Source of the DNA: an uncultured Pelagibacteraceae bacterium
GTDB lineage: Bacteria > Pseudomonadota > Alphaproteobacteria > Pelagibacterales > Pelagibacteraceae
Direction: 5' to 3'
Assembly: GCA_902583075.1 (NCBI GenBank)
Contig: CACHUN010000001.1
Location: 62,001-126,000, forward strand
Length of the DNA: 64,000 nucleotides
The notes under the pieces: generated by a model
Databases searched by the model: none
What the model saw: only the letters and a program-made list of their open reading frames with translations
Told to the model about the DNA's origin: nothing
Shown here: piece by piece, positions 1 through 64,000 of the stretch
How positions within the stretch are numbered: the first letter of the stretch is position 1
Layout: each line of letters opens with the position of its first letter
Made by a program: the position numbers and the translations under genes

Positions 1-284
1 GATAATTTTATAAAATTTTCACCAAAATCGCTATTTTTTTCACACATTCTTTTATTATCTTCAATATCCCAAAGTTTTGCATTTATTGCCTTTAATTCTT
101 CATAAAGTTTTTTTAGTTCGTCATTTAGAGATATGTTGTCATCTAATTGTTTTGTTAAAACTAGATATTCATCATTAATAAATATTAAATTATCAGAGTC
201 TTTAATTTTATCTTTTTTGATTTCTAAAATTGAAATTTTATCTAAAAGTTCACCTACTGAAACTTCAACTAAAATTTTATTCAT
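1..284 (-). CDS. DUF6165-like protein, partial (C-terminus beyond window start)
   Basis: The minus-strand frame starts at the ATG complementary to 282-284 and stays open to the window edge, giving the first 94 residues. The product begins MNKILVEVSVGELLDKISIL and continues with a charged, helix-rich LEIKKDKI segment. From memory this opening (S-V-G-E-L-L-D-K-I-x-I-L-E-I-K) matches DUF6165, a family of unknown function often found near glycosyltransferases and LPS genes. It is divergent from the glycosyltransferase at 317, with 32 bases between the two start codons, so their promoters must overlap. An open frame on the opposite strand (133-324) is only its shadow. Confidence 0.72.
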   Translation of the reverse strand, partial: MNKILVEVSVGELLDKISILEIKKDKIKDSDNLIFINDEYLVLTKQLDDNISLNDELKKLYEELKAINAKLWDIEDNKRMCEKNSDFGENFIKL

Positions 285-316
285 AAATAAACATAGTGTG
301 TTAAGTTGTTTGAAAT

Positions 317-1258
317 ATGTCTAATATTCTTATAATTAAGCATGGATCTTTAGGTGATATAGCCCAGGCGAGTGGTGCAATTCAAGATATTTCTGATTTT
401 TACAAAGGTGATAAAGTTTATTTATTAACATCAAAGCCTTTCATTGACCTTTTCAAGAAAAATCCATATTTAGAGGACATAATTTTGGATAAGAGATTAT
501 CAAGATTTAATCTAATTTATTTATTCAATCTCATGCGCAAATTAAAAAAATACAGATTTGTAAAAGTTTTTGATTTACAAAATTCTTCTCGTTCAAGTTT
601 CTATAAAAAAATATTGTTTCCAAATGCTAGTAATCTTGTTTGGTCGTCTTCTGAAACTACGTTGCCCAAAGATAAATCCAAGGATGAATTTGATAAAAAT
701 CCTGTTTTAGATAGATTTAAACATCAATTAGAAACATCTGGAGTTAATACTAAATACACTATGTTTCCTGATTTTAAGTGGGCTTGTTCCAATATTGAAA
801 ATATAAAAAAAAAATTTGATTTAAATAAATACATAATTTTATTCCCTTTTTGCTCTACACATTTGCAGATTAAAAAATGGCCTAGCTACAATAAACTTAT
901 AGATTTAATTAAGGATAAATTTAAAGACGAATACAAAATCATAGTAGCTCCAGGTCCTAATGAAATTAATATGACAAAAGAAATCAATGCTATTCCAATT
1001 TTGAAAGAAAATATATCTTTAGATATTTCTGAACTTGCCACATTAATAAAAGAAAGTTCTTTCGTTGTTGCAAATGATACAGGACCTGCGCATATGGCAG
1101 CACATTTGAATGTAAAAGGAGTAGCTTTATTTGGCTCTCACACTACTGCATATAAAGTCAGCATAGAAAGAGAAAATTTTAAAGCTATCCAAGTACCAAA
1201 TTTAAATAAGTTATCTTCCGAAAAAGTTTTTGAATATTTAATAAAATCTTTAAATTAA
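317..1258 (+). CDS. Glycosyltransferase family 9 (heptosyltransferase-like) protein
   Basis: The 313-residue protein begins with the Rossmann-like strand and loop ILIIKHGSLGDIAQ (residues 4-17), typical of GT9 enzymes such as ADP-heptose:LPS heptosyltransferases. It ends with the nucleotide-sugar binding signature ANDTGPAHMAAHL (about 252-264). The family transfers a heptose or related sugar to lipid A core in the cytoplasm. The donor and acceptor here cannot be read from sequence. The stop codon overlaps the next start by one base (TAATG at 1256-1260), so translation of the following transporter is probably coupled. The neighbouring DUF6165-like gene fits an envelope-polysaccharide setting. 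Confidence 0.85.
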   Translation: MSNILIIKHGSLGDIAQASGAIQDISDFYKGDKVYLLTSKPFIDLFKKNPYLEDIILDKRLSRFNLIYLFNLMRKLKKYRFVKVFDLQNSSRSSFYKKILFPNASNLVWSSSETTLPKDKSKDEFDKNPVLDRFKHQLETSGVNTKYTMFPDFKWACSNIENIKKKFDLNKYIILFPFCSTHLQIKKWPSYNKLIDLIKDKFKDEYKIIVAPGPNEINMTKEINAIPILKENISLDISELATLIKESSFVVANDTGPAHMAAHLNVKGVALFGSHTTAYKVSIERENFKAIQVPNLNKLSSEKVFEYLIKSLN

Positions 1259-2001
1259 TGGAAATAAATTTCCTATTTTTTATAAGTGTTGTTCCTGCAA
1301 TAATTTTGTATGGTATTGCAAAGTCTGGTTTAGGAGGTTCAATATCATTAATATCTGTTCCATTGATGACAGTTGCAATGCCATTACAGCAAGCATTAGC
1401 AATTATTTTACCAATTTTAATTTTTTCAGACATGATTGCTGTTTACAGATTTAGAAGAGAGTTTAATTTAAGTATACTAAAGGTAATTGTCCCGTTTGCA
1501 GGAATAGGAATTCTAATTGGTTCCTTTACATTCAATCATTTTTCAGAGGATTTACTTAAATTAATAGTTGGAATAATGGGATTTTTATTTGCTGGACATT
1601 ATTTTTTGTTTAAAAAAGAAAAGACAGTTCCGGATAAGCAAAATTTTTTCAAGGGTGCAATTTGTTCATCTATTGCTGGATTTTCAAGTTTTTGTGTTCA
1701 TGCTGGAGGCACACCCACAAGTCTTTATTTACTTCCATTAAGGTTAAAAAAAGAAATTTATGTAGGAACTAGAATTATATTTTTTAGTTGTGTCAACCTA
1801 ATAAAACTACCTTTGTATATTTATCTATCAATGATGAATCTTGATACTTTGTTTCAATCAGTATCCCTTTTTCCATTAGCTTTAATTGGAATATTTATTG
1901 GATATCAATTGCTCAAAATTATAGAAGAAAATTTGTTTTATAACATTATCTATGTTTTAATTCTTGTCAGTAGCACAAAATTAATATTTGATTTTGTTTA
2001 A
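1258..2001 (+). CDS. TauE/SafE family membrane transporter
   Basis: This 247-residue hydrophobic protein has about eight membrane segments. It carries the two-halved glycine motif pattern of the TauE/SafE (DUF81) family: the N-terminal GIAKSGLGGSISLISVP and a central AGFSSFCVHAGGTPTS region. Family members are proposed to export sulfite, sulfoacetate or other small organic anions. The substrate is unknown here. The start ATG overlaps the GT9 stop codon. Its 3' end overlaps the convergent AbrB-like gene by four bases. Confidence 0.85.
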   Translation: MEINFLFFISVVPAIILYGIAKSGLGGSISLISVPLMTVAMPLQQALAIILPILIFSDMIAVYRFRREFNLSILKVIVPFAGIGILIGSFTFNHFSEDLLKLIVGIMGFLFAGHYFLFKKEKTVPDKQNFFKGAICSSIAGFSSFCVHAGGTPTSLYLLPLRLKKEIYVGTRIIFFSCVNLIKLPLYIYLSMMNLDTLFQSVSLFPLALIGIFIGYQLLKIIEENLFYNIIYVLILVSSTKLIFDFV

Positions 2002-3077
2002 ATTTTGTTTTTTTTAATTGAGTTGTTGCCAAATTTTTTAAGCAAAAAAGGTAAAAATGCTACAATTATTAATATTCTTAAAAAATGATGATAACTAACA
2101 AAAATTGGGTCAATATTATAAGCAACGCTAATTACAACCATTTCATGAATTCCTCCTGGAGCAAAACTTAAAAAAGTTGGAATAAAATCAAAACCTAAGT
2201 ACTGAAGAAAGTATGCTGTAACCATTGCAACAACAACTAATATTGAGCACACAATTATTCCATGAAAAATATAAAAGAATAATTCATTAAGCCTTAATCC
2301 ATTTAATCTACTACCAAGAGCCGTACCTAAAAAAATAAAGGCTATATTTATTACTATGTCTGGAAATCTAGAATTAACAATCTCAAAAGTGTAAAATAAA
2401 CCTGATAAAGCCATAGCTCCAACTAGTATCGGTGAAGGGATATTAAATTTTTTCAGTAATATAGAAAATAAATAACAAATAATTATTAGAAAAAATACTT
2501 CTACAAAATATCTCAAATCATAAATATTTTCATAGTTATAACCTGCGATTTCAGAGAAACCTAAATTACTAATAAATAATATAGGTACAAAACTTACGAT
2601 AAATATAACTCTAGTAGCCTGAGGAATTAAAACTTGTTTATGATTTTCTTTTTTTCCATACTCTAAAAGTGCTGCAGCTATTGGAACAAATGCTCCAGGT
2701 AGAGCTGCAAGTGTTGCAATAAACTTATCAAATTTACAAACTTTAACAAAATAATATCCTGCTAAAATAGTGCTAACTACTGTGCAAACAACCATTGCCA
2801 TAGATGAGAATATCCATAAATGAATCTTATATAATAAAGATACATTCAACGTACCGCCTAAAATAATACCTACAATTAGAAAAACTGGATTAAGTAATTT
2901 TGTAGAGAATTCAATTTTAAAATTAGTAAAAGCAATACACAGATTTAAACCTAAAGCACCTAGCAACCAAGGCAGTGGAAGACCAATGAGAGTTCCAATA
3001 TAACCTCCAATTACTCCTATGATTAAAGCCTTATAACTAATGTTAAGCTCATTTAATAATCTTTTAAATGGAATCAC
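1998..3077 (-). CDS. AbrB family membrane protein
   Basis: The 359-residue integral membrane protein has around ten hydrophobic segments and the AbrB (Pfam 'putative ammonia monooxygenase') pattern. Two related halves each carry a G-x-P-x-P-W/ILVGA-like turn: GLPLPWLLGALGLN near residue 32 and NIPSPILVGAMALSG in the second half. A conserved segment AALPGAFVPIAA follows in the first half, and FLSFAPGGIHEMVV near the end. Despite the old Pfam label it is not a monooxygenase; family members are transporter-like and of unclear substrate. It ends convergently with the TauE gene and is divergent from the tctC promoter. Confidence 0.82.
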   Translation of the reverse strand: MIPFKRLLNELNISYKALIIGVIGGYIGTLIGLPLPWLLGALGLNLCIAFTNFKIEFSTKLLNPVFLIVGIILGGTLNVSLLYKIHLWIFSSMAMVVCTVVSTILAGYYFVKVCKFDKFIATLAALPGAFVPIAAALLEYGKKENHKQVLIPQATRVIFIVSFVPILFISNLGFSEIAGYNYENIYDLRYFVEVFFLIIICYLFSILLKKFNIPSPILVGAMALSGLFYTFEIVNSRFPDIVINIAFIFLGTALGSRLNGLRLNELFFYIFHGIIVCSILVVVAMVTAYFLQYLGFDFIPTFLSFAPGGIHEMVVISVAYNIDPIFVSYHHFLRILIIVAFLPFLLKKFGNNSIKKNKI

Positions 3078-3104
3078 GTTTAATATTTAAATAATAAATC
3101 TTCA

Positions 3105-3133
3105 TTGACACCGAATTTTAATTTCTGTTTAAT
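3105..3133 (+). promoter_or_regulatory. Candidate sigma-70 promoter of tctC
   Basis: TTGACA at 3105-3110 is followed after 17 bases by TTTAAT at 3128-3133. A good ribosome binding site (AGGAGAG, 3153-3159) lies six bases before the tctC ATG. The intergenic gap from the divergent AbrB gene is 88 bases, so this is the natural promoter site. The -10 is weak and could instead be read as TAATAA at 3130. Confidence 0.5.
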
Positions 3134-3165
3134 AACTAATTATAATTATAATAGGAGAGAAAATA

Positions 3166-4146
3166 ATGAAACTAATTAAATCAATAATTTCAGTTTTATT
3201 CTCAGCAATTCTAATACTTTCAGCTACAACAACTAGTTCAATAGCAATTGATAAATTGCATTTTGTAATTGGTGGTGGTGCTGGTGGTGGTTGGGATGGA
3301 ACTGCTAGAGGTACTGGAGAAGCTTTAACAAAAGCTGGAATGTTAAAAAGTGCATCATTTGAAAATATGTCAGGTGGTGGTGGTGGAAAAGCATTAGCTT
3401 ATATGATTAATAATAAGCCTGCAAATACAGTCTTAGTTCAATCAACACCATTAGTTTTAAGATCAATTACAAGACACAAAGGTTATGTAAGTGGAAGTGG
3501 AACTTTATCATACAAAGATGTTGTGCCAATAGCTGGCGTCATTGGTGATTACGGCGCGATAGCAGTTGCTAAAAATTCACCTTATAAAAACTTTAAAGAT
3601 GTAGTTGATGCGTACAAAAAAGATGCAAGCTCTATTAAAATGGCTGGTGGATCAGTAAGAGGAAGTATGGACCATTTAATTGGTGCTTTAGCTTTCCAAG
3701 CTGCTGGTGCTAATCCAAATGATGTTGCTTATATTCCTTATGATGCTGGTGGAAAAGCTTTAGCTGGACTTTTATCTGGGGAAACACAAATTATCTCTAC
3801 TGGTTTAGGTGAGCTTATGGGTGCAAGAGACCAAGTAAGAATTATTGGTATTACAGCTCCTTCAAGAGTTTCTGATGCTCCAGATGCACCAACTCTTAAA
3901 GAACAAGGTTATGATGTACAATTTGTTAACTGGAGAGGTTTCTTTGGACCTCCAGGAATGAGCAATGCAGATAAATCTAAAATTGCTAAAATGTTAGGTG
4001 ATGTACAAAAAACTTCTGAATGGGAAACTGTTAGAGCAAGAAATGCATGGGTTAATATTTACAATCCAGAAGGTAAGTTTGTCTCTTTCTTAGAAAAACA
4101 AACTGAAGAAATGACAGCTCTTATGAAAAAATTAGGAGTTATATAA
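3166..4146 (+). CDS. tctC: TTT transporter periplasmic binding protein (TctC/Bug family)
   Basis: The 326-residue protein has a signal peptide (hydrophobic residues 9-27, probably cut near TSSIA). The Bug/TctC fold then shows in the early ligand-loop region VIGGGAGGGWDGTARG (34-49) and the later SVRGSMDHLIGALAF and GGKALAGLLSGE segments. It binds a small carboxylate or related compound in the periplasm and hands it to TctA/TctB. The substrate cannot be named. It heads a four-gene operon with tctB, tctA and a Tat-exported amine oxidase. A terminator-like hairpin follows directly, suggesting it is made in excess over the membrane parts. Confidence 0.92.
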   Translation: MKLIKSIISVLFSAILILSATTTSSIAIDKLHFVIGGGAGGGWDGTARGTGEALTKAGMLKSASFENMSGGGGGKALAYMINNKPANTVLVQSTPLVLRSITRHKGYVSGSGTLSYKDVVPIAGVIGDYGAIAVAKNSPYKNFKDVVDAYKKDASSIKMAGGSVRGSMDHLIGALAFQAAGANPNDVAYIPYDAGGKALAGLLSGETQIISTGLGELMGARDQVRIIGITAPSRVSDAPDAPTLKEQGYDVQFVNWRGFFGPPGMSNADKSKIAKMLGDVQKTSEWETVRARNAWVNIYNPEGKFVSFLEKQTEEMTALMKKLGVI

Positions 4147-4168
4147 TCTTTACGATTATTAAATATTA

Positions 4169-4215
4169 GAGCAGTGAATATAAATACTACAAAAGTTATA
4201 TCACTGCTCTTTTTT
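4169..4215 (+). terminator. Terminator-like hairpin spanning the tctB start
   Basis: GAGCAGTGA at 4169-4177 pairs perfectly with TCACTGCTC at 4201-4209. Four further bases (TATA on both sides) can extend the stem around one bulge. Six T residues (4210-4215) follow. The predicted tctB start codon GTG (4174-4176) lies inside the 5' arm. This would act as a partial terminator or attenuator after tctC, and as a lid on tctB initiation. Confidence 0.7.
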
Positions 4216-4644
4216 ATATTTTCAGCATTTTATTTATATACAGCTTATCAAATTCAAGTCTTTGCATTCGATGAAAATGCTCCCTTTAATGCAAGAACAT
4301 TCCCAATTTATCTAGGATACACAGGGCTTTTTTTTTCAGGATTAAAAATAATTTTACCAGATCCTAATACAATAAAAGTACAACATAAAACTTTAGAATA
4401 TAAAAAAACAGCAATACTTATTGTTATTGCAATAATTTATGGTGCTACAATCTTAAAAGTTGGTTATTTTTTAACAACATCATTATTTTTGTTCTCATCA
4501 TATTATTTTTTAGGAGAGAGAAGATGGGTCTTAATGTTTTTATTGTCTTTTCCTTTTGTAGCAGCCTTTATGTATTTGCTTCATGGCGTTCTTGATATTT
4601 ATTTAAGAGATCCATTCTTACAATCAATTGGAGTAATGGGATGA
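4174..4644 (+). CDS. tctB: TTT transporter small membrane subunit TctB
   Basis: This 156-residue protein has about four membrane helices. It shows the TctB layout: a first helix at once (residues 8-26), then an NARTFPIYLGYTGLFFSG segment around 39-56 and two closing helix pairs. TctB is the poorly understood small subunit that works with the large TctA channel. The only usable start that keeps helix 1 whole is GTG at 4174. It has no Shine-Dalgarno sequence and sits within the hairpin stem that follows tctC. The stop overlaps the tctA ATG (ATGA, 4641-4644), so tctA is translationally coupled to it. Confidence 0.85.
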   Translation: MNINTTKVISLLFFIFSAFYLYTAYQIQVFAFDENAPFNARTFPIYLGYTGLFFSGLKIILPDPNTIKVQHKTLEYKKTAILIVIAIIYGATILKVGYFLTTSLFLFSSYYFLGERRWVLMFLLSFPFVAAFMYLLHGVLDIYLRDPFLQSIGVMG

Positions 4645-6137
4645 TAGAGGGGATACTAATTGGTTTAACAACAGCTCTTACTTTTCAAAATATTTTAATG
4701 GTAATGGTTGGTTGTTTTTTTGGAACAATTATTGGAATGTTACCAGGACTTGGTCCAATGACAGCGATAGCTTTAATGATACCAATTACTTATGGTTTTG
4801 ATCCAGCAACTGGTTTAATTTTAATGGCAGGAGTTTACTATGGTGCAGTATTTGGAGGTTCTACGTCATCAATTTTGTTAAACGCACCTGGTGTTCCGGG
4901 AACTGTCGCTACATCATTTGATGGTTACCCAATGGCTCAACAAGGTAAAGCGGGAAAAGCATTAGCAATAGCCGCCTGGAGTTCATTTGCTGGTGGCACG
5001 TTGTCAGCAATATATTTATTATTTATGGCTCCAAGTTTATCGAAAGTAAGCTTATCTTTTAGATCCCCTGATTATTTTGCGTTAATGATTTTAGGTCTAA
5101 CTGCTATCGCAGCATTTTCATCTAAGGGTCAGTTTTTAAAAGCTATGATGATGGTAGTACTTGGTTTAATGCTTGCATCTGTTGGTCAAGATAGCTTATC
5201 TGATATTACAAGATTTACATTTAATAATATGAATTTAACAGATGGAATTAGCTTTGTTCTTGTTGTTATGGCAACTTTTGCGATGAGTGAGGCTTTAACC
5301 ATAATCTTGAAAAGAAATGACCCCACAAGTGCTGCTAAGCAAGTGTCATTAACAGAACTTGGTTCAATTAAAATTAATAAAGAAGAAAGAACCAAAATGT
5401 ACAAGACAATTCCAAGATCATCAGTAATTGGTTTTTTAATTGGTGTTTTGCCTGGAGCAGGGGCTACTATTGCTTCTTTTTTAGCTTACGGAATGGAAAG
5501 AAATATTGTCAACGATGAAGAAAAAGAAAAATTCGGCAAGGGAAGTGTTAATGGTTTGTCAGCTCCAGAAACAGCAAATAATGCAGCCTGTTCAGGGTCA
5601 TTTGTACCTATGCTTACATTGGGAATACCCGGTAGTGGAACAACTGCTGTAATGTTAGGAGCTTTATTAGGTTTCGGAGTTCAGCCTGGTCCAAGACTAT
5701 ATATGACTAATCCAGAAATATTTTGGTCAATTATAATGTCAATGTATATAGGGATGTTAATATTATTAATATTAAATCTTCCTCTAATTCCTTACATCGC
5801 AAGAATCCTTGCGGTTCCAAAAAATTATTTAATCCCGTTAATCCTATTTTTTTCTATTACCGGAATTTATGTAATGTCTTTCAATAATTTTGATATTTAT
5901 TTGATGATTGGAATTGCAGTTGTTGCAACATTTTTAAGACTATATGATTTTCCTATGCCACCTCTAATACTTGCCTTTGTATTAGGAGGTCTTATGGAGG
6001 AAAATTTAAGACGATCTTTGCTATTAAGCAACGGATCATGGGAGTTTCTATGGGACAGAACACTTACGTTGTGTATTCTTTTAACGACTATTTTAATAGT
6101 TGTCTGGCATTTTTATAAATCTATAATAAGAAAATGA
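4641..6137 (+). CDS. tctA: TTT transporter large membrane subunit TctA
   Basis: The 498-residue protein has about twelve membrane segments and the twin TctA signatures. These are GMLPGLGPMTAIALMIP in the first half (about 32-48) and GVLPGAGATIASFLAYG in the second. It also has VFGGSTSSILLNAPG and ETANNAACSGSFVPMLTLGIPGSG-type loops (quoted here only in part). These repeats form the substrate path of the tripartite tricarboxylate transporter, driven by an ion gradient. It overlaps tctB upstream by four bases and the amine oxidase downstream by four bases, so all are likely one operon. Confidence 0.95.
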   Translation: MIEGILIGLTTALTFQNILMVMVGCFFGTIIGMLPGLGPMTAIALMIPITYGFDPATGLILMAGVYYGAVFGGSTSSILLNAPGVPGTVATSFDGYPMAQQGKAGKALAIAAWSSFAGGTLSAIYLLFMAPSLSKVSLSFRSPDYFALMILGLTAIAAFSSKGQFLKAMMMVVLGLMLASVGQDSLSDITRFTFNNMNLTDGISFVLVVMATFAMSEALTIILKRNDPTSAAKQVSLTELGSIKINKEERTKMYKTIPRSSVIGFLIGVLPGAGATIASFLAYGMERNIVNDEEKEKFGKGSVNGLSAPETANNAACSGSFVPMLTLGIPGSGTTAVMLGALLGFGVQPGPRLYMTNPEIFWSIIMSMYIGMLILLILNLPLIPYIARILAVPKNYLIPLILFFSITGIYVMSFNNFDIYLMIGIAVVATFLRLYDFPMPPLILAFVLGGLMEENLRRSLLLSNGSWEFLWDRTLTLCILLTTILIVVWHFYKSIIRK

Positions 6138-7483
6138 TTAACAGAAGAAAATTTCTAAAAACATCTTTATCGTCATTAGCATTATTAAGCCTACCTAAAA
6201 TATCCCTCGCTCAAAATAATTACGATGTTGTAGTAATTGGTGCTGGAGCTTCTGGATTAGCTGCAACTTCAAATTTAATGGCATCGGGCAAATCTGTACT
6301 ATGTATTGAAGCAATGAGTAGAAAAGGTGGAAGATGCTACACTGATAATTCTATTTTTGGCGTTCCATATGATATGGGTGCTCACTGGTTACATCAATAC
6401 AGTAAAAACCAAATAGCAGAATTTGGCAAAAAACATAAAGATAAATTTAATATCTACAAAGATAAAGAGCCTTTGATGATTTATGATGGAGAAAAGAAAA
6501 TTAAGGGCTTTAAGCTTGGTTCACTGTATTCAAAAGTTGAAAAGAAACAATGGAAAAAAAATGATATTCCATCAAAAGATGAGCCTTTTATGAGCCAAAT
6601 TCCAGAAAAATGGAAAAAGAATAAATGGTTTCATTCTGTCCATCAATTGCTTGGTCCTTGTCAGCCAGCTGTGGACTTTGATGATTATACTTTAAACGAT
6701 GGTCATACTAATGGGACACATCAAGGCGAGGGAGATGGATATGTAAAAGAGGGATATGGAACTTTACTAGCCTATTACAGGAGAAATGTACCAGTTAAAT
6801 TAAAAACTGTGGTAAATGAAATTAAATGGGGCGGTAAAGGTGTGCAAATAGAAACAAATCAAGGAACTATAAGTGCAAAAACATGCGTGGTAACAGTTTC
6901 AGTAGCAGTATTAAATGCTGGAAAAATAAAATTTAGTCCTGCACTACCCCTAGGAAAATACGAGGCATTTGATGGCATAAGATTAGGAACTTACAACCAC
7001 ATTACATTTCAGCTAAAAGACGATTTTTATAAAGAATACAAAGTGAAGAATGATACATATTTTGTAAATAGAATTGAAAATACAATAAACGGATCTCCTG
7101 CTGGTTCGTGTGCAACGCTTAAAATTTCAGGAACTAATATTTCATATTTTGATGTAGGAGGAAAATTTGCTCAGCATTTAGAGGCTGAAGGTAAAGATGC
7201 TTCTATTGATTTTGTATTAAATAGGCTTCGATCAGCATTTGGGTCTAAAATTGATAAATATTTCATAAAAGCACATGTAACAGCATGGGGAAAAAACCCA
7301 TTTACACTTGGATCATATTCAAGCGCCATACCTGGAAAATCTCATTTAAGAAAAAAATTAAAAATACCAGTTGCAAACAAATTATTCTTTGCTGGTGAAG
7401 CAACCACAGGGGTTTTTGCAACATGCCATGGAGCAGATCTAAGTGGTGAAAGAGCTGCGAAACAAGTTTTAAATTTTATTTAA
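6134..7483 (+). CDS. Tat-exported flavin amine oxidase (NAD(P)/FAD-dependent oxidoreductase)
   Basis: The 449-residue protein begins with a twin-arginine signal, NRRKFLK at residues 3-9, and a hydrophobic stretch ending near SLAQ. The mature part opens with a dinucleotide-binding fold (VVVIGAGASGLAA, 32-44) and the GGR motif (KGGRCYTD). It closes with the amine-oxidase FAD motif FFAGEATTG followed by HGADLSGERAA. It should oxidise an amine or amino acid in the periplasm, giving an aldehyde or keto acid, ammonia and peroxide. The four-base overlap with tctA ties it to that transporter, which may import its product. The exact substrate is unknown. Confidence 0.82.
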   Translation: MINRRKFLKTSLSSLALLSLPKISLAQNNYDVVVIGAGASGLAATSNLMASGKSVLCIEAMSRKGGRCYTDNSIFGVPYDMGAHWLHQYSKNQIAEFGKKHKDKFNIYKDKEPLMIYDGEKKIKGFKLGSLYSKVEKKQWKKNDIPSKDEPFMSQIPEKWKKNKWFHSVHQLLGPCQPAVDFDDYTLNDGHTNGTHQGEGDGYVKEGYGTLLAYYRRNVPVKLKTVVNEIKWGGKGVQIETNQGTISAKTCVVTVSVAVLNAGKIKFSPALPLGKYEAFDGIRLGTYNHITFQLKDDFYKEYKVKNDTYFVNRIENTINGSPAGSCATLKISGTNISYFDVGGKFAQHLEAEGKDASIDFVLNRLRSAFGSKIDKYFIKAHVTAWGKNPFTLGSYSSAIPGKSHLRKKLKIPVANKLFFAGEATTGVFATCHGADLSGERAAKQVLNFI

Positions 7484-7899
7484 GTAATATAAATTTTATC
7501 TGATAAACCGTAACAAAGTATAGCCATCATAATTAAAAAGACTGTAGGCGCTATAATGCCTTCATTTGTAGCTTTTTCATTAAGACCAGTTTTATCAATT
7601 TTAAGTGAGTAGAAATTTGTTCCTAAAACACATGCATGAATAATAAATATTAAATTAAAAAAGGCCCAAGTTCCCTCAACTCCATTTGGTCTTACAAACA
7701 TAATATAAATAGCCATTATTACCCAACCAAGCATTAGCGCTCCAACAAATCTAATCATTACAGCTGCACTGTGATCTATACCAAACTTATCCATAAATTT
7801 TTTGGTTCCAACAATTGTTTGAAAACAATATGCAGCTATTCCTATAAAATGTGCAAGAAAGATAATTAAGTAAAAAATATTGTTAAACTTTGCAATCAT
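7480..7899 (-). CDS. Four-helix membrane protein, unknown function
   Basis: The 139-residue protein has four clear hydrophobic segments (about 7-27, 45-67, 78-98 and 114-133), joined by short polar loops such as TKKFMDKFGIDHS and SLKIDKTGLNEK. I do not recognise a family. It overlaps the amine oxidase tail-to-tail by four bases and lies nine bases after the GT4 gene on the same strand. It is therefore probably the last gene of the thioredoxin-GT4 transcript. Confidence 0.65.
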   Translation of the reverse strand: MIAKFNNIFYLIIFLAHFIGIAAYCFQTIVGTKKFMDKFGIDHSAAVMIRFVGALMLGWVIMAIYIMFVRPNGVEGTWAFFNLIFIIHACVLGTNFYSLKIDKTGLNEKATNEGIIAPTVFLIMMAILCYGLSDKIYIT

Positions 7900-7908
7900 G
7901 TATCTATT

Positions 7909-8991
7909 TTATAAGATTCTCTTATATTTTTCAATTATCTTATCCCATAGAAAGTTTGTAGAATTAATTTTTGCTTCTTTGCCATACTCTAGATATTTAT
8001 TTTCTTTAAAAAGAGTATCTATACTTGCGTAAATGTCCTCTAGTTTGTTACCATCGCATATTAAACCAGTTTTTTCATGAATTATTGCATCTGAAGCTCC
8101 TCCATCTTTACCACCAATTGAGGGGATACCATATTGTGCAGCCTCGACATAAGCAATACCAAAACCTTCAACTGACTTTTTATAAATTATTGAAGGCATT
8201 ACAAAAATATCTGACTTAGAAATAAGAGCATTTTTTAAATCTGAAGGAATATCTTTTAAGAAAATTACTTGTTCTTCTAATTTAAGTTCAATTACTAATT
8301 TTTTTAATTTTTCCTCTTCCTCACCGTATCCGACACATGTATAGACAATTTCGGGATAAATTTCTTTTAGATTTCTAACAGCCATAATTACTTTTTCATG
8401 ATTTTTTCTTTTATCGAATCTAGAAACTGTAATTATTCTATATTTTTTGCCTTTAAGTATTTCTTCTGCCTCATTCAAATATTTTTCAGGAACTTCAACG
8501 GCTGAATCAACACCAGGATTAATAACAACTATTTTTCTTTCATCTACTCCAAGATCTATAGCTAAGTTTTTTGTATAATTTGAATTAGCAACAACATGAT
8601 CTACATTATTTAAAACTGATAAAACTTTCTTATTTAATCCAGAGCCTTTAGGGTGATTTATTTCCTTTGAATGAATTAGACAGATTTTTTTTTTATTTGT
8701 TTTGATTAATTCTAAACTTTTCCAATGATCAGCGATTATACATTGTACCTTATTATTTTGCTCAAGATAATCATTAATCATATATGATTTTCTATATTTT
8801 CTAATTAGCTTCATTCCACTGACTCTTTCTATTGAAAATGAAACTGTATTGTCAAACTCTTCATGATTTTCATGATAGTCTGCAAAAACTTTTATAAGAT
8901 TAAGTTTTGAAAGAGACCTTGCCAGTCCCCACATTAAATTTTGCATACCTCCTAATTCTGGAGGAAAAGTTCTAGTTACTATTAAATACAT
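7909..8991 (-). CDS. Glycosyltransferase family 4 protein
   Basis: The 360-residue GT-B protein has an N-terminal acceptor domain beginning TRTFPPELGGMQNLMWGLA (residues 6-24). The C-terminal donor domain carries ITVSRFDKRKNHEKVI (near 190) and the E-x7-E nucleotide-sugar motif EGFGIAYVEAAQYGIPSIGG (near 282). It probably adds a hexose to a lipid or polysaccharide on the cytoplasmic side of the membrane; donor and acceptor are unknown. It lies six bases after the thioredoxin-like gene and nine bases before the membrane-protein gene, all on the minus strand. Confidence 0.88.
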   Translation of the reverse strand: MYLIVTRTFPPELGGMQNLMWGLARSLSKLNLIKVFADYHENHEEFDNTVSFSIERVSGMKLIRKYRKSYMINDYLEQNNKVQCIIADHWKSLELIKTNKKKICLIHSKEINHPKGSGLNKKVLSVLNNVDHVVANSNYTKNLAIDLGVDERKIVVINPGVDSAVEVPEKYLNEAEEILKGKKYRIITVSRFDKRKNHEKVIMAVRNLKEIYPEIVYTCVGYGEEEEKLKKLVIELKLEEQVIFLKDIPSDLKNALISKSDIFVMPSIIYKKSVEGFGIAYVEAAQYGIPSIGGKDGGASDAIIHEKTGLICDGNKLEDIYASIDTLFKENKYLEYGKEAKINSTNFLWDKIIEKYKRIL

Positions 8992-8997
8992 TAGTTG

Positions 8998-9549
8998 TTA
9001 AAACCACTTAATACTACAGCCCATACTTGGAAATTGTTCTTTTGGACCATTGTTAGTTTTTGCAATCATTTTCAAAGCTTTTTTAAGTTCGCTATCTCCA
9101 CTTTCTATTGGTTTCAAATTTTTTAACTCTCTTATTCTTCCTCTATATTGAAGTTCAAGATCTTTGTTGTATCCAAAAAAATCTGGAGTACAGACTGCAC
9201 CATAAGTTTTTGCTACTTCTTGAGTTTCATCTATTACATATGGAAAATTAAAATTATGATTTTTTGAAAATTTAATCATATTATCAAATGAGTCTTCTTC
9301 ATATCTTTTTGGGTCATTTGACATTATTGCTATAGATTTAATTCCATCATTTTCTAATTCTTTACAATCTTCAACAACATTTTTGATCACTGCCAAAACA
9401 TATGGACAGTGATTACAGATAAACATTATTAGTGTTCCATTTTCACCCTTTGCATCATTTAGTGAAATTATTTTATTATCTGTAGATTTAAGTTCAAAGT
9501 TATCAGCTTTTTTACCGAAGTCACATATTGGAGTTTTAGTTAATGCCAT
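8998..9549 (-). CDS. Thioredoxin-fold redox protein (AhpC/TSA-redoxin type)
   Basis: The 183-residue cytoplasmic protein shows the peroxiredoxin/redoxin order: an N-terminal FELKSTDNKIISLNDAKG strand pair, then GTLIMFICNHCPYV with Cys45 and Cys48 as a CxxC pair. A VCTPDFFGYN cis-proline region lies near residue 120. This CNHCPYV subgroup is common in Proteobacteria as an uncharacterised thioredoxin-family protein. The substrate is unknown. It starts only 20 bases from the divergent carbonic-anhydrase gene and heads a minus-strand transcript with the GT4 and membrane-protein genes. Confidence 0.85.
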   Translation of the reverse strand: MALTKTPICDFGKKADNFELKSTDNKIISLNDAKGENGTLIMFICNHCPYVLAVIKNVVEDCKELENDGIKSIAIMSNDPKRYEEDSFDNMIKFSKNHNFNFPYVIDETQEVAKTYGAVCTPDFFGYNKDLELQYRGRIRELKNLKPIESGDSELKKALKMIAKTNNGPKEQFPSMGCSIKWF

Positions 9550-9569
9550 GATAAAAGAATATATAATTT

Positions 9570-10082
9570 ATGTTTTACGATTTAAAAGATAAAAAACCAA
9601 AAAACCTTGGCGAAAATTGGGTAGCACCAAACGCTGTTATAATTGGTGATGTAACATTAGATAAAAACTCTAGTGTCTGGTTTAATGCAACATTAAGAGG
9701 TGATATAGAAAATATTTATTTAGGAGAAGGGTCAAATGTTCAAGACGGAAGTGTTTTGCATACTGATCCGGGATATCCTTTAAAAATTGGAAGTAATGTA
9801 ACCATAGGTCATTTAGTAATGCTTCATGGCTGCACAATTGACGATAATTCTTTAATTGGAATCGGAGCTGTAGTTCTTAACAAAGCAAAAATTGGAAAAA
9901 ATTGTATCATTGGAGCCAAATCATTAATTACAGAAAATAAAGAAATTCCAGACAATTCTTTAGTAATGGGATCACCTGGAAAAGTAATAAGGCAGTGCAC
10001 TGATGGTGAAATTGATGCAATAAAACAAAACGCAATTAGGTACCAAGAAAATTGGAAAAAATATTCAAAGTCTATTTTTTAA
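9570..10082 (+). CDS. Gamma-class carbonic anhydrase family protein
   Basis: This 170-residue left-handed beta-helix protein is built of hexapeptide repeats (for example VIIGDVTLDKNSSVWFNA). Three histidines lie at the positions expected for the gamma-carbonic anhydrase zinc site: His64 (VLHTD), His81 and His86 (GHLVMLHG). The YrdA/PaaY-like bacterial group is often called gamma-CA-like, and activity is not assured. It starts 20 bases from the divergent redoxin gene. Its stop overlaps the next start by one base (TAATG), so the secreted protein that follows is in the same operon. Confidence 0.88.
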   Translation: MFYDLKDKKPKNLGENWVAPNAVIIGDVTLDKNSSVWFNATLRGDIENIYLGEGSNVQDGSVLHTDPGYPLKIGSNVTIGHLVMLHGCTIDDNSLIGIGAVVLNKAKIGKNCIIGAKSLITENKEIPDNSLVMGSPGKVIRQCTDGEIDAIKQNAIRYQENWKKYSKSIF

Positions 10083-10672
10083 TGAAAAAACTTTTTTATA
10101 GTTTTATAATATTAGTTTTATTAACTCAATTCTCCCAAGCTTTTGAAAGATTTATACCTTTAGAGCTTTTCACAGGTGGAAAAATTAGAAATGATACAGA
10201 AATTAAATTTACAAATGCTAATTTGGTGTTTGGCGAAAAGAAAAAAAAGAAAATTATAGGTCCCGAAGACTGGCATCATCCAGAAACTGGAGAAAAAATA
10301 AAAGTTTATAAAAGAACAAGAAAAGGGCAAAGTGGTCTCAAAACCCAGCTATTTACTGTAACTAACGATGGACAATGCATAGGAAGAATTTGGGATAGTA
10401 GACGTGGTGGTAGAATAATTGAAAACGGATGTAAATTTCCCTTGGGAATTTGGAAAGAGGGAGAAACCAGGTCTTTTGAAGGGTCTTCTGGGGGGAAACC
10501 TAGAAAAATTGAATTAACAATTTTAAAATTAGGAAAAAATCAAAATAGCAATCTTAAATTTAATTGGAAATTATATAATATGAAAAATGGAAAATTAATG
10601 GATGATAACGATTATACTTTTGCTCCAGGAAAAGCGATGATAGAATTAAATGACAAAAATATATCTAAATGA
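10082..10672 (+). CDS. Secreted protein of unknown function
   Basis: I chose the ATG at 10082 because it overlaps the preceding stop and gives a clean signal peptide of 18-20 residues ending FSQA. The in-frame start 30 bases earlier would put charged residues before it. The mature part (about 178 residues) is basic. It includes the run KKKKKIIGPEDWHHPETGEK and two cysteines (CIGRIW and NGCKFPLG) that may form a disulfide. No family is recognised. The next gene, a secreted metallopeptidase-like protein, overlaps it by four bases. Confidence 0.7.
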   Translation: MKKLFYSFIILVLLTQFSQAFERFIPLELFTGGKIRNDTEIKFTNANLVFGEKKKKKIIGPEDWHHPETGEKIKVYKRTRKGQSGLKTQLFTVTNDGQCIGRIWDSRRGGRIIENGCKFPLGIWKEGETRSFEGSSGGKPRKIELTILKLGKNQNSNLKFNWKLYNMKNGKLMDDNDYTFAPGKAMIELNDKNISK

Positions 10673-11538
10673 GAAAAGTATTTATAATTTTTATCGCTTT
10701 ATTAATATCTCTGAATACTGCAGTGGCTAATGAAAAATTTGAGTTTAGATACAATATTCATGAAAATTTACCAAAAAAATGGGTAACTGAATTCAAGAAT
10801 ATAATGGATGTTTTACAAGAAGTTCTACCTATTCAAAATAATATGAATGATTATCTCAAAAGTCCAGGAATGGATATCTATGCTTGGAAAAGTACAAAAA
10901 ATCCTTTTCCAGAAGTTAAGAATAATATGAAAGGTTCATGTATTTGCGGTGATGGTTCAACTAGATGGATGCAGATAGAAATACCAAGTAAAGAATTAGC
11001 AAAAAAATATATACACCGTTATTCTGTAATTGCTCATGAATATTTTCATGTTTATCAAATATCACTCTCAGAAAATAAACTATCAGACAGAGACTCACCA
11101 AAGTGGTTAACGGAGGGAGGAGCAAAAGTTTTTGAAGAAATGTATGTGAAACAATATTATGGAAAAGACAGTTTAAAAAATGATCTTTCAAGAAAAGAAA
11201 TGTGGAGTAAAAAGGTTTTAAAAGAACCTAGCCTTTACGAAAAACACAAAACGTCAAATAAAAGAGGAATGGATGGCAATTATACAGGCTCTGCCTTTAT
11301 GGTGCTAGTATTAGTAAATGAACTAAAGAAAAATAATTTTTCTGAACAACAAGCTTTTAAATTAGTTTTTAAAGATTTTTGGATTGAGAGAGCAAAGCAC
11401 AGAAAATGGGAAAAAGCATTTGAGCAGACTTTTAAAATGAGTTCTGGAGAATTTTATGAAAAGTTAAGTAAATATAAAAGAGTCGTAAAAAAAATCTTAC
11501 CGAGTAAGAACTTAAAAATTCAAGATATTTTTAGTTAA
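10669..11538 (+). CDS. Secreted HExxH zinc metallopeptidase-like protein
   Basis: The 289-residue protein has a signal peptide (cleavage near AVANE, residues 18-22). The zinc-peptidase motif HEYFH lies at 123-127, in the context SVIAHEYFHVYQ. A downstream WLTEGGA places Glu149 as the probable third zinc ligand, the gluzincin arrangement. Two cysteines (CICGDG, 91-93) precede the active site. I do not recognise the family beyond this. It would act in the periplasm, or be exported beyond it, on unknown proteins. Its four-base overlap with the secreted gene before it suggests a functional pair. Confidence 0.7.
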   Translation: MRKVFIIFIALLISLNTAVANEKFEFRYNIHENLPKKWVTEFKNIMDVLQEVLPIQNNMNDYLKSPGMDIYAWKSTKNPFPEVKNNMKGSCICGDGSTRWMQIEIPSKELAKKYIHRYSVIAHEYFHVYQISLSENKLSDRDSPKWLTEGGAKVFEEMYVKQYYGKDSLKNDLSRKEMWSKKVLKEPSLYEKHKTSNKRGMDGNYTGSAFMVLVLVNELKKNNFSEQQAFKLVFKDFWIERAKHRKWEKAFEQTFKMSSGEFYEKLSKYKRVVKKILPSKNLKIQDIFS

Positions 11539-11552
11539 TCCTTAACCAATCT

Positions 11553-11753
11553 TCAGAAAAGAAGGTCATTAACTGAGTAAATAATTAATCCTAAAATAAT
11601 TATAAAAAATATTAAAAAAGCTATTTGTTCACTAACTTTCTTAGTAACTCTAGTTTCACCCTTTTTAAATTTTCTGATTTGGAAAATACCAAATCTCATT
11701 ACAGCTAAGCCACCCAAAACAAGTGCTACAGCAATAATAAATCCACTTAACAT
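11553..11753 (-). CDS. Small two-helix membrane protein, unknown
   Basis: The 66-residue protein has two hydrophobic helices (about 3-25 and 45-63) separated by a strongly basic loop, KKGETRVTKK. The form resembles twin-helix hypoxia-induced (HIG1) type or other small bacterial membrane proteins, but I cannot assign it. It follows the PPOX-like gene by two bases on the same strand, so it is co-transcribed with it. Confidence 0.6.
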   Translation of the reverse strand: MLSGFIIAVALVLGGLAVMRFGIFQIRKFKKGETRVTKKVSEQIAFLIFFIIILGLIIYSVNDLLF

Positions 11754-11755
11754 TT

Positions 11756-12361
11756 TTACGGAATTAGCCAGCTTTGTTTATTACTTGTAATATCAAATCT
11801 TGCTCTTCTATGACCTTTTGCTGCAAGATAAAGCCACTCAATTTTTTCAATGTTGCATTGAATTACGGTAAAGTTTTTATAACCTTCTTCGCTTTGTTCC
11901 ATGTTAAAGCCTGATTTTTCTATTTCATCATCTAAACCAGATCCTGGTTCATCAATTTCTGTTCCAGGACCATTATTTACTAAATAACATTTACGACTTA
12001 CATGAGCTGTTTTTGACCATGATTGTTCTGTGATTTCATTGTCATGATTGACAACACATTTAACTTTTACTCTAAGCTGAATCTTTTCTTCTTTGTCATA
12101 GAATATGAGCGCTGCACTGCTGTTTTTTTTTAATTTTGGAATTTTATCTGATCTAATATCACTATGAAACTGAAGAAGATTATTTGATTGGTCAGATTTT
12201 CTAAGAACTACTATTCTTCCATCAAATTCTGATTGATCTCCACAAACAAAAACTGGAATCCTAAAAGGAGATGATCTATTCGTCACAGCATCATCAAGCA
12301 TAGACCATATTTTTTTCTTTATTTCAGAAAAGTCCTCATAGTATGGGACAGCATTTGACAT
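11756..12361 (-). CDS. Pyridoxamine 5'-phosphate oxidase-like FMN-binding protein
   Basis: The 201-residue split-barrel protein shows DGRIVVLRKSDQ and LQFHSDIRSDKIPKLKKN (about 47-85), followed by AALIFYDKEEKIQLRVK. This is the FMN-binding core pattern of the PPOX family used by Alr4036-like members. It ends with an IEWLYLAAKGHRRARFD segment like the PdxH C-terminus. It is not a convincing PdxH orthologue, so the reaction is uncertain. It lies between the dehydrogenase at 12366 (four-base gap) and the small membrane protein, all on one transcript. Confidence 0.78.
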   Translation of the reverse strand: MSNAVPYYEDFSEIKKKIWSMLDDAVTNRSSPFRIPVFVCGDQSEFDGRIVVLRKSDQSNNLLQFHSDIRSDKIPKLKKNSSAALIFYDKEEKIQLRVKVKCVVNHDNEITEQSWSKTAHVSRKCYLVNNGPGTEIDEPGSGLDDEIEKSGFNMEQSEEGYKNFTVIQCNIEKIEWLYLAAKGHRRARFDITSNKQSWLIP

Positions 12362-12365
12362 TGGA

Positions 12366-13241
12366 TTATTTCTTTTTTTTAAGCCTAGCGATCAGACTAG
12401 AACTATCCCAACGATTTCCACCCATTTTTTGAACATCAGCATAATATTCATCAACTATTTCAGTAATTGGGACCGGTGAACCATTTCGTTTTGCTTCTTC
12501 AATTACAATTTTTAAATCTTTTCTCATCCAATCAACTGCAAAACCATAATCAAATTTATCCTCAACCATAGTTTTATATCTGTTTTCCATTTGCCAAGAT
12601 TGAGCAGCACCTTTTGATATTGTTTCCATAACCTTATCAATATCTAATCCAGCATTTATACCAAAATTAATAGCCTCTGATAAACCTTGAACAACTCCTG
12701 CAATACACATTTGATTCATCATTTTGGTTAGTTGACCACTTCCTGATGGACCAATTAATTTTACTTTTTTACTATAGCAATCAATTACTGGTTCAGCCTT
12801 TTTGAAAACCTCTTCATCACCTCCAACCATAACTGTTAGAATTCCACCTTCAGCACCTGACTGACCTCCAGAAATTGGTGCATCTAAAAATGCAAATCCT
12901 TTTTCTTTTGCTTTACTATAAAGTTCTCTCGATACTTCTGCAGATACAGTTGAATTATCTACATAGATTGAACCCTCCTTAGCACTATGAAATAAACCGT
13001 TTTCACCTAAAGTAACTTGTTTCAGATCCTCATCGTTACCCACACAAGTAAAAATAAAATCAGCACCTTCTGCAGCTTCTTTTGGTGTTGAGGCCATTTT
13101 ACCATTATATTCAGTAATCCATTTTTCAGCTTTAGCAGTTGTTCTATTAAAAACAGTTACATTGTGCCCAGCTTTTGATATATAACCAGCCATCGGATAA
13201 CCCATTACTCCGAGACCTATGAAAGCAACATTACATGTCAT
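12366..13241 (-). CDS. Beta-hydroxyacid dehydrogenase (3-hydroxyisobutyrate / tartronate semialdehyde reductase family)
   Basis: The 291-residue protein has an N-terminal Rossmann fold with the family signature FIGLGVMGYPMAGYISKAGH (residues 7-26). The substrate motif DAPISGGQSGAEGG follows near 120, and the catalytic lysine lies in SGQLTKMMNQ near 172. The enzyme uses NAD(P) to interconvert a beta-hydroxyacid and its semialdehyde. The substrate cannot be fixed from sequence. Its start is only 11 bases from the divergent MFS transporter, so the two likely share a control region that runs into coding sequence. Confidence 0.88.
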   Translation of the reverse strand: MTCNVAFIGLGVMGYPMAGYISKAGHNVTVFNRTTAKAEKWITEYNGKMASTPKEAAEGADFIFTCVGNDEDLKQVTLGENGLFHSAKEGSIYVDNSTVSAEVSRELYSKAKEKGFAFLDAPISGGQSGAEGGILTVMVGGDEEVFKKAEPVIDCYSKKVKLIGPSGSGQLTKMMNQMCIAGVVQGLSEAINFGINAGLDIDKVMETISKGAAQSWQMENRYKTMVEDKFDYGFAVDWMRKDLKIVIEEAKRNGSPVPITEIVDEYYADVQKMGGNRWDSSSLIARLKKKK

Positions 13242-13252
13242 AAATTATTTAT

Positions 13253-14461
13253 ATGTTTAAAAGTTTAAGTTTAAAAGTAATTATTTTTGGTTTTATTTTT
13301 ACATTTTTTTCGTGTTTTGGACAGAGTTTTTTTATAGGACTGTTTAATTCTAGTATAAGAGAAACTCTTTCTATAACACATGGACAATTTGGCACGATTT
13401 ATGCATCAGCTACTCTATTTAGTAGTTTACTTCTAATATGGATTGGAAAAAAAATTGATGATGTAAATGTGATAAAATTTGCAATCTTTGTTACTATACT
13501 TTTATCATTTTCTTCTTTTTTCTTTTCCAAAACATCTTCAGTAGCTTTTCTATTTGTTGCAATTTTTTTAATGAGGTTTTCTGGACAAGGATTAATGTCT
13601 CATACAGCTTCAACTACCATTTCAAGATATTTTACAAAATCTAGAGGTAAAGCATTAAGCATTATTTGGTTTGGTTTATCTTCTGCAGAGTTCTTAATGC
13701 CTGTATTAATCGTTTATCTTTTAACTCTTATAGTTTGGCAGGATTTATGGGTAATCTTTTCTTTAATAATTTTAATTTGCTTACCGTTGGCATCTTATAT
13801 TTTAGTTAAAGATGTCAAATTAGATACTAGAGAGGGTAGTCAAAACAAAATTTTAAAAGAAGAAAATATAAAAAACTGGAAAAGAATAGAAGTTCTTGGA
13901 GATTATAGATTTTATATTGTTTCATTAAACATGTTGGCAATGCCCTGGATAGCTACAGGAGTATTTGTGTATCAATCATTCGTCACTAATTCAAAAGGGT
14001 GGGGTGAATACACAATTGCACAATCTTTTATGTCTTACTCAATTTTTTCTGTAATTACTTTAATTGTTGCTGGTTATTTAATTGATAAGTTTACAAGTAG
14101 AAAATTGCTAATCTATATGAATATTCCATTATTCTTAGGAACTTTAGTGATCATATATTTTGATGCTCCACAAGCTGCTTTTTTATTTCTTGGACTTGTA
14201 GGAATATCAAACGGTCTAGCAAACTTATTAGGATCATCAACATGGGCAGAAATATACGGTGTAAAATACATTGGATCTATAAAAGCTTTGACTACTGCTT
14301 TAATGGTATTTGCAACTGCTTTTGGTACTGCATTATTTGGCTTTTTTATAGATGCTGGATTTTCAATTGAAAAAATCGCATTTGTTGCAGCAATTGCTAT
14401 AGCATGCTCTATAGCCTTACTTTTTACTATAAGAAAAAAATTAAATCCAGTTTATCTCTAA
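13253..14461 (+). CDS. Major facilitator superfamily transporter
   Basis: The 402-residue protein has about twelve membrane segments in two halves, joined by a charged cytoplasmic loop (LVKDVKLDTREGSQNK onwards, about 183-215). The loop between helices 2 and 3 has the weak MFS motif WIGKKIDDVNVIKFA. The second half repeats the pattern as YLIDKFTSRKLLIYM. The substrate is unknown; a carboxylate or osmolyte is a guess from the divergent hydroxyacid dehydrogenase. The gap to that gene is 11 bases. Confidence 0.85.
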   Translation: MFKSLSLKVIIFGFIFTFFSCFGQSFFIGLFNSSIRETLSITHGQFGTIYASATLFSSLLLIWIGKKIDDVNVIKFAIFVTILLSFSSFFFSKTSSVAFLFVAIFLMRFSGQGLMSHTASTTISRYFTKSRGKALSIIWFGLSSAEFLMPVLIVYLLTLIVWQDLWVIFSLIILICLPLASYILVKDVKLDTREGSQNKILKEENIKNWKRIEVLGDYRFYIVSLNMLAMPWIATGVFVYQSFVTNSKGWGEYTIAQSFMSYSIFSVITLIVAGYLIDKFTSRKLLIYMNIPLFLGTLVIIYFDAPQAAFLFLGLVGISNGLANLLGSSTWAEIYGVKYIGSIKALTTALMVFATAFGTALFGFFIDAGFSIEKIAFVAAIAIACSIALLFTIRKKLNPVYL

Positions 14462-14467
14462 TACTGC

Positions 14468-14496
14468 TTGATTTTTTCACTATCGAGGTGTATCTA
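14468..14496 (+). promoter_or_regulatory. Candidate rpoZ promoter giving a near-leaderless mRNA
   Basis: TTGATT (14468-14473), exactly 17 bases, then TATCTA (14491-14496). Only seven bases separate the -10 from the rpoZ ATG at 14504, so transcription would begin at or within one or two bases of the start codon. An AGGTG at 14486-14490 lies 13 bases upstream of ATG, too far for a normal ribosome binding site and upstream of the expected transcript start. Confidence 0.5.
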
Positions 14497-14503
14497 ACCG
14501 TCC

Positions 14504-15022
14504 ATGGCAAGAGTTACAGTAGAAGATTGTATAGATAAAGTAGAGAGTCCTTATGAATTAGTTTTAGTTGCAAAGGAAAGAGCAACACAACTTAATTCAG
14601 GATTAGAACCCACATTGGATAGAGATAACGATAAAAATACCGTTATAGCATTAAGAGAAATCGCTGAGGAAACAATTAAAGTTCCAGATTTAACTGATGC
14701 AGCGGTCTATAAATTGAGAAAGCATGTTGAGCAGATAGATGATTCTTCAGAGGACGAAGATGATATAGGTGACGATTTTGAAAATCTTTATAAAGGTGAA
14801 ATTTCAAAAAGTGGAGTGCCAATCCTTCCTTCTAAAAGAGCTAGAAAAATTCCAGAAAAAATTCAAGTTTCTAAAGATGATTTAGCAGAGTTACAAAATA
14901 CACCTGAACAACCTTCATCTGAAACTGTTGATGACATGCAAGAAGAAGAGACTGATGTTTCGTTAGACGAAATGAAAGATCAAGAAGAGACTGTATACGA
15001 CGAAACTGAAAACCAAGAATAA
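14504..15022 (+). CDS. rpoZ: RNA polymerase omega subunit with long acidic tail
   Basis: Residues 1-75 match the omega fold: [29 protein letters not shown], quoted here as [16 protein letters not shown], then LREIAEE. Omega assists beta-prime folding and polymerase assembly. Typical alphaproteobacterial omega is somewhat over 100 residues. This one has 172, with about 85 extra residues that are rich in Asp and Glu ([19 protein letters not shown] and a Gln/Glu-rich end) and likely disordered. It stands alone, with its own candidate promoter, and ends one base before the convergent CoA transferase gene. Confidence 0.9.
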
Positions 15023-15023
15023 A

Positions 15024-16166
15024 TTAACTAAATTCCTTTATTATTTTTTCCCTGTGCTCATCCAAATCAGGAATATTACCCCTAGTATTTTCATCTTTAT
15101 AGGTAGACATTTTGATTGGGTTTCCTGCAGATTTAAATTCACCAATAATTTTGTGGTATGATTTTACAATCATATTTCTTTCTTTAATTTGAGGATTTTC
15201 TACTGCTTGTTTTATATTAAAAATTGGTCCACATGGAATTTTTAATGCTTCCATTTCTTTTACCCATTCATTCGTAGATTTTGAACTTAATTTTTTCTCA
15301 AAAATTTCTTTTAATTGATCCATATTTTCACACCTTAATGAATTTGATTTAAATTTTTCATCATTCGTTATCTCAGAAATATTTAATACCTCACAAAGTT
15401 TTCCAAAAAGTTTATCATTACCTGCAGCAATAATTATGTAACTATCTTTCGTTTTAAAAGCTTCAAACGGAGCAATAGATGGATGTCTTGAACCCATTGG
15501 TCCTGGTATTTCATTTTTGGAGAGATATCTTGCTATTGCATTTTCTAAGATTGCAATTTGACAATCTAACATTGATACATCAATGAAAGTACCCTTTCCA
15601 GTTTTTTGCCTATCGTACAAAGCTGCATTTATTCCAATAGCAGTAAATAGACCCGCGGTAATATCACCAATAGAGGTTCCAACCCTTGTTGGTTCAGAAT
15701 TTGGATGGCCAGTTACACTCATTAATCCCCCCATTCCCTGAACTACCATATCGTATGCAGGTAATTCTTTTAAAGGTCCTGTTTGACCAAACCCTGATGC
15801 TGATGCATAAATTAATTTAGGATATTTTTTACTTATAACTTCCCAACCAAAACCCCACTTGTCTAATGTTCCTGGCTTAAAATTTTCTACTAAAATATCT
15901 GCCTTAGATAATATTTTTTCAAATATTTTTTTGTCATCTTCATTTTTTAAATTCAAAGCTATACTTTCTTTACCTCTATTTAATGACATAAAGTATGCAG
16001 AATAATCTTTAACAAAAGGTCCAAATTTTCGTGAGTCATCACCTATTTCTGGTGCTTCAATCTTTATAACTCTCGCTCCTAAATCTGATAGTATCATTGT
16101 ACAATAAGGTCCTACTAAAACCCTTGTTAAATCAACAACTAGTAAATTTTTTAATGGTCCATCCAT
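15024..16166 (-). CDS. Class III CoA transferase (CaiB/BaiF family)
   Basis: The 380-residue protein shows the family signatures LLVVDLTRVLVGPYCTMILS (residues 8-27), VENFKPGTLDKWGFGWE and SGFGQTGPL. The expected catalytic aspartate is Asp168, in GTSIGDITAGL. Such enzymes move CoA between acyl-CoA and a free carboxylic acid through an aspartyl-CoA intermediate. It is divergent from dctP, and malonyl-CoA decarboxylase lies beyond the TRAP genes. A role in activating the imported acid, plausibly malonate using succinyl- or acetyl-CoA, is inferred. Dicarboxylate-using members of this family exist (succinyl-CoA:glutarate CoA-transferase). Confidence 0.9.
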   Translation of the reverse strand: MDGPLKNLLVVDLTRVLVGPYCTMILSDLGARVIKIEAPEIGDDSRKFGPFVKDYSAYFMSLNRGKESIALNLKNEDDKKIFEKILSKADILVENFKPGTLDKWGFGWEVISKKYPKLIYASASGFGQTGPLKELPAYDMVVQGMGGLMSVTGHPNSEPTRVGTSIGDITAGLFTAIGINAALYDRQKTGKGTFIDVSMLDCQIAILENAIARYLSKNEIPGPMGSRHPSIAPFEAFKTKDSYIIIAAGNDKLFGKLCEVLNISEITNDEKFKSNSLRCENMDQLKEIFEKKLSSKSTNEWVKEMEALKIPCGPIFNIKQAVENPQIKERNMIVKSYHKIIGEFKSAGNPIKMSTYKDENTRGNIPDLDEHREKIIKEFS

Positions 16167-16192
16167 AATTAAATATATGACATTTCCTTATA

Positions 16193-16221
16193 TTGACTCT
16201 TACTCATAAGTTCAATTTAAT
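16193..16221 (+). promoter_or_regulatory. Candidate promoter of dctP
   Basis: TTGACT (16193-16198), 17 bases, TTTAAT (16216-16221), the same arrangement as before tctC at 3105. A strong ribosome binding site AGAGGGGG (16243-16250) stands five bases before the dctP ATG. The region is the 89-base divergent spacer shared with the CoA transferase gene. Confidence 0.45.
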
Positions 16222-16255
16222 ATGTTTATTAAATTAATTTAAAGAGGGGGAAAAC

Positions 16256-17266
16256 ATGTTTAAAAAAATAAGTTTTTATTTCATAACATTATTTTTAGCT
16301 TTCTCATTAATTGGATCAGCCTATGCAGTGACACTAAAAGCAAGTCACCAGTGGCCGGGCACTCCAAGGGCCGATGGTTCTTTTGATCCAAGACATGAAA
16401 TGGTTCAAATAATTGCTGATGAAGTTAAAAAAGCAGGTGTAGATTTGGATATTAGAATTTATCCTGCAAAATCACTTTACAAACCAAAAGAGCAATGGAA
16501 ACCAATGACTACTGGTCAATTAGATATTTCTGCATTCCCATTAGCTTATGCTTCAAAATTCCATCCAGAATTTGATGCAACTCTAATGCCAGGAACTGTT
16601 AAAAATCATGATCATGCTTTAAGATTTAATAAAGGCCCGATGATGACAGAGATCAAGAGAATCATTAATGATGCTGGTGTAGTTGTATTATCTGATGCCT
16701 GGCTTGGTGGTGGATTTGCATCAAAATCTAAATGTATAAAAAATCCATCAGATGCTAAAGGACAAGTAATGAGAGCAGCTGGTAAAGCATTTAACCAAAT
16801 GTTGGAAGCAGCGGGAGCGGGTATTCAAAGTATGCCTTCATCTGAGATTTATACTGGATTACAAACAGGAGTATTAACTGGTGCAAACACTAGTTCAGGA
16901 AGTTTTGTAAGTTACAAAATTTATGAACAAGTAAGCTGTGCAACACCTCCAGGAAAATTTGGATTATGGTTTATGTATGAGCCAATTTTGATGTCAAAAA
17001 TGAGTTTTGATAAATTAAATTCCAAACAACAAAATGCTTTAATGGAGGCAGGTAAAGTTGCTGAGAAATATATGACTGCGCAAGTCGAAAATTTAGATAA
17101 AAAATTTGAAGACGCATACAAAGCAGCAGGAGTTAAGTTAGTATATATGGACGCAAATGACCATGCGGCTTGGGTTGAGATTGCAAAACAATCTTCTCAC
17201 AAAGCATTTGCTGAAAAAGTTCCAGGTGGTGATAAGCTGATGGAAATGGCTTTAGCAGTTAAATAA
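16256..17266 (+). CDS. dctP: TRAP transporter periplasmic binding protein DctP
   Basis: The 336-residue protein has a signal peptide ending near GSAYA (residues 20-24). The TRAP binding-protein fold follows: LKASHQWPGTP at the mature start, then RIYPAKSLYKPKEQWKPMTTGQ. The family's arginine-bearing ligand region appears as GQVMRAAGKAFNQML (around 170-184), where the arginine normally pairs with a substrate carboxylate. It therefore probably binds an organic acid. It heads dctP-dctQ-dctM-malonyl-CoA decarboxylase and is separated from dctQ by a terminator hairpin. Confidence 0.93.
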   Translation: MFKKISFYFITLFLAFSLIGSAYAVTLKASHQWPGTPRADGSFDPRHEMVQIIADEVKKAGVDLDIRIYPAKSLYKPKEQWKPMTTGQLDISAFPLAYASKFHPEFDATLMPGTVKNHDHALRFNKGPMMTEIKRIINDAGVVVLSDAWLGGGFASKSKCIKNPSDAKGQVMRAAGKAFNQMLEAAGAGIQSMPSSEIYTGLQTGVLTGANTSSGSFVSYKIYEQVSCATPPGKFGLWFMYEPILMSKMSFDKLNSKQQNALMEAGKVAEKYMTAQVENLDKKFEDAYKAAGVKLVYMDANDHAAWVEIAKQSSHKAFAEKVPGGDKLMEMALAVK

Positions 17267-17280
17267 AAAGATATATAAAG

Positions 17281-17315
17281 AACCCCTATTTGAAAATTAA
17301 ATAGGGGTTTTTTTT
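17281..17315 (+). terminator. Rho-independent terminator-like hairpin abutting the dctQ ATG
   Basis: AACCCCTATTT (17281-17291) pairs perfectly over 11 bases with AAATAGGGGTT (17299-17309) around a seven-base loop. A run of T follows to 17315, and the dctQ ATG begins at 17316. The T-tract occupies the place of a ribosome binding site. It should end most dctP transcripts and let a fraction read into dctQM. Confidence 0.88.
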
Positions 17316-17810
17316 ATGAAAGAAAAATATTTAAAATTCTGTAATTTATCGTCAAAGGCTTGTGGTGCTTTTGCTGTTCTAGCCTTAATCTTATCAATTT
17401 TGGTGATTGTTGAGCTTGTTTTTGAAAGATATTTTTTTCAAAGAGCAATCACTTGGCAAACAGAGTTGGTCACAATGCTTTTAGTTGCTTCAACTTTCAT
17501 TGGAAGTGCTTATGTTTTGAGTGAAAAAGCACATGTCAGTATGGAATGGATTTATGATTTTTTATCAAAAAAAAATATTCTAAGACTTAAAATATTTACA
17601 TCATTAATAAGTTTATTATTTTTCTTAATTTTATTCTATTTTGGATTTTTAATGGTCGAAGAAGCCTTTACCAAAAATTATTCGACAGGAACAGTTTGGG
17701 ATCCACCTTTGTGGATACCTTATTCTTCTATGATGATTGGAGCAGCTTTAATGATACTTCAATACATTGCTGAAATTATTAAACTTTTTGACGAAGAGGG
17801 TACTAATTAA
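17316..17810 (+). CDS. dctQ: TRAP transporter small membrane subunit DctQ
   Basis: The 164-residue protein has four membrane helices (about 15-35, 47-67, 86-108 and 131-152). It shows the DctQ features ERYFFQRAITWQTELVTMLL and the AHVSMEWIYDFLSKK loop. It bridges DctP and the DctM permease in the inner membrane. No Shine-Dalgarno sequence precedes the ATG; the upstream bases are the terminator's T-tract. The stop overlaps the dctM start (TAATG). Confidence 0.9.
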   Translation: MKEKYLKFCNLSSKACGAFAVLALILSILVIVELVFERYFFQRAITWQTELVTMLLVASTFIGSAYVLSEKAHVSMEWIYDFLSKKNILRLKIFTSLISLLFFLILFYFGFLMVEEAFTKNYSTGTVWDPPLWIPYSSMMIGAALMILQYIAEIIKLFDEEGTN

Positions 17811-19141
17811 TGGATCCTTTATTAATAGCAGTGATAGTTGCGGTTTTTACTCTAATAGTTTTATTTTCGGGAATCCCAATCGCGTTTGGTCTTAGTTTTG
17901 TCTCAATAGCCCTTCTAGTCGCATTTGAAGGGTTTCAAATGTTAGACGTATTTGCTGAAACCTTTTATGCAGGGCTTAACTCTTTTGTTCTGCTCTCAAT
18001 ACCAATGTTTATTTTAATGGGAATGGCAGTAGCAAATTCTCCAGCAGGAAAAGATTTATATACTGGATTAGATAGATGGCTTTGGAGAGTTCCAGGTGGA
18101 CTAGTAATATCTAATATTGGAGCTTGTTCAGTTTTCGCTGCCCTCAGTGGATCAAGTCCAGCAACTTGTGCAGCAATTGGCACTATGGGTATACCTGAAA
18201 TGAGAAAAAGAGGATATTCCGATCAAATAGCAACTGGAACAATTGCAGCTGGTGGGACTCTTGGAGTTTTAATTCCACCTAGTATTGTTTTAATTGTTTA
18301 TGGAATTGCAACAGGAACATCAATTGGAAGATTATTTTTATGCGGGTTGGTGCCTGGCTTTATGTTAGCAGGAATGTTTGCAATTTGGGCTCTTATACAC
18401 AGTTACTTTATTGACAAAGACTCAGCAAAAGCTTTAAAAAATAGAACACCTCCAACATTAAAAGAAAAAATTGAGGTGTTGCCAAGAATTCTTCCTTTCT
18501 TAGCAATTATAGCTGGTGTCTTATATGTTTTGTATGGTGGTGTTGCTACACCATCAGAGGCGTCAGGTGTAGGAGCATTTTTAGTTTTCGTATTGATAGC
18601 TGTTGTTTACAAAATTTATCAACCAAAAAAAATATGGGATATTGTTAAAGTTTCAATGAAAGAAAGTGTGATGATAATGTTTATTATCGCTGCATCTTAT
18701 CTGTTTGCATTCACTTTATCTCAACTTTACGTAACTCAATCTTTAGCACAGAGCATGGTTGAATTAAGTTCTAACAAATGGGTCGTATTTATTTTAATTA
18801 ATATCTTTTTACTTATAGCGGGTTTTTTTTTACCTCCAGTCGCTGTCATTGTGATGACTTCAGCAATATTATTACCAGTTATAACTACTTTAGGTTTTGA
18901 TCCATACTGGTTTGCAATTGTATTTACTATAAACATGGAAATTGGTCTTATTACTCCACCTGTTGGATTAAACCTTTATATAATTAAGGGCATTACACCA
19001 GACGTTAGTTTGTCTGAAATATTAAAGGGATCTATACCTTTTATGATAATTATGGCTTTAGCTATATTAATTTTGTGCATTTTTCCTGAAATAGTTACTT
19101 GGCTTCCAGATAAAATAATGGGAAAAAGTTTAGGTTTTTAA
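17810..19141 (+). CDS. dctM: TRAP transporter large membrane subunit DctM
   Basis: The 443-residue protein has about twelve membrane segments and the two DctM/TRAP hairpin signatures. The first is FAALSGSSPATCAAIGTMGI with ERM-like AGGTLGVLIPPSIVLIVYG (about 103-165). The second is FLPPVAVIVMTSAILLPV, followed by NMEIGLITPPVGLNLYI. It is the sodium-coupled permease of a TRAP carrier. The start overlaps the dctQ stop by one base. It is followed after 15 bases by the malonyl-CoA decarboxylase gene, which links the carrier to malonate or a related dicarboxylate. Confidence 0.95.
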   Translation: MDPLLIAVIVAVFTLIVLFSGIPIAFGLSFVSIALLVAFEGFQMLDVFAETFYAGLNSFVLLSIPMFILMGMAVANSPAGKDLYTGLDRWLWRVPGGLVISNIGACSVFAALSGSSPATCAAIGTMGIPEMRKRGYSDQIATGTIAAGGTLGVLIPPSIVLIVYGIATGTSIGRLFLCGLVPGFMLAGMFAIWALIHSYFIDKDSAKALKNRTPPTLKEKIEVLPRILPFLAIIAGVLYVLYGGVATPSEASGVGAFLVFVLIAVVYKIYQPKKIWDIVKVSMKESVMIMFIIAASYLFAFTLSQLYVTQSLAQSMVELSSNKWVVFILINIFLLIAGFFLPPVAVIVMTSAILLPVITTLGFDPYWFAIVFTINMEIGLITPPVGLNLYIIKGITPDVSLSEILKGSIPFMIIMALAILILCIFPEIVTWLPDKIMGKSLGF

Positions 19142-19156
19142 TATATAAAAAACACC

Positions 19157-20464
19157 ATGTTAAATATAAAAAGAATTTTTGAGACTATTGCTGATGCTGG
19201 ACAAAAGATTTTAGAAAAAAAATCTATCAAAAGTATTACAAAAAAAAGAGACCTTCTAGATCTTTGTGATGATTTATTGTCAACTAAAGGTGCGGCTTTT
19301 GGAATAACGCTAGCAAGAGATATCTTGTTCAGATATCAAAATTTATCTTTAGAGGATAAAAACAAATTTTTAATTCAAGTAAATGATAAATATAAACCTG
19401 ACTCAGCAAAAATAGATGAAGCTATTAAAAGTTACAGCAAATCAAAGGATACCTCATCTATATTAAATTTATCTCGAGTTGCGTCAGGAATAAGAAAAGA
19501 GCTATTTGTAAGATTAAACATGGCTCCAAACGGTACCTCAGAGATAGTCTCCTTAAGAGAGGATTTGTTAAACTTAATAAAAAACCAGCCTGAACTTAAA
19601 AGTTTAGATTATGACTTAATAGATATATTTAAAAATTGGTTTAACCCAGGCTTTTTAAAATTAAGAAAGATTACATGGGATACAAAAGCAAATATTTTAG
19701 AAAAATTATTAAAATATGAAAAAGTACATTCTATGAAAGATATGAATGAACTTAAAAGAAGACTTGGAAAAGATAGAAGATTTTTTGCCTATTTTCATCC
19801 TGCACTAGAAGACGAACCAATAATATTTGTTGAAATCGCTTTAACAACAGGTCTTAGTCAGTCAATACAAGAATTAACAAGACCCTCAGAAGAAAAAATA
19901 AAAAATTATGATACTGCAACTTTTTATTCAATTAGTAATTGTCAGGAAGGTTTATCAAGAGTAACCTTAGGGAATTTTTTAATAAAAAGAGTTGTTTATG
20001 AGCTTCAAGAGGAACTTCCAGATGTAAAATATTTTGGAACTTTATCACCAATGGTTGGATTTGCTGATTGGTTTAAAAAAATGGAAAGTACTCAGGCTGC
20101 TGAAATACTAGGAGAAGCAAACAAAAATAGTTTAGATTTTTTAAAGTCTTCAGATTTAAAAATAGGAGACAAAAGAATTGCCGATAACAAGGCTTTGATT
20201 AGTAAGTTGGCGGTAAATTATTTAGTAAAACAGAAAAATGATTTTGGTTTTCCAATTAACGATGTTTGTAGATTTCATTTAAAAAATGGAGCTGATATTG
20301 ATGACATTGCCATAAATGCAAATGTTTCAGATATAGGCTTTAAAAGATCTTTTGGTGTAATGGTTAATTATCGATACGAATTGGCAAAAATTGAGAGAAA
20401 TCATCAAGAATATGTAAACGAAAAGAAAGTCAATATATCCAACAAAGTTAAAAAACATGTCTAA
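19157..20464 (+). CDS. mlycD: Malonyl-CoA decarboxylase
   Basis: The 435-residue protein has the two-domain plan of malonyl-CoA decarboxylase: a helical N-terminal part (1-130), then a GNAT-like catalytic part. The latter contains FFAYFHPALEDEPIIFVEI (near 214), FYSISNCQEGLSR and LGNFLIKRVV. The probable catalytic His374 is in RFHLKNGA, with Tyr405 in GVMVNYRYEL. It converts malonyl-CoA to acetyl-CoA and CO2. Lying directly behind a TRAP carrier and near a CoA transferase, it most likely completes malonate catabolism rather than regulating fatty-acid synthesis. The 3' end overlaps dusA by eight bases. Confidence 0.92.
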   Translation: MLNIKRIFETIADAGQKILEKKSIKSITKKRDLLDLCDDLLSTKGAAFGITLARDILFRYQNLSLEDKNKFLIQVNDKYKPDSAKIDEAIKSYSKSKDTSSILNLSRVASGIRKELFVRLNMAPNGTSEIVSLREDLLNLIKNQPELKSLDYDLIDIFKNWFNPGFLKLRKITWDTKANILEKLLKYEKVHSMKDMNELKRRLGKDRRFFAYFHPALEDEPIIFVEIALTTGLSQSIQELTRPSEEKIKNYDTATFYSISNCQEGLSRVTLGNFLIKRVVYELQEELPDVKYFGTLSPMVGFADWFKKMESTQAAEILGEANKNSLDFLKSSDLKIGDKRIADNKALISKLAVNYLVKQKNDFGFPINDVCRFHLKNGADIDDIAINANVSDIGFKRSFGVMVNYRYELAKIERNHQEYVNEKKVNISNKVKKHV

Positions 20465-21458
20465 GATTAATAGATTGGTATCAGTTGCTCCTATGATGGA
20501 TTGCACTGATAGGCACGAAAGATATTTTTTAAGATTGATAAGTAAACATGTGCTTCTTTATACGGAAATGGTGGTTTCAGAAGCAATTGATAGAGGTGAT
20601 AAAGACAAGCTATTATCATTTGATTTAAGAGAAAAACCAGTCGCTTTACAATTAGGAGGTTCTACGCCAAAATTATTAGCAAATTCAGCAAAAATTGGTG
20701 AGGAATTTGGATATGATGAAATTAATTTAAACTTAGGTTGCCCAAGTAAAAAAGTTCAAAAAAATAGATTTGGTGCATGTTTAATCAAAGAACCAAGTTT
20801 AGTAGCAGACTGTTTATCAGAAATGATTAATTCAACTTCCTTACCAGTTACTGTTAAGACTAGAATTGGTTATGATGACGTCGAAGACTATGAACATTTT
20901 TATAATTTCATAAAAACTTTAAAGGAAACTGGAGTTAAAACTTTTATAATTCATGCAAGAAAAGCGATGTTGGGTAAATTTACACCTAAGCAAAACCTTA
21001 ATATACCTCCTTTAAAATATGATTATGTATATAAACTAAAACAAGACTTCAAAGATCTTGAAATAATTATTAATGGTGGTGTTACAACAGTAGAAGAGGT
21101 GAAAGATCATTTAGATAAAGTGGATGGTGCAATGATTGGAAGATCAGTTTATCATTCTCCTTATCTTTTGGCTGATATTGAAAAAGAGATATTCAATAAT
21201 CATGATATCAAAGAACGGGAAGAAATTGTTGAGGAGTTAATTGATTATGTTAAGGCTCAAGTACAAATGGGTACAAGAGTAAATCAAGTTATGAGACATA
21301 CACTAGGTTTATTCCATGGACAAACAGGTTCAAGCCACTGGAAAAGATATTTAAGTGAAAATATGTGTGTAAGAGATGCGGATGTAAAAAAAATTGATCA
21401 TATTATGGATAAAGTTAGACTTTCTCCTAAATTACATTCGGCAGGTCGAATTGATTAA
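20457..21458 (+). CDS. dusA: tRNA-dihydrouridine synthase A
   Basis: The 333-residue FMN TIM barrel begins with the DusA opening RLVSVAPMMDCTDRHERYF (residues 6-24). It has the catalytic Cys95 in LNLGCPSKKVQ, VKTRIGYDD, and IHARKAMLGKFTPKQN, a motif that marks DusA rather than DusB or DusC. It reduces uridine 20/20a in tRNA. It overlaps the malonyl-CoA decarboxylase gene by eight bases and so is cotranscribed with it, though the functions are unrelated. Confidence 0.93.
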   Translation: MSKINRLVSVAPMMDCTDRHERYFLRLISKHVLLYTEMVVSEAIDRGDKDKLLSFDLREKPVALQLGGSTPKLLANSAKIGEEFGYDEINLNLGCPSKKVQKNRFGACLIKEPSLVADCLSEMINSTSLPVTVKTRIGYDDVEDYEHFYNFIKTLKETGVKTFIIHARKAMLGKFTPKQNLNIPPLKYDYVYKLKQDFKDLEIIINGGVTTVEEVKDHLDKVDGAMIGRSVYHSPYLLADIEKEIFNNHDIKEREEIVEELIDYVKAQVQMGTRVNQVMRHTLGLFHGQTGSSHWKRYLSENMCVRDADVKKIDHIMDKVRLSPKLHSAGRID

Positions 21459-22281
21459 TACTATTCTCTCTAATCAGTATTATCTTTTAATTTTATTAAT
21501 GATTATTACTGCATTTCCAGTTGGATTTTTTGCAGGTTATTTTGGGATAGGTGGAGGCCTAATATCTGTGCCTGTACTTTTTTTTATTTTTGAAACAGCA
21601 GATGTTGATAAATCTTATTTAATGCATCTTTCAGTAGGAACCGCTTTTTCTATTACAATTTTTACTGCCTTTGTTTCAGTTATGACCCATAGAAAGCATA
21701 AAGCTGTAGATACAAATATTTTAAAAACTTATGGTCTATTTGTTATCTTTGGAGTTTTGCTTGGTACGTATATGGCAGCATTGTTAAATACAAAATCTTT
21801 AGTTTTGTTTTTTGCTGTAGTTGTATATTTTTTTGGAGGATATTTATTACTAGTAAAACAAGAATTAAAAAAAAATAAAAAATTTAAGTTTCTACCAAAA
21901 GCAACTTTTGCTTTCATTTCTGGTTTTATATCCGCACCTATGGGTATTACAGGAGCTATGATGAATGTTCCAATCTTAAGATATTTTGGATATCCTATAA
22001 GTACAGCAATTGGAAGTTCTGCTGCAATAGGATTTATTATAGCATTTATTGGCTCAATTGGTTTTTTGACATCTGGTTTTTTACTAAATGTAAATCTTCC
22101 TTTAAGCTTAGGTTTTGTAAATATTCCTGCTTTTTTAATATTTATTCCAATTACATCTTTTATGGCCAGAGTTGGAGCAAATATGGTTCACAGCACAGAT
22201 AAAAATAAAACTCAAAGAATGTTTGGGGTATTTTTATATGTAATAGGGACTCTCTTTTTGATTAGGTTCTTAGATCTTTAA
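21451..22281 (+). CDS. TauE/SafE family membrane transporter
   Basis: The protein is about 276 residues with eight membrane segments. The family motifs are GYFGIGGGLISVPVLFF in the first half and APMGITGAMMNVPIL in the second. I chose TTG at 21451: it has AGG five bases upstream and overlaps dusA by only eight bases. An ATG at 21394 would overlap dusA by 65 bases and add a poor N-terminus. The substrate is unknown; the family exports sulfite or organic anions. It is the last gene of the dctP-dusA transcript and converges with the phosphomannomutase gene. Confidence 0.82.
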   Translation: MINTILSNQYYLLILLMIITAFPVGFFAGYFGIGGGLISVPVLFFIFETADVDKSYLMHLSVGTAFSITIFTAFVSVMTHRKHKAVDTNILKTYGLFVIFGVLLGTYMAALLNTKSLVLFFAVVVYFFGGYLLLVKQELKKNKKFKFLPKATFAFISGFISAPMGITGAMMNVPILRYFGYPISTAIGSSAAIGFIIAFIGSIGFLTSGFLLNVNLPLSLGFVNIPAFLIFIPITSFMARVGANMVHSTDKNKTQRMFGVFLYVIGTLFLIRFLDL

Positions 22282-23736
22282 TTAAATCTTTTGATCGTAT
22301 TCACCTATTTTACCAGTTTTTTGAAGCAAATCGTCAATAAAATCGAAGATTTTTTTCTTTCTTTCATCAGATGTTGGACTTTCGGTAACGACTACTAGTG
22401 AAGGTTTATTAGATGAGGCCCTTATTAAACCCCAAGAGCCGTCTTTAAAAGAAAATCTGATACCATTTACTGTAAGTATGTCCTCAATTTCTTGATTGTC
22501 AATTTGAACATTATTTGTTTTTAAATCATCAATTTGTTTAATTATTTCTTCAACAACTTGATATTTTTCATTATCTTCACAAAAAGGAGCCATGGTAGGT
22601 GATTGATAGGTATTAGGTAATTCACTTATGATCTCACTCATTTTTTTATGATTATTGTTTAGTAAATGGCAAACTTGAATAGCTGAATTTATACCATCAT
22701 CATATCCGTAACCTAAAGGTTTGTTAAAAAAGAAATGACCACTTTTTTCAAAGCCTGCAAGTGCTTTTTCATGATTTACTTTTCTTTTGATATGGGAATG
22801 TCCAGTTTTCCAATACAATGTTTCACACGAGTTATTTTTCAAAACTTCATCTGTCGAATACAATCCAGTTGATTTAACATCTACAATAAATTTTGACCCC
22901 TTGTGGTTTGAAGATAAGTTTCTTGCAATCAATAATCCAATTTTATCTGAAAAAATTTCATTACCATCGTTATCAATTACACCTACACGATCACCATCTC
23001 CATCAAATCCAAATCCGATATCAGCATTATTATCTTTTACAGATTTACTTATTGCATGTAACATTTCAAGATCTTCAGGATTAGGATTGTACTTTGGAAA
23101 AGTATAATCTAAATTGCAATCTAACTCTATTATATCACATCCTATTCCTCTTAAAATATCTGGTGCAAATATTCCTGCTGTTCCATTGCCACAGGCAACT
23201 ACAGCTTTAATTTTTTTCTTAATTTTATTTTTATTTATAAGATCATCTTTATAAATACTTTGAAAATTAGATATTTCTTTTTCATTTCCATTACCTTTAA
23301 CAAATTTGTTATTTAATGTTATATCTTTTAATTCTTTCATTTCCTCTGGTGCATGAGTTAATCCTTTCTTGATTCCCATCTTTACACCTGTCCAACCATT
23401 TTCATTATGACTTGCAGTTACCATTGCAATAGCATCACTTTCTAAATTGAATTGTGCAAAATAAACCATCGGCGATAACGCTAATCCTACATCTTCAACA
23501 TAACAACCCGTTGAGATAAGTCCTTTTTTCAAAGCTGACTTTATTTCCTCGCTATAAGATCTGTAATCATGACCAACAACGATTCTTGGATTTTCTTTTT
23601 TTGTATGATTAATAATCTGTGTTCCTAAACCTTTTCCCAAATTTGTCACACCTTCTAAATTGATATTATCAGGGTACAACCATCGCGCGTCGTACTCTCT
23701 AAAGCCAAAAGGATCAATTTTTATTGAATTATTCAT
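22282..23736 (-). CDS. Phosphomannomutase/phosphoglucomutase
   Basis: The 484-residue alpha-D-phosphohexomutase carries the active-site phosphoserine loop TASHNENGWTG (Ser109), the metal loop FGFDGDGDRVG (near 243) and the sugar-binding loop GFEKSGHFFF. The C-terminal phosphate-binding loop is RASSNKPSLVVV. It interconverts 6- and 1-phosphates of mannose or glucose for surface sugars and storage. It is of the ManB/AlgC type. The start is divergent from nrdA across a 159-base spacer, the longest simple gap in the window. Confidence 0.9.
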   Translation of the reverse strand: MNNSIKIDPFGFREYDARWLYPDNINLEGVTNLGKGLGTQIINHTKKENPRIVVGHDYRSYSEEIKSALKKGLISTGCYVEDVGLALSPMVYFAQFNLESDAIAMVTASHNENGWTGVKMGIKKGLTHAPEEMKELKDITLNNKFVKGNGNEKEISNFQSIYKDDLINKNKIKKKIKAVVACGNGTAGIFAPDILRGIGCDIIELDCNLDYTFPKYNPNPEDLEMLHAISKSVKDNNADIGFGFDGDGDRVGVIDNDGNEIFSDKIGLLIARNLSSNHKGSKFIVDVKSTGLYSTDEVLKNNSCETLYWKTGHSHIKRKVNHEKALAGFEKSGHFFFNKPLGYGYDDGINSAIQVCHLLNNNHKKMSEIISELPNTYQSPTMAPFCEDNEKYQVVEEIIKQIDDLKTNNVQIDNQEIEDILTVNGIRFSFKDGSWGLIRASSNKPSLVVVTESPTSDERKKKIFDFIDDLLQKTGKIGEYDQKI

Positions 23737-23844
23737 GTTAATATTTTTATATTTTGTTTATTTTTTTATTGATAATTTTTTTCTTAAGTTCTATAAATGT
23801 TCTATTGATTTGTTGGTTATATAGTATATTTACCAAACCATCAT

Positions 23845-23859
23845 ACAACATCTAGTTGT
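23845..23859 (+). promoter_or_regulatory. Candidate NrdR-type operator before nrdAB
   Basis: ACAACATCTAGTTGT is an inverted repeat with ACAAC and GTTGT arms five bases apart. It stands 36 bases before the nrdA start. A TATAGT (23874-23879) could be the -10 element, which would put the -35 inside this repeat, as expected for repression. NrdR sites are AT-rich inverted repeats in front of ribonucleotide reductase genes. The assignment is by position and shape, not by a scored match. Confidence 0.45.
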
Positions 23860-23861
23860 TT

Positions 23862-23875
23862 TACTTAATTAAGTA
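23862..23875 (+). promoter_or_regulatory. Perfect 14-base palindrome upstream of nrdA
   Basis: TACTTAATTAAGTA is a complete palindrome lying two bases after the NrdR-like repeat and overlapping the candidate -10. It may be a second operator half or, in such AT-rich DNA, chance. The nrdA ribosome binding site AAGGAG follows at 23886-23891. Confidence 0.25.
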
Positions 23876-23895
23876 TAGTACAAAAAAGGAGCTAA

Positions 23896-25833
23896 ATGAA
23901 CAAGATTTTATCACAAGCTATTAGGAAAGCTGTCTCTGATTATACACCAAATGTGAATCAAGATTCTAAAGATAAAAGATTAGATTTATTTTCTCTCAAT
24001 AGCGAAACAGAGCTATTTCAAAATTCAAAAGGCATAACAATTAAAATTGATAGAAGCAGAGATGATAATTTAACTGACTTTGGAAAAGCTACTCTTAAAG
24101 ATAGATATTTGGGTGCTAACGAATCTTTTCAAGATTTGTTTGCTAGAGTTGCAAGTCATTATGCTGATGACAACTTGCACGCTCAAAGATTATATAATTA
24201 CATTAGTAATCTCTGGTTCATGCCAGCAACACCAGTTTTATCAAATGGAGGAACTACAAGAGGATTACCAATATCTTGTTTTCTAAATGAAGCTAGCGAT
24301 AGTCTTAACGGTATTCTGGATCTATGGAGTGAGAACGTTTGGCTCGCAGCACGTGGTGGAGGAATTGGAAGCTACTGGGGAAACCTTAGATCAATAGGAG
24401 AGAAAATTGGAAGAGTTGGTAAAACATCAGGCATAATTCCATTCATTAAAGTGATGGACTCTTTGACTATGGCAATTAGCCAAGGCTCATTAAGAAGAGG
24501 TTCTGCTGCTTGTTATATTCCAATAGATCATCCAGAAATTGAAGAGTTTATTGAAATGAGAAGACCTACTGGAGGAGATCCAAATAGAAAATCTTTAAAT
24601 TTACACCACGGTGTTTTAGTTTCAGACGCTTTTATGAGAGCTGTTGAACTAGATGAACAATGGGGACTTAAAAGTCCAAAAGATGGAGCTGTTCAAGCAA
24701 CTGTATCAGCAAGAAATTTATGGATAAGATTATTAACAGCAAGAATTGAAACAGGTGAGCCGTATATTATATTCATCGATACTGTTAATAGACAAATTCC
24801 TCAACATCATAAATTAGCAGGCCTTACCGTTAAAACTTCAAATCTGTGCAGCGAAATAACTCTTCCTACTGGAATTGACAAAGATGGCAAAGATAGAACA
24901 GCAGTTTGCTGTTTATCATCTTTAAATGTTGAAAAATATGATGACTGGAAAGATGATGAAAATTTCATAGGTGATGTGATGAGATTTTTAGACAATGTAA
25001 TGACAGATTTCATTGAAAATGCACCAGAGCAATTTAGTGATGCTACTTATTCGGCAATGAGAGAAAGAAGTGTCGGTTTAGGCGTTATGGGTCTTCATTC
25101 ATATTATCAGAAGAAAATGATCCCAATCGAGTCCGTTATGAGCAAAGTTTGGAATAAAAAAATGTTTGAACATATTCAAAAGCATGTTGATAAAGCATCA
25201 AAAGATCTAGCAGAGGAAAGAGGACCTTGTCCTGACGCAGCAGATTATGGTGTTATGGAAAGATTTTCAAATAAAACTGCAATAGCACCAACAGCCTCTA
25301 TCTCAATTATATGTGGTGGAACATCTCCAGGTGTTGAGCCAATTGCAGCTAATAGCTTTACTCACAAAACATTGTCCGGTTCTTTTAATGTTCGAAATAA
25401 ATATTTAAGACAATTATTAGAAAAACACGGAAAAGATACAGATGAAGTATGGTCAAGCATTACAACAAATCAAGGATCTGTTTCACATTTAGATTTTTTA
25501 ACTCAAGAAGAAAAAGATGTTTTCAAAACAGCTTTTGAGTTAGATCAAAGATGGCTTGTAGATTTAAGTGCAGATAGAACTCCACATATCTCACAAGCGC
25601 AATCTATTAACTTATTTTTACCTGCAGATGTACATAAAAAAGATTTACATCAAATCCATTTCCAAGCCTGGAAGAAAGGACTAAAGAGTCTTTATTACTG
25701 TAGGTCTAAATCAATACAACGTGCTGAAAATGTTAATGATGCAAATTCAACAGACATTGCAGCAAACGTTTATAAATCAAAAGAAGAAAGTAATAACCAA
25801 CAAGATTATGAGGAGTGTTTATCATGTCAGTAG
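23896..25833 (+). CDS. nrdA: Ribonucleoside-diphosphate reductase large subunit (class I)
   Basis: The 645-residue protein has the ribonucleotide reductase barrel with the redox cysteines Cys128 (GLPISCFL) and Cys338 (AVCCLSSLN). The radical centre is Asn316-Cys318-Glu320, in SNLCSEI. It also has GSLRRGSAACYIP, the tyrosine pair LYYCRS for radical transfer, and a C-terminal CLSC pair for re-reduction. It reduces ribonucleotides to deoxyribonucleotides. It is about 115 residues shorter than the E. coli enzyme because no N-terminal ATP-cone is evident, so overall-activity control by dATP may be absent. A strong ribosome binding site AAGGAG precedes the ATG. Confidence 0.95.
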   Translation: MNKILSQAIRKAVSDYTPNVNQDSKDKRLDLFSLNSETELFQNSKGITIKIDRSRDDNLTDFGKATLKDRYLGANESFQDLFARVASHYADDNLHAQRLYNYISNLWFMPATPVLSNGGTTRGLPISCFLNEASDSLNGILDLWSENVWLAARGGGIGSYWGNLRSIGEKIGRVGKTSGIIPFIKVMDSLTMAISQGSLRRGSAACYIPIDHPEIEEFIEMRRPTGGDPNRKSLNLHHGVLVSDAFMRAVELDEQWGLKSPKDGAVQATVSARNLWIRLLTARIETGEPYIIFIDTVNRQIPQHHKLAGLTVKTSNLCSEITLPTGIDKDGKDRTAVCCLSSLNVEKYDDWKDDENFIGDVMRFLDNVMTDFIENAPEQFSDATYSAMRERSVGLGVMGLHSYYQKKMIPIESVMSKVWNKKMFEHIQKHVDKASKDLAEERGPCPDAADYGVMERFSNKTAIAPTASISIICGGTSPGVEPIAANSFTHKTLSGSFNVRNKYLRQLLEKHGKDTDEVWSSITTNQGSVSHLDFLTQEEKDVFKTAFELDQRWLVDLSADRTPHISQAQSINLFLPADVHKKDLHQIHFQAWKKGLKSLYYCRSKSIQRAENVNDANSTDIAANVYKSKEESNNQQDYEECLSCQ

Positions 25834-26831
25834 CAGAAAAAATTAATAAAGAAATAATTCAACCAAAAAAAATGGGTCTATTAGTTGAGAACCCAGTCTA
25901 TAAACCTTTTAGATATCCATGGTGTTACGACGCATGGTTAACTCAACAGAGAATTCATTGGTTACCTGAGGAAGTTCCGTTGGGCGATGATGTCAGAGAT
26001 TGGCAAAAGAATTTATCTCAACCTGAGAAAAACTTATTAACTCAGATTTTTAGATTTTTTACACAAGCAGATGTTGAGGTTAATAATTGCTACTTAAGAC
26101 ATTACACAACCGTATTTAAACCCACAGAAGTTTTAATGATGATGACTGCATTTGCTTCAATGGAAACTGTTCATGTTGCAGCGTATTCACACCTTTTAGA
26201 TACAATTGGAATGCCAGAGTCAGAATACTCAGCTTTCATGAAGTACAAAGAGATGAAAGATAAATATGATTATATGCAAAACTTCAATGTTAATTCAAAA
26301 GAAGATATTGCAAAAACAGTTGCTGTATTTAGTGCATTCACAGAAGGTCTACAATTATTTGCAAGTTTTGCCATCTTACTTAACTTTCCAAGACATAATA
26401 AGATGAAGGGCATGGGCCAAATTGTTACTTGGTCAGTTAGAGATGAAACACTTCACTGTAATTCAATGATTAGAATCTTTAAAGAGTTTATCAAAGAAAA
26501 CCCTGAAATATGGACACCAAAACTTAAAAAAGAACTTTATGAGGCATGCAGAACTATTGTTGAGCATGAAGATTCTTTTATCGATTTAGCTTTTGAAATG
26601 GGACCTATGGAAGGTTTAACAGCAAAAGAGGTTAAAGAATATATAAGGTTTATTGCAAATAGAAGACTAGATCAGCTTGGTTTAGAACCAATTTATGATG
26701 TTCAAAAAAATCCACTAACATGGCTTGATACAATGTTAAACGCAGTTGAACACATGAACTTCTTCGAAGGTAGAGCGACAGAATACTCAAAAGCATCTAC
26801 AAGAGGATCTTGGACAGAAGCTTTTTCTTAA
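25824..26831 (+). CDS. nrdB: Ribonucleoside-diphosphate reductase small subunit (class I)
   Basis: I chose ATG 25824, preceded by AGGAGT (25811-25816). It overlaps nrdA by ten bases; an ATG nine bases earlier has no better site. The 335-residue ferritin-like protein keeps the metal ligands Asp83, Glu114, His117 and the later TEGLQLF and RDETLHC sets. The radical tyrosine is Tyr121, with spacing identical to E. coli Glu115-His118-Tyr122. It should form the usual tyrosyl-radical cofactor and pair with NrdA. It ends two bases before the convergent prpC gene. Confidence 0.94.
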   Translation: MSVAEKINKEIIQPKKMGLLVENPVYKPFRYPWCYDAWLTQQRIHWLPEEVPLGDDVRDWQKNLSQPEKNLLTQIFRFFTQADVEVNNCYLRHYTTVFKPTEVLMMMTAFASMETVHVAAYSHLLDTIGMPESEYSAFMKYKEMKDKYDYMQNFNVNSKEDIAKTVAVFSAFTEGLQLFASFAILLNFPRHNKMKGMGQIVTWSVRDETLHCNSMIRIFKEFIKENPEIWTPKLKKELYEACRTIVEHEDSFIDLAFEMGPMEGLTAKEVKEYIRFIANRRLDQLGLEPIYDVQKNPLTWLDTMLNAVEHMNFFEGRATEYSKASTRGSWTEAFS

Positions 26832-26833
26832 GA

Positions 26834-27958
26834 TTATCTTTGATTTAATTGTAAAACTTTACGGTGCTTGCTACCTTTATAGCTTGCTAAAGGTCTAATA
26901 AGTTTATTAGCAGCATGCTGCTCAATAATATGAGCTGACCAACCAGTAATTCTTGAAATTACAAAAATTGGTGTGAAGAAATCAGTATCAAATCCCATTA
27001 AATGGTAAGTAGGTCCAGTAGGGTAGTCTACATTTGGATGGATATTTTTTCGATTTATCATGACCTTCTCAACAATATCATAAATTTTTTCAAACTTTTT
27101 ATCTTTTTTGATTTTAGCAACTTTTCCAAAATATTTTCTCATTGTCGGAACTCTTGAATCTCCACTTTTATAAACTCTGTGACCAAATCCCATTACAACA
27201 TCTTTATTATCTAGTGCTTTATTGATCCATTTAAGTGCATTCTCTGGTTTTTTGATTTTATTCATCATATGCATGACTTCTTCATTCGCTCCTCCGTGAA
27301 GAGGGCCCTTCAAGCTTGCTATTGCACCAGTGATTGCGCCATGAATATCAGACAAACTACTTGTTATAGTTCTGGCTGTAAATGTTGAAACATTAAAACT
27401 ATGTTCTGCATATAATATTAAAGATACATCAAAAGCCTTGACTATATCTTTGTTTGGCACTCTACCAAAACACATATGGAAAAAGTTTTCAGAGAATGAA
27501 AGGTTCTTTTTTGGTGGAATAATTTTTTTCCCTTTTCTTGCTCTGTAAAAAGCAGCGAGTGCAACAGGCATTTTAGCAAAAATTCTCATTACTTTTCTCA
27601 TATTTGCTTTAGGGGAATTATCTTTTGTTTCTTTATCTTCCAGACCCATAATACTTACTGCTGTTCTTGCAACATCCATAGGGTGAGCTTTCTTAGGAAA
27701 TTTTTTTATATCATCTAACAATGTTTTAGATAGTTTTCTATCTTTTCTCTCTTCTTTTTCAAATTTCTTTAATTGTTTTTTACTTGGAAGTTCGCCATTT
27801 AAAATTAAATAAGCTACTTCCTCAAATTTACATTTATCACATAGATCTTGAGCAGCATAACCTCTGTAAGTTAAAGAGTTGATTTCAGGCATAACCTTAG
27901 AAACTTCTGTTTCGTCAACAACTATTCCTAGCAACCCTTTTTTGATTTCATCACTCAT
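26834..27958 (-). CDS. prpC: 2-methylcitrate synthase
   Basis: The 374-residue protein belongs to the short citrate-synthase family. It has PLHGGANEEVM (catalytic His), GFGHRVYKSGDSRVPTM, whose SGDSRVP stretch is typical of 2-methylcitrate synthases, and a final MGFDTDFFTPIFVISRITGW region carrying the catalytic Asp. It condenses propionyl-CoA with oxaloacetate. It is the last gene of prpD-prpB-prpC, overlapping the prpB stop by one base. Citrate synthase activity as well is possible in this family. Confidence 0.92.
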   Translation of the reverse strand: MSDEIKKGLLGIVVDETEVSKVMPEINSLTYRGYAAQDLCDKCKFEEVAYLILNGELPSKKQLKKFEKEERKDRKLSKTLLDDIKKFPKKAHPMDVARTAVSIMGLEDKETKDNSPKANMRKVMRIFAKMPVALAAFYRARKGKKIIPPKKNLSFSENFFHMCFGRVPNKDIVKAFDVSLILYAEHSFNVSTFTARTITSSLSDIHGAITGAIASLKGPLHGGANEEVMHMMNKIKKPENALKWINKALDNKDVVMGFGHRVYKSGDSRVPTMRKYFGKVAKIKKDKKFEKIYDIVEKVMINRKNIHPNVDYPTGPTYHLMGFDTDFFTPIFVISRITGWSAHIIEQHAANKLIRPLASYKGSKHRKVLQLNQR

Positions 27959-28854
27959 TACTCATGTCCATCTGTATTAAAATTAAAAATTTTTTCGTCT
28001 AAAGAATTGTATTTCTCGTATTCCACAAGATCATATAATCTTTTCCGCGTTTGCATTTTATCAATAATATTGTTTTGATGTCCATCAGCAAAAATGGCAC
28101 GCAAACCATCCTCTACATTTTTCATCGCTAATCTTTGAGTAGAAACTGGATAAATAACAATATTATATCCCAAGTCCTCTAGCTGCTTATAATTAAGTAA
28201 TTTAGATTTTCCAAACTCCGTCATATTAGCCAAAAGATAACAATCCAGGGATTTTCTAACTAATTCAAACTCTTTTTCATCTTTTAAAGCTTCTGGAAAT
28301 ATTACCTCTGCACCAGCATCAAGATATGCTTTACATCTATCAATCATGCTATCTATTCCTTCTACACTTTTTGCATCTGATCTAGCTATAATTTTGAAAT
28401 TATTATCTTTTCTGGCACTCACACATTCCTTTATTTTGGAGACCATCTTTTCTTTTGTTATCAATTCTTTGTTATCTAAATGACCACATCTTTTTTGTTC
28501 AATTTGATCTTCTAAATGAACTGCGGCAACACCAAATTCTTCAAATGTCTCAATAGTTTCTTTGCATGATTTAAATCCAGTATCAATATCAACAATTGTT
28601 GGTAGATTTGTTACTCTAGAGATTAAATAAGATCTTGTACTAACATCTTGAAGGGTCGTTAAACCGATATCCGGAAAGCCTAAATCATTTGCCATTACAC
28701 CACCAGAGACATAGACCGCATCATAACCGATTTCTTCTATTAATTTTGCTGTTAAGGGATTATATGCACCGGGAACTCTTAAAATTTTATTAGATTTTAA
28801 TTTTGTATCTAAATCTATTCTTTTTTGAGTTAAATCTTTTTCAACAAAATGCAT
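27958..28854 (-). CDS. prpB: 2-methylisocitrate lyase
   Basis: The 298-residue TIM barrel is of the isocitrate lyase/PEP mutase superfamily. It has YVSGGVMANDLGFPDIGL (48-65), the metal-binding IVDIDTGF and the catalytic loop QKRCGHLDNKE with Cys123. It cleaves 2-methylisocitrate to pyruvate and succinate, closing the methylcitrate cycle for propionyl-CoA. The start follows the prpD stop directly. The gene set and order support this call over oxaloacetate decarboxylase or PEP mutase relatives. Confidence 0.92.
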   Translation of the reverse strand: MHFVEKDLTQKRIDLDTKLKSNKILRVPGAYNPLTAKLIEEIGYDAVYVSGGVMANDLGFPDIGLTTLQDVSTRSYLISRVTNLPTIVDIDTGFKSCKETIETFEEFGVAAVHLEDQIEQKRCGHLDNKELITKEKMVSKIKECVSARKDNNFKIIARSDAKSVEGIDSMIDRCKAYLDAGAEVIFPEALKDEKEFELVRKSLDCYLLANMTEFGKSKLLNYKQLEDLGYNIVIYPVSTQRLAMKNVEDGLRAIFADGHQNNIIDKMQTRKRLYDLVEYEKYNSLDEKIFNFNTDGHE

Positions 28855-30357
28855 TTAAAAAATACCTTTTTTATTATTTTTTCTTAAATATTTTTCATTT
28901 ACTATAATGTTCAATTTATCAAGACTTCCTCTTTTTAATTTTTTTAAATTTTGAACAGATTTTAAAAATCTATCACTCTCTTTTTTTGAAATAATATTTT
29001 TTGTTAAAGTTAAAAATTTTTTTATGTAATCATTTCTTTTAAAAGGTCTTGAACCGTATGGATGTGCATCAGCTCTCTCTAGCTCTTCGGATACTTTTTT
29101 ACCGCTATTTAAAGTAATAATTACTTTTGCACCAAATGATTTTTTTTTAGGATCTAGATGGTGATATTTTTTTGTCCATTTTTTATCCTCATGTGTTGTT
29201 ATTGATTTCCATATTTTAATAGTACTTTTTTTGTTTGCTCTTGATTTAGTGTATGATTTTACATGATGCCAATCTGCATCTTCTAAAGCCACAGCAAATA
29301 TGTACATAATAGAATGATCTAAAGTTTCTCTTGAGGCATTTGGATCCATTTTTTGTGGATCATTTGCTCCTGTTCCAATTACAAAATGTGTATGATGGCT
29401 TGTGTAAATATCAATTTTTTTTATGCTTTTAAAATCTTGAATTCTCTTATTTAATTTTTTACCAATATCTATAAGAGCTTGGGCCTGATATTCGGCTGAA
29501 TATTCTTTTGTATATGTTTCTAGAATAGCTTTTTTAGGTTCATTTTTTTTTGGTAAAGGAACATTATATTTTGCATTTCTTCCATCTAGTATTCTAGCAA
29601 TAACACTGTCTTCTCCCTCATAAATAGGACTGGGCGCACCTTCACCTCTCATTGCTCTATCAACAGCCTCTATAGCTAATTTTCCTGCGTGAGCTGGCGC
29701 ATAAGCTTTCCAGCTTGAAATTTCACCTTTTCTAGATTGACGAGTAGAAATAGTAACATGAAGCGCCTGTTGTACAGCTTGATAAATAGTTTCGGTATTC
29801 AATTTAAGCATAGAACCAATACCAGCGGCAACACTTGGTCCTAAATGTGCAATATGATCTATTTTATGTTTATGCAAACAAATTCCTTTAACTAAATTAA
29901 CTTGAACTTCATAAGCTGTAATAATTCCTCTTAGAAGTTCTACACCGCTTTTTTTAAGCTGTTCTCCAACAGCTAGTATAGGAGGAATATTATCACCCGG
30001 ATGGCTATAATCAGCTGCCAAAAAAGTATCATGAAAATCTAATTCTCTAACTGCAGTTCCATTTGCCCACGCTGCCCACTCAGCGTCAAATTTCATTTTA
30101 GAATTAATACCAAATAGGGTTGATCCTGATTTTCTTGAATGACCTTTGGCCATCTCTCTAGCAGATACAACTGGTTTTCTGTTTAATGATGCAATAGCAA
30201 CTGATGCATTATCAATTATCCTATTGATAACCATCTCAATTGAGTCTTTATTTAATTTTGCATTATCACTAGCTATTTCTGCTATTTTCCAGGCAAGCTG
30301 TTTCTTCTTTGGAAGAATAATTTTTGATGGGTATACTTTAACAGTGTTTAATAACAA
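28855..30357 (-). CDS. prpD: 2-methylcitrate dehydratase
   Basis: The 500-residue MmgE/PrpD family protein has [34 protein letters not shown] and [20 protein letters not shown] (quoted in part) in the N-terminal helical domain. [21 protein letters not shown] segment precedes the C-terminal lid. It dehydrates 2-methylcitrate to 2-methylaconitate without an iron-sulfur cluster. It heads the prpDBC unit. A 53-base AT-rich gap separates it from the upstream phosphatase gene on the same strand, which leaves room for a promoter, but I see no clear one. No PrpR-like regulator is present here. Confidence 0.92.
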
Positions 30358-30410
30358 AATATTTCCTAGCTTATGATTTTGTTTTAATAGTTAAAATAAA
30401 TTAATCAATA

Positions 30411-31076
30411 TTAAAGATATTTTGTTATAATTTTTTCAATACCTACAAAATCTTTAATTAAGTGATTGTGATATATTTCACTCGATTTTTTTTCAGTATA
30501 TCCATATTTTAGTAAAATTATTGGAATTTCTGCAGCTTTAGCTGCATTTGCATCTGTTTCACTATCCCCGATCATGATTGCTTTATTTTTGTTACCATCT
30601 AAAATTTCAATAGTGGTGGTTAAATGTCTAGGATCGGGTTTGCAATATTCAAAAGTATTGTACCCAGCAACATATTCAAAATAATCGTAAATTCCAATTT
30701 TTTTTAAAAGATCAACAGCCAAATGCTCAGTTTTATTAGTGCATACAGCCATAGAAATATTTTCTTTTTTACACCAATTTAGAAATTCCCTTACTCCATT
30801 AATTAATTTACTTTCATGTAAAATATTCTCTCCATAGTAAGATAAAAATTCGTTTGTCATTTCATTTTGAATTTTTTCATCAAACCATTTCCATTGTCCA
30901 TTGGCTTTTGCCATCATTGCTTTTGCGCCTTTGCCAACAGCATTTTTTAATTCACCTAATTTTTTTGTTGGATAGCCAAATTTTTTCATCACATGATTAT
31001 GAGCCCTTATTAAATCTGGCGCTGTATCAATCAAGGTTCCATCTAAATCAAAAAGAATGGTAAATTTTTGTGTCAT
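30411..31076 (-). CDS. gph: HAD phosphatase, phosphoglycolate phosphatase-like
   Basis: The 221-residue HAD hydrolase has motif I FDLDGTLIDTAPDL (8-21), motif II AVCTNK, and motifs III/IV around KPDPRHL and MIGDSETDANAAKAA. A helical cap lies between motifs I and II. The layout fits Gph, which clears 2-phosphoglycolate from DNA repair or metabolism, but related members act on other small phosphates. It is divergent from the glmU-like gene across a 68-base gap, and prpD follows on the same strand after 53 bases. Confidence 0.85.
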   Translation of the reverse strand: MTQKFTILFDLDGTLIDTAPDLIRAHNHVMKKFGYPTKKLGELKNAVGKGAKAMMAKANGQWKWFDEKIQNEMTNEFLSYYGENILHESKLINGVREFLNWCKKENISMAVCTNKTEHLAVDLLKKIGIYDYFEYVAGYNTFEYCKPDPRHLTTTIEILDGNKNKAIMIGDSETDANAAKAAEIPIILLKYGYTEKKSSEIYHNHLIKDFVGIEKIITKYL

Positions 31077-31144
31077 TTAAAAGTATTATTAAGAAATATA
31101 TTGTGAATTAAATAAACTAATACCCAAATATATAAAAATATCAA

Positions 31145-31765
31145 ATGAAACAAAAAAAATTAATTAATATTCAATCAAAATTAAGAGACAAATTTTTAAA
31201 AAAAGGTGTCAAAATGATTGCACCTGATACAGTTTTTTTTTCTAAAAATACAAAAATAGGAAAGAATGTAACCATAGAACCATACGTTGTTATCACTGAG
31301 AATGTATCAATAGGAAATAATGTAAGAATTTTATCTTTTTCTCATCTAGAAGGAGTGAAAATTGAAAACAATGTAAATATTGGACCTTATGCACGATTGA
31401 GACCTGGAACAATTCTTAAATCAGGATCTAAGGTTGGAAATTTTGTTGAAGTGAAAAAAAGTATTATAGGCAAAGACTCTAAATTAAATCATCTATCTTA
31501 CATAGGAGATTCAAAAATAGGTAAAAAAGTAAATATTGGTGCAGGAACAATTACATGTAATTATGATGGGATAAAAAAAAACAAAACTATAATTGAAGAT
31601 GAGGTATTTGTGGGCTCAAATTCATCACTTGTTGCCCCAATAAAGCTTGAAAAAAAAAGTATAATTGGAGCTGGATCAGTAATTACTAAAAAAGTAACTA
31701 AAAATTCATTAGCGCTAACGAGAACTGAGCAAATTGAAATTAAAAATTATAAAAGAAAAAAATAA
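31145..31765 (+). CDS. GlmU acetyltransferase domain only (glucosamine-1-phosphate N-acetyltransferase)
   Basis: The 206-residue left-handed beta-helix protein matches the C-terminal half of GlmU. Seen motifs are KMIAPDTVFFSKNTKIGKNV, RLRPGTILKSGSKVGNFVEV, HLSYIGDSKIG and GAGTITCNYDG, the acetyl-CoA and GlcN-1-P site region. The N-terminal uridyltransferase domain of normal GlmU (about 250 residues, with a GxGTRM loop) is missing, and nothing upstream encodes it. It should acetylate glucosamine-1-phosphate; UDP transfer must be done by another protein. glmS follows at once (stop and start adjacent), supporting the pathway. Confidence 0.88.
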   Translation: MKQKKLINIQSKLRDKFLKKGVKMIAPDTVFFSKNTKIGKNVTIEPYVVITENVSIGNNVRILSFSHLEGVKIENNVNIGPYARLRPGTILKSGSKVGNFVEVKKSIIGKDSKLNHLSYIGDSKIGKKVNIGAGTITCNYDGIKKNKTIIEDEVFVGSNSSLVAPIKLEKKSIIGAGSVITKKVTKNSLALTRTEQIEIKNYKRKK

Positions 31766-33586
31766 ATGTGTGGAATAATTGGAATAATAAGTTCTAAAGA
31801 AGTTTCTAGTAGAATAGTTAATTCACTCAAAAAACTAGAATATAGAGGATACGATTCTGCAGGCATAGCTACTTTGGTTGATGGAAATATAAACGAAGTA
31901 AAATGCGAGGGAAGGGTCGATGTTTTAGAAAAAGATATATCAAAATTTAACCTAAAGGGAGATATTGGTATCGGTCATGTTAGGTGGGCAACACATGGCA
32001 AACCTAGCAAAATTAATGCTCACCCCCATTCATCAGATCAAGTTTCAGTTGTACATAATGGCATTATAGAAAATTCAACAATCTTGAAAAAGCTTTTAGA
32101 AAAAAAAGGTTATGTATTTAAATCACAAACTGATACAGAGGTAATTGCCCACCTTGTTACAGACTATTTAAAAAAAAATTCTCTAAAAGATACGATTATC
32201 AAAGTTTTGAAAAAACTTCATGGAAGTTTCGCATTAGGGATAATTTTTAAAAATAAAAATGATTTAATGATTGGAGCAAGAAGAGGCTCCCCATTAGCTG
32301 TTGGATATGGTCCAAATGAAAATTATCTCGGCTCAGACTCATATGCTCTTAAATCTATGACTAATAAAATTTCTTATTTAGATGATGGTGAGTTCTGTAT
32401 TATTAAGAGAGATCAAATTGAATTCTTTGAGGGTAATGGAATTAAAATAAACAAAAAAGTAATGAATCTTACTAAAGAAGAACTTAATTATGACAAAGGT
32501 GACTATAAATATTTCATGGAAAAAGAGATAGATGAACAACCTTCAACTATAAATGATTGTATAAATGAGTATGTAGATAAATTTAACAAACAAATAAATA
32601 TTTTCAATTTTCCGTGGAAAATAAGTTCCTTGAAATCTATTGTATTAATTGGTTGTGGAACAGCTTACCATTCATGTCTGGTTGCAAAATATTGGTTAGA
32701 GCAAAATACAAATTTAGATGTAAGTATAGATATAGCTTCTGAATTTAGGTATCGAAAAATTAAATTTAAAAAAGATTGTTTATATGTATTTGTGTCTCAA
32801 TCAGGTGAAACTGCTGACACATATGCCGCTTTAGAACTGTGTAAGAAAAATAAAATGAAAACTTGTGCAATTGTAAATGTTGTAGAAAGTTCGATAGCAA
32901 GAGCCTCTGATTTGGTTTTACCTATATATTGTGGACAAGAAATAGGAGTAGCATCTACAAAAGCTTTCCTTGGTCAAATGTTAGTGCTTTATATGCTATC
33001 CTTAAAAATTTCTTTTGATCAGAGAGTAATTACAAAGAAAACATATGAATCAAAAATTAAAAATTTATTAACATTGTCTAATTCAGCAAAAAAAACACTT
33101 AAATTAGATCATAAACTTTTAAAGATTGGTAAAGTTTTTGCTGAAGCTAAAGGATGTATGTTTTTGGGAAGGGGTTACTCATTCCCTATTGCTTTGGAGG
33201 GAGCATTAAAACTAAAAGAGTTAGCCTATGTTCACGCAGAGGGTTATCCAGCAGGTGAAATGAAACATGGACCATTAGCTTTGATAGAAGAAGGAATGCC
33301 AGTAGTCGTTATAGCTCCAAGAGATGAGCACTATTTAAAAACTATGTCTAATATGCAGGAGGTAATTGCTAGAGGAGCAAAAGTTCTATTGATTACAAAT
33401 AAAAATAATGATGAAATAATTTCTGAAAATATTTGGGAGCAAATAGAAGTTGACAAATTAAACGATGAACTTATTCCATTTTTAACAACTATTCCTTTGC
33501 AAAAATTGGCTTTTTATTCGGCATTGGAAAAAGGTTATGATATTGATAAGCCAAGAAACCTTGCTAAATCGGTAACAGTAGAATAA
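31766..33586 (+). CDS. glmS: Glutamine-fructose-6-phosphate aminotransferase
   Basis: The 606-residue full-length GlmS begins MCGIIGI with Cys2 as the glutaminase nucleophile, and RWATHGKP follows. The two SIS isomerase domains show GCGTAYHSCLVAKYW and SQSGETADTYAAL, then GRGYSFPIALEGALKLKEL. The C-terminus is DKPRNLAKSVTVE, which is invariant in the family. It makes glucosamine-6-phosphate, the first step to UDP-GlcNAc. Being directly behind the GlmU acetyltransferase gene, it forms an amino-sugar unit that lacks GlmM and the uridyltransferase. Confidence 0.97.
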   Translation: MCGIIGIISSKEVSSRIVNSLKKLEYRGYDSAGIATLVDGNINEVKCEGRVDVLEKDISKFNLKGDIGIGHVRWATHGKPSKINAHPHSSDQVSVVHNGIIENSTILKKLLEKKGYVFKSQTDTEVIAHLVTDYLKKNSLKDTIIKVLKKLHGSFALGIIFKNKNDLMIGARRGSPLAVGYGPNENYLGSDSYALKSMTNKISYLDDGEFCIIKRDQIEFFEGNGIKINKKVMNLTKEELNYDKGDYKYFMEKEIDEQPSTINDCINEYVDKFNKQINIFNFPWKISSLKSIVLIGCGTAYHSCLVAKYWLEQNTNLDVSIDIASEFRYRKIKFKKDCLYVFVSQSGETADTYAALELCKKNKMKTCAIVNVVESSIARASDLVLPIYCGQEIGVASTKAFLGQMLVLYMLSLKISFDQRVITKKTYESKIKNLLTLSNSAKKTLKLDHKLLKIGKVFAEAKGCMFLGRGYSFPIALEGALKLKELAYVHAEGYPAGEMKHGPLALIEEGMPVVVIAPRDEHYLKTMSNMQEVIARGAKVLLITNKNNDEIISENIWEQIEVDKLNDELIPFLTTIPLQKLAFYSALEKGYDIDKPRNLAKSVTVE

Positions 33587-33587
33587 T

Positions 33588-34310
33588 TTGTATTATTACT
33601 TATCAAAATTTTTGGGCCCTTTATTAAACCTATCAAATTTTTTATTTATAATTTTAGTAATTTTATTTACTTATTACTTAATTAGTAAAAGAAAAATTAT
33701 ATTAAAAATATTAAGTTTAAATATATTTATAATAATAATCGTTGCTTTTTTTCCAACAGGAACTTTAGGTTTAAAGTATCTTGAAAAAGACTTCATAGTA
33801 AAAAAAGAATATAAAAATATAAAAAATATTTTAGTTTTATCAGGAGCAGACGAAAGAATAATAGCCTCAATTAGTTTAGCATACCAATACCCAGATGCAA
33901 AAATTTTTTATGTTGGTGGAAATGCTTTTTTAGTTCAAAATAATGATAACGATGACCCTACTATAGCAAAAAAATTTTATAATAAACTTAATTTTGATAT
34001 GGATCGTATAGTTTTTATTGGTAAATCACGTAACACAATAGAAAATTTCAAAGAAATAAAAGAGTTAGATTTAAAATACTCTGAAACTATTCTAATTACA
34101 TCTGCTTATCATATGAAGAGATCAATGATGATTGCTAAAAATCAAGGAGTAAAAGTTATACCTTACCCTGCCAAGCCCATTTCAAGATCAAAAACACCTT
34201 TATTAAATAGTTATCAGGCTTTTGATGTTGTCACCAATCTTTCAAAATTTAATACTTTTTTTAGAGAAATCCTTGGTATACTTGCATTTAAAATAACAAG
34301 CTATACTTAG
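33588..34310 (+). CDS. YdcF/ElyC family membrane-anchored protein
   Basis: The 240-residue protein starts at TTG (33588), one base after glmS. It has two N-terminal membrane helices (about 15-32 and 38-60), then a DUF218 domain. Recognisable parts are NILVLSGADERIIASISLAYQ, YVGGNAF, IGKSRNTIENFKEI and LITSAYHMKRSMMIAKNQGV. Family members such as ElyC affect envelope and peptidoglycan precursor biology, and the biochemical reaction is unknown. Cotranscription with glmS fits an envelope role. Confidence 0.85.
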   Translation: MYYYLSKFLGPLLNLSNFLFIILVILFTYYLISKRKIILKILSLNIFIIIIVAFFPTGTLGLKYLEKDFIVKKEYKNIKNILVLSGADERIIASISLAYQYPDAKIFYVGGNAFLVQNNDNDDPTIAKKFYNKLNFDMDRIVFIGKSRNTIENFKEIKELDLKYSETILITSAYHMKRSMMIAKNQGVKVIPYPAKPISRSKTPLLNSYQAFDVVTNLSKFNTFFREILGILAFKITSYT

Positions 34311-34389
34311 TTTTTAAATAAATTTGAATTAATAAAAAATTTACTTTTTTTTATTAAAATCAGATATATATACACCTTGAGATTGAATT

Positions 34390-35769
34390 ATGAAAAAATG
34401 GAAAGTAAATAGTTGGAGAAATTATCCAGTTAAACATATTCCCGAATATAAGGATGAGGATGAGTTGAACTTAGTTTTAAACAAATTAAAAAATTTCCCA
34501 CCACTAGTTTTTGCAGGTGAAACGAGACATCTAAAGGAACAATTAGCAAATGTTGTTGATGGAAAAGCTTTCTTATTACAAGGTGGAGACTGCGCTGAGA
34601 GTTTTGCAGAATTTCATCCAGATAATATTAGAGACTATTTTAAACTAATGTTACAGATGTCTTTAGTACTTACATATTCAGCATCTTTACCTGTTGTTAA
34701 ACTTGGAAGAATTGCTGGGCAATTTTCTAAACCTAGAAGTGCGCCAACCGAAAAAATAGGAGATGTAGAACTACCTAGCTATCTAGGAGATAATATTAAT
34801 TCTATAGAATTTACTGAAAAAGGAAGAGCTTATGATCCAAAGAGATTATTTAGAGCTTATTCACAATCCGCTTCAACTTTAAATTTATTAAGAGCATTTT
34901 CTAATGGTGGTTTTGCCGACTTAAAAAATGTTCATATGTGGAATTTAGGTTACATTAAATCTGCAGTACAGGCTAAAAAATTTAAGGAATTAGAAGATAA
35001 AATAGCTGATGCTTTAGCATTCATGGAGGCTTGTGGAATTACATCTGACTTTAATAGAAGGCTGTACACTGTTAATTTCTGGACCTCTCATGAAGCACTA
35101 CATTTACCATTTGAAGAGGCTATGACTAGAGTAGACTCTACAACAGGTGAATATCACGATACCTCAGCACATTTTGTTTGGATAGGGGATAGAACAAGAC
35201 AAATCGATGGAGGACATGTTGAATTTTGTAAAGGAATTGAAAACCCAATTGGAATTAAGTGTGGACCAACCTCCAAACCTGAGGAAATTGCTAAAATTTG
35301 TGAATTAATTAATCCTAAAAATGAAAAAGGAAAAATTACATTAATTTCTAGATTTGGTCACGATCAAGTAGAAAAATATTTACCTAAACTTATAAGAGGA
35401 ATTAAAAAAGAAGGAATAAATGTTATTTGGTCATGTGATCCAATGCATGGAAATACAATTAAATCAACTACAGGATTTAAAACAAGACCTTTTAATAATG
35501 TTTTAAATGAAGTTAAAAATGTATTTGGTGTGCATCAAAGTGAAGGCTCATACGCAGGAGGTCTTCATATTGAAATGACTGGACAAAATGTGACAGAATG
35601 TACTGGTGGAGCTCAAAAAATATCAGATACTGATTTATCTAGCAGGTATCACACTCAATGTGATCCTAGACTTAATGCTAATCAAGCCTTGGAGCTTGCA
35701 TTTTTAATATCAGATGAGATTAAAAAGAATACCTTATATGCTAAAAACGGTATTAGAGCGGCATCTTAA
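34390..35769 (+). CDS. Class II 3-deoxy-7-phosphoheptulonate (DAHP) synthase
   Basis: The 459-residue protein is of the plant-like class II type. It has the opening WRNYPVKHIPEY, LLQGGDCAESF with the metal-ligand Cys, GRIAGQFSKPRS, FWTSHEALHLPFEEAMTR and WSCDPMHGNT, plus the closing GGAQKISDTDLSSRYHTQCD. It joins PEP and erythrose-4-phosphate, the first shikimate pathway step. It stands alone after a 79-base AT-rich gap, in which I see no clear promoter. Confidence 0.95.
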   Translation: MKKWKVNSWRNYPVKHIPEYKDEDELNLVLNKLKNFPPLVFAGETRHLKEQLANVVDGKAFLLQGGDCAESFAEFHPDNIRDYFKLMLQMSLVLTYSASLPVVKLGRIAGQFSKPRSAPTEKIGDVELPSYLGDNINSIEFTEKGRAYDPKRLFRAYSQSASTLNLLRAFSNGGFADLKNVHMWNLGYIKSAVQAKKFKELEDKIADALAFMEACGITSDFNRRLYTVNFWTSHEALHLPFEEAMTRVDSTTGEYHDTSAHFVWIGDRTRQIDGGHVEFCKGIENPIGIKCGPTSKPEEIAKICELINPKNEKGKITLISRFGHDQVEKYLPKLIRGIKKEGINVIWSCDPMHGNTIKSTTGFKTRPFNNVLNEVKNVFGVHQSEGSYAGGLHIEMTGQNVTECTGGAQKISDTDLSSRYHTQCDPRLNANQALELAFLISDEIKKNTLYAKNGIRAAS

Positions 35770-35806
35770 TCATTTAATTTTTTAAATTAATTATTATATT
35801 TTAAAC

Positions 35807-36544
35807 ATGGAACCGAGCAAAAAAGTTATATTTATTAAAGATTGGATATCAGATTATGTAAATTCGATGCCTAAAAAAGCTGAGTCTTTAGTAATAGGTA
35901 TTTCTGGTGGAATAGACTCATCTGTATCAAGCACTTTGAGTGCAATGACAGGGCTTAAAACTATTGTTTTATCCATGCCTATAAAACAAAAAAGCGCACA
36001 ACATGATTTAAGTTTAAAGCATCAAGAATGGCTAAAACAAAATTTTAAAAATGTTGAAGGTATTACAGTAGAGTTAGACAGTCTTTTTTCTACATTTGAG
36101 AATACTTTAAAAGATTTTAACAGTCTGCATGGTATGGCAAATTCTAGAGCTAGATTAAGAATGACAACCCTTTATCAAGTTGCTGCTGCAAACAATGGAA
36201 TTGTAGTTGGTACAGGAAATAAAGTTGAAGACTTTGGGGTAGGTTTTTACACTAAATACGGTGATGGTGGAGTTGATATATCACCAATAGCAGATTGCAA
36301 TAAGACTGAAGTTTGGCAATTAGGAAAAGAATTAAAGATTTTACAAGAGATCATTGACGCTCCCCCAACAGACGGTTTATGGGACGATGGTAGAACTGAC
36401 GAAGGTCAGTTGGGTTTAAGTTATAAGGAACTTGAAGAAGCAATGGAAAATGAAAATTCAAAAAATAGAGAAAAATATATCCAAATAAGAAACGCAAATT
36501 TGCATAAAATGGATCCAATTCCAGTTTGCAAGATTCCTAACTAA
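35807..36544 (+). CDS. nadE: NH3-dependent NAD+ synthetase
   Basis: The 245-residue protein has the PP-loop ATP motif GISGGIDSS (31-39), then ANSRARLRMTTLYQVA and VGTGNKVEDFGVGFYTKYGD. It amidates nicotinic acid adenine dinucleotide. The short length shows there is no N-terminal glutaminase domain, so it should use free ammonia. It stands between the DAHP synthase and cysS genes, with gaps of 37 and 45 bases. Confidence 0.94.
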   Translation: MEPSKKVIFIKDWISDYVNSMPKKAESLVIGISGGIDSSVSSTLSAMTGLKTIVLSMPIKQKSAQHDLSLKHQEWLKQNFKNVEGITVELDSLFSTFENTLKDFNSLHGMANSRARLRMTTLYQVAAANNGIVVGTGNKVEDFGVGFYTKYGDGGVDISPIADCNKTEVWQLGKELKILQEIIDAPPTDGLWDDGRTDEGQLGLSYKELEEAMENENSKNREKYIQIRNANLHKMDPIPVCKIPN

Positions 36545-36548
36545 TCAA

Positions 36549-36566
36549 ATAGATTCACAAATCTAT
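36549..36566 (+). other. Small hairpin between nadE and cysS
   Basis: ATAGATT (36549-36555) pairs with AATCTAT (36560-36566) around a four-base loop, just after the nadE stop. The bases that follow (AATTTAAG) are not a T-tract, so it is a weak terminator candidate or an mRNA-end stabiliser at most. Confidence 0.3.
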
Positions 36567-36589
36567 AATTTAAGTATATTCCTAGAATA

Positions 36590-37951
36590 ATGAATAAAGA
36601 TATTTTTTTAACAAATAGCTATGGTGGAAAAAAAGAAAAATTCCAACCAATTGATGAAAATAATATCAAAATGTATGTTTGTGGCCCAACAGTTTATGAT
36701 GATCCACATATAGGAAATGCAAGACCATTAGTTGTATTTGATTTACTTTTTAAAGTTTTAAAGTGTAAATACGGCAATGACAAAGTCACATATGTAAGAA
36801 ACATCACTGATATTGATGATAAGATAATTCAATCTGCAAAAGATAAAAAAATTTCGATTAATGATCTAACCACAAAAATTAATAATAATTTTCAAGAAGA
36901 TTGTAGTTATCTAATTTGTGAAAAACCTAGCTTTCAACCCAAAGCAACAGAAAACATTAAAGAGATGATAGAAATGATTAGTATTTTAGTTGATAAAGGT
37001 TTTGCATACGAAAGCAAAAACCACATCTATTTTGAAGTTAATAAATTTAAAGATTATGGAAAATTATCTAATAAAAAAATAGATGAGTTAATATTTGGAT
37101 CTAGAGTAGAGGTATCAAGTAACAAGAAAAATGATGAAGATTTTGTATTATGGAAACCCTCAAACGAAGACGAGCCAAGTTGGACATCGCCTTGGGGAAA
37201 GGGCAGACCGGGCTGGCATTTAGAATGTTCAGCAATGTCAAAAAAGTATCTTGGTGATAGATTTGATATTCATGGAGGTGGTAGAGATCTATTATTCCCA
37301 CATCACGAAAATGAAATTGCACAATCATGTTGTGCTAATGGGACGAAATCTTTATCTAATTACTGGGTTCATAATGGATTTATCACACAATCAAATGAAA
37401 AAATGTCTAAATCGCAAGGCAATATATTAAAAATAAGTAGTTTTAAAGATAATGTTAGCGGTCAAGCTATAAGATTGGCTCTAATCAGTTCACATTATAA
37501 ACAGCCATTAGATTGGAATGATAAACTTTTAGGAGAATGTCAGAAAACAATTGATAAATGGTACAAAAGCTACATTGAGTTAGAGAAACCTAAATTAATC
37601 TCTGATGAAGATCTCCATCCTTTGTATGATGATTTAAATACACCAAAGTATATAGCTAACCTTCATAACCTATACGAAAAATCAAAACTAGGAAATCTAG
37701 AAGATAAAAAAATTTTTGTATCTGCATGTAACTTTATAGGACTACTAACTGAAACAAAAGATGAGTGGAATAATTTTAAAAAAAATAAATCCACATTAAG
37801 TAATGAGTTAATTGATATAAAAATTAAAGAGCGAAATAAGGCTAGAGACGACAAAAATTACGAATTAGCTGACAAAATCCGCAATGAGCTTTTGGAAAAA
37901 GGAGTTCAAATAGAAGATAAAGATGGTAAAACCTCGTGGAAATTTAAATAA
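36590..37951 (+). CDS. cysS: Cysteinyl-tRNA synthetase
   Basis: The 453-residue class I synthetase has the zinc Cys31 and the HIGH-type motif in VCGPTVYDDPHIGNARP (30-46). Other features are the GWHLECSAM and HHENEIAQSCCANG zinc-ligand regions, and the KMSKSQGN signature near residue 270. It charges tRNA-Cys. The stop codon overlaps the citramalate synthase start by one base. Confidence 0.97.
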   Translation: MNKDIFLTNSYGGKKEKFQPIDENNIKMYVCGPTVYDDPHIGNARPLVVFDLLFKVLKCKYGNDKVTYVRNITDIDDKIIQSAKDKKISINDLTTKINNNFQEDCSYLICEKPSFQPKATENIKEMIEMISILVDKGFAYESKNHIYFEVNKFKDYGKLSNKKIDELIFGSRVEVSSNKKNDEDFVLWKPSNEDEPSWTSPWGKGRPGWHLECSAMSKKYLGDRFDIHGGGRDLLFPHHENEIAQSCCANGTKSLSNYWVHNGFITQSNEKMSKSQGNILKISSFKDNVSGQAIRLALISSHYKQPLDWNDKLLGECQKTIDKWYKSYIELEKPKLISDEDLHPLYDDLNTPKYIANLHNLYEKSKLGNLEDKKIFVSACNFIGLLTETKDEWNNFKKNKSTLSNELIDIKIKERNKARDDKNYELADKIRNELLEKGVQIEDKDGKTSWKFK

Positions 37952-39549
37952 TGTCAGACAAAATATACATTTTTGATACTACTTTGCGTGATGGTGCGCA
38001 GACACAGGGCGTCGATTTTTCTTTAGATGATAAAGAAAAAATCTCAGTAGCATTAGATAATCTTGGTGTTGATTACATAGAGGGTGGATGGCCTGGAGCT
38101 AATCCTACGGATACAGAGTTTTTTAACAAACAACATTCCTTTAATAATTCAATATTGACAGCCTTTGGAATGACAAAAAAATCTGATCATAGTGCTGAGA
38201 ATGATCCAATGATTTCATCTTTAATAAATTCAAAGGCAGATTCAATTTGTTTATTTGGAAAATCTTGGGATTTTCATGTTGATGTTGCTTTAGGCATATC
38301 AAAAGATCAAAATTTAAAAAATATTAGCGAAAGTGCAAAACATATAATCAACTCTGGAAAAGAATTCATGTTTGATGCTGAGCACTTTTTTGATGGTTAT
38401 AAAACAAATAAAGAGTATGCTTTAAGTTGCATCAAGTCTGCATATGATCAAGGTGCTAGGTGGATTATATTGTGTGATACTAATGGTGGTACCTTGCCCC
38501 ACGAAATATCAAAAATAGTTTTAGATGTATCAAAACATATACCAGGTAAAAATTTAGGAATTCACGCTCACAATGATACAGAAAATGCGGTTGCAAATTC
38601 TTTAGTTGCAATCCAAGCAGGAGTAAGACAGGTACAGGGAACGATCAATGGTTTAGGTGAAAGATGTGGTAATGCTAACTTAATGTCTCTTATTCCATCA
38701 TTATATTTAAAACCTGAGTTTTCAAAAAATTATGAAATAAATATAAAAGATGAGAATATTAAGCATCTAACACAGTGTTCTAGATTATTAGATGAAATTT
38801 TAAACAGAAAACCCAACAAACATTTGCCTTATGTTGGTGCAGCAGCTTTTTCGCATAAAGGTGGAATGCATGTTTCAGCAGTTCAAAAAGACCCAAAAAC
38901 TTATGAACACATTGATCCAAAAGAAGTTGGCAATGTAAGAAATATAGTTGTTTCAGATCAAGCTGGACAATCAAATATATTATCAAGACTAGAAACCATT
39001 GGAATTGATATCAAAAAAAATGATCCTAAAATTAAAAAACTATTAGATGAAGTAAAAGGAAGAGAATTTATTGGTTATAGCTATGATGGTGCAGACGCAT
39101 CCTTTGAATTATTAGCAAGAAGAATAGTTGGTGAAATACCAAGATATTTAATTATCAAGGCATACGATGTATCGGTAAAAAAAAATTCTTCAGGTGAAAT
39201 TGTTTCATCTGCTAAAGCAGAGTTGGAAGTAGATGGAGAGACAATTATTTGTGAAGGTGAGGGGAATGGACCAGTAAATGCCCTAGATAATGCGATTAGA
39301 AATAATATTAGAAAAATATCAAAATACACTGATTATCTTAAAGATCTAAGATTAGTTGATTATAAAGTAAGAATATTAAATACAGGAACAGAGGCTATAA
39401 CCAGAGTTTCCATTGAAAGTACAGACTCTAAAGGAAAAAACTGGTTTACAATTGGAGTTTCTCCAAACATTATAGATGCATCTTTTAAAGCATTAATTGA
39501 TAGTCTTGATTATAAATTATTCAAAGATAATGCACCAGCGAGTGCTTAA
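37951..39549 (+). CDS. cimA: Citramalate synthase
   Basis: The 532-residue protein has the HMGL-like TIM barrel beginning FDTTLRDGAQTQGVDFS (8-24), with GIHAHNDTENAVANSL and GTINGLGERCGNANL. A C-terminal LeuA-type allosteric domain follows, ending in a VSPNIIDASFKALIDSLDYKL region. The DGAQTQGV opening and the overall length mark the citramalate synthase (CimA) branch rather than LeuA or homocitrate synthase. It condenses pyruvate and acetyl-CoA, giving isoleucine a threonine-independent start. It overlaps cysS upstream and the TrmJ-like gene downstream by one base each. Confidence 0.9.
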   Translation: MSDKIYIFDTTLRDGAQTQGVDFSLDDKEKISVALDNLGVDYIEGGWPGANPTDTEFFNKQHSFNNSILTAFGMTKKSDHSAENDPMISSLINSKADSICLFGKSWDFHVDVALGISKDQNLKNISESAKHIINSGKEFMFDAEHFFDGYKTNKEYALSCIKSAYDQGARWIILCDTNGGTLPHEISKIVLDVSKHIPGKNLGIHAHNDTENAVANSLVAIQAGVRQVQGTINGLGERCGNANLMSLIPSLYLKPEFSKNYEINIKDENIKHLTQCSRLLDEILNRKPNKHLPYVGAAAFSHKGGMHVSAVQKDPKTYEHIDPKEVGNVRNIVVSDQAGQSNILSRLETIGIDIKKNDPKIKKLLDEVKGREFIGYSYDGADASFELLARRIVGEIPRYLIIKAYDVSVKKNSSGEIVSSAKAELEVDGETIICEGEGNGPVNALDNAIRNNIRKISKYTDYLKDLRLVDYKVRILNTGTEAITRVSIESTDSKGKNWFTIGVSPNIIDASFKALIDSLDYKLFKDNAPASA

Positions 39550-40262
39550 TGAATTTTAATAATATATCTTTTATTTTACATAAACCTCAGCTATCTGAAA
39601 ATATAGGATTATGTGCAAGAGGAATGAAGAACTTTGGTTTTAAAAATTTGTCATTGATAGCACCAAAGCCAATATTCCCAAATGACAAAATCAAGGCAAC
39701 TTCAGTTGGAGCTAAAGATTTAATAGAAAAAGCAAATATTTATCCTAATTTAGAAAAATCTTTAAATAAAACTGACATTCTTATTGCAACATCAGCAAGA
39801 TTTAGAAATAAAAATATTAAACATATCTCCCTAGAAGAGCTAAAAAAAATTGATTTTTCAAAAAAGGTAAGTTTTTTGTTTGGTTCTGAAGCTTCAGGTT
39901 TAACAAATAACGAGGTGAGTTATGCCGACTATACTTTGCAGATCCCAAGTAATCCTAAATTTAGATCTTTAAATCTTTCACACAGTCTAGTGATCGTAGC
40001 TCAAATTGTTTCAAACTTAATTTCAAATGAAAAATTTGATTTTCAAAAATCAAAAAAAATACAAAAAGCAACTAAGAATGAGATATCTGCAATGTTAAAT
40101 TTTTGTTTAACAAACCTAGAAAATAAAAATTTTTTTAAACAAAAAGAGAAAAAACCCATAATGCTTGAAAATTTAAGAAGTATTTTTTATAAAATGGAAC
40201 TTTCTCAAAAAGAAACACGCATTTTATCAAGCGTATTTGCTGGTTTAATAAAAAAACCTTGA
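39549..40262 (+). CDS. TrmJ-like SPOUT RNA methyltransferase
   Basis: The 237-residue SpoU/TrmH family protein has the N-terminal strand ISFILHKPQLSENIGLCARG (6-25), SATSVGAKDL-like residues, SFLFGSEASGLTNNEV, and the knotted SAM-binding motif LNLSHSLVIVAQIV. A helical C-terminus follows. The closest known role is TrmJ 2'-O-methylation of tRNA position 32, though an rRNA target is possible. The start overlaps the cimA stop; the 3' end overlaps the rpsD promoter. Confidence 0.88.
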   Translation: MNFNNISFILHKPQLSENIGLCARGMKNFGFKNLSLIAPKPIFPNDKIKATSVGAKDLIEKANIYPNLEKSLNKTDILIATSARFRNKNIKHISLEELKKIDFSKKVSFLFGSEASGLTNNEVSYADYTLQIPSNPKFRSLNLSHSLVIVAQIVSNLISNEKFDFQKSKKIQKATKNEISAMLNFCLTNLENKNFFKQKEKKPIMLENLRSIFYKMELSQKETRILSSVFAGLIKKP

Positions 40263-40290
40263 TTGACAAAAATATATTCATGTCTATAAA
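40263..40290 (+). promoter_or_regulatory. rpsD: Strong candidate sigma-70 promoter of rpsD
   Basis: TTGACA (40263-40268), 16 bases, TATAAA (40285-40290), starting right after the TrmJ-like stop codon. The predicted transcript start near 40297 leaves a leader of about nine bases before the rpsD ATG at 40306, with no Shine-Dalgarno sequence in it. Confidence 0.65.
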
Positions 40291-40305
40291 ACCAATAACT
40301 TTAAT

Positions 40306-40923
40306 ATGACAAAACGATTAAATTCAAAACATAAAGTCGATAGAAGACTTAAGGTAAATTTATGGGGTAGACCTAAAAGTCCATTTAATACTAGAGCATA
40401 TCCCCCAGGACAACACGGTCAGTCAAAATCATCTAAACCATCTGATTATGGAATTCAACTCCAAGCTAAACAAAAGTTAAAGTGTTACTATGGTAATATG
40501 AACGAAAGACAGTTTAGAAACATGTATAAAAGAGCAATAATGAAAAAAGGTGATACAGCTGAAAATTTAATTGGATTATTAGAAAGAAGACTTGATGCAG
40601 TAATCTATAGATCAAAGCTATCAAATACTATTTTTTCATCTAGACAATTGATCAATCATGGACATGTAAGAGTGAATGGAAAAAAAGTTAACATATCAAG
40701 TTATCAAGTTAAAGAAGAGGATAGTATTGAAATAAGAGATAAATCAAAACAATTGGCTCTAATTGATATTGCTCTTGCAAATAAAGAAAGAGAAGTACCA
40801 GAATATTTACAATTAGATGAGAAAAATAAAAAAGTTAAATTTGTAAGAATTCCAAAATTTGAAGAAGTTCCATATCCAGTTCTAATGGAGCCAAATTTAG
40901 TAATTGAATATTATTCAAGATAA
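40306..40923 (+). CDS. rpsD: 30S ribosomal protein S4
   Basis: The 205-residue S4 protein begins TKRLNSKHKVDRRLKVNLWG and has the RNA-binding S4 domain at RRLDAVIYRSKLSNTIFSSR and NHGHVRVNGKKVNISSYQV (around 100-135). It organises 16S rRNA folding and may repress its own mRNA in other bacteria. Here it is a single gene under its own promoter rather than in the alpha operon, as is usual in Alphaproteobacteria. It has a very short predicted leader. Confidence 0.97.
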   Translation: MTKRLNSKHKVDRRLKVNLWGRPKSPFNTRAYPPGQHGQSKSSKPSDYGIQLQAKQKLKCYYGNMNERQFRNMYKRAIMKKGDTAENLIGLLERRLDAVIYRSKLSNTIFSSRQLINHGHVRVNGKKVNISSYQVKEEDSIEIRDKSKQLALIDIALANKEREVPEYLQLDEKNKKVKFVRIPKFEEVPYPVLMEPNLVIEYYSR

Positions 40924-40931
40924 TTTTTCTG

Positions 40932-41540
40932 ATTAAAAGAACCTCCATAACTCACATAGAAAAAACTCTTTCAGAAAATCCAGACTGGAAAATATTGGAT
41001 ATTGGTTGTGGATACGGTGCTAATAAATACGCAACAACCGTTAGTGATATATTAGATTTATCAAATCATTATAAAGATAAATCATTTGTAAAGATTAGTG
41101 ATAAAAAATTACCCTTTAAAGATAAGGAGTTTGACTTTGTTATTGCTTCCCATGTAGCCGAACATGTTGAGGATGTCTCTTATTTTTTAAATGAATTGTC
41201 TAGAGTAGGAAAAAAAGGATATATTGAAGTACCTACAAGACTCGAGGACAATTTGGTTTTTGAAAATAAAAAAGCTCATATTTGGCATTTAGTATTTGAT
41301 GATGTTAATAACCAAATCAATATTTCAAAAAAACAGCAATATTTTGAACCAGTTCTAACAGTGGGAACAGTAAAAAAATTAAATGAATATTTTCGTGAAA
41401 GTTTAGTAATTGAATTAAGTTGGGAAGAAAGTATTAAATTTAATATTGTTGAAAATGATTTAAAAACTCCAGTTAAAATATCAATTTTAAACTTGCTTAA
41501 AAAATATATCTCAAAAAAAATTAGGTTGTTAATTAAATAA
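40932..41540 (+). CDS. SAM-dependent methyltransferase without a canonical start codon
   Basis: The frame encodes KILDIGCGYGANK (motif I), KLPFKDKEFDFVIASHVAEH and VEDVSYFLNELSRVGKKGYI, a class I methyltransferase core. The first standard start (TTG 40995) falls inside motif I and would remove its first strand. The coding frame is open upstream to a TGA near 40901, and no ATG or GTG is found there. ATT at 40932 or CTG at 40929 would give an intact N-terminus (IKRTSITHIEKTLSENPDWK). The start given is therefore a best guess. The target is unknown. It ends two bases before the convergent grxD gene. Confidence 0.65.
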   Translation: MKRTSITHIEKTLSENPDWKILDIGCGYGANKYATTVSDILDLSNHYKDKSFVKISDKKLPFKDKEFDFVIASHVAEHVEDVSYFLNELSRVGKKGYIEVPTRLEDNLVFENKKAHIWHLVFDDVNNQINISKKQQYFEPVLTVGTVKKLNEYFRESLVIELSWEESIKFNIVENDLKTPVKISILNLLKKYISKKIRLLIK

Positions 41541-41542
41541 GA

Positions 41543-41881
41543 TTAGTTTTTCTTTTTAAATTCAATTCCATTATCTTCAAAAAGTTTGGCTAGTTCACCA
41601 CTTTCGTACATTTCCTTAACTATATCACATCCGCCTATGAACTCATTCTTAACATATAATTGAGGAATTGTTGGCCAATCACTAAAAACTTTAATACCCT
41701 CTCTTAGATTTTGATTTGCTAAAACGTTTACACCTTTGAAATTAACTTCAAGCATTTTTAAAATGTTAGTTACAGCCATAGAAAACCCACACTGAGGAGC
41801 ATCAGGTGTCCCTTTCATAAACAAACATACTTCGTTGCTTTTAATTTCATTATTGATTAATTCATTAGTTTGGTTGTCCAT
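41543..41881 (-). CDS. grxD: Monothiol glutaredoxin of the Grx4 type
   Basis: The 112-residue protein carries the CGFS active site (Cys31, in APQCGFSMAV), the glutathione-binding WPTIPQLYVKNEFIGGCDIV, and the typical VCLFMKGTPDAP strand. CGFS glutaredoxins bind a [2Fe-2S] cluster and pass it on, often with BolA proteins. The adjoining bolA gene (no gap) agrees. It is the last of nine genes in the sfsA-to-grxD operon. Confidence 0.95.
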   Translation of the reverse strand: MDNQTNELINNEIKSNEVCLFMKGTPDAPQCGFSMAVTNILKMLEVNFKGVNVLANQNLREGIKVFSDWPTIPQLYVKNEFIGGCDIVKEMYESGELAKLFEDNGIEFKKKN

Positions 41882-42112
41882 TTAGTTCTCCTTTGTTTTA
41901 ACAGCTAATGCGTGCAACTCATTTCCCATTTTACCTTTAAGTGAATTATATACCATCTTGTGCTGTTGAATTTTACTTTTTCCTGCAAATTGCGACGAAA
42001 TTACTGTCGCTGAATAATGATTACCATCACCTGCAAGGTCTTGAATTTCTATTTTTGCATCAGGAAGTGCTTCTTTTATTAAGCTTTCTATTTCTTTTAA
42101 ATCCATTGCCAT
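41882..42112 (-). CDS. BolA family protein
   Basis: The 76-residue protein shows the BolA class II KH-like fold: ESLIKEALPDAKIEIQDL, then DGNHYSATVISSQFAGKSKI and KHKMVYNSL-like QQHKMVYNSLKGKMGNELHA. It should form a cluster-bridged pair with the neighbouring CGFS glutaredoxin in iron-sulfur trafficking. The start overlaps the purL stop by one base, and its stop touches the grxD start. Confidence 0.93.
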   Translation of the reverse strand: MAMDLKEIESLIKEALPDAKIEIQDLAGDGNHYSATVISSQFAGKSKIQQHKMVYNSLKGKMGNELHALAVKTKEN

Positions 42113-44307
42113 TAGCTAACCATATATTCCTGAAGCCATTTTTTATAGTCTTCTTTAATATCGTCAAGTGATATTTTTAGATCACTTCCATAAGTAATCT
42201 TATCACTTTCTACTATACCCAATTTATCAAAATGGATAGAATCTTTTTTAAGTATTTTTTCAACATTTTCTAAATTTTCAGGCTTGATTTCTATTATATA
42301 TCTTCCTTGGTCCTCTCCAAAAAAATATTCAAATTTATTTACTAAACCTTCAATAGGAAATATTTTTACTCCTTTATTTCCTTTTATGCTCATTTTTGAA
42401 ATAGCAGTTAAAATTCCACCCAAGGAAACATCATGACAAGTCTCAATTAAATTTTTATTTTTTAAATTTAAAATACTCATCCCATTTTGTTTTTCATTGA
42501 ATAAATTAATTTCTGGAGGAGGTCCATTATGATTAGATAAAATATTTTTTGCAAATATTGATTGATCTAAATGACCTTCTGTTTTACCAATTATTAATAG
42601 ATAATTTCCATCATTTTTTAATTCCATTGTAACCATCTGTTTATAATCTGATAATAGTCCAATACCTCCAATTGATGGAGTAGGCTTGATTCCCTTATCT
42701 TTTGTTTCATTATAGAAAGAGACATTTCCTGAAACCACAGGGTAATTTAAATATTTTGAAGCTTCTGTAATTCCCTCAACACATTCAACAAACTCTCCCA
42801 TATTTTTTTCTTTTTCTGGATTTCCAAAATTAAGGCAGTTTGTAATCGCTATTGGTTTAGCTCCAACAGAAATCATATTCCTCCAACTTTCACAAACCAC
42901 TTGTTTTCCTCCTGTTAATGGGTGAGCATGACAATAAGTAGCTGATGAATCCACTGCTGCAGCCACCGCTTTATTAGTGCCATGTACTCTTACTACACCC
43001 GCATTACCGCCTGGTTTCTGTATAGTATCACCCATAACCGTGTGATCATATTGGTTCCATATCCATTCTTTATCTGCAATGTTTGGGTCAGTTAAGATTT
43101 TATTTAAACAAACACTTAATTTCAAAGACTTAAAATCATCTTTTGAAAAATTGTTTTCTTTAGGTAATTTAGCCTTTATCCATTTACGATCGTACATTGG
43201 AGCATTTTCAGCTAAAAAATCTATCGGAATTTCAGCAACTTTTTTATTTTCGAAAAATAATTCTATATTTTTACTATTGGTTGTTTTTCCAATTACTGCA
43301 AAATCTAAGTTCCACTTATCAAATATTTTTTTTGCCGCATCTTCTTTTCCTGACTCTAATACAATTAACATTCTCTCTTGGCTTTCTGAAAGCATTATTT
43401 CATAAGGTGTCATATTTTCTTCTCTACAAGGTACTTTTGTTAAATCAATTTCAATACCCAAATCACCTTTTGATGCCATTTCAATACTTGATGAAGTTAG
43501 TCCAGCTGCACCCATGTCCTGAATTGATATTATTGATTTACCTGCCATTAATTCTAAACAAGCCTCTAAAAGTAGTTTTTCTGTAAATGGATCGCCAACT
43601 TGAACTGTTGGTTTCTTTTCCTCTATTTTATCATCGAAAATAGCTGATGCCATACTTGCACCATGAATTCCGTCTCTTCCTGTTTTTGACCCTACATATA
43701 TAACAGGCTTATCAACTCCAGCAGCTTTAGAGTAAAATATTTTATTTTTATTTACCAAACCTAGTGTCATAGCATTGACTAGAATGTTTCCATTATAAGA
43801 CTCGTCAAAGCAAGTTTGGCCAGCGATAGTTGGAACACCAATACAATTGCCATATCCACCAATACCTTTAACAACCCCTCTTAATAGATTTCTAGTTTTT
43901 TCATGATCAATTGAACCAAAGTGAATTGAGTTTAAATTGGCAATAGGTCTTGCACCCATTGTAAATACATCTCTCATAATTCCACCAACACCTGTTGCTG
44001 CACCTTGATATGGCTCAATAAATGAAGGATGGTTATGACTTTCTATCTTAAATACAATTGCATCATCATCTTCAATGTCAACAACGCCAGCATTTTCTCC
44101 TGGACCTTGGATAACTTGATCACCTTTAGTATGTAACTTTTTGAGATGTCTTCTTGATGATTTATAAGAACAGTGCTCATTCCACATTGCTGAAAAAACA
44201 CCTAATTCTGTAATATTTGGAGTTCTCTTTAATAGATCACAAATTTTTTTATATTCATCTTTCTTCAATCCATGATCAATTGCTATTTGTTCATTTACTT
44301 CATTCAT
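42112..44307 (-). CDS. purL: Phosphoribosylformylglycinamidine synthase II
   Basis: The 731-residue protein is the small-type PurL. It has [38 protein letters not shown] (80-110 region), [20 protein letters not shown] and [20 protein letters not shown]. The second half repeats the ATP-binding fold with [20 protein letters not shown]. It makes FGAM together with PurQ and PurS, whose genes lie directly upstream in the same operon. The start overlaps the purQ stop by one base. Confidence 0.97.
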
Positions 44308-44987
44308 TACACGTTGCCTATTAAATTTTCAAAAAATAGTGATCCATCTTCACCCGAAAGAAAAGGATCAATCATTCTCTCTGGATGAGGCATCATTCCC
44401 AGAATATTTTTTTCTTTATTGAATATCCCAGCTATATTTTTAATAGCCCCATTAGGATTATTATATTCGTCATCATTCCCTTTGTCGTCGCAATAGGTAA
44501 CGGCTATTTGCCCATTATCTTCTATTGATTTTAATTCTTCTTTTGAACAAAAATAATTTCCTTCGTTATGAGCAATATGAAGCTCTAAAACTTCTTTGTT
44601 AATATTTTTAAAATATTTATTTTCTTTATTTTTAATTTTCACAAAAACATTTTTACAAATAAAGTTTAGGTATTTATTTTGCTGAAGTATTCCAGGAAGT
44701 AGGCCTGTTTCAGTTAGTATTTGAAAACCATTACAGATACCAAGCACCAATCCCCCGGAATTTGCAAAATTTACTACAGATTTAATAATTCTCGATTTAC
44801 CAGCAATACTTCCACATCTGAGGTAATCGCCGTAGGAAAATCCTCCTGGCAATACAATTAAATCACTTTTAGGAATATTAGCATCATTGTGCCAAACCAT
44901 TTGATTTTCAAAACCAAATTTCTTTAGAGCTACATCCATATCTCTATCACAATTTGAACCAGGGAATATAATTACAGATGATTTCAT
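44307..44987 (-). CDS. purQ: Phosphoribosylformylglycinamidine synthase I (glutaminase)
   Basis: The 226-residue class I glutamine amidotransferase has [13 protein letters not shown] (47-59), the nucleophile Cys85 in [11 protein letters not shown] and the catalytic His-Glu pair in MMPHPERM. It supplies ammonia to PurL. It overlaps purL by one base and follows purS by seven bases. Confidence 0.97.
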
Positions 44988-44994
44988 TCAGTAG

Positions 44995-45228
44995 TTACAA
45001 GATTTTATAATCCTCAATAACTAGGTTTGCTAAAAGTTTCTTACACATTTCTTCTACTTGTGATTTAGCTTTATTTTCATCACTCTCATTTACTTCGATG
45101 TCAAAAAATTTACCTTGTCTAACCTCTGATACATTTTCAAATGTCATACCATTTAGAGTTTGTTGTATAGCCTTACCTTGAGGATCAAGCACTCCATTTT
45201 TTAAAGTGACTATTACTTTTACTTTCAT
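44995..45228 (-). CDS. purS: Phosphoribosylformylglycinamidine synthase subunit PurS
   Basis: The 77-residue protein has the PurS pattern: KVKVIVTLKNGVLDPQGKAI, TFENVSEVRQGKFFDIEV and a final MCKKLLANLVIEDY. It links PurQ and PurL in the split FGAM synthase. The start overlaps the purC stop by four bases. Confidence 0.95.
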   Translation of the reverse strand: MKVKVIVTLKNGVLDPQGKAIQQTLNGMTFENVSEVRQGKFFDIEVNESDENKAKSQVEEMCKKLLANLVIEDYKIL

Positions 45229-46010
45229 TTTTTCTTAATTTTTACTGCTTTAGGTTTGGGATAAGTTAATGGTCTTATATTTGATTGTTCGTGTAATATA
45301 TTAAGCCTAATGGCCACCTCTTGATAAGCTTCTACTAAGTTTCCAAGGTTATTTCTAAATCTATCTTTATCTAGTTTTTTATCTGTTCTCATGTCCCAAA
45401 GTCTGCATGTATCAGGACTTATTTCATCAGCTAACATAATTTCTCTTTTGCCATCAGCTTCAGATCTTCCAAATTCAACTTTAAAATCGACTAATTTAAT
45501 TCCAACACCTCTAAACATTCCTTGAAGAAAATCATTTATTCTTCTTACCTCTTCATAAATAAAATCTAATTCGAAAACATCCATCCATTTAAATGCCAAA
45601 ATATGTTCTCTGCTTATAATAGGATCTCCTAGATCATCATTTTTTAAGCAATATTCAATTAGTGGATAATCAAGCACTGTTCCATCTTCTATTCCTAATC
45701 TTTTTGTCAAAGAACCTGTTGCAATATTTCTAACAACAAATTCAATTGGAATAATTTCCACTAACTTAACAAGCTGTTCCCTCATATTAAGTCTTTTTAC
45801 TAAATGATTTTTAATTCCAACGTTACTTAATTGCGTAAGAACATGTTCTGAAATTCTATTATTTAAAATTCCTTTACCTTCAATGACATCTTTTTTTTGA
45901 TTATTAAAAGCTGTAGCATCATCTTTGAAATGTTGAATTACTAAATTTTTATCAGTAGTTGCATAAATAATTTTAGCCTTACCTTCGTATAATTTTTTAC
46001 CTTTTTTCAC
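45225..46010 (-). CDS. purC: SAICAR synthase
   Basis: The 261-residue protein has KKLYEGKAKIIYATTDKNLV at the ATP site, and FKDDATAFNNQKKDVIEGKG. The signature VDFKVEFGRSEADGKREIML leads into ADEISPDTCRLWD. It joins aspartate to CAIR in purine synthesis. The start overlaps the purB stop by one base. Confidence 0.97.
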   Translation of the reverse strand: MKKGKKLYEGKAKIIYATTDKNLVIQHFKDDATAFNNQKKDVIEGKGILNNRISEHVLTQLSNVGIKNHLVKRLNMREQLVKLVEIIPIEFVVRNIATGSLTKRLGIEDGTVLDYPLIEYCLKNDDLGDPIISREHILAFKWMDVFELDFIYEEVRRINDFLQGMFRGVGIKLVDFKVEFGRSEADGKREIMLADEISPDTCRLWDMRTDKKLDKDRFRNNLGNLVEAYQEVAIRLNILHEQSNIRPLTYPKPKAVKIKKK

Positions 46011-47302
46011 TATTTAAAAACCCTGTTAAAAATTAAATTAATATTCTTAAAGTGTGAAGAATAATCAAATAATTTTTTCATTTTTTTGCTAGATATTCTA
46101 GATGTAATGTTTTTATCACTCATCACAACATCTAAAAGATTGAGATTATCTGCTATGCATTTTTTAGCATGTGCTTGAACTAATCTATAAGATTTTTCTC
46201 TAGTCAAACCTGATTTTGTGAGTTCTAACATCAACTCTTGGGAGAAAATGGTACCTTTAGTAATATTGAGGTTATTAAGCATTTTTTTTGGATAGACGAT
46301 CATCTTATCTAATAAGTTTGCTAACCTTACTAACGCAAAATCTAAAGTTATATTAGCATCTGGACCAATATTTCTTTCAACGCTTGAATGTGAAATATCC
46401 CTTTCATGCCAAAGAGCAATATTCTCTAGTGCTGGAATAGTATAACTTCTAACCATTCTAGCTAATCCCGTTAAGTTTTCACTTAATATTGGGTTTTTTT
46501 TGTGAGGCATTGCACTTGAACCTTTTTGTTTTTTTGAAAAAAATTCCTGCAATTCATAAACTTCAGTTCTTTGTAAATGTCTAATTTCAGTTGAAACTCT
46601 CTCAATTGATCCTGCTATAATTCCTAAAACTGAAAAATAATATGCATGTCTATCTCTTGGAATAACTTGTGTAGATATTGGTTCAACTTTTAATCCTAGT
46701 TTTTTAGCAACATGTTTTTCTACATTAGGATTAATATTTGCAAAAGTACCAACAGCACCAGATATTGCGCACGTTGATATTTCATCTATTGCACTAATTA
46801 ATCTTTTTCTATTTCTTTTAAATTCCTCATAATATGAAGCTAATTTAAGTCCAAATGTAATTGGTTCAGCATGAATACCATGGCTTCTACCCATACATGG
46901 GGTAAATTTATATTTTTTAGCTTTTGATTTTAAAACTTTTAATATTTGGTCAATATCCTTAACTAAAATCTGACCAGATTGAACTAATTGAATATTAAAA
47001 CTTGTATCTACCACATCTGATGATGTCATTCCTTGATGCAAATATCTTGCTTTAATCCCTACCTTTTCAGTAACCGATGTTAGGAATGCAATAACGTCAT
47101 GTTTAACTTTAGCTTCAATATTGTGAATTCTTTTAACATTTATTTTAGCTTTTTTTCTAACAGCACTTGCTACACCTTTTGGAATAGTCCCTAGTTTTTC
47201 CATTCCTTCAGCTGCAGCAATCTCTACATCTAACCAGATTTGATATTTATTATGTTCGGACCAGATATCCGTAAGTTCTTTTCTAGAGTATCGTGTTATC
47301 AT
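46010..47302 (-). CDS. purB: Adenylosuccinate lyase
   Basis: The 430-residue fumarase/aspartase superfamily protein has TSSDVVDTSFNIQLVQSG, a GRSHGIHAEPITFGLKLA substrate region, and the family signature GSSAMPHKKNPILSENL (near 265). It splits SAICAR and adenylosuccinate. It sits between map and purC with one-base overlaps on both sides. Confidence 0.97.
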   Translation of the reverse strand: MITRYSRKELTDIWSEHNKYQIWLDVEIAAAEGMEKLGTIPKGVASAVRKKAKINVKRIHNIEAKVKHDVIAFLTSVTEKVGIKARYLHQGMTSSDVVDTSFNIQLVQSGQILVKDIDQILKVLKSKAKKYKFTPCMGRSHGIHAEPITFGLKLASYYEEFKRNRKRLISAIDEISTCAISGAVGTFANINPNVEKHVAKKLGLKVEPISTQVIPRDRHAYYFSVLGIIAGSIERVSTEIRHLQRTEVYELQEFFSKKQKGSSAMPHKKNPILSENLTGLARMVRSYTIPALENIALWHERDISHSSVERNIGPDANITLDFALVRLANLLDKMIVYPKKMLNNLNITKGTIFSQELMLELTKSGLTREKSYRLVQAHAKKCIADNLNLLDVVMSDKNITSRISSKKMKKLFDYSSHFKNINLIFNRVFK

Positions 47303-48072
47303 TAATTATATGGAGGCCTCTTATAACCTTTAACAGATTCTGTGAAAATTTCATAAGAGTCTTCTGTAATTCCTATTGTATGTTCAAATTGTGCAGATAA
47401 AGACTTATCCTTTGTAACTGCTGTCCATCCATCATTAAGTACTTTTACATCTAATTTACCAACATTTATCATAGGCTCTATTGTAAAGGTCATACCAGGT
47501 GTTAGTTCATGACCAGTATTTTTCTTACCATAATGAAGAATATTAGGTTGCTCATGAAAAGTATTGCTAATACCGTGTCCACAAAAATCTCTAACAACTG
47601 AAAAACCCCTTTCTTCAACAAAGGATTGAATTTCAAATCCAATATCTCCTAATTTTACACCTGGTTTTAAAATTGCTATTCCTTTCATCATCGATTCGTA
47701 AGTTGTATCAATTAAGTTTTTAGCTTTTACTGGAATATCTCCAATGGTAAACATTCTACTGGTGTCACCGTAGTATTCATTCACTATTGCTGTGACATCA
47801 ATATTAACTGCATCTCCTTCACTTAAAATTCTATCAGAGGGAATGCCATGACAAACAACATGGTTTAATGATGTACAAAGTGATTTTTTAAAACCTCTGT
47901 AGTATAGTGGGGCAGAGTGGCCACCATTGTCTCTTATAAACTCATAACCCAATTGATCAATTCTATCTGTGGACACGCCTTCTTTAACTTCATTGGTAAG
48001 CATATCTAAAGTTTGAGATGCTAACTTTCCAGCAATTCTCATTTTCTCAAATTTTTCTGAATAATTACTCAT
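47302..48072 (-). CDS. map: Methionine aminopeptidase, type I
   Basis: The 256-residue pita-bread protein has VCHGIPSDRILSEGDAVNID and VTAIVNEYYGDTSRMF with the metal Asp residues. It also has FCGHGISNTFHEQPNILHYG, TFTIEPMINVG and SAQFEHTIGIT, the full metal-ligand set. It removes the first methionine from new proteins. No N-terminal zinc-finger extension is present. It overlaps sfsA by eight bases and purB by one base. Confidence 0.96.
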   Translation of the reverse strand: MSNYSEKFEKMRIAGKLASQTLDMLTNEVKEGVSTDRIDQLGYEFIRDNGGHSAPLYYRGFKKSLCTSLNHVVCHGIPSDRILSEGDAVNIDVTAIVNEYYGDTSRMFTIGDIPVKAKNLIDTTYESMMKGIAILKPGVKLGDIGFEIQSFVEERGFSVVRDFCGHGISNTFHEQPNILHYGKKNTGHELTPGMTFTIEPMINVGKLDVKVLNDGWTAVTKDKSLSAQFEHTIGITEDSYEIFTESVKGYKRPPYN

Positions 48073-48751
48073 CTAAAATTTTTATTTTTTTTTCAATTTT
48101 TATTTCTTTAGAATTTAAGCTGCATCTGTAAGCAAGAAAGCTTACACCAGATTTTTTAGCATCTAAATATTCTTTATAATAAGTAGAGTCTATATCTTTT
48201 GCTATTCTAAAATTATTTATACCCTGAATTTGAGTTAAAAATAAGACATAAGGCTTATATCCTTTTTTAATTGATTCCTTTAACTTTTGGAGGTGTTTTG
48301 TACCCCTTGACGTAACGGCATCTGGAAATTCTGCAATATCATCTACTCTCATTAACGTGGTATTCTTTACTTCTAATATTTTCTTATCACACAAAAAGTC
48401 AAATCTAGTATCATCAGAATACTTAAATTCTGCTCGTATATTTTTTATAGAACTAAATTCTTTTATTAATTTATTTTCTAATGCATGTTCGACAATTCTA
48501 TTTGCTCTATGAGTATTTACTCCAATTATTCTTTTTTTTACTTTTATCATCTCTAGAGTGAATTTTAATTTGCGCTTTGGATCATTGTGCTCGCTTATCC
48601 AAGCTTCATTTCCTTGATCTAATAAACCCATCATAGAGCCCGTATTTGGACAATGCGCTACAACAGTTTTATTATTTACTTCTATATCTGTGAAAAATCT
48701 CTTATATCTCCGTTGTAATTTGCCTTTTAATAAAGTGTTGGTAAATTTCAT
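48065..48751 (-). CDS. sfsA: SfsA family nuclease
   Basis: The 228-residue protein shows the SfsA OB-fold plus nuclease core. Motifs are LLKGKLQRRYKRFFTDIEVN, AHCPNTGSMMGLLDQGNEAW, the catalytic region FDFLCDKKILEVKNTTLM, and FPDAVTSRGTKHLQKLKESI. SfsA was first named for sugar fermentation stimulation and is now described as a DNA/RNA nuclease. It starts the nine-gene operon, 22 bases from the divergent CinA-like gene. Confidence 0.95.
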   Translation of the reverse strand: MKFTNTLLKGKLQRRYKRFFTDIEVNNKTVVAHCPNTGSMMGLLDQGNEAWISEHNDPKRKLKFTLEMIKVKKRIIGVNTHRANRIVEHALENKLIKEFSSIKNIRAEFKYSDDTRFDFLCDKKILEVKNTTLMRVDDIAEFPDAVTSRGTKHLQKLKESIKKGYKPYVLFLTQIQGINNFRIAKDIDSTYYKEYLDAKKSGVSFLAYRCSLNSKEIKIEKKIKILDE

Positions 48752-48773
48752 AGAAATTTATTTATATTTAGAA

Positions 48774-49526
48774 ATGACTAATAAAAAAGAAATATCTGCA
48801 GCAATTATCATTATAGGTAATGAGGTATTATCAGGCAGAACAAAAGATTTGAATACAAGCGCATTAGCTACTTGGCTTAATTCTCTTGGAATTTCTGTTG
48901 GAGAGGTAAGAGTAATTCCTGATGTGGAAAAAACCATTATAGATACTGTTCATGAGTTAAGAGTTAAATACAACTATGTGTTTACTACAGGTGGTATTGG
49001 ACCAACACATGATGACATAACTGCAGAATCAATATCAAAAGCTTTCAATATTGAATATGGATTTCATAAAGAGGCTTTTGCTATTTTAGAAAAATACTAT
49101 GAGCCAGGTAACTTTAATGATGGAAGACAGAAAATGGCAAAGATGCCAGTTACAGCTAATTTAATTTTAAATCCAACCAGCGGTGCTCCAGGATTTTATG
49201 TAGAAAATGTTTTTTCTCTTCCAGGAGTTCCATCAATACTAAAAGCTATGATTGGGGGACTTGGTAATGTATTAGTAGGTGGAGACCCCATTCTTAGCAA
49301 AACAATAAATTTAATGACCTATGAAAGTGAAATTGCAAGCTCGTTAACTAACGTCCAAGACAATAATAAAGATGTAGAAATTGGTAGTTATCCTTTCTTT
49401 AGACAAGGTAAATTAGGTGTATCAATTGTATTAAGATCAAAAGATCAAGATAAAATAAACTTATGTAATTCACTAATCCTTGATTTTGTAAAAGCAAAAA
49501 ATATTAAAATTGTTGAACTAGAGTAA
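48774..49526 (+). CDS. CinA-like molybdopterin-binding domain protein
   Basis: I chose ATG 48774, since an earlier in-frame start (48690) would lie inside sfsA on the other strand. The 250-residue protein is the MoaB/Mog-like COG1058 domain: IGNEVLSGRTKDLNTSALA, FTTGGIGPTHDDITAESISK and PGFYVENVFSLPGVPSIL. The C-terminal deamidase domain of full CinA is absent. COG1058 domains in CinA act in pyridine-nucleotide recycling, and the single-domain role is uncertain. It overlaps the next gene by one base. Confidence 0.85.
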   Translation: MTNKKEISAAIIIIGNEVLSGRTKDLNTSALATWLNSLGISVGEVRVIPDVEKTIIDTVHELRVKYNYVFTTGGIGPTHDDITAESISKAFNIEYGFHKEAFAILEKYYEPGNFNDGRQKMAKMPVTANLILNPTSGAPGFYVENVFSLPGVPSILKAMIGGLGNVLVGGDPILSKTINLMTYESEIASSLTNVQDNNKDVEIGSYPFFRQGKLGVSIVLRSKDQDKINLCNSLILDFVKAKNIKIVELE

Positions 49527-49933
49527 TGCTATATTTTGCTTACGGAAGTAATCTTAATCTTTTTCAAATGAAGCGTAGATGTAAAGACTCTATTTTCTTA
49601 AAAAAATACGAGCTTAAAGGCTATAGATTAAACTTTAGAAGCAAATATAGAGCTGCTGACATCGAAAAGAGTAAAAATTCTTTAGTTCCTGGTGCTTTAT
49701 TTGAAATATCAAAAAGTGATGAAAAAAAACTAGATGTTTATGAAGATTATCCAATTCTTTATAAAAAACTTTATTTTACTTATTACAATAAAACAGTGAT
49801 GACTTATATCATGGTTAATAAAACAGAATTTAGATACCCAACTGAAAGATATTTAAATGTTGTTAAACGAGGTTATAAAGACTGTAAGTTAGATACTAAA
49901 TACTTAAAAGTTGCACTTCAACCAGTTAAGTAA
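49526..49933 (+). CDS. Gamma-glutamylcyclotransferase-like (AIG2/GGCT fold) protein
   Basis: The 135-residue protein begins LYFAYGSNLNLFQMKRRC with the GGCT substrate loop YGSNL at 6-10. The expected catalytic Glu73 is in KKLDVYEDYPILYKK. The family releases 5-oxoproline from gamma-glutamyl peptides or gamma-glutamylamines. It abuts azlC with no gap, so it belongs to a cinA-GGCT-azlC-azlD transcript. Confidence 0.85.
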   Translation: MLYFAYGSNLNLFQMKRRCKDSIFLKKYELKGYRLNFRSKYRAADIEKSKNSLVPGALFEISKSDEKKLDVYEDYPILYKKLYFTYYNKTVMTYIMVNKTEFRYPTERYLNVVKRGYKDCKLDTKYLKVALQPVK

Positions 49934-50620
49934 ATGCTCTCTAAAAAACAAATATTTTCTAAAGGAATATTAGCTGTTGCGCCGCACATGTTTTCAGTAA
50001 TTCCTTTTGGAATTGTATGTGGAGCAATTGGTATTGAGTTAGGTTTTAGTCCAGTATTAGTTTACGCAATGTCTATCATTATTTTTGGTGGTGCGTCTCA
50101 AATTGTTTTTTTACAATTGCTTTCTGGAGGAGCTTCAGCATTAATCGCAGTAACTTCAGTTGGGGTAATCAATTCTAGACACTTATTATACGGGGCTGTT
50201 TTATCTGAATACTTGGAAAAGTTATCATTTATTAAGAAGCTACTAATATCTTATTTAGTCGTAGACCAAGGTTTTGCAGAGTCTAATAAGTTTTTTCAAA
50301 AAAATAAAAATGAAACGCATCTCCATTATCATTTATTAGGAAGTGGTGGAACTTTATGGGTTTGTTGGCAGATATCTACATTAGCAGGAATAATTCTTGG
50401 CTCATTTGTCCCAGAGGAATTAGGACTAAAATTTGCAGTCCCTTTAACTTTTATCGCAATTGTTGTTCAAGATATTAAAAAATTAGATCATGTAATAGTT
50501 ATGATTACGTGTGGATTAAGTTCATTATTATTTTTTGATGCACCTTTTAAATCATACATAATCATTTCACCTATAATTGCATTGTTTGTTGCTGCACTAG
50601 TTTTGAGGTTAAAAAAATGA
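49934..50620 (+). CDS. azlC: AzlC family amino acid exporter subunit
   Basis: The 228-residue membrane protein has the AzlC opening KGILAVAPHMFSVIPFGIVC (10-29). SIIIFGGASQIVFLQLLSGG and VINSRHLLYGAVLSEYLEKL follow, and FAVPLTFIAIVVQDIKKL near the end. AzlC with AzlD exports branched-chain amino acids in characterised bacteria. azlD overlaps its end by four bases. Confidence 0.92.
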   Translation: MLSKKQIFSKGILAVAPHMFSVIPFGIVCGAIGIELGFSPVLVYAMSIIIFGGASQIVFLQLLSGGASALIAVTSVGVINSRHLLYGAVLSEYLEKLSFIKKLLISYLVVDQGFAESNKFFQKNKNETHLHYHLLGSGGTLWVCWQISTLAGIILGSFVPEELGLKFAVPLTFIAIVVQDIKKLDHVIVMITCGLSSLLFFDAPFKSYIIISPIIALFVAALVLRLKK

Positions 50621-50928
50621 CTTGGTTGTCAATTATAATAGCAGGAATAATTACGTATTTTATGAGAATGACTATGGTTGCTTTAGTAGATAGGGATCTA
50701 TTAGGAGAGAGAGTTAAGGCTGTATTGGCATATGTTCCATCAGCAGTATTTCCAGCAATAATATTTCCAGGAATATTTATAAATGATTATGGAACTTTTA
50801 TAGAAATGAATGATCCTAAAATCTTTGGTGCAATAGTTGCTATATTAGTTGGTTATTTTTCAAGAAATGTAATAGCAACGATTATATCTGGACTATTTTC
50901 ATATTGGATTATTATATTTTTATTATAA
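50617..50928 (+). CDS. azlD: AzlD family amino acid exporter subunit
   Basis: The 103-residue protein has three or four membrane helices. The AzlD pattern appears as GIITYFMRMTMVALVDRDL, VKAVLAYVPSAVFPAIIFPG and the FSRNVIATIISGLFSYW end. It is the small partner of AzlC, overlapping it by ATGA. Confidence 0.9.
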   Translation: MTWLSIIIAGIITYFMRMTMVALVDRDLLGERVKAVLAYVPSAVFPAIIFPGIFINDYGTFIEMNDPKIFGAIVAILVGYFSRNVIATIISGLFSYWIIIFLL

Positions 50929-50937
50929 AATTAATTG

Positions 50938-51837
50938 ATGAGTATCACTAGATCTGAGAGTAACTTTTATAAAAAAAATGGCTACTTATTAAAAGATGAG
51001 CTTGTTTCAAAGAAAGATATCAATAAGTTAAATTCACTTATTAATAAGATTGTGACAAAGGAAAAGAACAGTAAAAAAAAAGTTAAAGATCAAGGTGGAA
51101 CCCAAAGTTACAATAATTATCATTTCGTATTCAATAGCAACTCGTCAAAAAATAAAGAAATACTTCGATTAAATAACCCTCAAAATAACAACAAATTATT
51201 TTATGATTTATCAAGAAATAAAAAGATTATTGATATTGTTAAAAAGCTTATCGGTGGAACAGTAAGATTTCATCTTGGAAAATTAAATTTTAAATTACCT
51301 AATAAGAAAAAAGGTAGTCTAGTTGAATGGCATCAAGATTTTGCTTTTTATCCTCACACAAACGACGATTTAATTACAGTAGGTATTTATCTTGAAGATT
51401 GTGATGAAAAAAATGGTCCTTTAAAAGTTATTAAAGGATCTCATAAAAAAGAACTATTTAGTCATCATAGTAATGATAATTACTTCGTAGGTAAAATTAA
51501 TACTAAAAAAAACAAGATTAACTTAAAAAAATCAGTTTCATTAACTGGAAAAGCAGGTTCGGTTGCTTTCTTTCATTGTCGAACAATTCATGGTTCAGGC
51601 TTAAATCACACTAATGGATCGAGACCACTAATATTATTTGGTTATAGAGCATGTGATGCTTGGCCTATAATTAATGATGGTAATCCTCATCCAGAAACAA
51701 ACTTTGAAAATTATGATAAAAATATTATTTATGGAAAAAAATCAATTGTTCCAAGGTGTACTGATGTACCTGTAATTATTCCATTACCTAAAAAGAAACA
51801 TTATGTATCTATTTATCAATTACAAAAAAGTAAATAA
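50938..51837 (+). CDS. Phytanoyl-CoA dioxygenase (PhyH) family protein
   Basis: I chose ATG 50938 over the TTG three bases earlier. The 299-residue protein has the double-stranded beta-helix with the iron ligands HQD in VEWHQDFAFYPH (near 135) and the distal His in HCRTIHGSGLNHT. An arginine in the following GSRPLILFGYRA should bind 2-oxoglutarate. GPLKVIKGSHKKE is a typical family segment. It hydroxylates an unknown small substrate; PhyH relatives act on acyl-CoAs, osmolytes and phosphonates. Its 3' end overlaps the next gene by 35 bases. Confidence 0.88.
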   Translation: MSITRSESNFYKKNGYLLKDELVSKKDINKLNSLINKIVTKEKNSKKKVKDQGGTQSYNNYHFVFNSNSSKNKEILRLNNPQNNNKLFYDLSRNKKIIDIVKKLIGGTVRFHLGKLNFKLPNKKKGSLVEWHQDFAFYPHTNDDLITVGIYLEDCDEKNGPLKVIKGSHKKELFSHHSNDNYFVGKINTKKNKINLKKSVSLTGKAGSVAFFHCRTIHGSGLNHTNGSRPLILFGYRACDAWPIINDGNPHPETNFENYDKNIIYGKKSIVPRCTDVPVIIPLPKKKHYVSIYQLQKSK

Positions 51838-53578
51838 ATTATTTTTATTAATTTCATTTTTTTTAGTTCTTTTTGGAACTGCTAATTCTACAGAAAGGAC
51901 AAAAAAGGAAATCAAGATTGGAGTGTTTATGGAAGACTTTCAAAAATTTGGAAAGTTTGAAAAAATAAATGATACACCACCTGGCATGTTTCCTAATATT
52001 GAAAATTCTTTTCATCAAAAACAGGTAATTGCACAGAAGAAGTTCATTGATACATTTATTACCAAAAAAGGGCAGATGGAAAAAAATACTGACCAAGTTA
52101 TCCTTGGAATGGCATATTTTGAGTTTTTTTATATGCAACAATTAAAAGATAATAAAAAGTCTTTAGAAACATTTGAGAAAAAATATCCTAAAATTAATGC
52201 CGCTACTAAGAAAAATATTCAAAAAATTTATGGATTGAATAAAGCTAGAAAATCAATGAGAGAAGCTTTAGGCTTATCTTTAGAAAACACTCCTGAGGAG
52301 GCTATAGAAAGATACTACGTACTATATAAACTATTAAATCAAGCTGAAATAAAAACAATCAACTTAACGAAAGAAGAAAAAAATAATTCAAAATTACATA
52401 CTAATATTTCCAAAAATATATCTCAGTTAAAAAATATAACAGAAGATAAATTAAGTAACAGATTGACAGAAAAAAAATTTAATAGCGAGTATAAAAAAAA
52501 TTTTAAAAAACTTTCTAAAAATTTAAAAAAATCGGTAACAATCAAAGATTATGAACTCTTAACATCTTTTATTATTGAAATAGATAAATATAAAAATACT
52601 AATAATTCAGGATTATTGAGCGGATATAAAATTGCAGAATATATTCTTCAAAAGATCAAGAATGATAAAATTATAAAAAAGTATGAACAAGATCTTTCAA
52701 ATGCCAAATTTGAAATATTCTCTCAAAAAGAATTATCAATTTTAGGTGATATTACAAAATCAATGAAAGTTACTAAAAATGAGAAGTCTAATGATATTCA
52801 GTTACAAATAATGAATCTTGAAAATGGAGGCATACCCGTAAATAGATTTCTAGAAGTTTATCGAGATGAATTAAATGTGAGACTTGATGATATAAATCTT
52901 CAAGTTGCATCAGCATCTAAAATGAAAGACTGGACATTAAGTGATTGGGCAAATGCTTGGAAAAATCCAATTCCTGAGATAATAGTTGATGATGCAGGTA
53001 TTGAGGTTTCTCTTTCACCTGAGGAAATTGAATCAATCAAAGCTCAATTAGCGATGAAAAACTTCAAAGAATTATTAGATCTAGACTCGTTTAGTAGTCT
53101 GATACAAAATGAAGCTAATAACTTTAATGATATCGCAAAAAATTTAGATATTAATTCTGATAGCTTCAAGTTTTCATTTACTTTAGACGATTTTGCAAGG
53201 TCATTTGGTGATACTTACAATTTGGATATAAATAATTATGCTGATCTTACAGATTTAGCAAACGCACAACACAATGCTAATTGGTCTGTAGAGGAATATG
53301 CTGCTGCATACCAAGATAATGTTGATATGATAAATGCACTTCAGTCAGGATCATTAAGTTCATTTGATGCTGGAAGAATAGCTGCTGCAGCAAATAGTGG
53401 TTTACAGGAAGTTGCAGATACGATTAGAGCTGCAACAAGTGCTGGAGTTTCAGTCGATTTAGAGGCAACAGCACAAGGACTTGGTTATGGTAGTTTTGCA
53501 GATGCTGTAGCAGCTTATAATCAACAACATGGAACTAGTTATTCTGTTGAGGAAGCTAAACAGTCTCTAGGTCAATAA
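51803..53578 (+). CDS. Large secreted protein with recurring aromatic/alanine helical modules, unknown
   Basis: The 591-residue protein starts at ATG 51803, inside the PhyH gene. This is the only start giving a signal peptide (hydrophobic 13-27, cut near TANST). Residues 30-360 are Lys/Asn/Glu-rich and helical. From 370 a short module recurs: DWTLSDWANAWKN (376-388), FSFTLDDFARSFG (457-469), NWSVEEYAAAYQD (493-505), YGSFADAVAAYNQ (562-574) and SYSVEEAKQSLG (579-590). The C-terminus is Ala-rich and acidic, and the protein has no cysteines. No family is recognised. A periplasmic or surface role is inferred. A terminator follows. Confidence 0.72.
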   Translation: MYLFINYKKVNKLFLLISFFLVLFGTANSTERTKKEIKIGVFMEDFQKFGKFEKINDTPPGMFPNIENSFHQKQVIAQKKFIDTFITKKGQMEKNTDQVILGMAYFEFFYMQQLKDNKKSLETFEKKYPKINAATKKNIQKIYGLNKARKSMREALGLSLENTPEEAIERYYVLYKLLNQAEIKTINLTKEEKNNSKLHTNISKNISQLKNITEDKLSNRLTEKKFNSEYKKNFKKLSKNLKKSVTIKDYELLTSFIIEIDKYKNTNNSGLLSGYKIAEYILQKIKNDKIIKKYEQDLSNAKFEIFSQKELSILGDITKSMKVTKNEKSNDIQLQIMNLENGGIPVNRFLEVYRDELNVRLDDINLQVASASKMKDWTLSDWANAWKNPIPEIIVDDAGIEVSLSPEEIESIKAQLAMKNFKELLDLDSFSSLIQNEANNFNDIAKNLDINSDSFKFSFTLDDFARSFGDTYNLDINNYADLTDLANAQHNANWSVEEYAAAYQDNVDMINALQSGSLSSFDAGRIAAAANSGLQEVADTIRAATSAGVSVDLEATAQGLGYGSFADAVAAYNQQHGTSYSVEEAKQSLGQ

Positions 53579-53600
53579 AATTTAAATAAAAAGAGCAAAT

Positions 53601-53627
53601 AAGTAATAGAAAATTACTTGTTTTTTT
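53601..53627 (+). terminator. Rho-independent terminator after the 591-residue gene
   Basis: AAGTAAT (53601-53607) and ATTACTT (53613-53619) form a seven-base stem with loop AGAAA, followed by G and seven T. It ends the upstream transcript and lies only 13 bases before the next ATG. Confidence 0.72.
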
Positions 53628-53640
53628 GTTAAAATATTAA

Positions 53641-53994
53641 ATGAGCATTAAAAAGAAAACTTTAAAAACAGTTGCAGCAGTTGCTCTTGTTGCATCAACA
53701 GTTACACCTACCTTAATAGCATCAACAGCAATGGTTTCTTTAAGCTCAACACCTGCAGAAGCTGCCTGCTATGGTTCAGGATCCTATAAATGGTGTACTG
53801 ATGGATCAACCTATTCCACATATGGAAATTCTTACTATGCCTACAATTCAAATACTGGCACTAATTGGGGAGGATCTACTTATGGCAATACATCATACGG
53901 TTACTCTTATTATTCTAGCGGCGGTTCTACAAATTGGTCATATTCATATTATGGTGGGTATGGAAGTGGATATAGTTGGAGTTTTGGTAACTAA
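53641..53994 (+). CDS. Small secreted Tyr/Gly/Ser-rich low-complexity protein
   Basis: The 117-residue protein has a long signal peptide, with a basic start SIKKKTLKT and a hydrophobic core to about 30, probably cut after TPAEA (37-41). The mature part of about 76 residues is almost entirely Tyr, Gly, Ser, Asn, Thr and Trp. It holds about 17 Tyr and 4 Trp, in repeats such as SYGYSYYSSGGSTNWSYSYY. Two cysteines lie near its start (Cys43, Cys52). Such composition is seen in adhesive, amyloid-like or phase-separating surface proteins. The function is unknown. No Shine-Dalgarno sequence is visible, and the terminator lies 13 bases upstream. Confidence 0.72.
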   Translation: MSIKKKTLKTVAAVALVASTVTPTLIASTAMVSLSSTPAEAACYGSGSYKWCTDGSTYSTYGNSYYAYNSNTGTNWGGSTYGNTSYGYSYYSSGGSTNWSYSYYGGYGSGYSWSFGN

Positions 53995-54002
53995 ATCTTA
54001 AG

Positions 54003-54728
54003 GTGAGTTCAAAAAAAATTGGCTGGTTAATAGAAGATGGAAGGCCTGGTAACTTCATTTATCAATCTCCAAAACCAATTGTAATAGACAGAGATAAACC
54101 TCTTTCTCACATGGCTGTGCAAGCTTGCCCAGCAGTAAATCAATTTGAGAGTAGATATTTTGAAGTTACAACTCCATTTGACCTAAGATTAAGATGTGAA
54201 AAAAAAAATAATGAATTTGAGATTTATTCTGTGCCAGAGGGAACAAGAATAGACGAGGAATTAATTAAAAGAAACTTAAACTTAATGCCAAAAGAGGCGT
54301 GGAGACGTGGAGATCGACCAGTTATACAAATAGAATGTCCTTATGCATTTGTAACTGATGAAAATGTATACTTAACACAATTTCCTCCATTTTTAGAATT
54401 TAACTCATCTTATTGGCCAGGTGTTTTGATTTCAGGAAGATTTAATATCACAAATTGGCCAAGAACATTATCTTGGGCTTTTGAGTGGTGCGATTTATCA
54501 AAGGACTTAATACTTAAAAGAAATAAACCATGGTTTTATGTATTTTTTGAGTCTGATAACCCAGAGGACTCATTTAAATTAATAGAAGCGGAATACACGG
54601 AAGAACTAAGAAAATATAAATCTTCAATGCTTCATACACCTAGATTTGTTTCAAACACTTTTTCACTATTTAAGACCGCAAAAGAAAGAAGACCAAAAAA
54701 ACTTTTAGTGGAGAAAAAATATGATTGA
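54003..54728 (+). CDS. Conserved-looking hypothetical protein (possibly DUF6065-like)
   Basis: The 241-residue protein starts at GTG 54003, eight bases after the previous stop. It is probably cytoplasmic, with many Trp, Pro and aromatic residues. It is built of segments such as GWLIEDGRPGNFIYQSP, VQACPAVNQFESRYFEV, QIECPYAFVTDENVYLTQFP and INWPRTLSWAFEWCD-like NWPRTLSWAFEWCD. From memory this resembles DUF6065-type proteins, but I cannot confirm it. The next gene overlaps by eight bases, so the two are made together. Confidence 0.68.
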   Translation: MSSKKIGWLIEDGRPGNFIYQSPKPIVIDRDKPLSHMAVQACPAVNQFESRYFEVTTPFDLRLRCEKKNNEFEIYSVPEGTRIDEELIKRNLNLMPKEAWRRGDRPVIQIECPYAFVTDENVYLTQFPPFLEFNSSYWPGVLISGRFNITNWPRTLSWAFEWCDLSKDLILKRNKPWFYVFFESDNPEDSFKLIEAEYTEELRKYKSSMLHTPRFVSNTFSLFKTAKERRPKKLLVEKKYD

Positions 54729-55059
54729 AAAAGATAAAAATCAAATTATTCAAAAATTAGACACAAGCGAACCACCGGAAGAGGTTTTTACCGAAGGTGT
54801 AAGTGATTTGATTGTTTACAACAATATTGTTAAATTTAATATTTTTTCCAGACCAATTCATACTAAAGAAAGCTTAAATAAAATGAAGATCAATAAGACA
54901 CTAACTTTTACTCAAGACAATTTTGAAAAGTTTTTGGATCAACTTAACAAAGAATACTTTAACATTAAAAAGCAGATCAATAATGAAAGTTTAGAAACAA
55001 ACGAAACAGATAAAGATATTAAGCCAAACGAACCTCCAAAAGGTTCAAGAATATTATAA
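54721..55059 (+). CDS. Small hypothetical protein partnered with 54003
   Basis: The 112-residue, highly charged, probably cytoplasmic protein has no membrane segment or signal. Recognisable parts are KLDTSEPPEEVFTEGVSDL, YNNIVKFNIFSRPIHTKESL and a disordered acidic tail, ETNETDKDIKPNEPPKGSR. It overlaps the preceding gene by eight bases. No family is recognised. Confidence 0.62.
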   Translation: MIEKDKNQIIQKLDTSEPPEEVFTEGVSDLIVYNNIVKFNIFSRPIHTKESLNKMKINKTLTFTQDNFEKFLDQLNKEYFNIKKQINNESLETNETDKDIKPNEPPKGSRIL

Positions 55060-55067
55060 ATCAAATT

Positions 55068-55259
55068 ATGAAAAAACCTTTTAATAATAATCAAAAAATT
55101 TTATTATTTGGTATAGCATCTGTTTTTGTAATGTTTTTACTATATCAACTCTTTCTTTCTCCCTATGCTCAATGTGTAGATGGATATAAAAAAAGATATG
55201 GCAGTGGTGAGATCGGTACTTCTAATGCAAAAGTATTTTGTGGGTCTCAAAGAAGATAA
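55068..55259 (+). CDS. Small membrane-anchored protein, unknown
   Basis: The 63-residue protein has one membrane helix (about 11-30). A short exported part has two cysteines (AQCVDGYKKRYGSG and VFCGSQ) that could form a disulfide. It lies eight bases after the previous gene in the same direction. No family is recognised. Confidence 0.6.
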   Translation: MKKPFNNNQKILLFGIASVFVMFLLYQLFLSPYAQCVDGYKKRYGSGEIGTSNAKVFCGSQRR

Positions 55260-55313
55260 GCGAACAAGGTTACCAACTCTATGATTATTATAGCCTCCAT
55301 ACCAGTAAACATA

Positions 55314-55886
55314 CTAACTATCCTTTAAAATTGTTTTTTCTTTGCAACGTTTATAAAACTCAGCAAATTTTTCTGAGAAATTTGTTAAATTCCATTTATT
55401 TTTTGTAATATCGAAGTATTTATTTACTTCAAAATGTAATCCATTTGTTAAAGAAATTTCATATTTATCATTTTCTTCAATAAACCCTGTTAGTAATTTT
55501 GCATACTTTTGCGTTTCATAACCTCCAAGTTCAAATACTACCCAATGAGCTCTATGGTCTAATATTTTTTCAATATGAATTACTTCAGCATGAAACTCAT
55601 TATCGTTAAGAGTTATAGGAAGTTTCTTATTTTCAAATTGATATATATTTGAATCACCTTTAGTTGTTATAAAGGTAAATAATTGATGAATCTTGTTACA
55701 GTTTTTGTAATTTAAAGAGAAAATTAATCTATCACCATAAATGTATTCACCATTTTTAGTTAAATAAATATAGTCTTTATCACCCTCTGCAATTGCCCAT
55801 CCATCATTAGCACGGGCATGTGGATGGACAATTAAGAGGATCACGAAAGCAACTAAATGAAGAAAAAAGAATAATGATAATCTCAC
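55314..55886 (-). CDS. Secreted protein of unknown function
   Basis: The 190-residue protein has a signal peptide (hydrophobic 4-20, cut near HARA-NDG). The mature domain is beta-rich with DKDYIYLTKNGEYIYGDRL and LPITLNDNEFHAEV, and two cysteines (KNCNK and KRCKEK). No family is recognised. It is on the strand opposite to the preceding accessory genes, converging with them across a 54-base gap. The next plus-strand genes are divergent. Confidence 0.65.
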   Translation of the reverse strand: MRLSLFFFLHLVAFVILLIVHPHARANDGWAIAEGDKDYIYLTKNGEYIYGDRLIFSLNYKNCNKIHQLFTFITTKGDSNIYQFENKKLPITLNDNEFHAEVIHIEKILDHRAHWVVFELGGYETQKYAKLLTGFIEENDKYEISLTNGLHFEVNKYFDITKNKWNLTNFSEKFAEFYKRCKEKTILKDS

Positions 55887-55995
55887 GATTCTATTTCTAG
55901 AATATTGATTTGTTTTAATTAGGTTCTAATTTCGTTACGATTATGAAAAAATATCACATTTTAAACACAGATTATTTTAGGTATAAGATTAACAT

Positions 55996-56064
55996 ATGAA
56001 ATATATTTTATTAGGAGCTGCGATTGCATTTGCAATGTATCTTGGAGATAAATACATCCTTTAA
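55996..56064 (+). CDS. Possible 22-residue hydrophobic peptide
   Basis: ATG at 55996 opens a 22-codon frame, MKYILLGAAIAFAMYLGDKY plus two residues, ending TAA. It is a single short hydrophobic helix with Lys2 at the start, the form of a bacterial small membrane peptide. It lies 12 bases before the DUF4396 gene and could be its leader. No Shine-Dalgarno sequence is clear. Chance occurrence is quite possible. Confidence 0.3.
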   Translation: MKYILLGAAIAFAMYLGDKYIL

Positions 56065-56076
56065 AAGTTGAAATAA

Positions 56077-56520
56077 ATGAGTGCTGAAGCAATAAGTTTT
56101 AATTGGAAATGTAAACATACTTGGAGAAGAAGTGCCAAGAACACAGCTTGGTGTTTGTTAGGTTGTGCTATTGGTGATTTTGGAACTATATTGTTTTTTC
56201 AATTAACAAAAATTCCATTCCCAGTTTTAAGCATTATGATTTTAGCCATAATTAATGGACTAATAACAAGTGTTATTTTAGAAACATTTATTTTAATGAA
56301 ACAAGATTTTTCATTTCAAAAGGCGTTGAAGACTGCTTTAGGAATGAGCTTTATTTCTATGATTAGTATGGAAATAGCAATGAATTTAACAGACTTTTTG
56401 TTAACTGGTGGAGCAATACTTACTTGGTGGGTTGTTCCAATAATGTTAGCAGTTGGTTTTGTTACTCCTTGGCCTTACAATTATTGGAGACTTAAAAAAC
56501 ACAATCAGGCTTGTCATTAA
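56077..56520 (+). CDS. DUF4396 family membrane protein
   Basis: The 147-residue protein has four membrane segments. The DUF4396 signature KCKHTWRRSAKNTAWCLLGC (11-30) is followed by AIGDFGTILFF, and FVTPWPYNYWRLKKH comes near the end. The function is unknown; the Cys/His-rich opening hints at metal binding. It is followed by two further small genes in the same direction. Confidence 0.82.
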   Translation: MSAEAISFNWKCKHTWRRSAKNTAWCLLGCAIGDFGTILFFQLTKIPFPVLSIMILAIINGLITSVILETFILMKQDFSFQKALKTALGMSFISMISMEIAMNLTDFLLTGGAILTWWVVPIMLAVGFVTPWPYNYWRLKKHNQACH

Positions 56521-56547
56521 ATTAATTTAATTAACTAAAGGACTAAA

Positions 56548-56733
56548 ATGAGAATATTAAAAGAATTAGAAGATGCAAAATTAGTTATTGTTGATCTAGA
56601 AGTTAGATTAGGAGAAGAAGTTAGAAGTGCTCCAACTTTATGTGCAAAATATAAAGGCAAAATAATACCTCTTAATACAGCACATGATGGTAGACCAATA
56701 TTAATGAAAGAAGAAAATTCAATAGAAAACTAA
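56548..56733 (+). CDS. Small hypothetical protein
   Basis: The 61-residue soluble protein begins MRILKELEDAKLVIVDLEVR, then has LCAKYKGKIIPLNTAHDGRP. A sequence AAAGGACTAAA just before the ATG provides a fair ribosome binding site. It lies between the DUF4396 and DUF4149 genes (gaps of 27 and 3 bases). No family is recognised. Confidence 0.58.
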   Translation: MRILKELEDAKLVIVDLEVRLGEEVRSAPTLCAKYKGKIIPLNTAHDGRPILMKEENSIEN

Positions 56734-56736
56734 GTT

Positions 56737-57126
56737 ATGATTGAACAGATTAGTATTTATTTAACAGCAATGATTTTAGGAATAATGTTATTCTTCTCAT
56801 TTGTAATTGCTCCAGTTGTATTTACCACTTTAGATGAAGATAATGCTCGAAAGTTTATAAGAAGAATATTTCCTTTTTATTACAATGTGAATTTAGTGAT
56901 TAGTTTAATTGTTCTAATAACTTTTTTATTATTAAGTAGATTAGGAATAGACTTTTACTTAATTTTAGTAATCACGCTTCTATTTGCTACCTCAAATTAT
57001 TTATTAATGCCTTTAATTAATAAATACAGAGATGAAAAACAGGATAATAAATTTAAATACTCACACTTTTTATCAGTCGTAATAAATTTTATTCAAATGA
57101 TTTGTTTAGTATTTCTCTTAATTTAA
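56737..57126 (+). CDS. DUF4149-like membrane protein
   Basis: The 129-residue protein has four membrane helices. The opening ILGIMLFFSFVIAPVVFTTL leads to the DUF4149-like motif DEDNARKFIRRIFPFYYNV (34-52). A later NYLLMPLINKYRDE loop is also typical. The function is unknown. It is the last gene of the small-gene run, and it converges with the phosphatidylcholine synthase gene. Confidence 0.75.
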   Translation: MIEQISIYLTAMILGIMLFFSFVIAPVVFTTLDEDNARKFIRRIFPFYYNVNLVISLIVLITFLLLSRLGIDFYLILVITLLFATSNYLLMPLINKYRDEKQDNKFKYSHFLSVVINFIQMICLVFLLI

Positions 57127-57131
57127 GAAAT

Positions 57132-57890
57132 TTAAGTATTTTGTCTTTTAAATTTTAAATAAATATTTTTAAGTATCGGACGATAAAGTTCGTAAATTGT
57201 AAGACAAATAAAGTACATATTTGAGGCTAGCCATATACACAGAAATAAATAATCAAAATTACTTTTAAGTACAAAAAATGAGCTTAATAGAATTTTAAAT
57301 GATGAAATAAACCATAAAATCATAAATACTATGGAATAGCTTCTGTATTTATTAACCCTCAATGGATGTACAAACCTAATTGGTATAAACTTAAGCAATA
57401 TACAGGTAGATATTAGAAATAAATTATAAGTTTGTGACATATCAAATAAATATAGATAAAAAAGTAATACATTCCAGATGCATGGAAAACCTTTATAAAA
57501 GTTATCTGAAGTCATCAAATTATTATTTGAATATGATATTGCTGATATAATCAAAATAATTGAAGGTATAATTATTTCAAAAGGTGTGGGAACAAATTTA
57601 AACCAATATATCATTACAGATGGAATTATTATGTAATTAAAAAAATCAATTACACTATCAAGCATCTTTCCATCTATATTTTTTATGAAAATAGATACTT
57701 TAAATTTTCTTGCTAATGTACCATCAACAGCATCAATCAATAATGCAAGTCCTAAAAATAAAAAGGCTGAAGTTTGATCATTTTTGAAAATGCTTATAAG
57801 CGCCAAAAAACCTGCTATCAATCCAGAGCATGTTATCAAATGAACAGACCAAGCAAGAATAGTATCTATATCTTTTTTAATTTTCAGCAT
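57132..57890 (-). CDS. pcs: Phosphatidylcholine synthase
   Basis: I chose ATG 57890, since the longer frame from 58007 adds a poor extension that would cover the divergent start. The 252-residue membrane enzyme has the complete CDP-alcohol phosphotransferase motif: Asp53, Asp56-Gly57, Ala60-Arg61, Gly74, Asp78, Asp82 (LIDAVDGTLARKF to DGKMLDSVIDFFNY). The features particular to bacterial Pcs are also present: SDNFYKGFPCIWNV and KFIPIRFVHPLRV. It joins choline to CDP-diacylglycerol, making phosphatidylcholine in one step. PssA-type enzymes lack these last two segments. Confidence 0.88.
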   Translation of the reverse strand: MLKIKKDIDTILAWSVHLITCSGLIAGFLALISIFKNDQTSAFLFLGLALLIDAVDGTLARKFKVSIFIKNIDGKMLDSVIDFFNYIIIPSVMIYWFKFVPTPFEIIIPSIILIISAISYSNNNLMTSDNFYKGFPCIWNVLLFYLYLFDMSQTYNLFLISTCILLKFIPIRFVHPLRVNKYRSYSIVFMILWFISSFKILLSSFFVLKSNFDYLFLCIWLASNMYFICLTIYELYRPILKNIYLKFKRQNT

Positions 57891-58036
57891 ACATTTTATT
57901 ATCCTAAGAAGAATAATTTCGAAGATAAATTCTTGTCGCGCCACAAAACAGTATAATATGTCATTAATTAAACTTTTATTATTTACATTCGTGTCAAAAA
58001 TTGGCAAATTTATTCATTAACCAAAAGGAAAAACCT

Positions 58037-59056
58037 GTGAACGACCTCAATATAATAGGAGTTATTGGCTTAGGAAATGCTGGTGCACCGATTTTAAATA
58101 ATTTACATAACTCTAAAAAATACAAGCTTATTGATTTTGATATTGATAAAAATAAACTAAATGATGTTCCTGAAGGCATTACTAAAGTTAGTTCGATTAA
58201 AGACCTTGCCAGGAAATGTAAAGTGGTTCTGACATGTTTGCCTAAACCAGAACATATTTTACAAGCTGTTGAGGGTGAAGATGGGTTATTACAAAATGCT
58301 TCATCAGAGATGATATGGATAGACACATCTACAACCGACTTTAAACAAACCCAAAAATTGGCAAAAAAAGCAAAAACTTACGATGTTTCAATGTTAGAGG
58401 CTACTCTAACAGGAGGTGTTCATGCTTTGCAGAACAATAATATGGTCTGCTTAGCTGGAGGTGATAAAGAAATTTTTGATAAATGGAAGGAAGTTTTACA
58501 AGATTCAATTGGTGAAGTCGTTGTTCTTTGTGGAGACATAGGGGCGGGGGCTATTACAAAAGTTGTTTCAAATATGCTGGCTTTTACCAATATGGTTGCA
58601 GCTTCTGAATGTATGATGATTGCAAAAAGAGCTGGACTAGATTTAGAGAGTTTTTTTGATGCTATTAGAGTTTCTGCTGGAAACTCCTTTGCCTGGGAAA
58701 CAGTCGTACCTCATATTTTTAATCAAAATTATGAAGCAGGATTTACAATGGATCTAGCATGCAAAGACATGAATTTGAGTTATTTACTTGGGCAACATTT
58801 AAATGTTCCTTTAGATTTGCATATGGAGGTTATGAAGAAAATGGAGAAAGCAAGATTAAAATATGGCGACAGAGAAGGGTGTTATGTTTATCCACGCACC
58901 CTGGAAGACGAACTAAGCGAATCGTTGTCATTAAAAGGATGGGATAATTGGGGCTATGATATTAGACTTGTTGATGGATCGATTGTTGTAAAACATAAAA
59001 ACAGACCTGTTTCAAAACATCCTCAGTATAATACAAAAAGTAAAAAAAAATTTTAA
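58037..59056 (+). CDS. Beta-hydroxyacid dehydrogenase family protein
   Basis: I chose GTG 58037, preceded by AAAGGAA at 58024-58030; the TTG at 58001 has no such site. A TATAAT at 57952-57957 may be its -10 element. The 339-residue protein has IGVIGLGNAGAPILNNL (Rossmann loop), the MLEATLTGGVHAL substrate loop, and the lysine motif GAGAITKVVSNML. A C-terminal extension of about 40 residues beyond the usual family end includes WDNWGYDIRLVDGSIVVK. The substrate is unknown. It is divergent from pcs and followed by a methyltransferase gene. Confidence 0.85.
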   Translation: MNDLNIIGVIGLGNAGAPILNNLHNSKKYKLIDFDIDKNKLNDVPEGITKVSSIKDLARKCKVVLTCLPKPEHILQAVEGEDGLLQNASSEMIWIDTSTTDFKQTQKLAKKAKTYDVSMLEATLTGGVHALQNNNMVCLAGGDKEIFDKWKEVLQDSIGEVVVLCGDIGAGAITKVVSNMLAFTNMVAASECMMIAKRAGLDLESFFDAIRVSAGNSFAWETVVPHIFNQNYEAGFTMDLACKDMNLSYLLGQHLNVPLDLHMEVMKKMEKARLKYGDREGCYVYPRTLEDELSESLSLKGWDNWGYDIRLVDGSIVVKHKNRPVSKHPQYNTKSKKKF

Positions 59057-59097
59057 AAATTAATTATTTTTTATTTATAAGTAAATTTGCTAATTTG

Positions 59098-59898
59098 ATG
59101 AAAAAATTATTATATTATTTAATAACAGTTTATAAGCACATAAAGTCTCTTGTTTTAAGACATATGTTTATAGAAAAAGATTTTTGGATTAATAGAAAAT
59201 ATTCAGGATCTCATCTTAATAAAAATATACTTTTTGCTAATTTAGATACCTATAACAAATACAAAAAATTTAAAGAAGCTGAACATCAAATAGGAAGATT
59301 TTTAAACATGAAGAAAATTTTGCTTGAAGTTGAAAACAGTAAAATTAAAGGGGATTTATTAGAATTTGGAACATGGCAAGGCCAAAGTTTAATATTATTT
59401 GATTTAGCAATGCAAAATAAAAGTGAAAAAATGCTCATAGGTGTTGATAGTTTTAAAGGGTTACCACATTCCAGTCATAATTGGATCAAGGGTAGTTTTT
59501 CAAATACAAATAAAGATATTTTATTAAAAAACTTAAATAAAAATATCACAAACTTTAAAGGTGTTGATTTAATTGAAGGCTGGTATGACGATCCTAAAAC
59601 AATAGAAAAAATATATTATAAAGTAAAAGATATTTGTGCTGTGCATCTTGACTGTGATTTAGGTTCTTCAACCACTACTGCTTTGAAAGTTATAGAGAGA
59701 TACTTGATTGACCGTGTAGAACCTTTATTTATATTGTTTGATGATTGGGGAATTCATCACAAAGAGGTACCAGACGCATTTAATAGTTGGCTCGAGAAAG
59801 TTGTTCCAAAATATAAAATTAAAGCTAAGGTAATTTATTATACCAAATTCACCCGTTACTATAAATTGAGTTTTTATAACGAAATTGAAGAAAAATAA
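59098..59898 (+). CDS. Class I SAM-dependent methyltransferase
   Basis: I chose ATG 59098 rather than the adjoining TTG. The 266-residue protein has a basic N-terminal part, then motif I KGDLLEFGTWQGQSLILFD (near 85) and LIGVDSFKGLPHSSHNW. HLDCDLGSSTTTALKVIERY and LFILFDDWGIHHKE complete the core. The D-S-F-x-G-L-P and FDDWG patterns resemble TylF/MycF-type sugar or small-molecule O-methyltransferases. The target is unknown. It converges with the gene at 59905. Confidence 0.78.
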   Translation: MKKLLYYLITVYKHIKSLVLRHMFIEKDFWINRKYSGSHLNKNILFANLDTYNKYKKFKEAEHQIGRFLNMKKILLEVENSKIKGDLLEFGTWQGQSLILFDLAMQNKSEKMLIGVDSFKGLPHSSHNWIKGSFSNTNKDILLKNLNKNITNFKGVDLIEGWYDDPKTIEKIYYKVKDICAVHLDCDLGSSTTTALKVIERYLIDRVEPLFILFDDWGIHHKEVPDAFNSWLEKVVPKYKIKAKVIYYTKFTRYYKLSFYNEIEEK

Positions 59899-59904
59899 AA
59901 AAAT

Positions 59905-60768
59905 TTATTTATCTTTTACTGAAATCAATTCTGGATACTTATCAAATAAAATTTCGGCTGGTCTCTCCCCAGACCTCAATGGATCAATTAGCATCACTTG
60001 GCTAGGCATAATATTAGTTAAATTGCAGTCAGTACCAAAGATTTCAAAATAATTAAGAACATCTGAATACCATCTCACTTCAGCTTCCTTTGGAGAAGTA
60101 ACTTCAAATGCTACTTTATTTTTACCAAAATGTTCGAGCACTCCAGTTAGCACATCGGACTTACTATTATGAAGTTCAATTTCTTCATGATCAATAAGCA
60201 TTGAAAATGCTCCATATTCAAAAAAAGGTTCAGCGCTTTCAATAATTTGCTTTAATGTTGCAGGAGTATTTTTTTTTGTTTTATTCCATCCACTTTCTGG
60301 ATGATGTTCATAAATTATATTCATTCCATTATTAATTGCATGATTGCACCAAGTTTTAATTTGATTTTCAGGGATGTCTCCAAATGTATTCATGAATTCC
60401 ATTGCAGAAAATCCTAAATCCGCCGCAACATCAATTGCTTCATTTACTTTTCCCTTTTTAAAAGCTTTTATAAAATAACCATGATCCAAGTAAGGCTCTA
60501 TCGAGTGTTTTTTGTAAAGATCATTTTTACGTTCTAACCATTTCTTTGGATGTCCCAGAACTTGCATTGTTGCAATTTTAACATGGTCAATCCTGTTACC
60601 AGCAACTTCTAGAAAGTCTTCTAATTCACGAAGCCCCATTCTTTCGTGGTACCAAGGGCCTTCATCAAAACCCACATCTTTCAACCATAGTTGTGATTTA
60701 GTTCTGGGCTTGGGTTCTATTGCATTTAAATCAAATACTTTTGATATCGAATTTTTTGTTTTAGACAT
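59905..60768 (-). CDS. Phosphosulfolactate synthase-like (ComA family) TIM-barrel protein
   Basis: I chose ATG 60768; a TTG 24 bases earlier is less likely. The 287-residue protein has GLRELEDFLEVAGNRIDHVK, YKKHSIEPYLDHGYFIKAFK and the ADLGFSAMEFMNTFGDIPE segment. A GMNIIYEHHPESGW strand follows. This order matches ComA/PSL synthase (Pfam PSLS), which adds sulfite to phosphoenolpyruvate. The glycine-rich loop of true ComA is altered here (ATMQVLG in place of the usual GTS), so the substrate may differ. A 151-base region separates it from the divergent tctC gene. Confidence 0.7.
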   Translation of the reverse strand: MSKTKNSISKVFDLNAIEPKPRTKSQLWLKDVGFDEGPWYHERMGLRELEDFLEVAGNRIDHVKIATMQVLGHPKKWLERKNDLYKKHSIEPYLDHGYFIKAFKKGKVNEAIDVAADLGFSAMEFMNTFGDIPENQIKTWCNHAINNGMNIIYEHHPESGWNKTKKNTPATLKQIIESAEPFFEYGAFSMLIDHEEIELHNSKSDVLTGVLEHFGKNKVAFEVTSPKEAEVRWYSDVLNYFEIFGTDCNLTNIMPSQVMLIDPLRSGERPAEILFDKYPELISVKDK

Positions 60769-60858
60769 GTTTTTTGCTTTTATATTAGTCAAATAGATAA
60801 ATTTCTAACTAAATAAGTCATTTTCATAGTTCTTAGGGATGTAAAAAAATATAATTAG

Positions 60859-60888
60859 TTGAAAGACCCATAATGAACACGTTATACT
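60859..60888 (+). promoter_or_regulatory. Candidate promoter of the second tctC
   Basis: TTGAAA (60859-60864), 18 bases, TATACT (60883-60888), in the 151-base divergent spacer. The ribosome binding site AAGGGGGGA (60908-60916) is one of the strongest purine runs in the window and lies just before the tctC ATG at 60920. Confidence 0.55.
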
Positions 60889-60919
60889 ATCTCTAACAAT
60901 ATTCTCAAGGGGGGAAATT

Positions 60920-61993
60920 ATGCGTAAAATTCTAATATTAATATTAATGTCGTTATTCTCGTTTGTATCCATTGGAAATGCAGATGTGAATTTCGCAGGC
61001 AAAACAGTTACATGGGTTGTGCCATTTAAAGAAGGTGGTGGTACGAGTAGATTTGCAAGATTTATTCAACCTTTCTTAAAAAAATATTTACCTGGAAATC
61101 CTGATGTCCAAATCATGCACATACCAGGAGGTGGAGCTATTAAAGGTTCAAATTATTTTGAAAAAAATGCAAAAGCAGATGGAACTTTTATTTTTGGATG
61201 TTCAACTTCAGTTATAGTTAATGTTGCGACTGGAAATCCACTTGTTAAATATAATCTTAGTGAATATCGACCAGTAGTTTTGCTACCACAAAATACTCAT
61301 TGGTTCACACGTTCAGATTTAGCTGAGCCTCACGATCTATCAAAAATTAAAGAAAGAAAATTGGTTCTCTACGCATTGAAAACTCCAGCATCTGCAGATT
61401 TATTTCACATATGGATTTATGAGAAACTTGGTATCAAAGGAGCTAAACCTATACCTGGTCTTTCATCTTCAGGAGGTTATCAAGCATTCCTAAGAGGTGA
61501 AATTCATCTAAGTTCACATGGTGCAGCAAATTACGTAAAAAAAGTTAAGCCTGAAATAGAAAAAGGAAAAGTTGTAGATTTAATGACATTAGGAATTATT
61601 GGAGCTGACGGTTCAGTTTCTAGAAATCCTTTGGCACCAAATGCACCTACATTTCCTGAAATGTATGAGAAGGTAAATGGTAAAAAACTTGAGGGTGATG
61701 ACCTAGAAGCATACTATGCAATAGGTGCTGCATGGTCTCAAGCATCTAAAGCAATGATGCTTCCAGCAGATGCATCCGATGAAATAGTAAAAGCATACAG
61801 AGATGCAGCTATTAAAATGACAAATGACCCAGAGTTTAAGGCAAAAGCTGTAAAAGCTCTTGGACCATTTCCATTAATCATAGGAGAAGAAGCTGGTGAA
61901 ATTATTAAAAAGGCTGCTGTATTTTCTGATACTACTAAAAAGCAATTAAATGCAGCTCTAAAGAAACATAAATTCACATATAGAGTTCAATAG
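60920..61993 (+). CDS. TTT transporter periplasmic binding protein (TctC/Bug-like), divergent
   Basis: The 357-residue protein has a signal peptide ending near GNADVN (residues 19-24). It then shows a Bug-like mature start GKTVTWVVPFKEGGGTSRFA (27-46). PGGGAIKGSNYFEKNAKADG resembles the family's central loop. It is longer than the first TctC at 3166, and the middle is poorly conserved by eye, so a different ligand is expected. A terminator-like hairpin and the fused tctA-tctB gene follow. Confidence 0.85.
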   Translation: MRKILILILMSLFSFVSIGNADVNFAGKTVTWVVPFKEGGGTSRFARFIQPFLKKYLPGNPDVQIMHIPGGGAIKGSNYFEKNAKADGTFIFGCSTSVIVNVATGNPLVKYNLSEYRPVVLLPQNTHWFTRSDLAEPHDLSKIKERKLVLYALKTPASADLFHIWIYEKLGIKGAKPIPGLSSSGGYQAFLRGEIHLSSHGAANYVKKVKPEIEKGKVVDLMTLGIIGADGSVSRNPLAPNAPTFPEMYEKVNGKKLEGDDLEAYYAIGAAWSQASKAMMLPADASDEIVKAYRDAAIKMTNDPEFKAKAVKALGPFPLIIGEEAGEIIKKAAVFSDTTKKQLNAALKKHKFTYRVQ

Positions 61994-62009
61994 AACAAAT
62001 AAAAAAAGT

Positions 62010-62039
62010 GCTGCTAGCTAATAGCTAGCAGCTTTTTTT
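62010..62039 (+). terminator. Terminator-like hairpin abutting the tctAB ATG
   Basis: GCTGCTAGCT (62010-62019) pairs perfectly with AGCTAGCAGC (62023-62032) around the three-base loop AAT, followed by seven T (62033-62039). The ATG of the permease gene is at 62040. A seven-A run precedes the stem, so it could work in both directions. Confidence 0.9.
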
Positions 62040-64000
62040 ATGGAACAATTATTAGCTGCACTTTTACAACTTTTTGAGCCTACTCATTTAGCATTTCTAT
62101 TTGCAGGTACTTTACTTGGTTTAATTGTTGGTATTCTTCCAGGTATGGGTGGAACATCAGGTTTAGCCCTTGTTTTACCTTTCGTTTTTACAATGGAGCC
62201 TTCACATGCTCTTGCAATGATGATTGGAGTTTTAGCTCCTACGACAACTTCTGATACTTTTCCTGCTGTGCTTATGGGAGTACCTGGTACAGCAGGATCT
62301 CAAGCAACAGTAATGGATGGTTTTCCACTTTCCAAAAAAGGCATGGCTGCAAGAGCGTTAAGTGCTGCCTTTAGTGCTTCGTTGCTTGGAGGTATCTTTG
62401 GAGCTTTTATATTATCTATATCTATTTATTACGCCATTCCAATAATAATGGCTTTTGGATTTGGAGAACAGTTCCTTTTAGTAGTTCTTGCTTTATTAAT
62501 GGTTGGAGCTCTTACAGGTGACAATTTATTTAAAGGTATTGCTTCTTGTTTTTTAGGTTTAATTATTGGATCAATTGGAACAGCCCCAATTACAGGAGAT
62601 CCAAGATACACATTTAATACATTATATCTTTTAGAAGGTGTTCCTCTTGTTGTTGTTGGACTTGGATTATTCGCAATTCCTGAAATTGTCGGACTTCTTG
62701 ATGCTAAAGGTTCAATTGCAAAATCACTTAATACCAAAAAAGGATGGTTCACAGGTTTAAAAGATGTTGTAAAAAATTGGTTTTTAGTTTTACGATGTTC
62801 TACTCTTGGTTGTCTTGTTGGAGCTTTACCAGGTTTAGGAGGAACAGTCGTTGATTGGATTGCATATAGTCACTTAAAACAAACAACAAAAGATACTTCT
62901 CAATTTGGTAAAGGTGATATCCGAGGCGTTATAGCACCTGAGTCTGCTAATAATGCTAAAGAGGGTGGAGCATTAATTCCAACATTAATTTTTGGAATAC
63001 CTGGTTCTGGTAATAAGGTTTTATTACTTGGAGGTTTTGTTCTAATTGGAATTGAACCTGGTTTAGATATGGTAACTACAAACCTAGATCTTACCTATCT
63101 AATGATTTGGTCATTAGCTATTGCAAATATTTTAGGTGCTGGAATTTGTATGGGTTTTTCATCCCAAATTTCAAAATTCACTTTAGTTCCATATTACATA
63201 CTTGCACCTGTGATGGTTTGTTTAATATTTTTTGCAACATTTAACATTAATAGGGACTGGTATGATTTTATTGGACTATTATCATTTGGTATAATTGGTA
63301 TTACCTTTAAAAACTTTGGTTGGTCTAGACCGGCACTTTTAATTGGTTTCTTTTTATCAAGCAAAGTTGAACTTCTAAGCTATCAAACTCAAGCAGTATA
63401 TGGTTTAAGTTTTTTATCCCGTCCAGTTTCAATAATTCTTATAATTTTGTGTCTTGCTACTATCGTTCTTTTGACAAAACAAAAGTTTGATAGCAATTAT
63501 AGATCTGATCTTATTAAAGGTAAGCTTACTCAAATTTATTATATAGTTATATTACTCTGTCTACCTTTATCTATGATTTGGTTTACTAGTAGTTTAGATT
63601 ATCGTGCTAACTTGTTTCCAATAAGTCTAAGTGTAATAGCTTTATCACTCTTAGTTTTTATACTTTTTGTAAAAATTGCTGACTTAAAAAATTTACCATT
63701 TTTAAATAATACATTTATGAAATTTGCTCGATCAAATATTTTTGAAATAAGTGGTAACTTTAATAATCAACTTTTTTATTATTTTAGTTTTATTGGTTTC
63801 CTATTAATGAATTTTATATTTGGTTTTCCAATTGCAGCAGCAATTTTTATAAATATATTTATATTATTTCACAATAGAAAAGCTTATGTATCATCAATTT
63901 GTATTTCTGCTGTATTGATGGTAATACTCTGGTCGTTATCCTCCTTGCTAACTTTACAGTTTCCAAATGGTTTGATAGGATTATTAATTGACTTACCTTG
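62040..64000 (+). CDS. Fused TctA-TctB transporter permease (3' end beyond window)
   Basis: The frame is open from ATG 62040 to the window end, giving 653 residues. Residues 1-480 are TctA: GILPGMGGTSGLALVLPF (about 31-48), PTTTSDTFPAVLMGVPGTAG, GALPGLGGTVVDWIAY and PESANNAKEGGALIPTLIFG. After a KQKFDSNYRSD linker comes a second membrane unit of about 150 residues that looks like TctB: NLFPISLSVIALSLLVFILF, a helix pair FSFIGFLLMNFIFGFPIAAA, and FPNGLIGLLI at the end. No Shine-Dalgarno sequence precedes the ATG, only the terminator's T-tract. Such TctA-TctB fusions are uncommon compared with separate subunits. Confidence 0.88.
   Translation, partial: MEQLLAALLQLFEPTHLAFLFAGTLLGLIVGILPGMGGTSGLALVLPFVFTMEPSHALAMMIGVLAPTTTSDTFPAVLMGVPGTAGSQATVMDGFPLSKKGMAARALSAAFSASLLGGIFGAFILSISIYYAIPIIMAFGFGEQFLLVVLALLMVGALTGDNLFKGIASCFLGLIIGSIGTAPITGDPRYTFNTLYLLEGVPLVVVGLGLFAIPEIVGLLDAKGSIAKSLNTKKGWFTGLKDVVKNWFLVLRCSTLGCLVGALPGLGGTVVDWIAYSHLKQTTKDTSQFGKGDIRGVIAPESANNAKEGGALIPTLIFGIPGSGNKVLLLGGFVLIGIEPGLDMVTTNLDLTYLMIWSLAIANILGAGICMGFSSQISKFTLVPYYILAPVMVCLIFFATFNINRDWYDFIGLLSFGIIGITFKNFGWSRPALLIGFFLSSKVELLSYQTQAVYGLSFLSRPVSIILIILCLATIVLLTKQKFDSNYRSDLIKGKLTQIYYIVILLCLPLSMIWFTSSLDYRANLFPISLSVIALSLLVFILFVKIADLKNLPFLNNTFMKFARSNIFEISGNFNNQLFYYFSFIGFLLMNFIFGFPIAAAIFINIFILFHNRKAYVSSICISAVLMVILWSLSSLLTLQFPNGLIGLLIDLP

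What the first reader, a model, noticed from the sequence alone, without database searches (positions are those of the whole stretch)
51803..55259. Unrecognised secreted/accessory gene cluster with a Tyr/Gly/Ser-rich protein
Five genes in a row have no family I can name with confidence. They are a 591-residue secreted protein, a 117-residue secreted protein of extreme Tyr/Gly/Ser/Trp composition, a 241-residue cytoplasmic protein, an overlapping 112-residue charged protein, and a 63-residue membrane-anchored protein. The composition of the small secreted protein recalls adhesive, amyloid or condensate-forming proteins. A coupled set (secreted matrix or surface material plus helper proteins) in a free-living streamlined cell would be new and deserves a look.
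Basis: partly seen in the sequence, partly recalled or inferred. Interest (0 to 1): 0.68.

Follow-up and report, generated by a model that had tools for sequence, protein, structure and literature searches.

The report
Inserted Tyr/Gly-rich gene cassette, SAR11 genome
The five genes are not one set: a long secreted helical protein native to this ocean-bacterium lineage sits beside a small inserted four-gene cassette that pairs a tyrosine/glycine-rich secreted protein with an undescribed helper family, a pairing seen once more in a distant bacterium.

Summary
All five ORFs exist as described, but they are two things. The 591-aa protein belongs to the SAR11 (Pelagibacteraceae) lineage: nine genome loci with the same surroundings carry it without the other four genes. 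It looks like a fusion of two secreted proteins that some SAR11 genomes encode as adjacent genes. The other four genes (117, 241, 112, 63 aa) form one insertion of about 1.69 kb (window 53593-55283), seen so far only in this genome, at a gene-turnover site between convergent genes. The 241-aa protein joins an unnamed alphaproteobacterial family (up to 51% identity), with distant relatives in T4-like cyanophages. In 8 of 18 bacterial loci the family lies near type I secretion or RTX genes, against 1 of 20 control regions. Its closest relative is preceded, with the same 8-nt gap, by a Tyr/Gly-repeat peptide gene. Small proteins weakly similar to the 112-aa one follow the 241-type gene in three other loci. 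My reading: 241 and 112 are cytosolic helpers for glycine-rich secreted substrates, here the 117-aa protein. The linkage is shown; the mechanism is inferred. Amyloid or matrix function is untested.

The parts
50935..51837 (+). PhyH-family (phytanoyl-CoA dioxygenase-like) gene, left flank of the variable site
   Evidence: Pfam PF05721 E 2.2e-31; 93-96% identical in the relatives shown
51803..53578 (+). 591-aa secreted, mostly helical protein; SAR11-lineage gene, apparent fusion of a small secreted partner (about residues 10-230) with part of a large secreted partner (about 297-442); not part of the insertion
53593..55283 (.). insertion of about 1.69 kb carrying the next four genes, absent from all relatives examined
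   Evidence: homology to L187 ends at 53592 and resumes at 55284
53641..53994 (+). 117-aa Tyr/Gly/Ser-rich protein with Sec-type signal peptide (by eye), two Cys after the signal
   Evidence: no relative found in 149 other relatives' genomes, phage records, plasmids or viral contigs, but low-complexity masking weakens
54003..54728 (+). 241-aa protein, probably cytosolic, of an unnamed alphaproteobacterial/cyanophage family (PHROG 17480); tentative dUTPase-like fold
54721..55059 (+). 112-aa small partner; weakly similar proteins follow the 241-type gene in L226, L264 and (after 281 nt) L231
55068..55259 (+). 63-aa protein with one predicted membrane segment (by eye) and two Cys; orphan in the searches made
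55247..55312 (-). remnant of an 18-codon membrane micro-ORF (MFVGMEA...) whose end is cut by the insertion; now reads as 21 codons
55314..55886 (-). 190-aa secreted protein (by eye), native right neighbour; N-terminal part conserved in relatives, body often different
56077..56520 (+). DUF4396 gene, conserved right flank
   Evidence: PF14342 E 2.3e-39; found in 103 of 150 genomes, own genome included

Best explanation
SHOWN: a SAR11 genome carries a 1.69-kb insertion with four tightly packed same-strand genes (117-241-112-63) at a gene-turnover site between convergent genes. The neighbouring 591-aa gene is independent of it. The 241 gene belongs to a family found in scattered alphaproteobacteria, often near type I secretion or RTX genes, and once directly behind a Tyr/Gly-repeat peptide gene. 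LIKELY: the 112-aa protein is the family's small partner. INFERRED: 241 and 112 act together in the cytosol on glycine-rich, low-complexity export substrates (RTX proteins or Tyr/Gly peptides elsewhere, the 117-aa protein here), binding or modifying them so that they stay exportable. The 117-aa protein would then leave by its own Sec signal and become surface or extracellular material or a released peptide. The 63-aa membrane protein may help at the membrane.
For: Insertion: L187 has the 591 (92%) and 190 (92%) genes with no insert; breaks at 53592 and 55284. Absence elsewhere: 0 of 149 other relatives for 241, 117 and 112; no hit for any of the four at E up to 0.5 in 105 partly overlapping SAR11 loci, 0.92 Mb, with masking off. 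Family: window 241 is 35-41% identical to eight bacterial proteins, 51% to L263, and groups with bacteria, not phages, 100/100. Secretion link: T1SS ABC, membrane-fusion or RTX genes in 8 of 18 loci against 1 of 20 control regions, Fisher p 0.007; the L227 ABC protein passes the TIGR01842 (PrtD) cut-off. Tyr/Gly pairing: L263 7340-7600 encodes five YGDAYG units differing only at synonymous sites and ends 8 nt before the 241-type gene, the same gap as in the window; by the threshold used it is the only such small ORF in the 18 case loci, and none occurs in the 20 control loci. Small partner: left out of the profile, the window 112, L226 and L264 proteins are each the top non-training hit of 2002 ORFs, E 0.011-0.021, all directly after the 241-type gene.
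Against: The Tyr/Gly peptide in L263 has no Sec-type signal, unlike 117, and the two share composition and position, not sequence. Ten of 18 bacterial loci show no T1SS or RTX gene nearby; the eight that do come from 4 of 13 genera, so the p value overstates independence. The window's genome shows no T1SS exporter: the best match to a PrtD-type ABC protein is 26% over residues 276-571 of 594, though the assembly is 84% complete. In phages the family often sits beside phoH and an exonuclease gene and none of the held viral loci has a significant match to 117, 112 or 63. Left-out L231 and L227 small proteins rank only third (E 1.6) and second (E 4.7). The L263 locus itself has no T1SS or RTX gene and no small partner was recognised there. 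The insertion was seen in one assembly only, and no reads were examined.
Confidence: 0.4

Rival explanations
1. The 117-aa protein is a ribosomally made precursor peptide and 241 (with 112) is its tailoring or leader-binding machinery, so the cassette makes a modified small peptide, for example an antimicrobial or metal-binding one.
For: Short Tyr/Gly-rich ORF directly before the 241 gene in two distant bacteria with the same 8-nt gap. In three loci of one genus (L228, L229, L262) the 241-type gene is preceded by a nucleotidyltransferase-type gene (PF14907 in L228; the other two by eye) and followed by a T1SS-type exporter; that PF14907 goes with peptide-modification clusters is recalled, not tested.
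Against: 241 and 112 match no family in Pfam or NCBIfam above cut-off, nor do the relatives scanned. 117 carries a Sec-type signal. Seventeen of the 18 bacterial loci have no Tyr/Gly-rich small ORF.
Confidence: 0.2
2. The four genes are passing cargo of a SAR11 indel site, unrelated in function to each other, soon to be lost.
For: The site differs from strain to strain: G031, G004 and G005 have only about 95 bp between PhyH and the right neighbour, while G087 has many kb of other genes there. The insertion is in one genome only. Gene indels are known in SAR11 (PMC2217521, part of the abstract and passages).
Against: Packed one-direction layout with an 8-nt gap and an 8-nt overlap. The 241-small-gene order recurs in L226, L231 and L264, and the Tyr/Gly-241 order in L263.
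Confidence: 0.25
3. All five genes, 591 included, form one coupled surface-matrix system.
For: 591 and 117 both look secreted and are neighbours.
Against: No match to the other four in any of 30 loci with a 591 homolog; the insertion boundary lies between 591 and 117.
Confidence: 0.03
4. The cassette is phage-derived (241 is related to genes of T4-like marine phages).
For: PHROG 17480 match; 12 records of five Synechococcus phages; 86 viral-contig stretches, 80 kept.
Against: Window 241 groups with bacterial proteins with 100/100 support and is 35-51% identical to nine of them, against 18-26% to the phage proteins. No 117, 112 or 63 relatives found in phage records or viral contigs.
Confidence: 0.07

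Closest known systems
Type I secretion / RTX loci of alphaproteobacteria (PrtD/HlyB-type ABC transporter, HlyD-type fusion protein, RTX substrate)
   Same: Relatives of 241, and in two loci (L227, L231) a small gene that may be related to 112, lie within or beside such loci (the small-gene likeness in these two is weak)
   Different: The SAR11 cassette has no exporter, and none was found in its incomplete genome; its putative substrate has a Sec-type signal and no RTX repeat
PHROG 17480 (unknown function), Synechococcus phages S-SM2, S-SCSM1, S-T4, S-H38, S-CAM3
   Same: Homologous protein with shared invariant residues
   Different: Phage members are 18-26% identical; in S-SM2 and S-SCSM1 the gene sits between phoH and an exonuclease gene, in the other three elsewhere
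Curli and the pelagimyophage curli cluster (PMC7029224)
   Same: A secreted low-complexity protein in a SAR11 context; that paper speculates about curli-like fibres made by infected SAR11 cells (passages read)
   Different: No curlin match for 117 and no curli-secretion family among the nine window proteins scanned
SAR11 gene indels and hypervariable regions (PMC2217521)
   Same: A small polymorphic insertion in an otherwise syntenic region
   Different: This site and cassette do not appear in the passages read

Membership tests
   no match to the other four in 30 loci with a 591 homolog; 117, 241, 112 in 0 of 149 other relatives
SAR11 gene indel | syntenic empty site in close relatives | tested here: met
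   L187 and seven further loci
Transposon or site-specific element | terminal inverted repeats, flanking direct repeats or an integrase | tested here: inconclusive
   none seen at the boundaries in a repeat search of 53400-55500; a target duplication cannot be judged because relatives differ at the junction; no integrase-like family among the proteins scanned
PHROG 17480 | profile match | tested here: met
   241 aa, E 5.9e-14 over profile positions 28-175 of 222
Alphaproteobacterial 241 family | full-length similarity and grouping in a tree | tested here: met
   35-41% identity to eight proteins; 51% to L263; 100/100 split from phages
Type I secretion system | PrtD/HlyB-type ABC transporter and HlyD-type fusion protein with the cassette or in the genome | tested here: inconclusive
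   none among the neighbouring proteins scanned; best genome match 26%; assembly 84% complete; fusion protein not searched in the genome
dUTPase | dUTPase fold | tested here: inconclusive
   model mean pLDDT 65; the 50 rows listed by VIA-align are all dUTPases, Z 7.7-8.6, 110-135 residues at 2.8-4.1 A, near the level the tool calls common; Foldseek best E 9.1e-4 but rmsd 11.6 and TM 0.30; no significant PDB sequence match
dUTPase | catalytic dUTPase motifs | not tested
   not mapped residue by residue
Curli (CsgA) amyloid | curlin repeats | tested here: not met
   no curlin family at E up to 1 in Pfam for the 117-aa protein
RiPP precursor and maturase | known tailoring-enzyme domain beside a short peptide gene | tested here: not met
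   no family above cut-off for 241 or 112; an unknown enzyme type is not excluded
SAR11 secreted pair (small partner plus large partner) | 591 residues 10-230 match small partners and 297-442 match the N-terminal part of large partners | tested here: met
   small partner: best blastp E 6.5e-18, seven of seven hit; large partner: E 2.9e-6 and 2.9e-5 in two of six, 0.094 in one, no match in three

The most novel reading that the evidence does not exclude
The 241 and 112 proteins are the core of an undescribed module, spread among alphaproteobacteria and carried into a streamlined SAR11 cell, with a relative of 241 in T4-like cyanophages. The module prepares glycine-rich low-complexity proteins (RTX repeats, Tyr/Gly repeats) for export, and the 117-aa protein is a new kind of secreted Tyr/Gly material produced with its dedicated helpers by a free-living ocean bacterium.
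Probability: 0.22. Interest if true: 0.7.

Novelty: new variant of a known kind. Interest (0 to 1): 0.5.

Why it matters
If the reading holds, it gives a testable function to a protein family without a name that spans bacteria and marine phages, and links that family to export of glycine-rich material. It also corrects a tempting five-gene story: the 591-aa gene looks like a natural fusion that marks two adjacent SAR11 secreted proteins as functional partners, which matters for reading SAR11 surface biology.

Tried and rejected
Phage origin of 241: rejected by the tree. A phage source for 117, 112 or 63: no relatives in phage records or viral contigs. Plasmids: no 117 match; for 241 only Paracoccus aminophilus pAMI5, with MFS, glycosyltransferase and sulfotransferase genes downstream and no T1SS or RTX gene in the 18.7 kb. 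BLAST masks low-complexity sequence, so the 117 searches in phages and plasmids are weak; a masking-off search of 105 SAR11 loci was also empty. No metagenome collection was searched. The 63-aa protein was not searched in the relatives' whole genomes.

DUF6065: I recalled a likeness of 241 to DUF6065, but no such Pfam match appeared at E up to 1 for the window protein or 0.5 for two bacterial and one viral relative, and no paper in the library holds the term; dropped.

Structure: 241 was modelled on the phage-rich alignment at mean pLDDT 65 only; no jobs remained for the bacterial alignment, so the dUTPase-like fold is tentative. 591 modelled at mean pLDDT 78, mostly helical; Foldseek found no PDB match at E 0.001 or better; its profile's only PDB hit is a short coiled-coil-like one at E 0.017 (the coiled-coil label is mine). 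The 112, 117 and 63 proteins were not folded.

A search of 16 genomes, G846 and 15 related to it, with its own 241-type protein found no further homolog. Promoter and terminator scans were not clearly above shuffles. Literature searches, seen as listings: SAR11 + hypervariable + genomic island + Pelagibacter, DUF6065, SAR11 + type I secretion, Pelagibacter + giant protein, the string YGNTTY, type I secretion + dUTPase, SAR11 + glycine-rich. Of these I opened passages of two papers. I recalled that YGN-type repeat proteins are common in bacteria but could not test it. 'Undescribed' means not found in these searches.

Rows: in the T1SS test all 18 loci were kept, including broken or partial genes (L234, L236) and loci cut by contig ends (such as L226, L227, L236, L264); case regions were 6-19 kb, control regions 15 kb from four genomes. 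For the tree 15 bacterial and 14 phage proteins were used; L229 (same genus as L228), L234 and L236 (partial) and most viral loci were left out. A4 used 58 of 66 usable viral proteins out of 80 loci. One of the 14 genomes counted (G146) is a short weak match with stops, probably chance. Notebook correction: entry 1 gives six to seven full-length 591 homologs in relatives; the answer shows five over most of the length.
Full report
OBSERVATION. The five ORFs are present at the stated places. The window lies at 62001-126000 of a 421,787-base contig in a genome of 1,186,957 bases in 15 contigs, 84% complete. Close matches to its 591-aa protein come from records titled Pelagibacteraceae, so this is a SAR11-type genome. 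Pfam and NCBIfam give no match above cut-off for any of the five. The 117-aa protein is the most extreme of 1147 ORFs examined.

THE FIVE GENES ARE TWO UNITS. A profile of the 591-aa family found 30 loci in the genome collection, and none has a match to the other four genes (L208 and L213 hold only the N-terminal part, and L213 ends right behind it). In nine of them (L184-L190, L200, L207) the 591 gene (80-98% identical) lies in the same surroundings, with DUF4396 on the right; L186 lacks a PhyH match. L187 carries 591 and the 190-aa gene, both 92% identical, with no insert: similarity ends at window 53592 and resumes at 55284. Of eight loci compared this way, six stop at 53592 exactly, one at 53591 and one at 53542. 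In the seven other than L187 the right-hand match starts later (55776-55816) because the body of the 190-aa gene differs there. The insertion is thus about 1.69 kb and holds 117, 241, 112 and 63. Its G+C (31.6%) is ordinary for the window (30.3%). Among the 149 other relatives' genomes searched, 117, 241 and 112 have no match, whereas 591 matches in 10 others, five of them over most of its length.

THE SITE. The stretch between the PhyH gene and DUF4396 differs between strains. In G031, G004 and G005 the 591 gene and the insertion are absent and only about 95 bp separate PhyH from the stretch similar to window 55790 onwards; G005 has another gene before DUF4396. L184 and L185 have 591 and about 0.4 kb to DUF4396. 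G087 carries a truncated 591 followed by caspase-like and other genes up to a contig end, and more such genes on the contig that holds its DUF4396; G048 has a different set (these labels are by eye). The insertion cuts an 18-codon hydrophobic micro-ORF that is intact in 11 relatives, where its changes are largely synonymous or conservative. Gene indels in SAR11 core regions are reported in PMC2217521 (part of the abstract and passages).

THE 591-AA PROTEIN. Residues 10-230 match small secreted proteins of 158-278 aa in G054, G073, G055 and G041 (seven of seven, E 1.5e-10 or better). Residues 297-442 match the N-terminal part of the large protein encoded next door in L142 (E 2.9e-6) and L144 (2.9e-5); the L143 match (0.094) is not significant and the large proteins of L145-L147 gave none. 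Six small-partner genes are followed directly by a large secreted protein of 823-1648 aa; a seventh (L142 13477-14190) is not. So 591 is best read as a fusion of such a two-gene pair. The N-terminal module was found in 23 of 297 genomes, own genome included, all in one of 68 genera. The model is mostly helical (mean pLDDT 78) without a PDB match.

THE 241-AA PROTEIN. It matches PHROG 17480 and hypothetical proteins in 12 records of five Synechococcus phages. Profile searches hit 9 of 289 (class), 5 of 299 (phylum) and 14 of 347 (class) genomes, the window's own genome included each time and the samples overlapping; in the phylum-wide sample the four others are all of the same class. The window protein is 35-41% identical to eight bacterial members and 51% to L263, and lies on the bacterial side of a 100/100 branch. 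In two of five annotated phages and nine of the ten viral contigs printed (labels there by eye), the phage member lies between phoH and an exonuclease gene; in S-T4, S-H38 and S-CAM3 it does not.

NEIGHBOURS OF THE BACTERIAL FAMILY. Of 18 bacterial loci examined, 8 hold a T1SS-type ABC or fusion protein or an RTX-repeat protein, against 1 of 20 15-kb regions from four of the same genomes (Fisher p 0.007). The eight come from 4 of 13 genera, several from one genus or genome, and case regions ranged from 6 to 19 kb, so the p value is optimistic. L227's ABC protein exceeds the PrtD model's cut-off. Examples: L231, order 241-type gene, small gene, ABC, fusion protein; L228, L229 and L262 (one genus), 241-type gene, ABC, fusion protein.

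TYR/GLY PAIRING. In L263, the closest relative, an 86-aa ORF with five YGDAYG units that differ only synonymously ends 8 nt before the 241-type gene; in the window the gap is also 8 nt. By the threshold used it is the only Tyr/Gly-rich small ORF in the 18 case loci, and there is none in the 20 control loci. It has no Sec-type signal (by eye), so the two peptides are alike in composition and position, not in export route. L263 shows no T1SS or RTX gene.

THE 112-AA PROTEIN. A profile of the other four small proteins ranks the left-out window protein first among non-training hits of 2002 ORFs (E 0.014), likewise L226 (0.021) and L264 (0.011). L231 ranks third and L227 second, both with E above 1. 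In the window, L226 and L264 the small gene overlaps the end of the 241-type gene (8 nt in the window and, with the start I chose, 8 nt in L226); in L231 it is the next gene after 281 nt; in L227 it lies at the other end of the T1SS operon. This is support, not proof.

MECHANISM. The recurring theme is glycine-rich, low-complexity export substrates beside 241-type genes. I therefore propose that 241 with 112 binds or modifies such substrates in the cytosol. In this SAR11 cell the substrate would be the 117-aa protein, exported by its own signal, since no T1SS exporter was found in the incomplete genome. Steps shown: insertion, family, linkage. Steps inferred: interaction, export role, fate of 117. 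A dUTPase-like fold is suggested by a model of modest quality; a shared fold would not show function.

VERDICT. The five-gene system falls; a smaller, more specific and more testable unit takes its place. Interest 0.5.

Noticed in passing
window 55247-55312 (-); L184, L185, L186, L187, L189, L190, L207, L148, L150, L151, L152: An 18-codon hydrophobic micro-ORF (MFVGMEALLILSLLGIIF and variants) is conserved in 11 relatives with largely synonymous or conservative changes; in the window the insertion destroys its end.
   Followed up: partly
L142 5379-11161, L143 10399-14649, L144 9279-14782, L145 9268-12467, L146 7304-10338, L147 5372-8460: Two-gene SAR11 units: a small secreted protein followed directly by an 823-1648 aa secreted protein, several with Ala/Gln-rich or Gly/Met/Pro-rich collagen-like ends. 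The 591-aa gene looks like a fusion of such a pair.
   Followed up: partly
L137 6341-8465 and onwards; L150: At the same site G087 carries the first 266 residues of a 591 homolog followed by caspase-like proteins (by eye) and tandem families of small secreted proteins.
   Followed up: partly
window 55314-55886 (-); L184-L190, L200, L207: The 190-aa neighbour keeps its N-terminal part across strains while the body varies: 92% in L187, 71% in L188, 35-41% in L186, L207 and L200, and only 42-45 residues aligned in L184, L185, L189 and L190.
   Followed up: partly
L027, L028, L030, L036, L037, L038, L039, L045, L047: In marine T4-like viral contigs the 241 family sits between phoH-like and exonuclease-like genes, an unexplained place for a family tied to secretion loci in bacteria.
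   Followed up: partly
L228 5934-6992, L229 5963-7132, L262 8329-9501: A nucleotidyltransferase-type gene (PF14907 in L228; the other two by eye) precedes the 241-type gene and a T1SS-type exporter.
   Followed up: no
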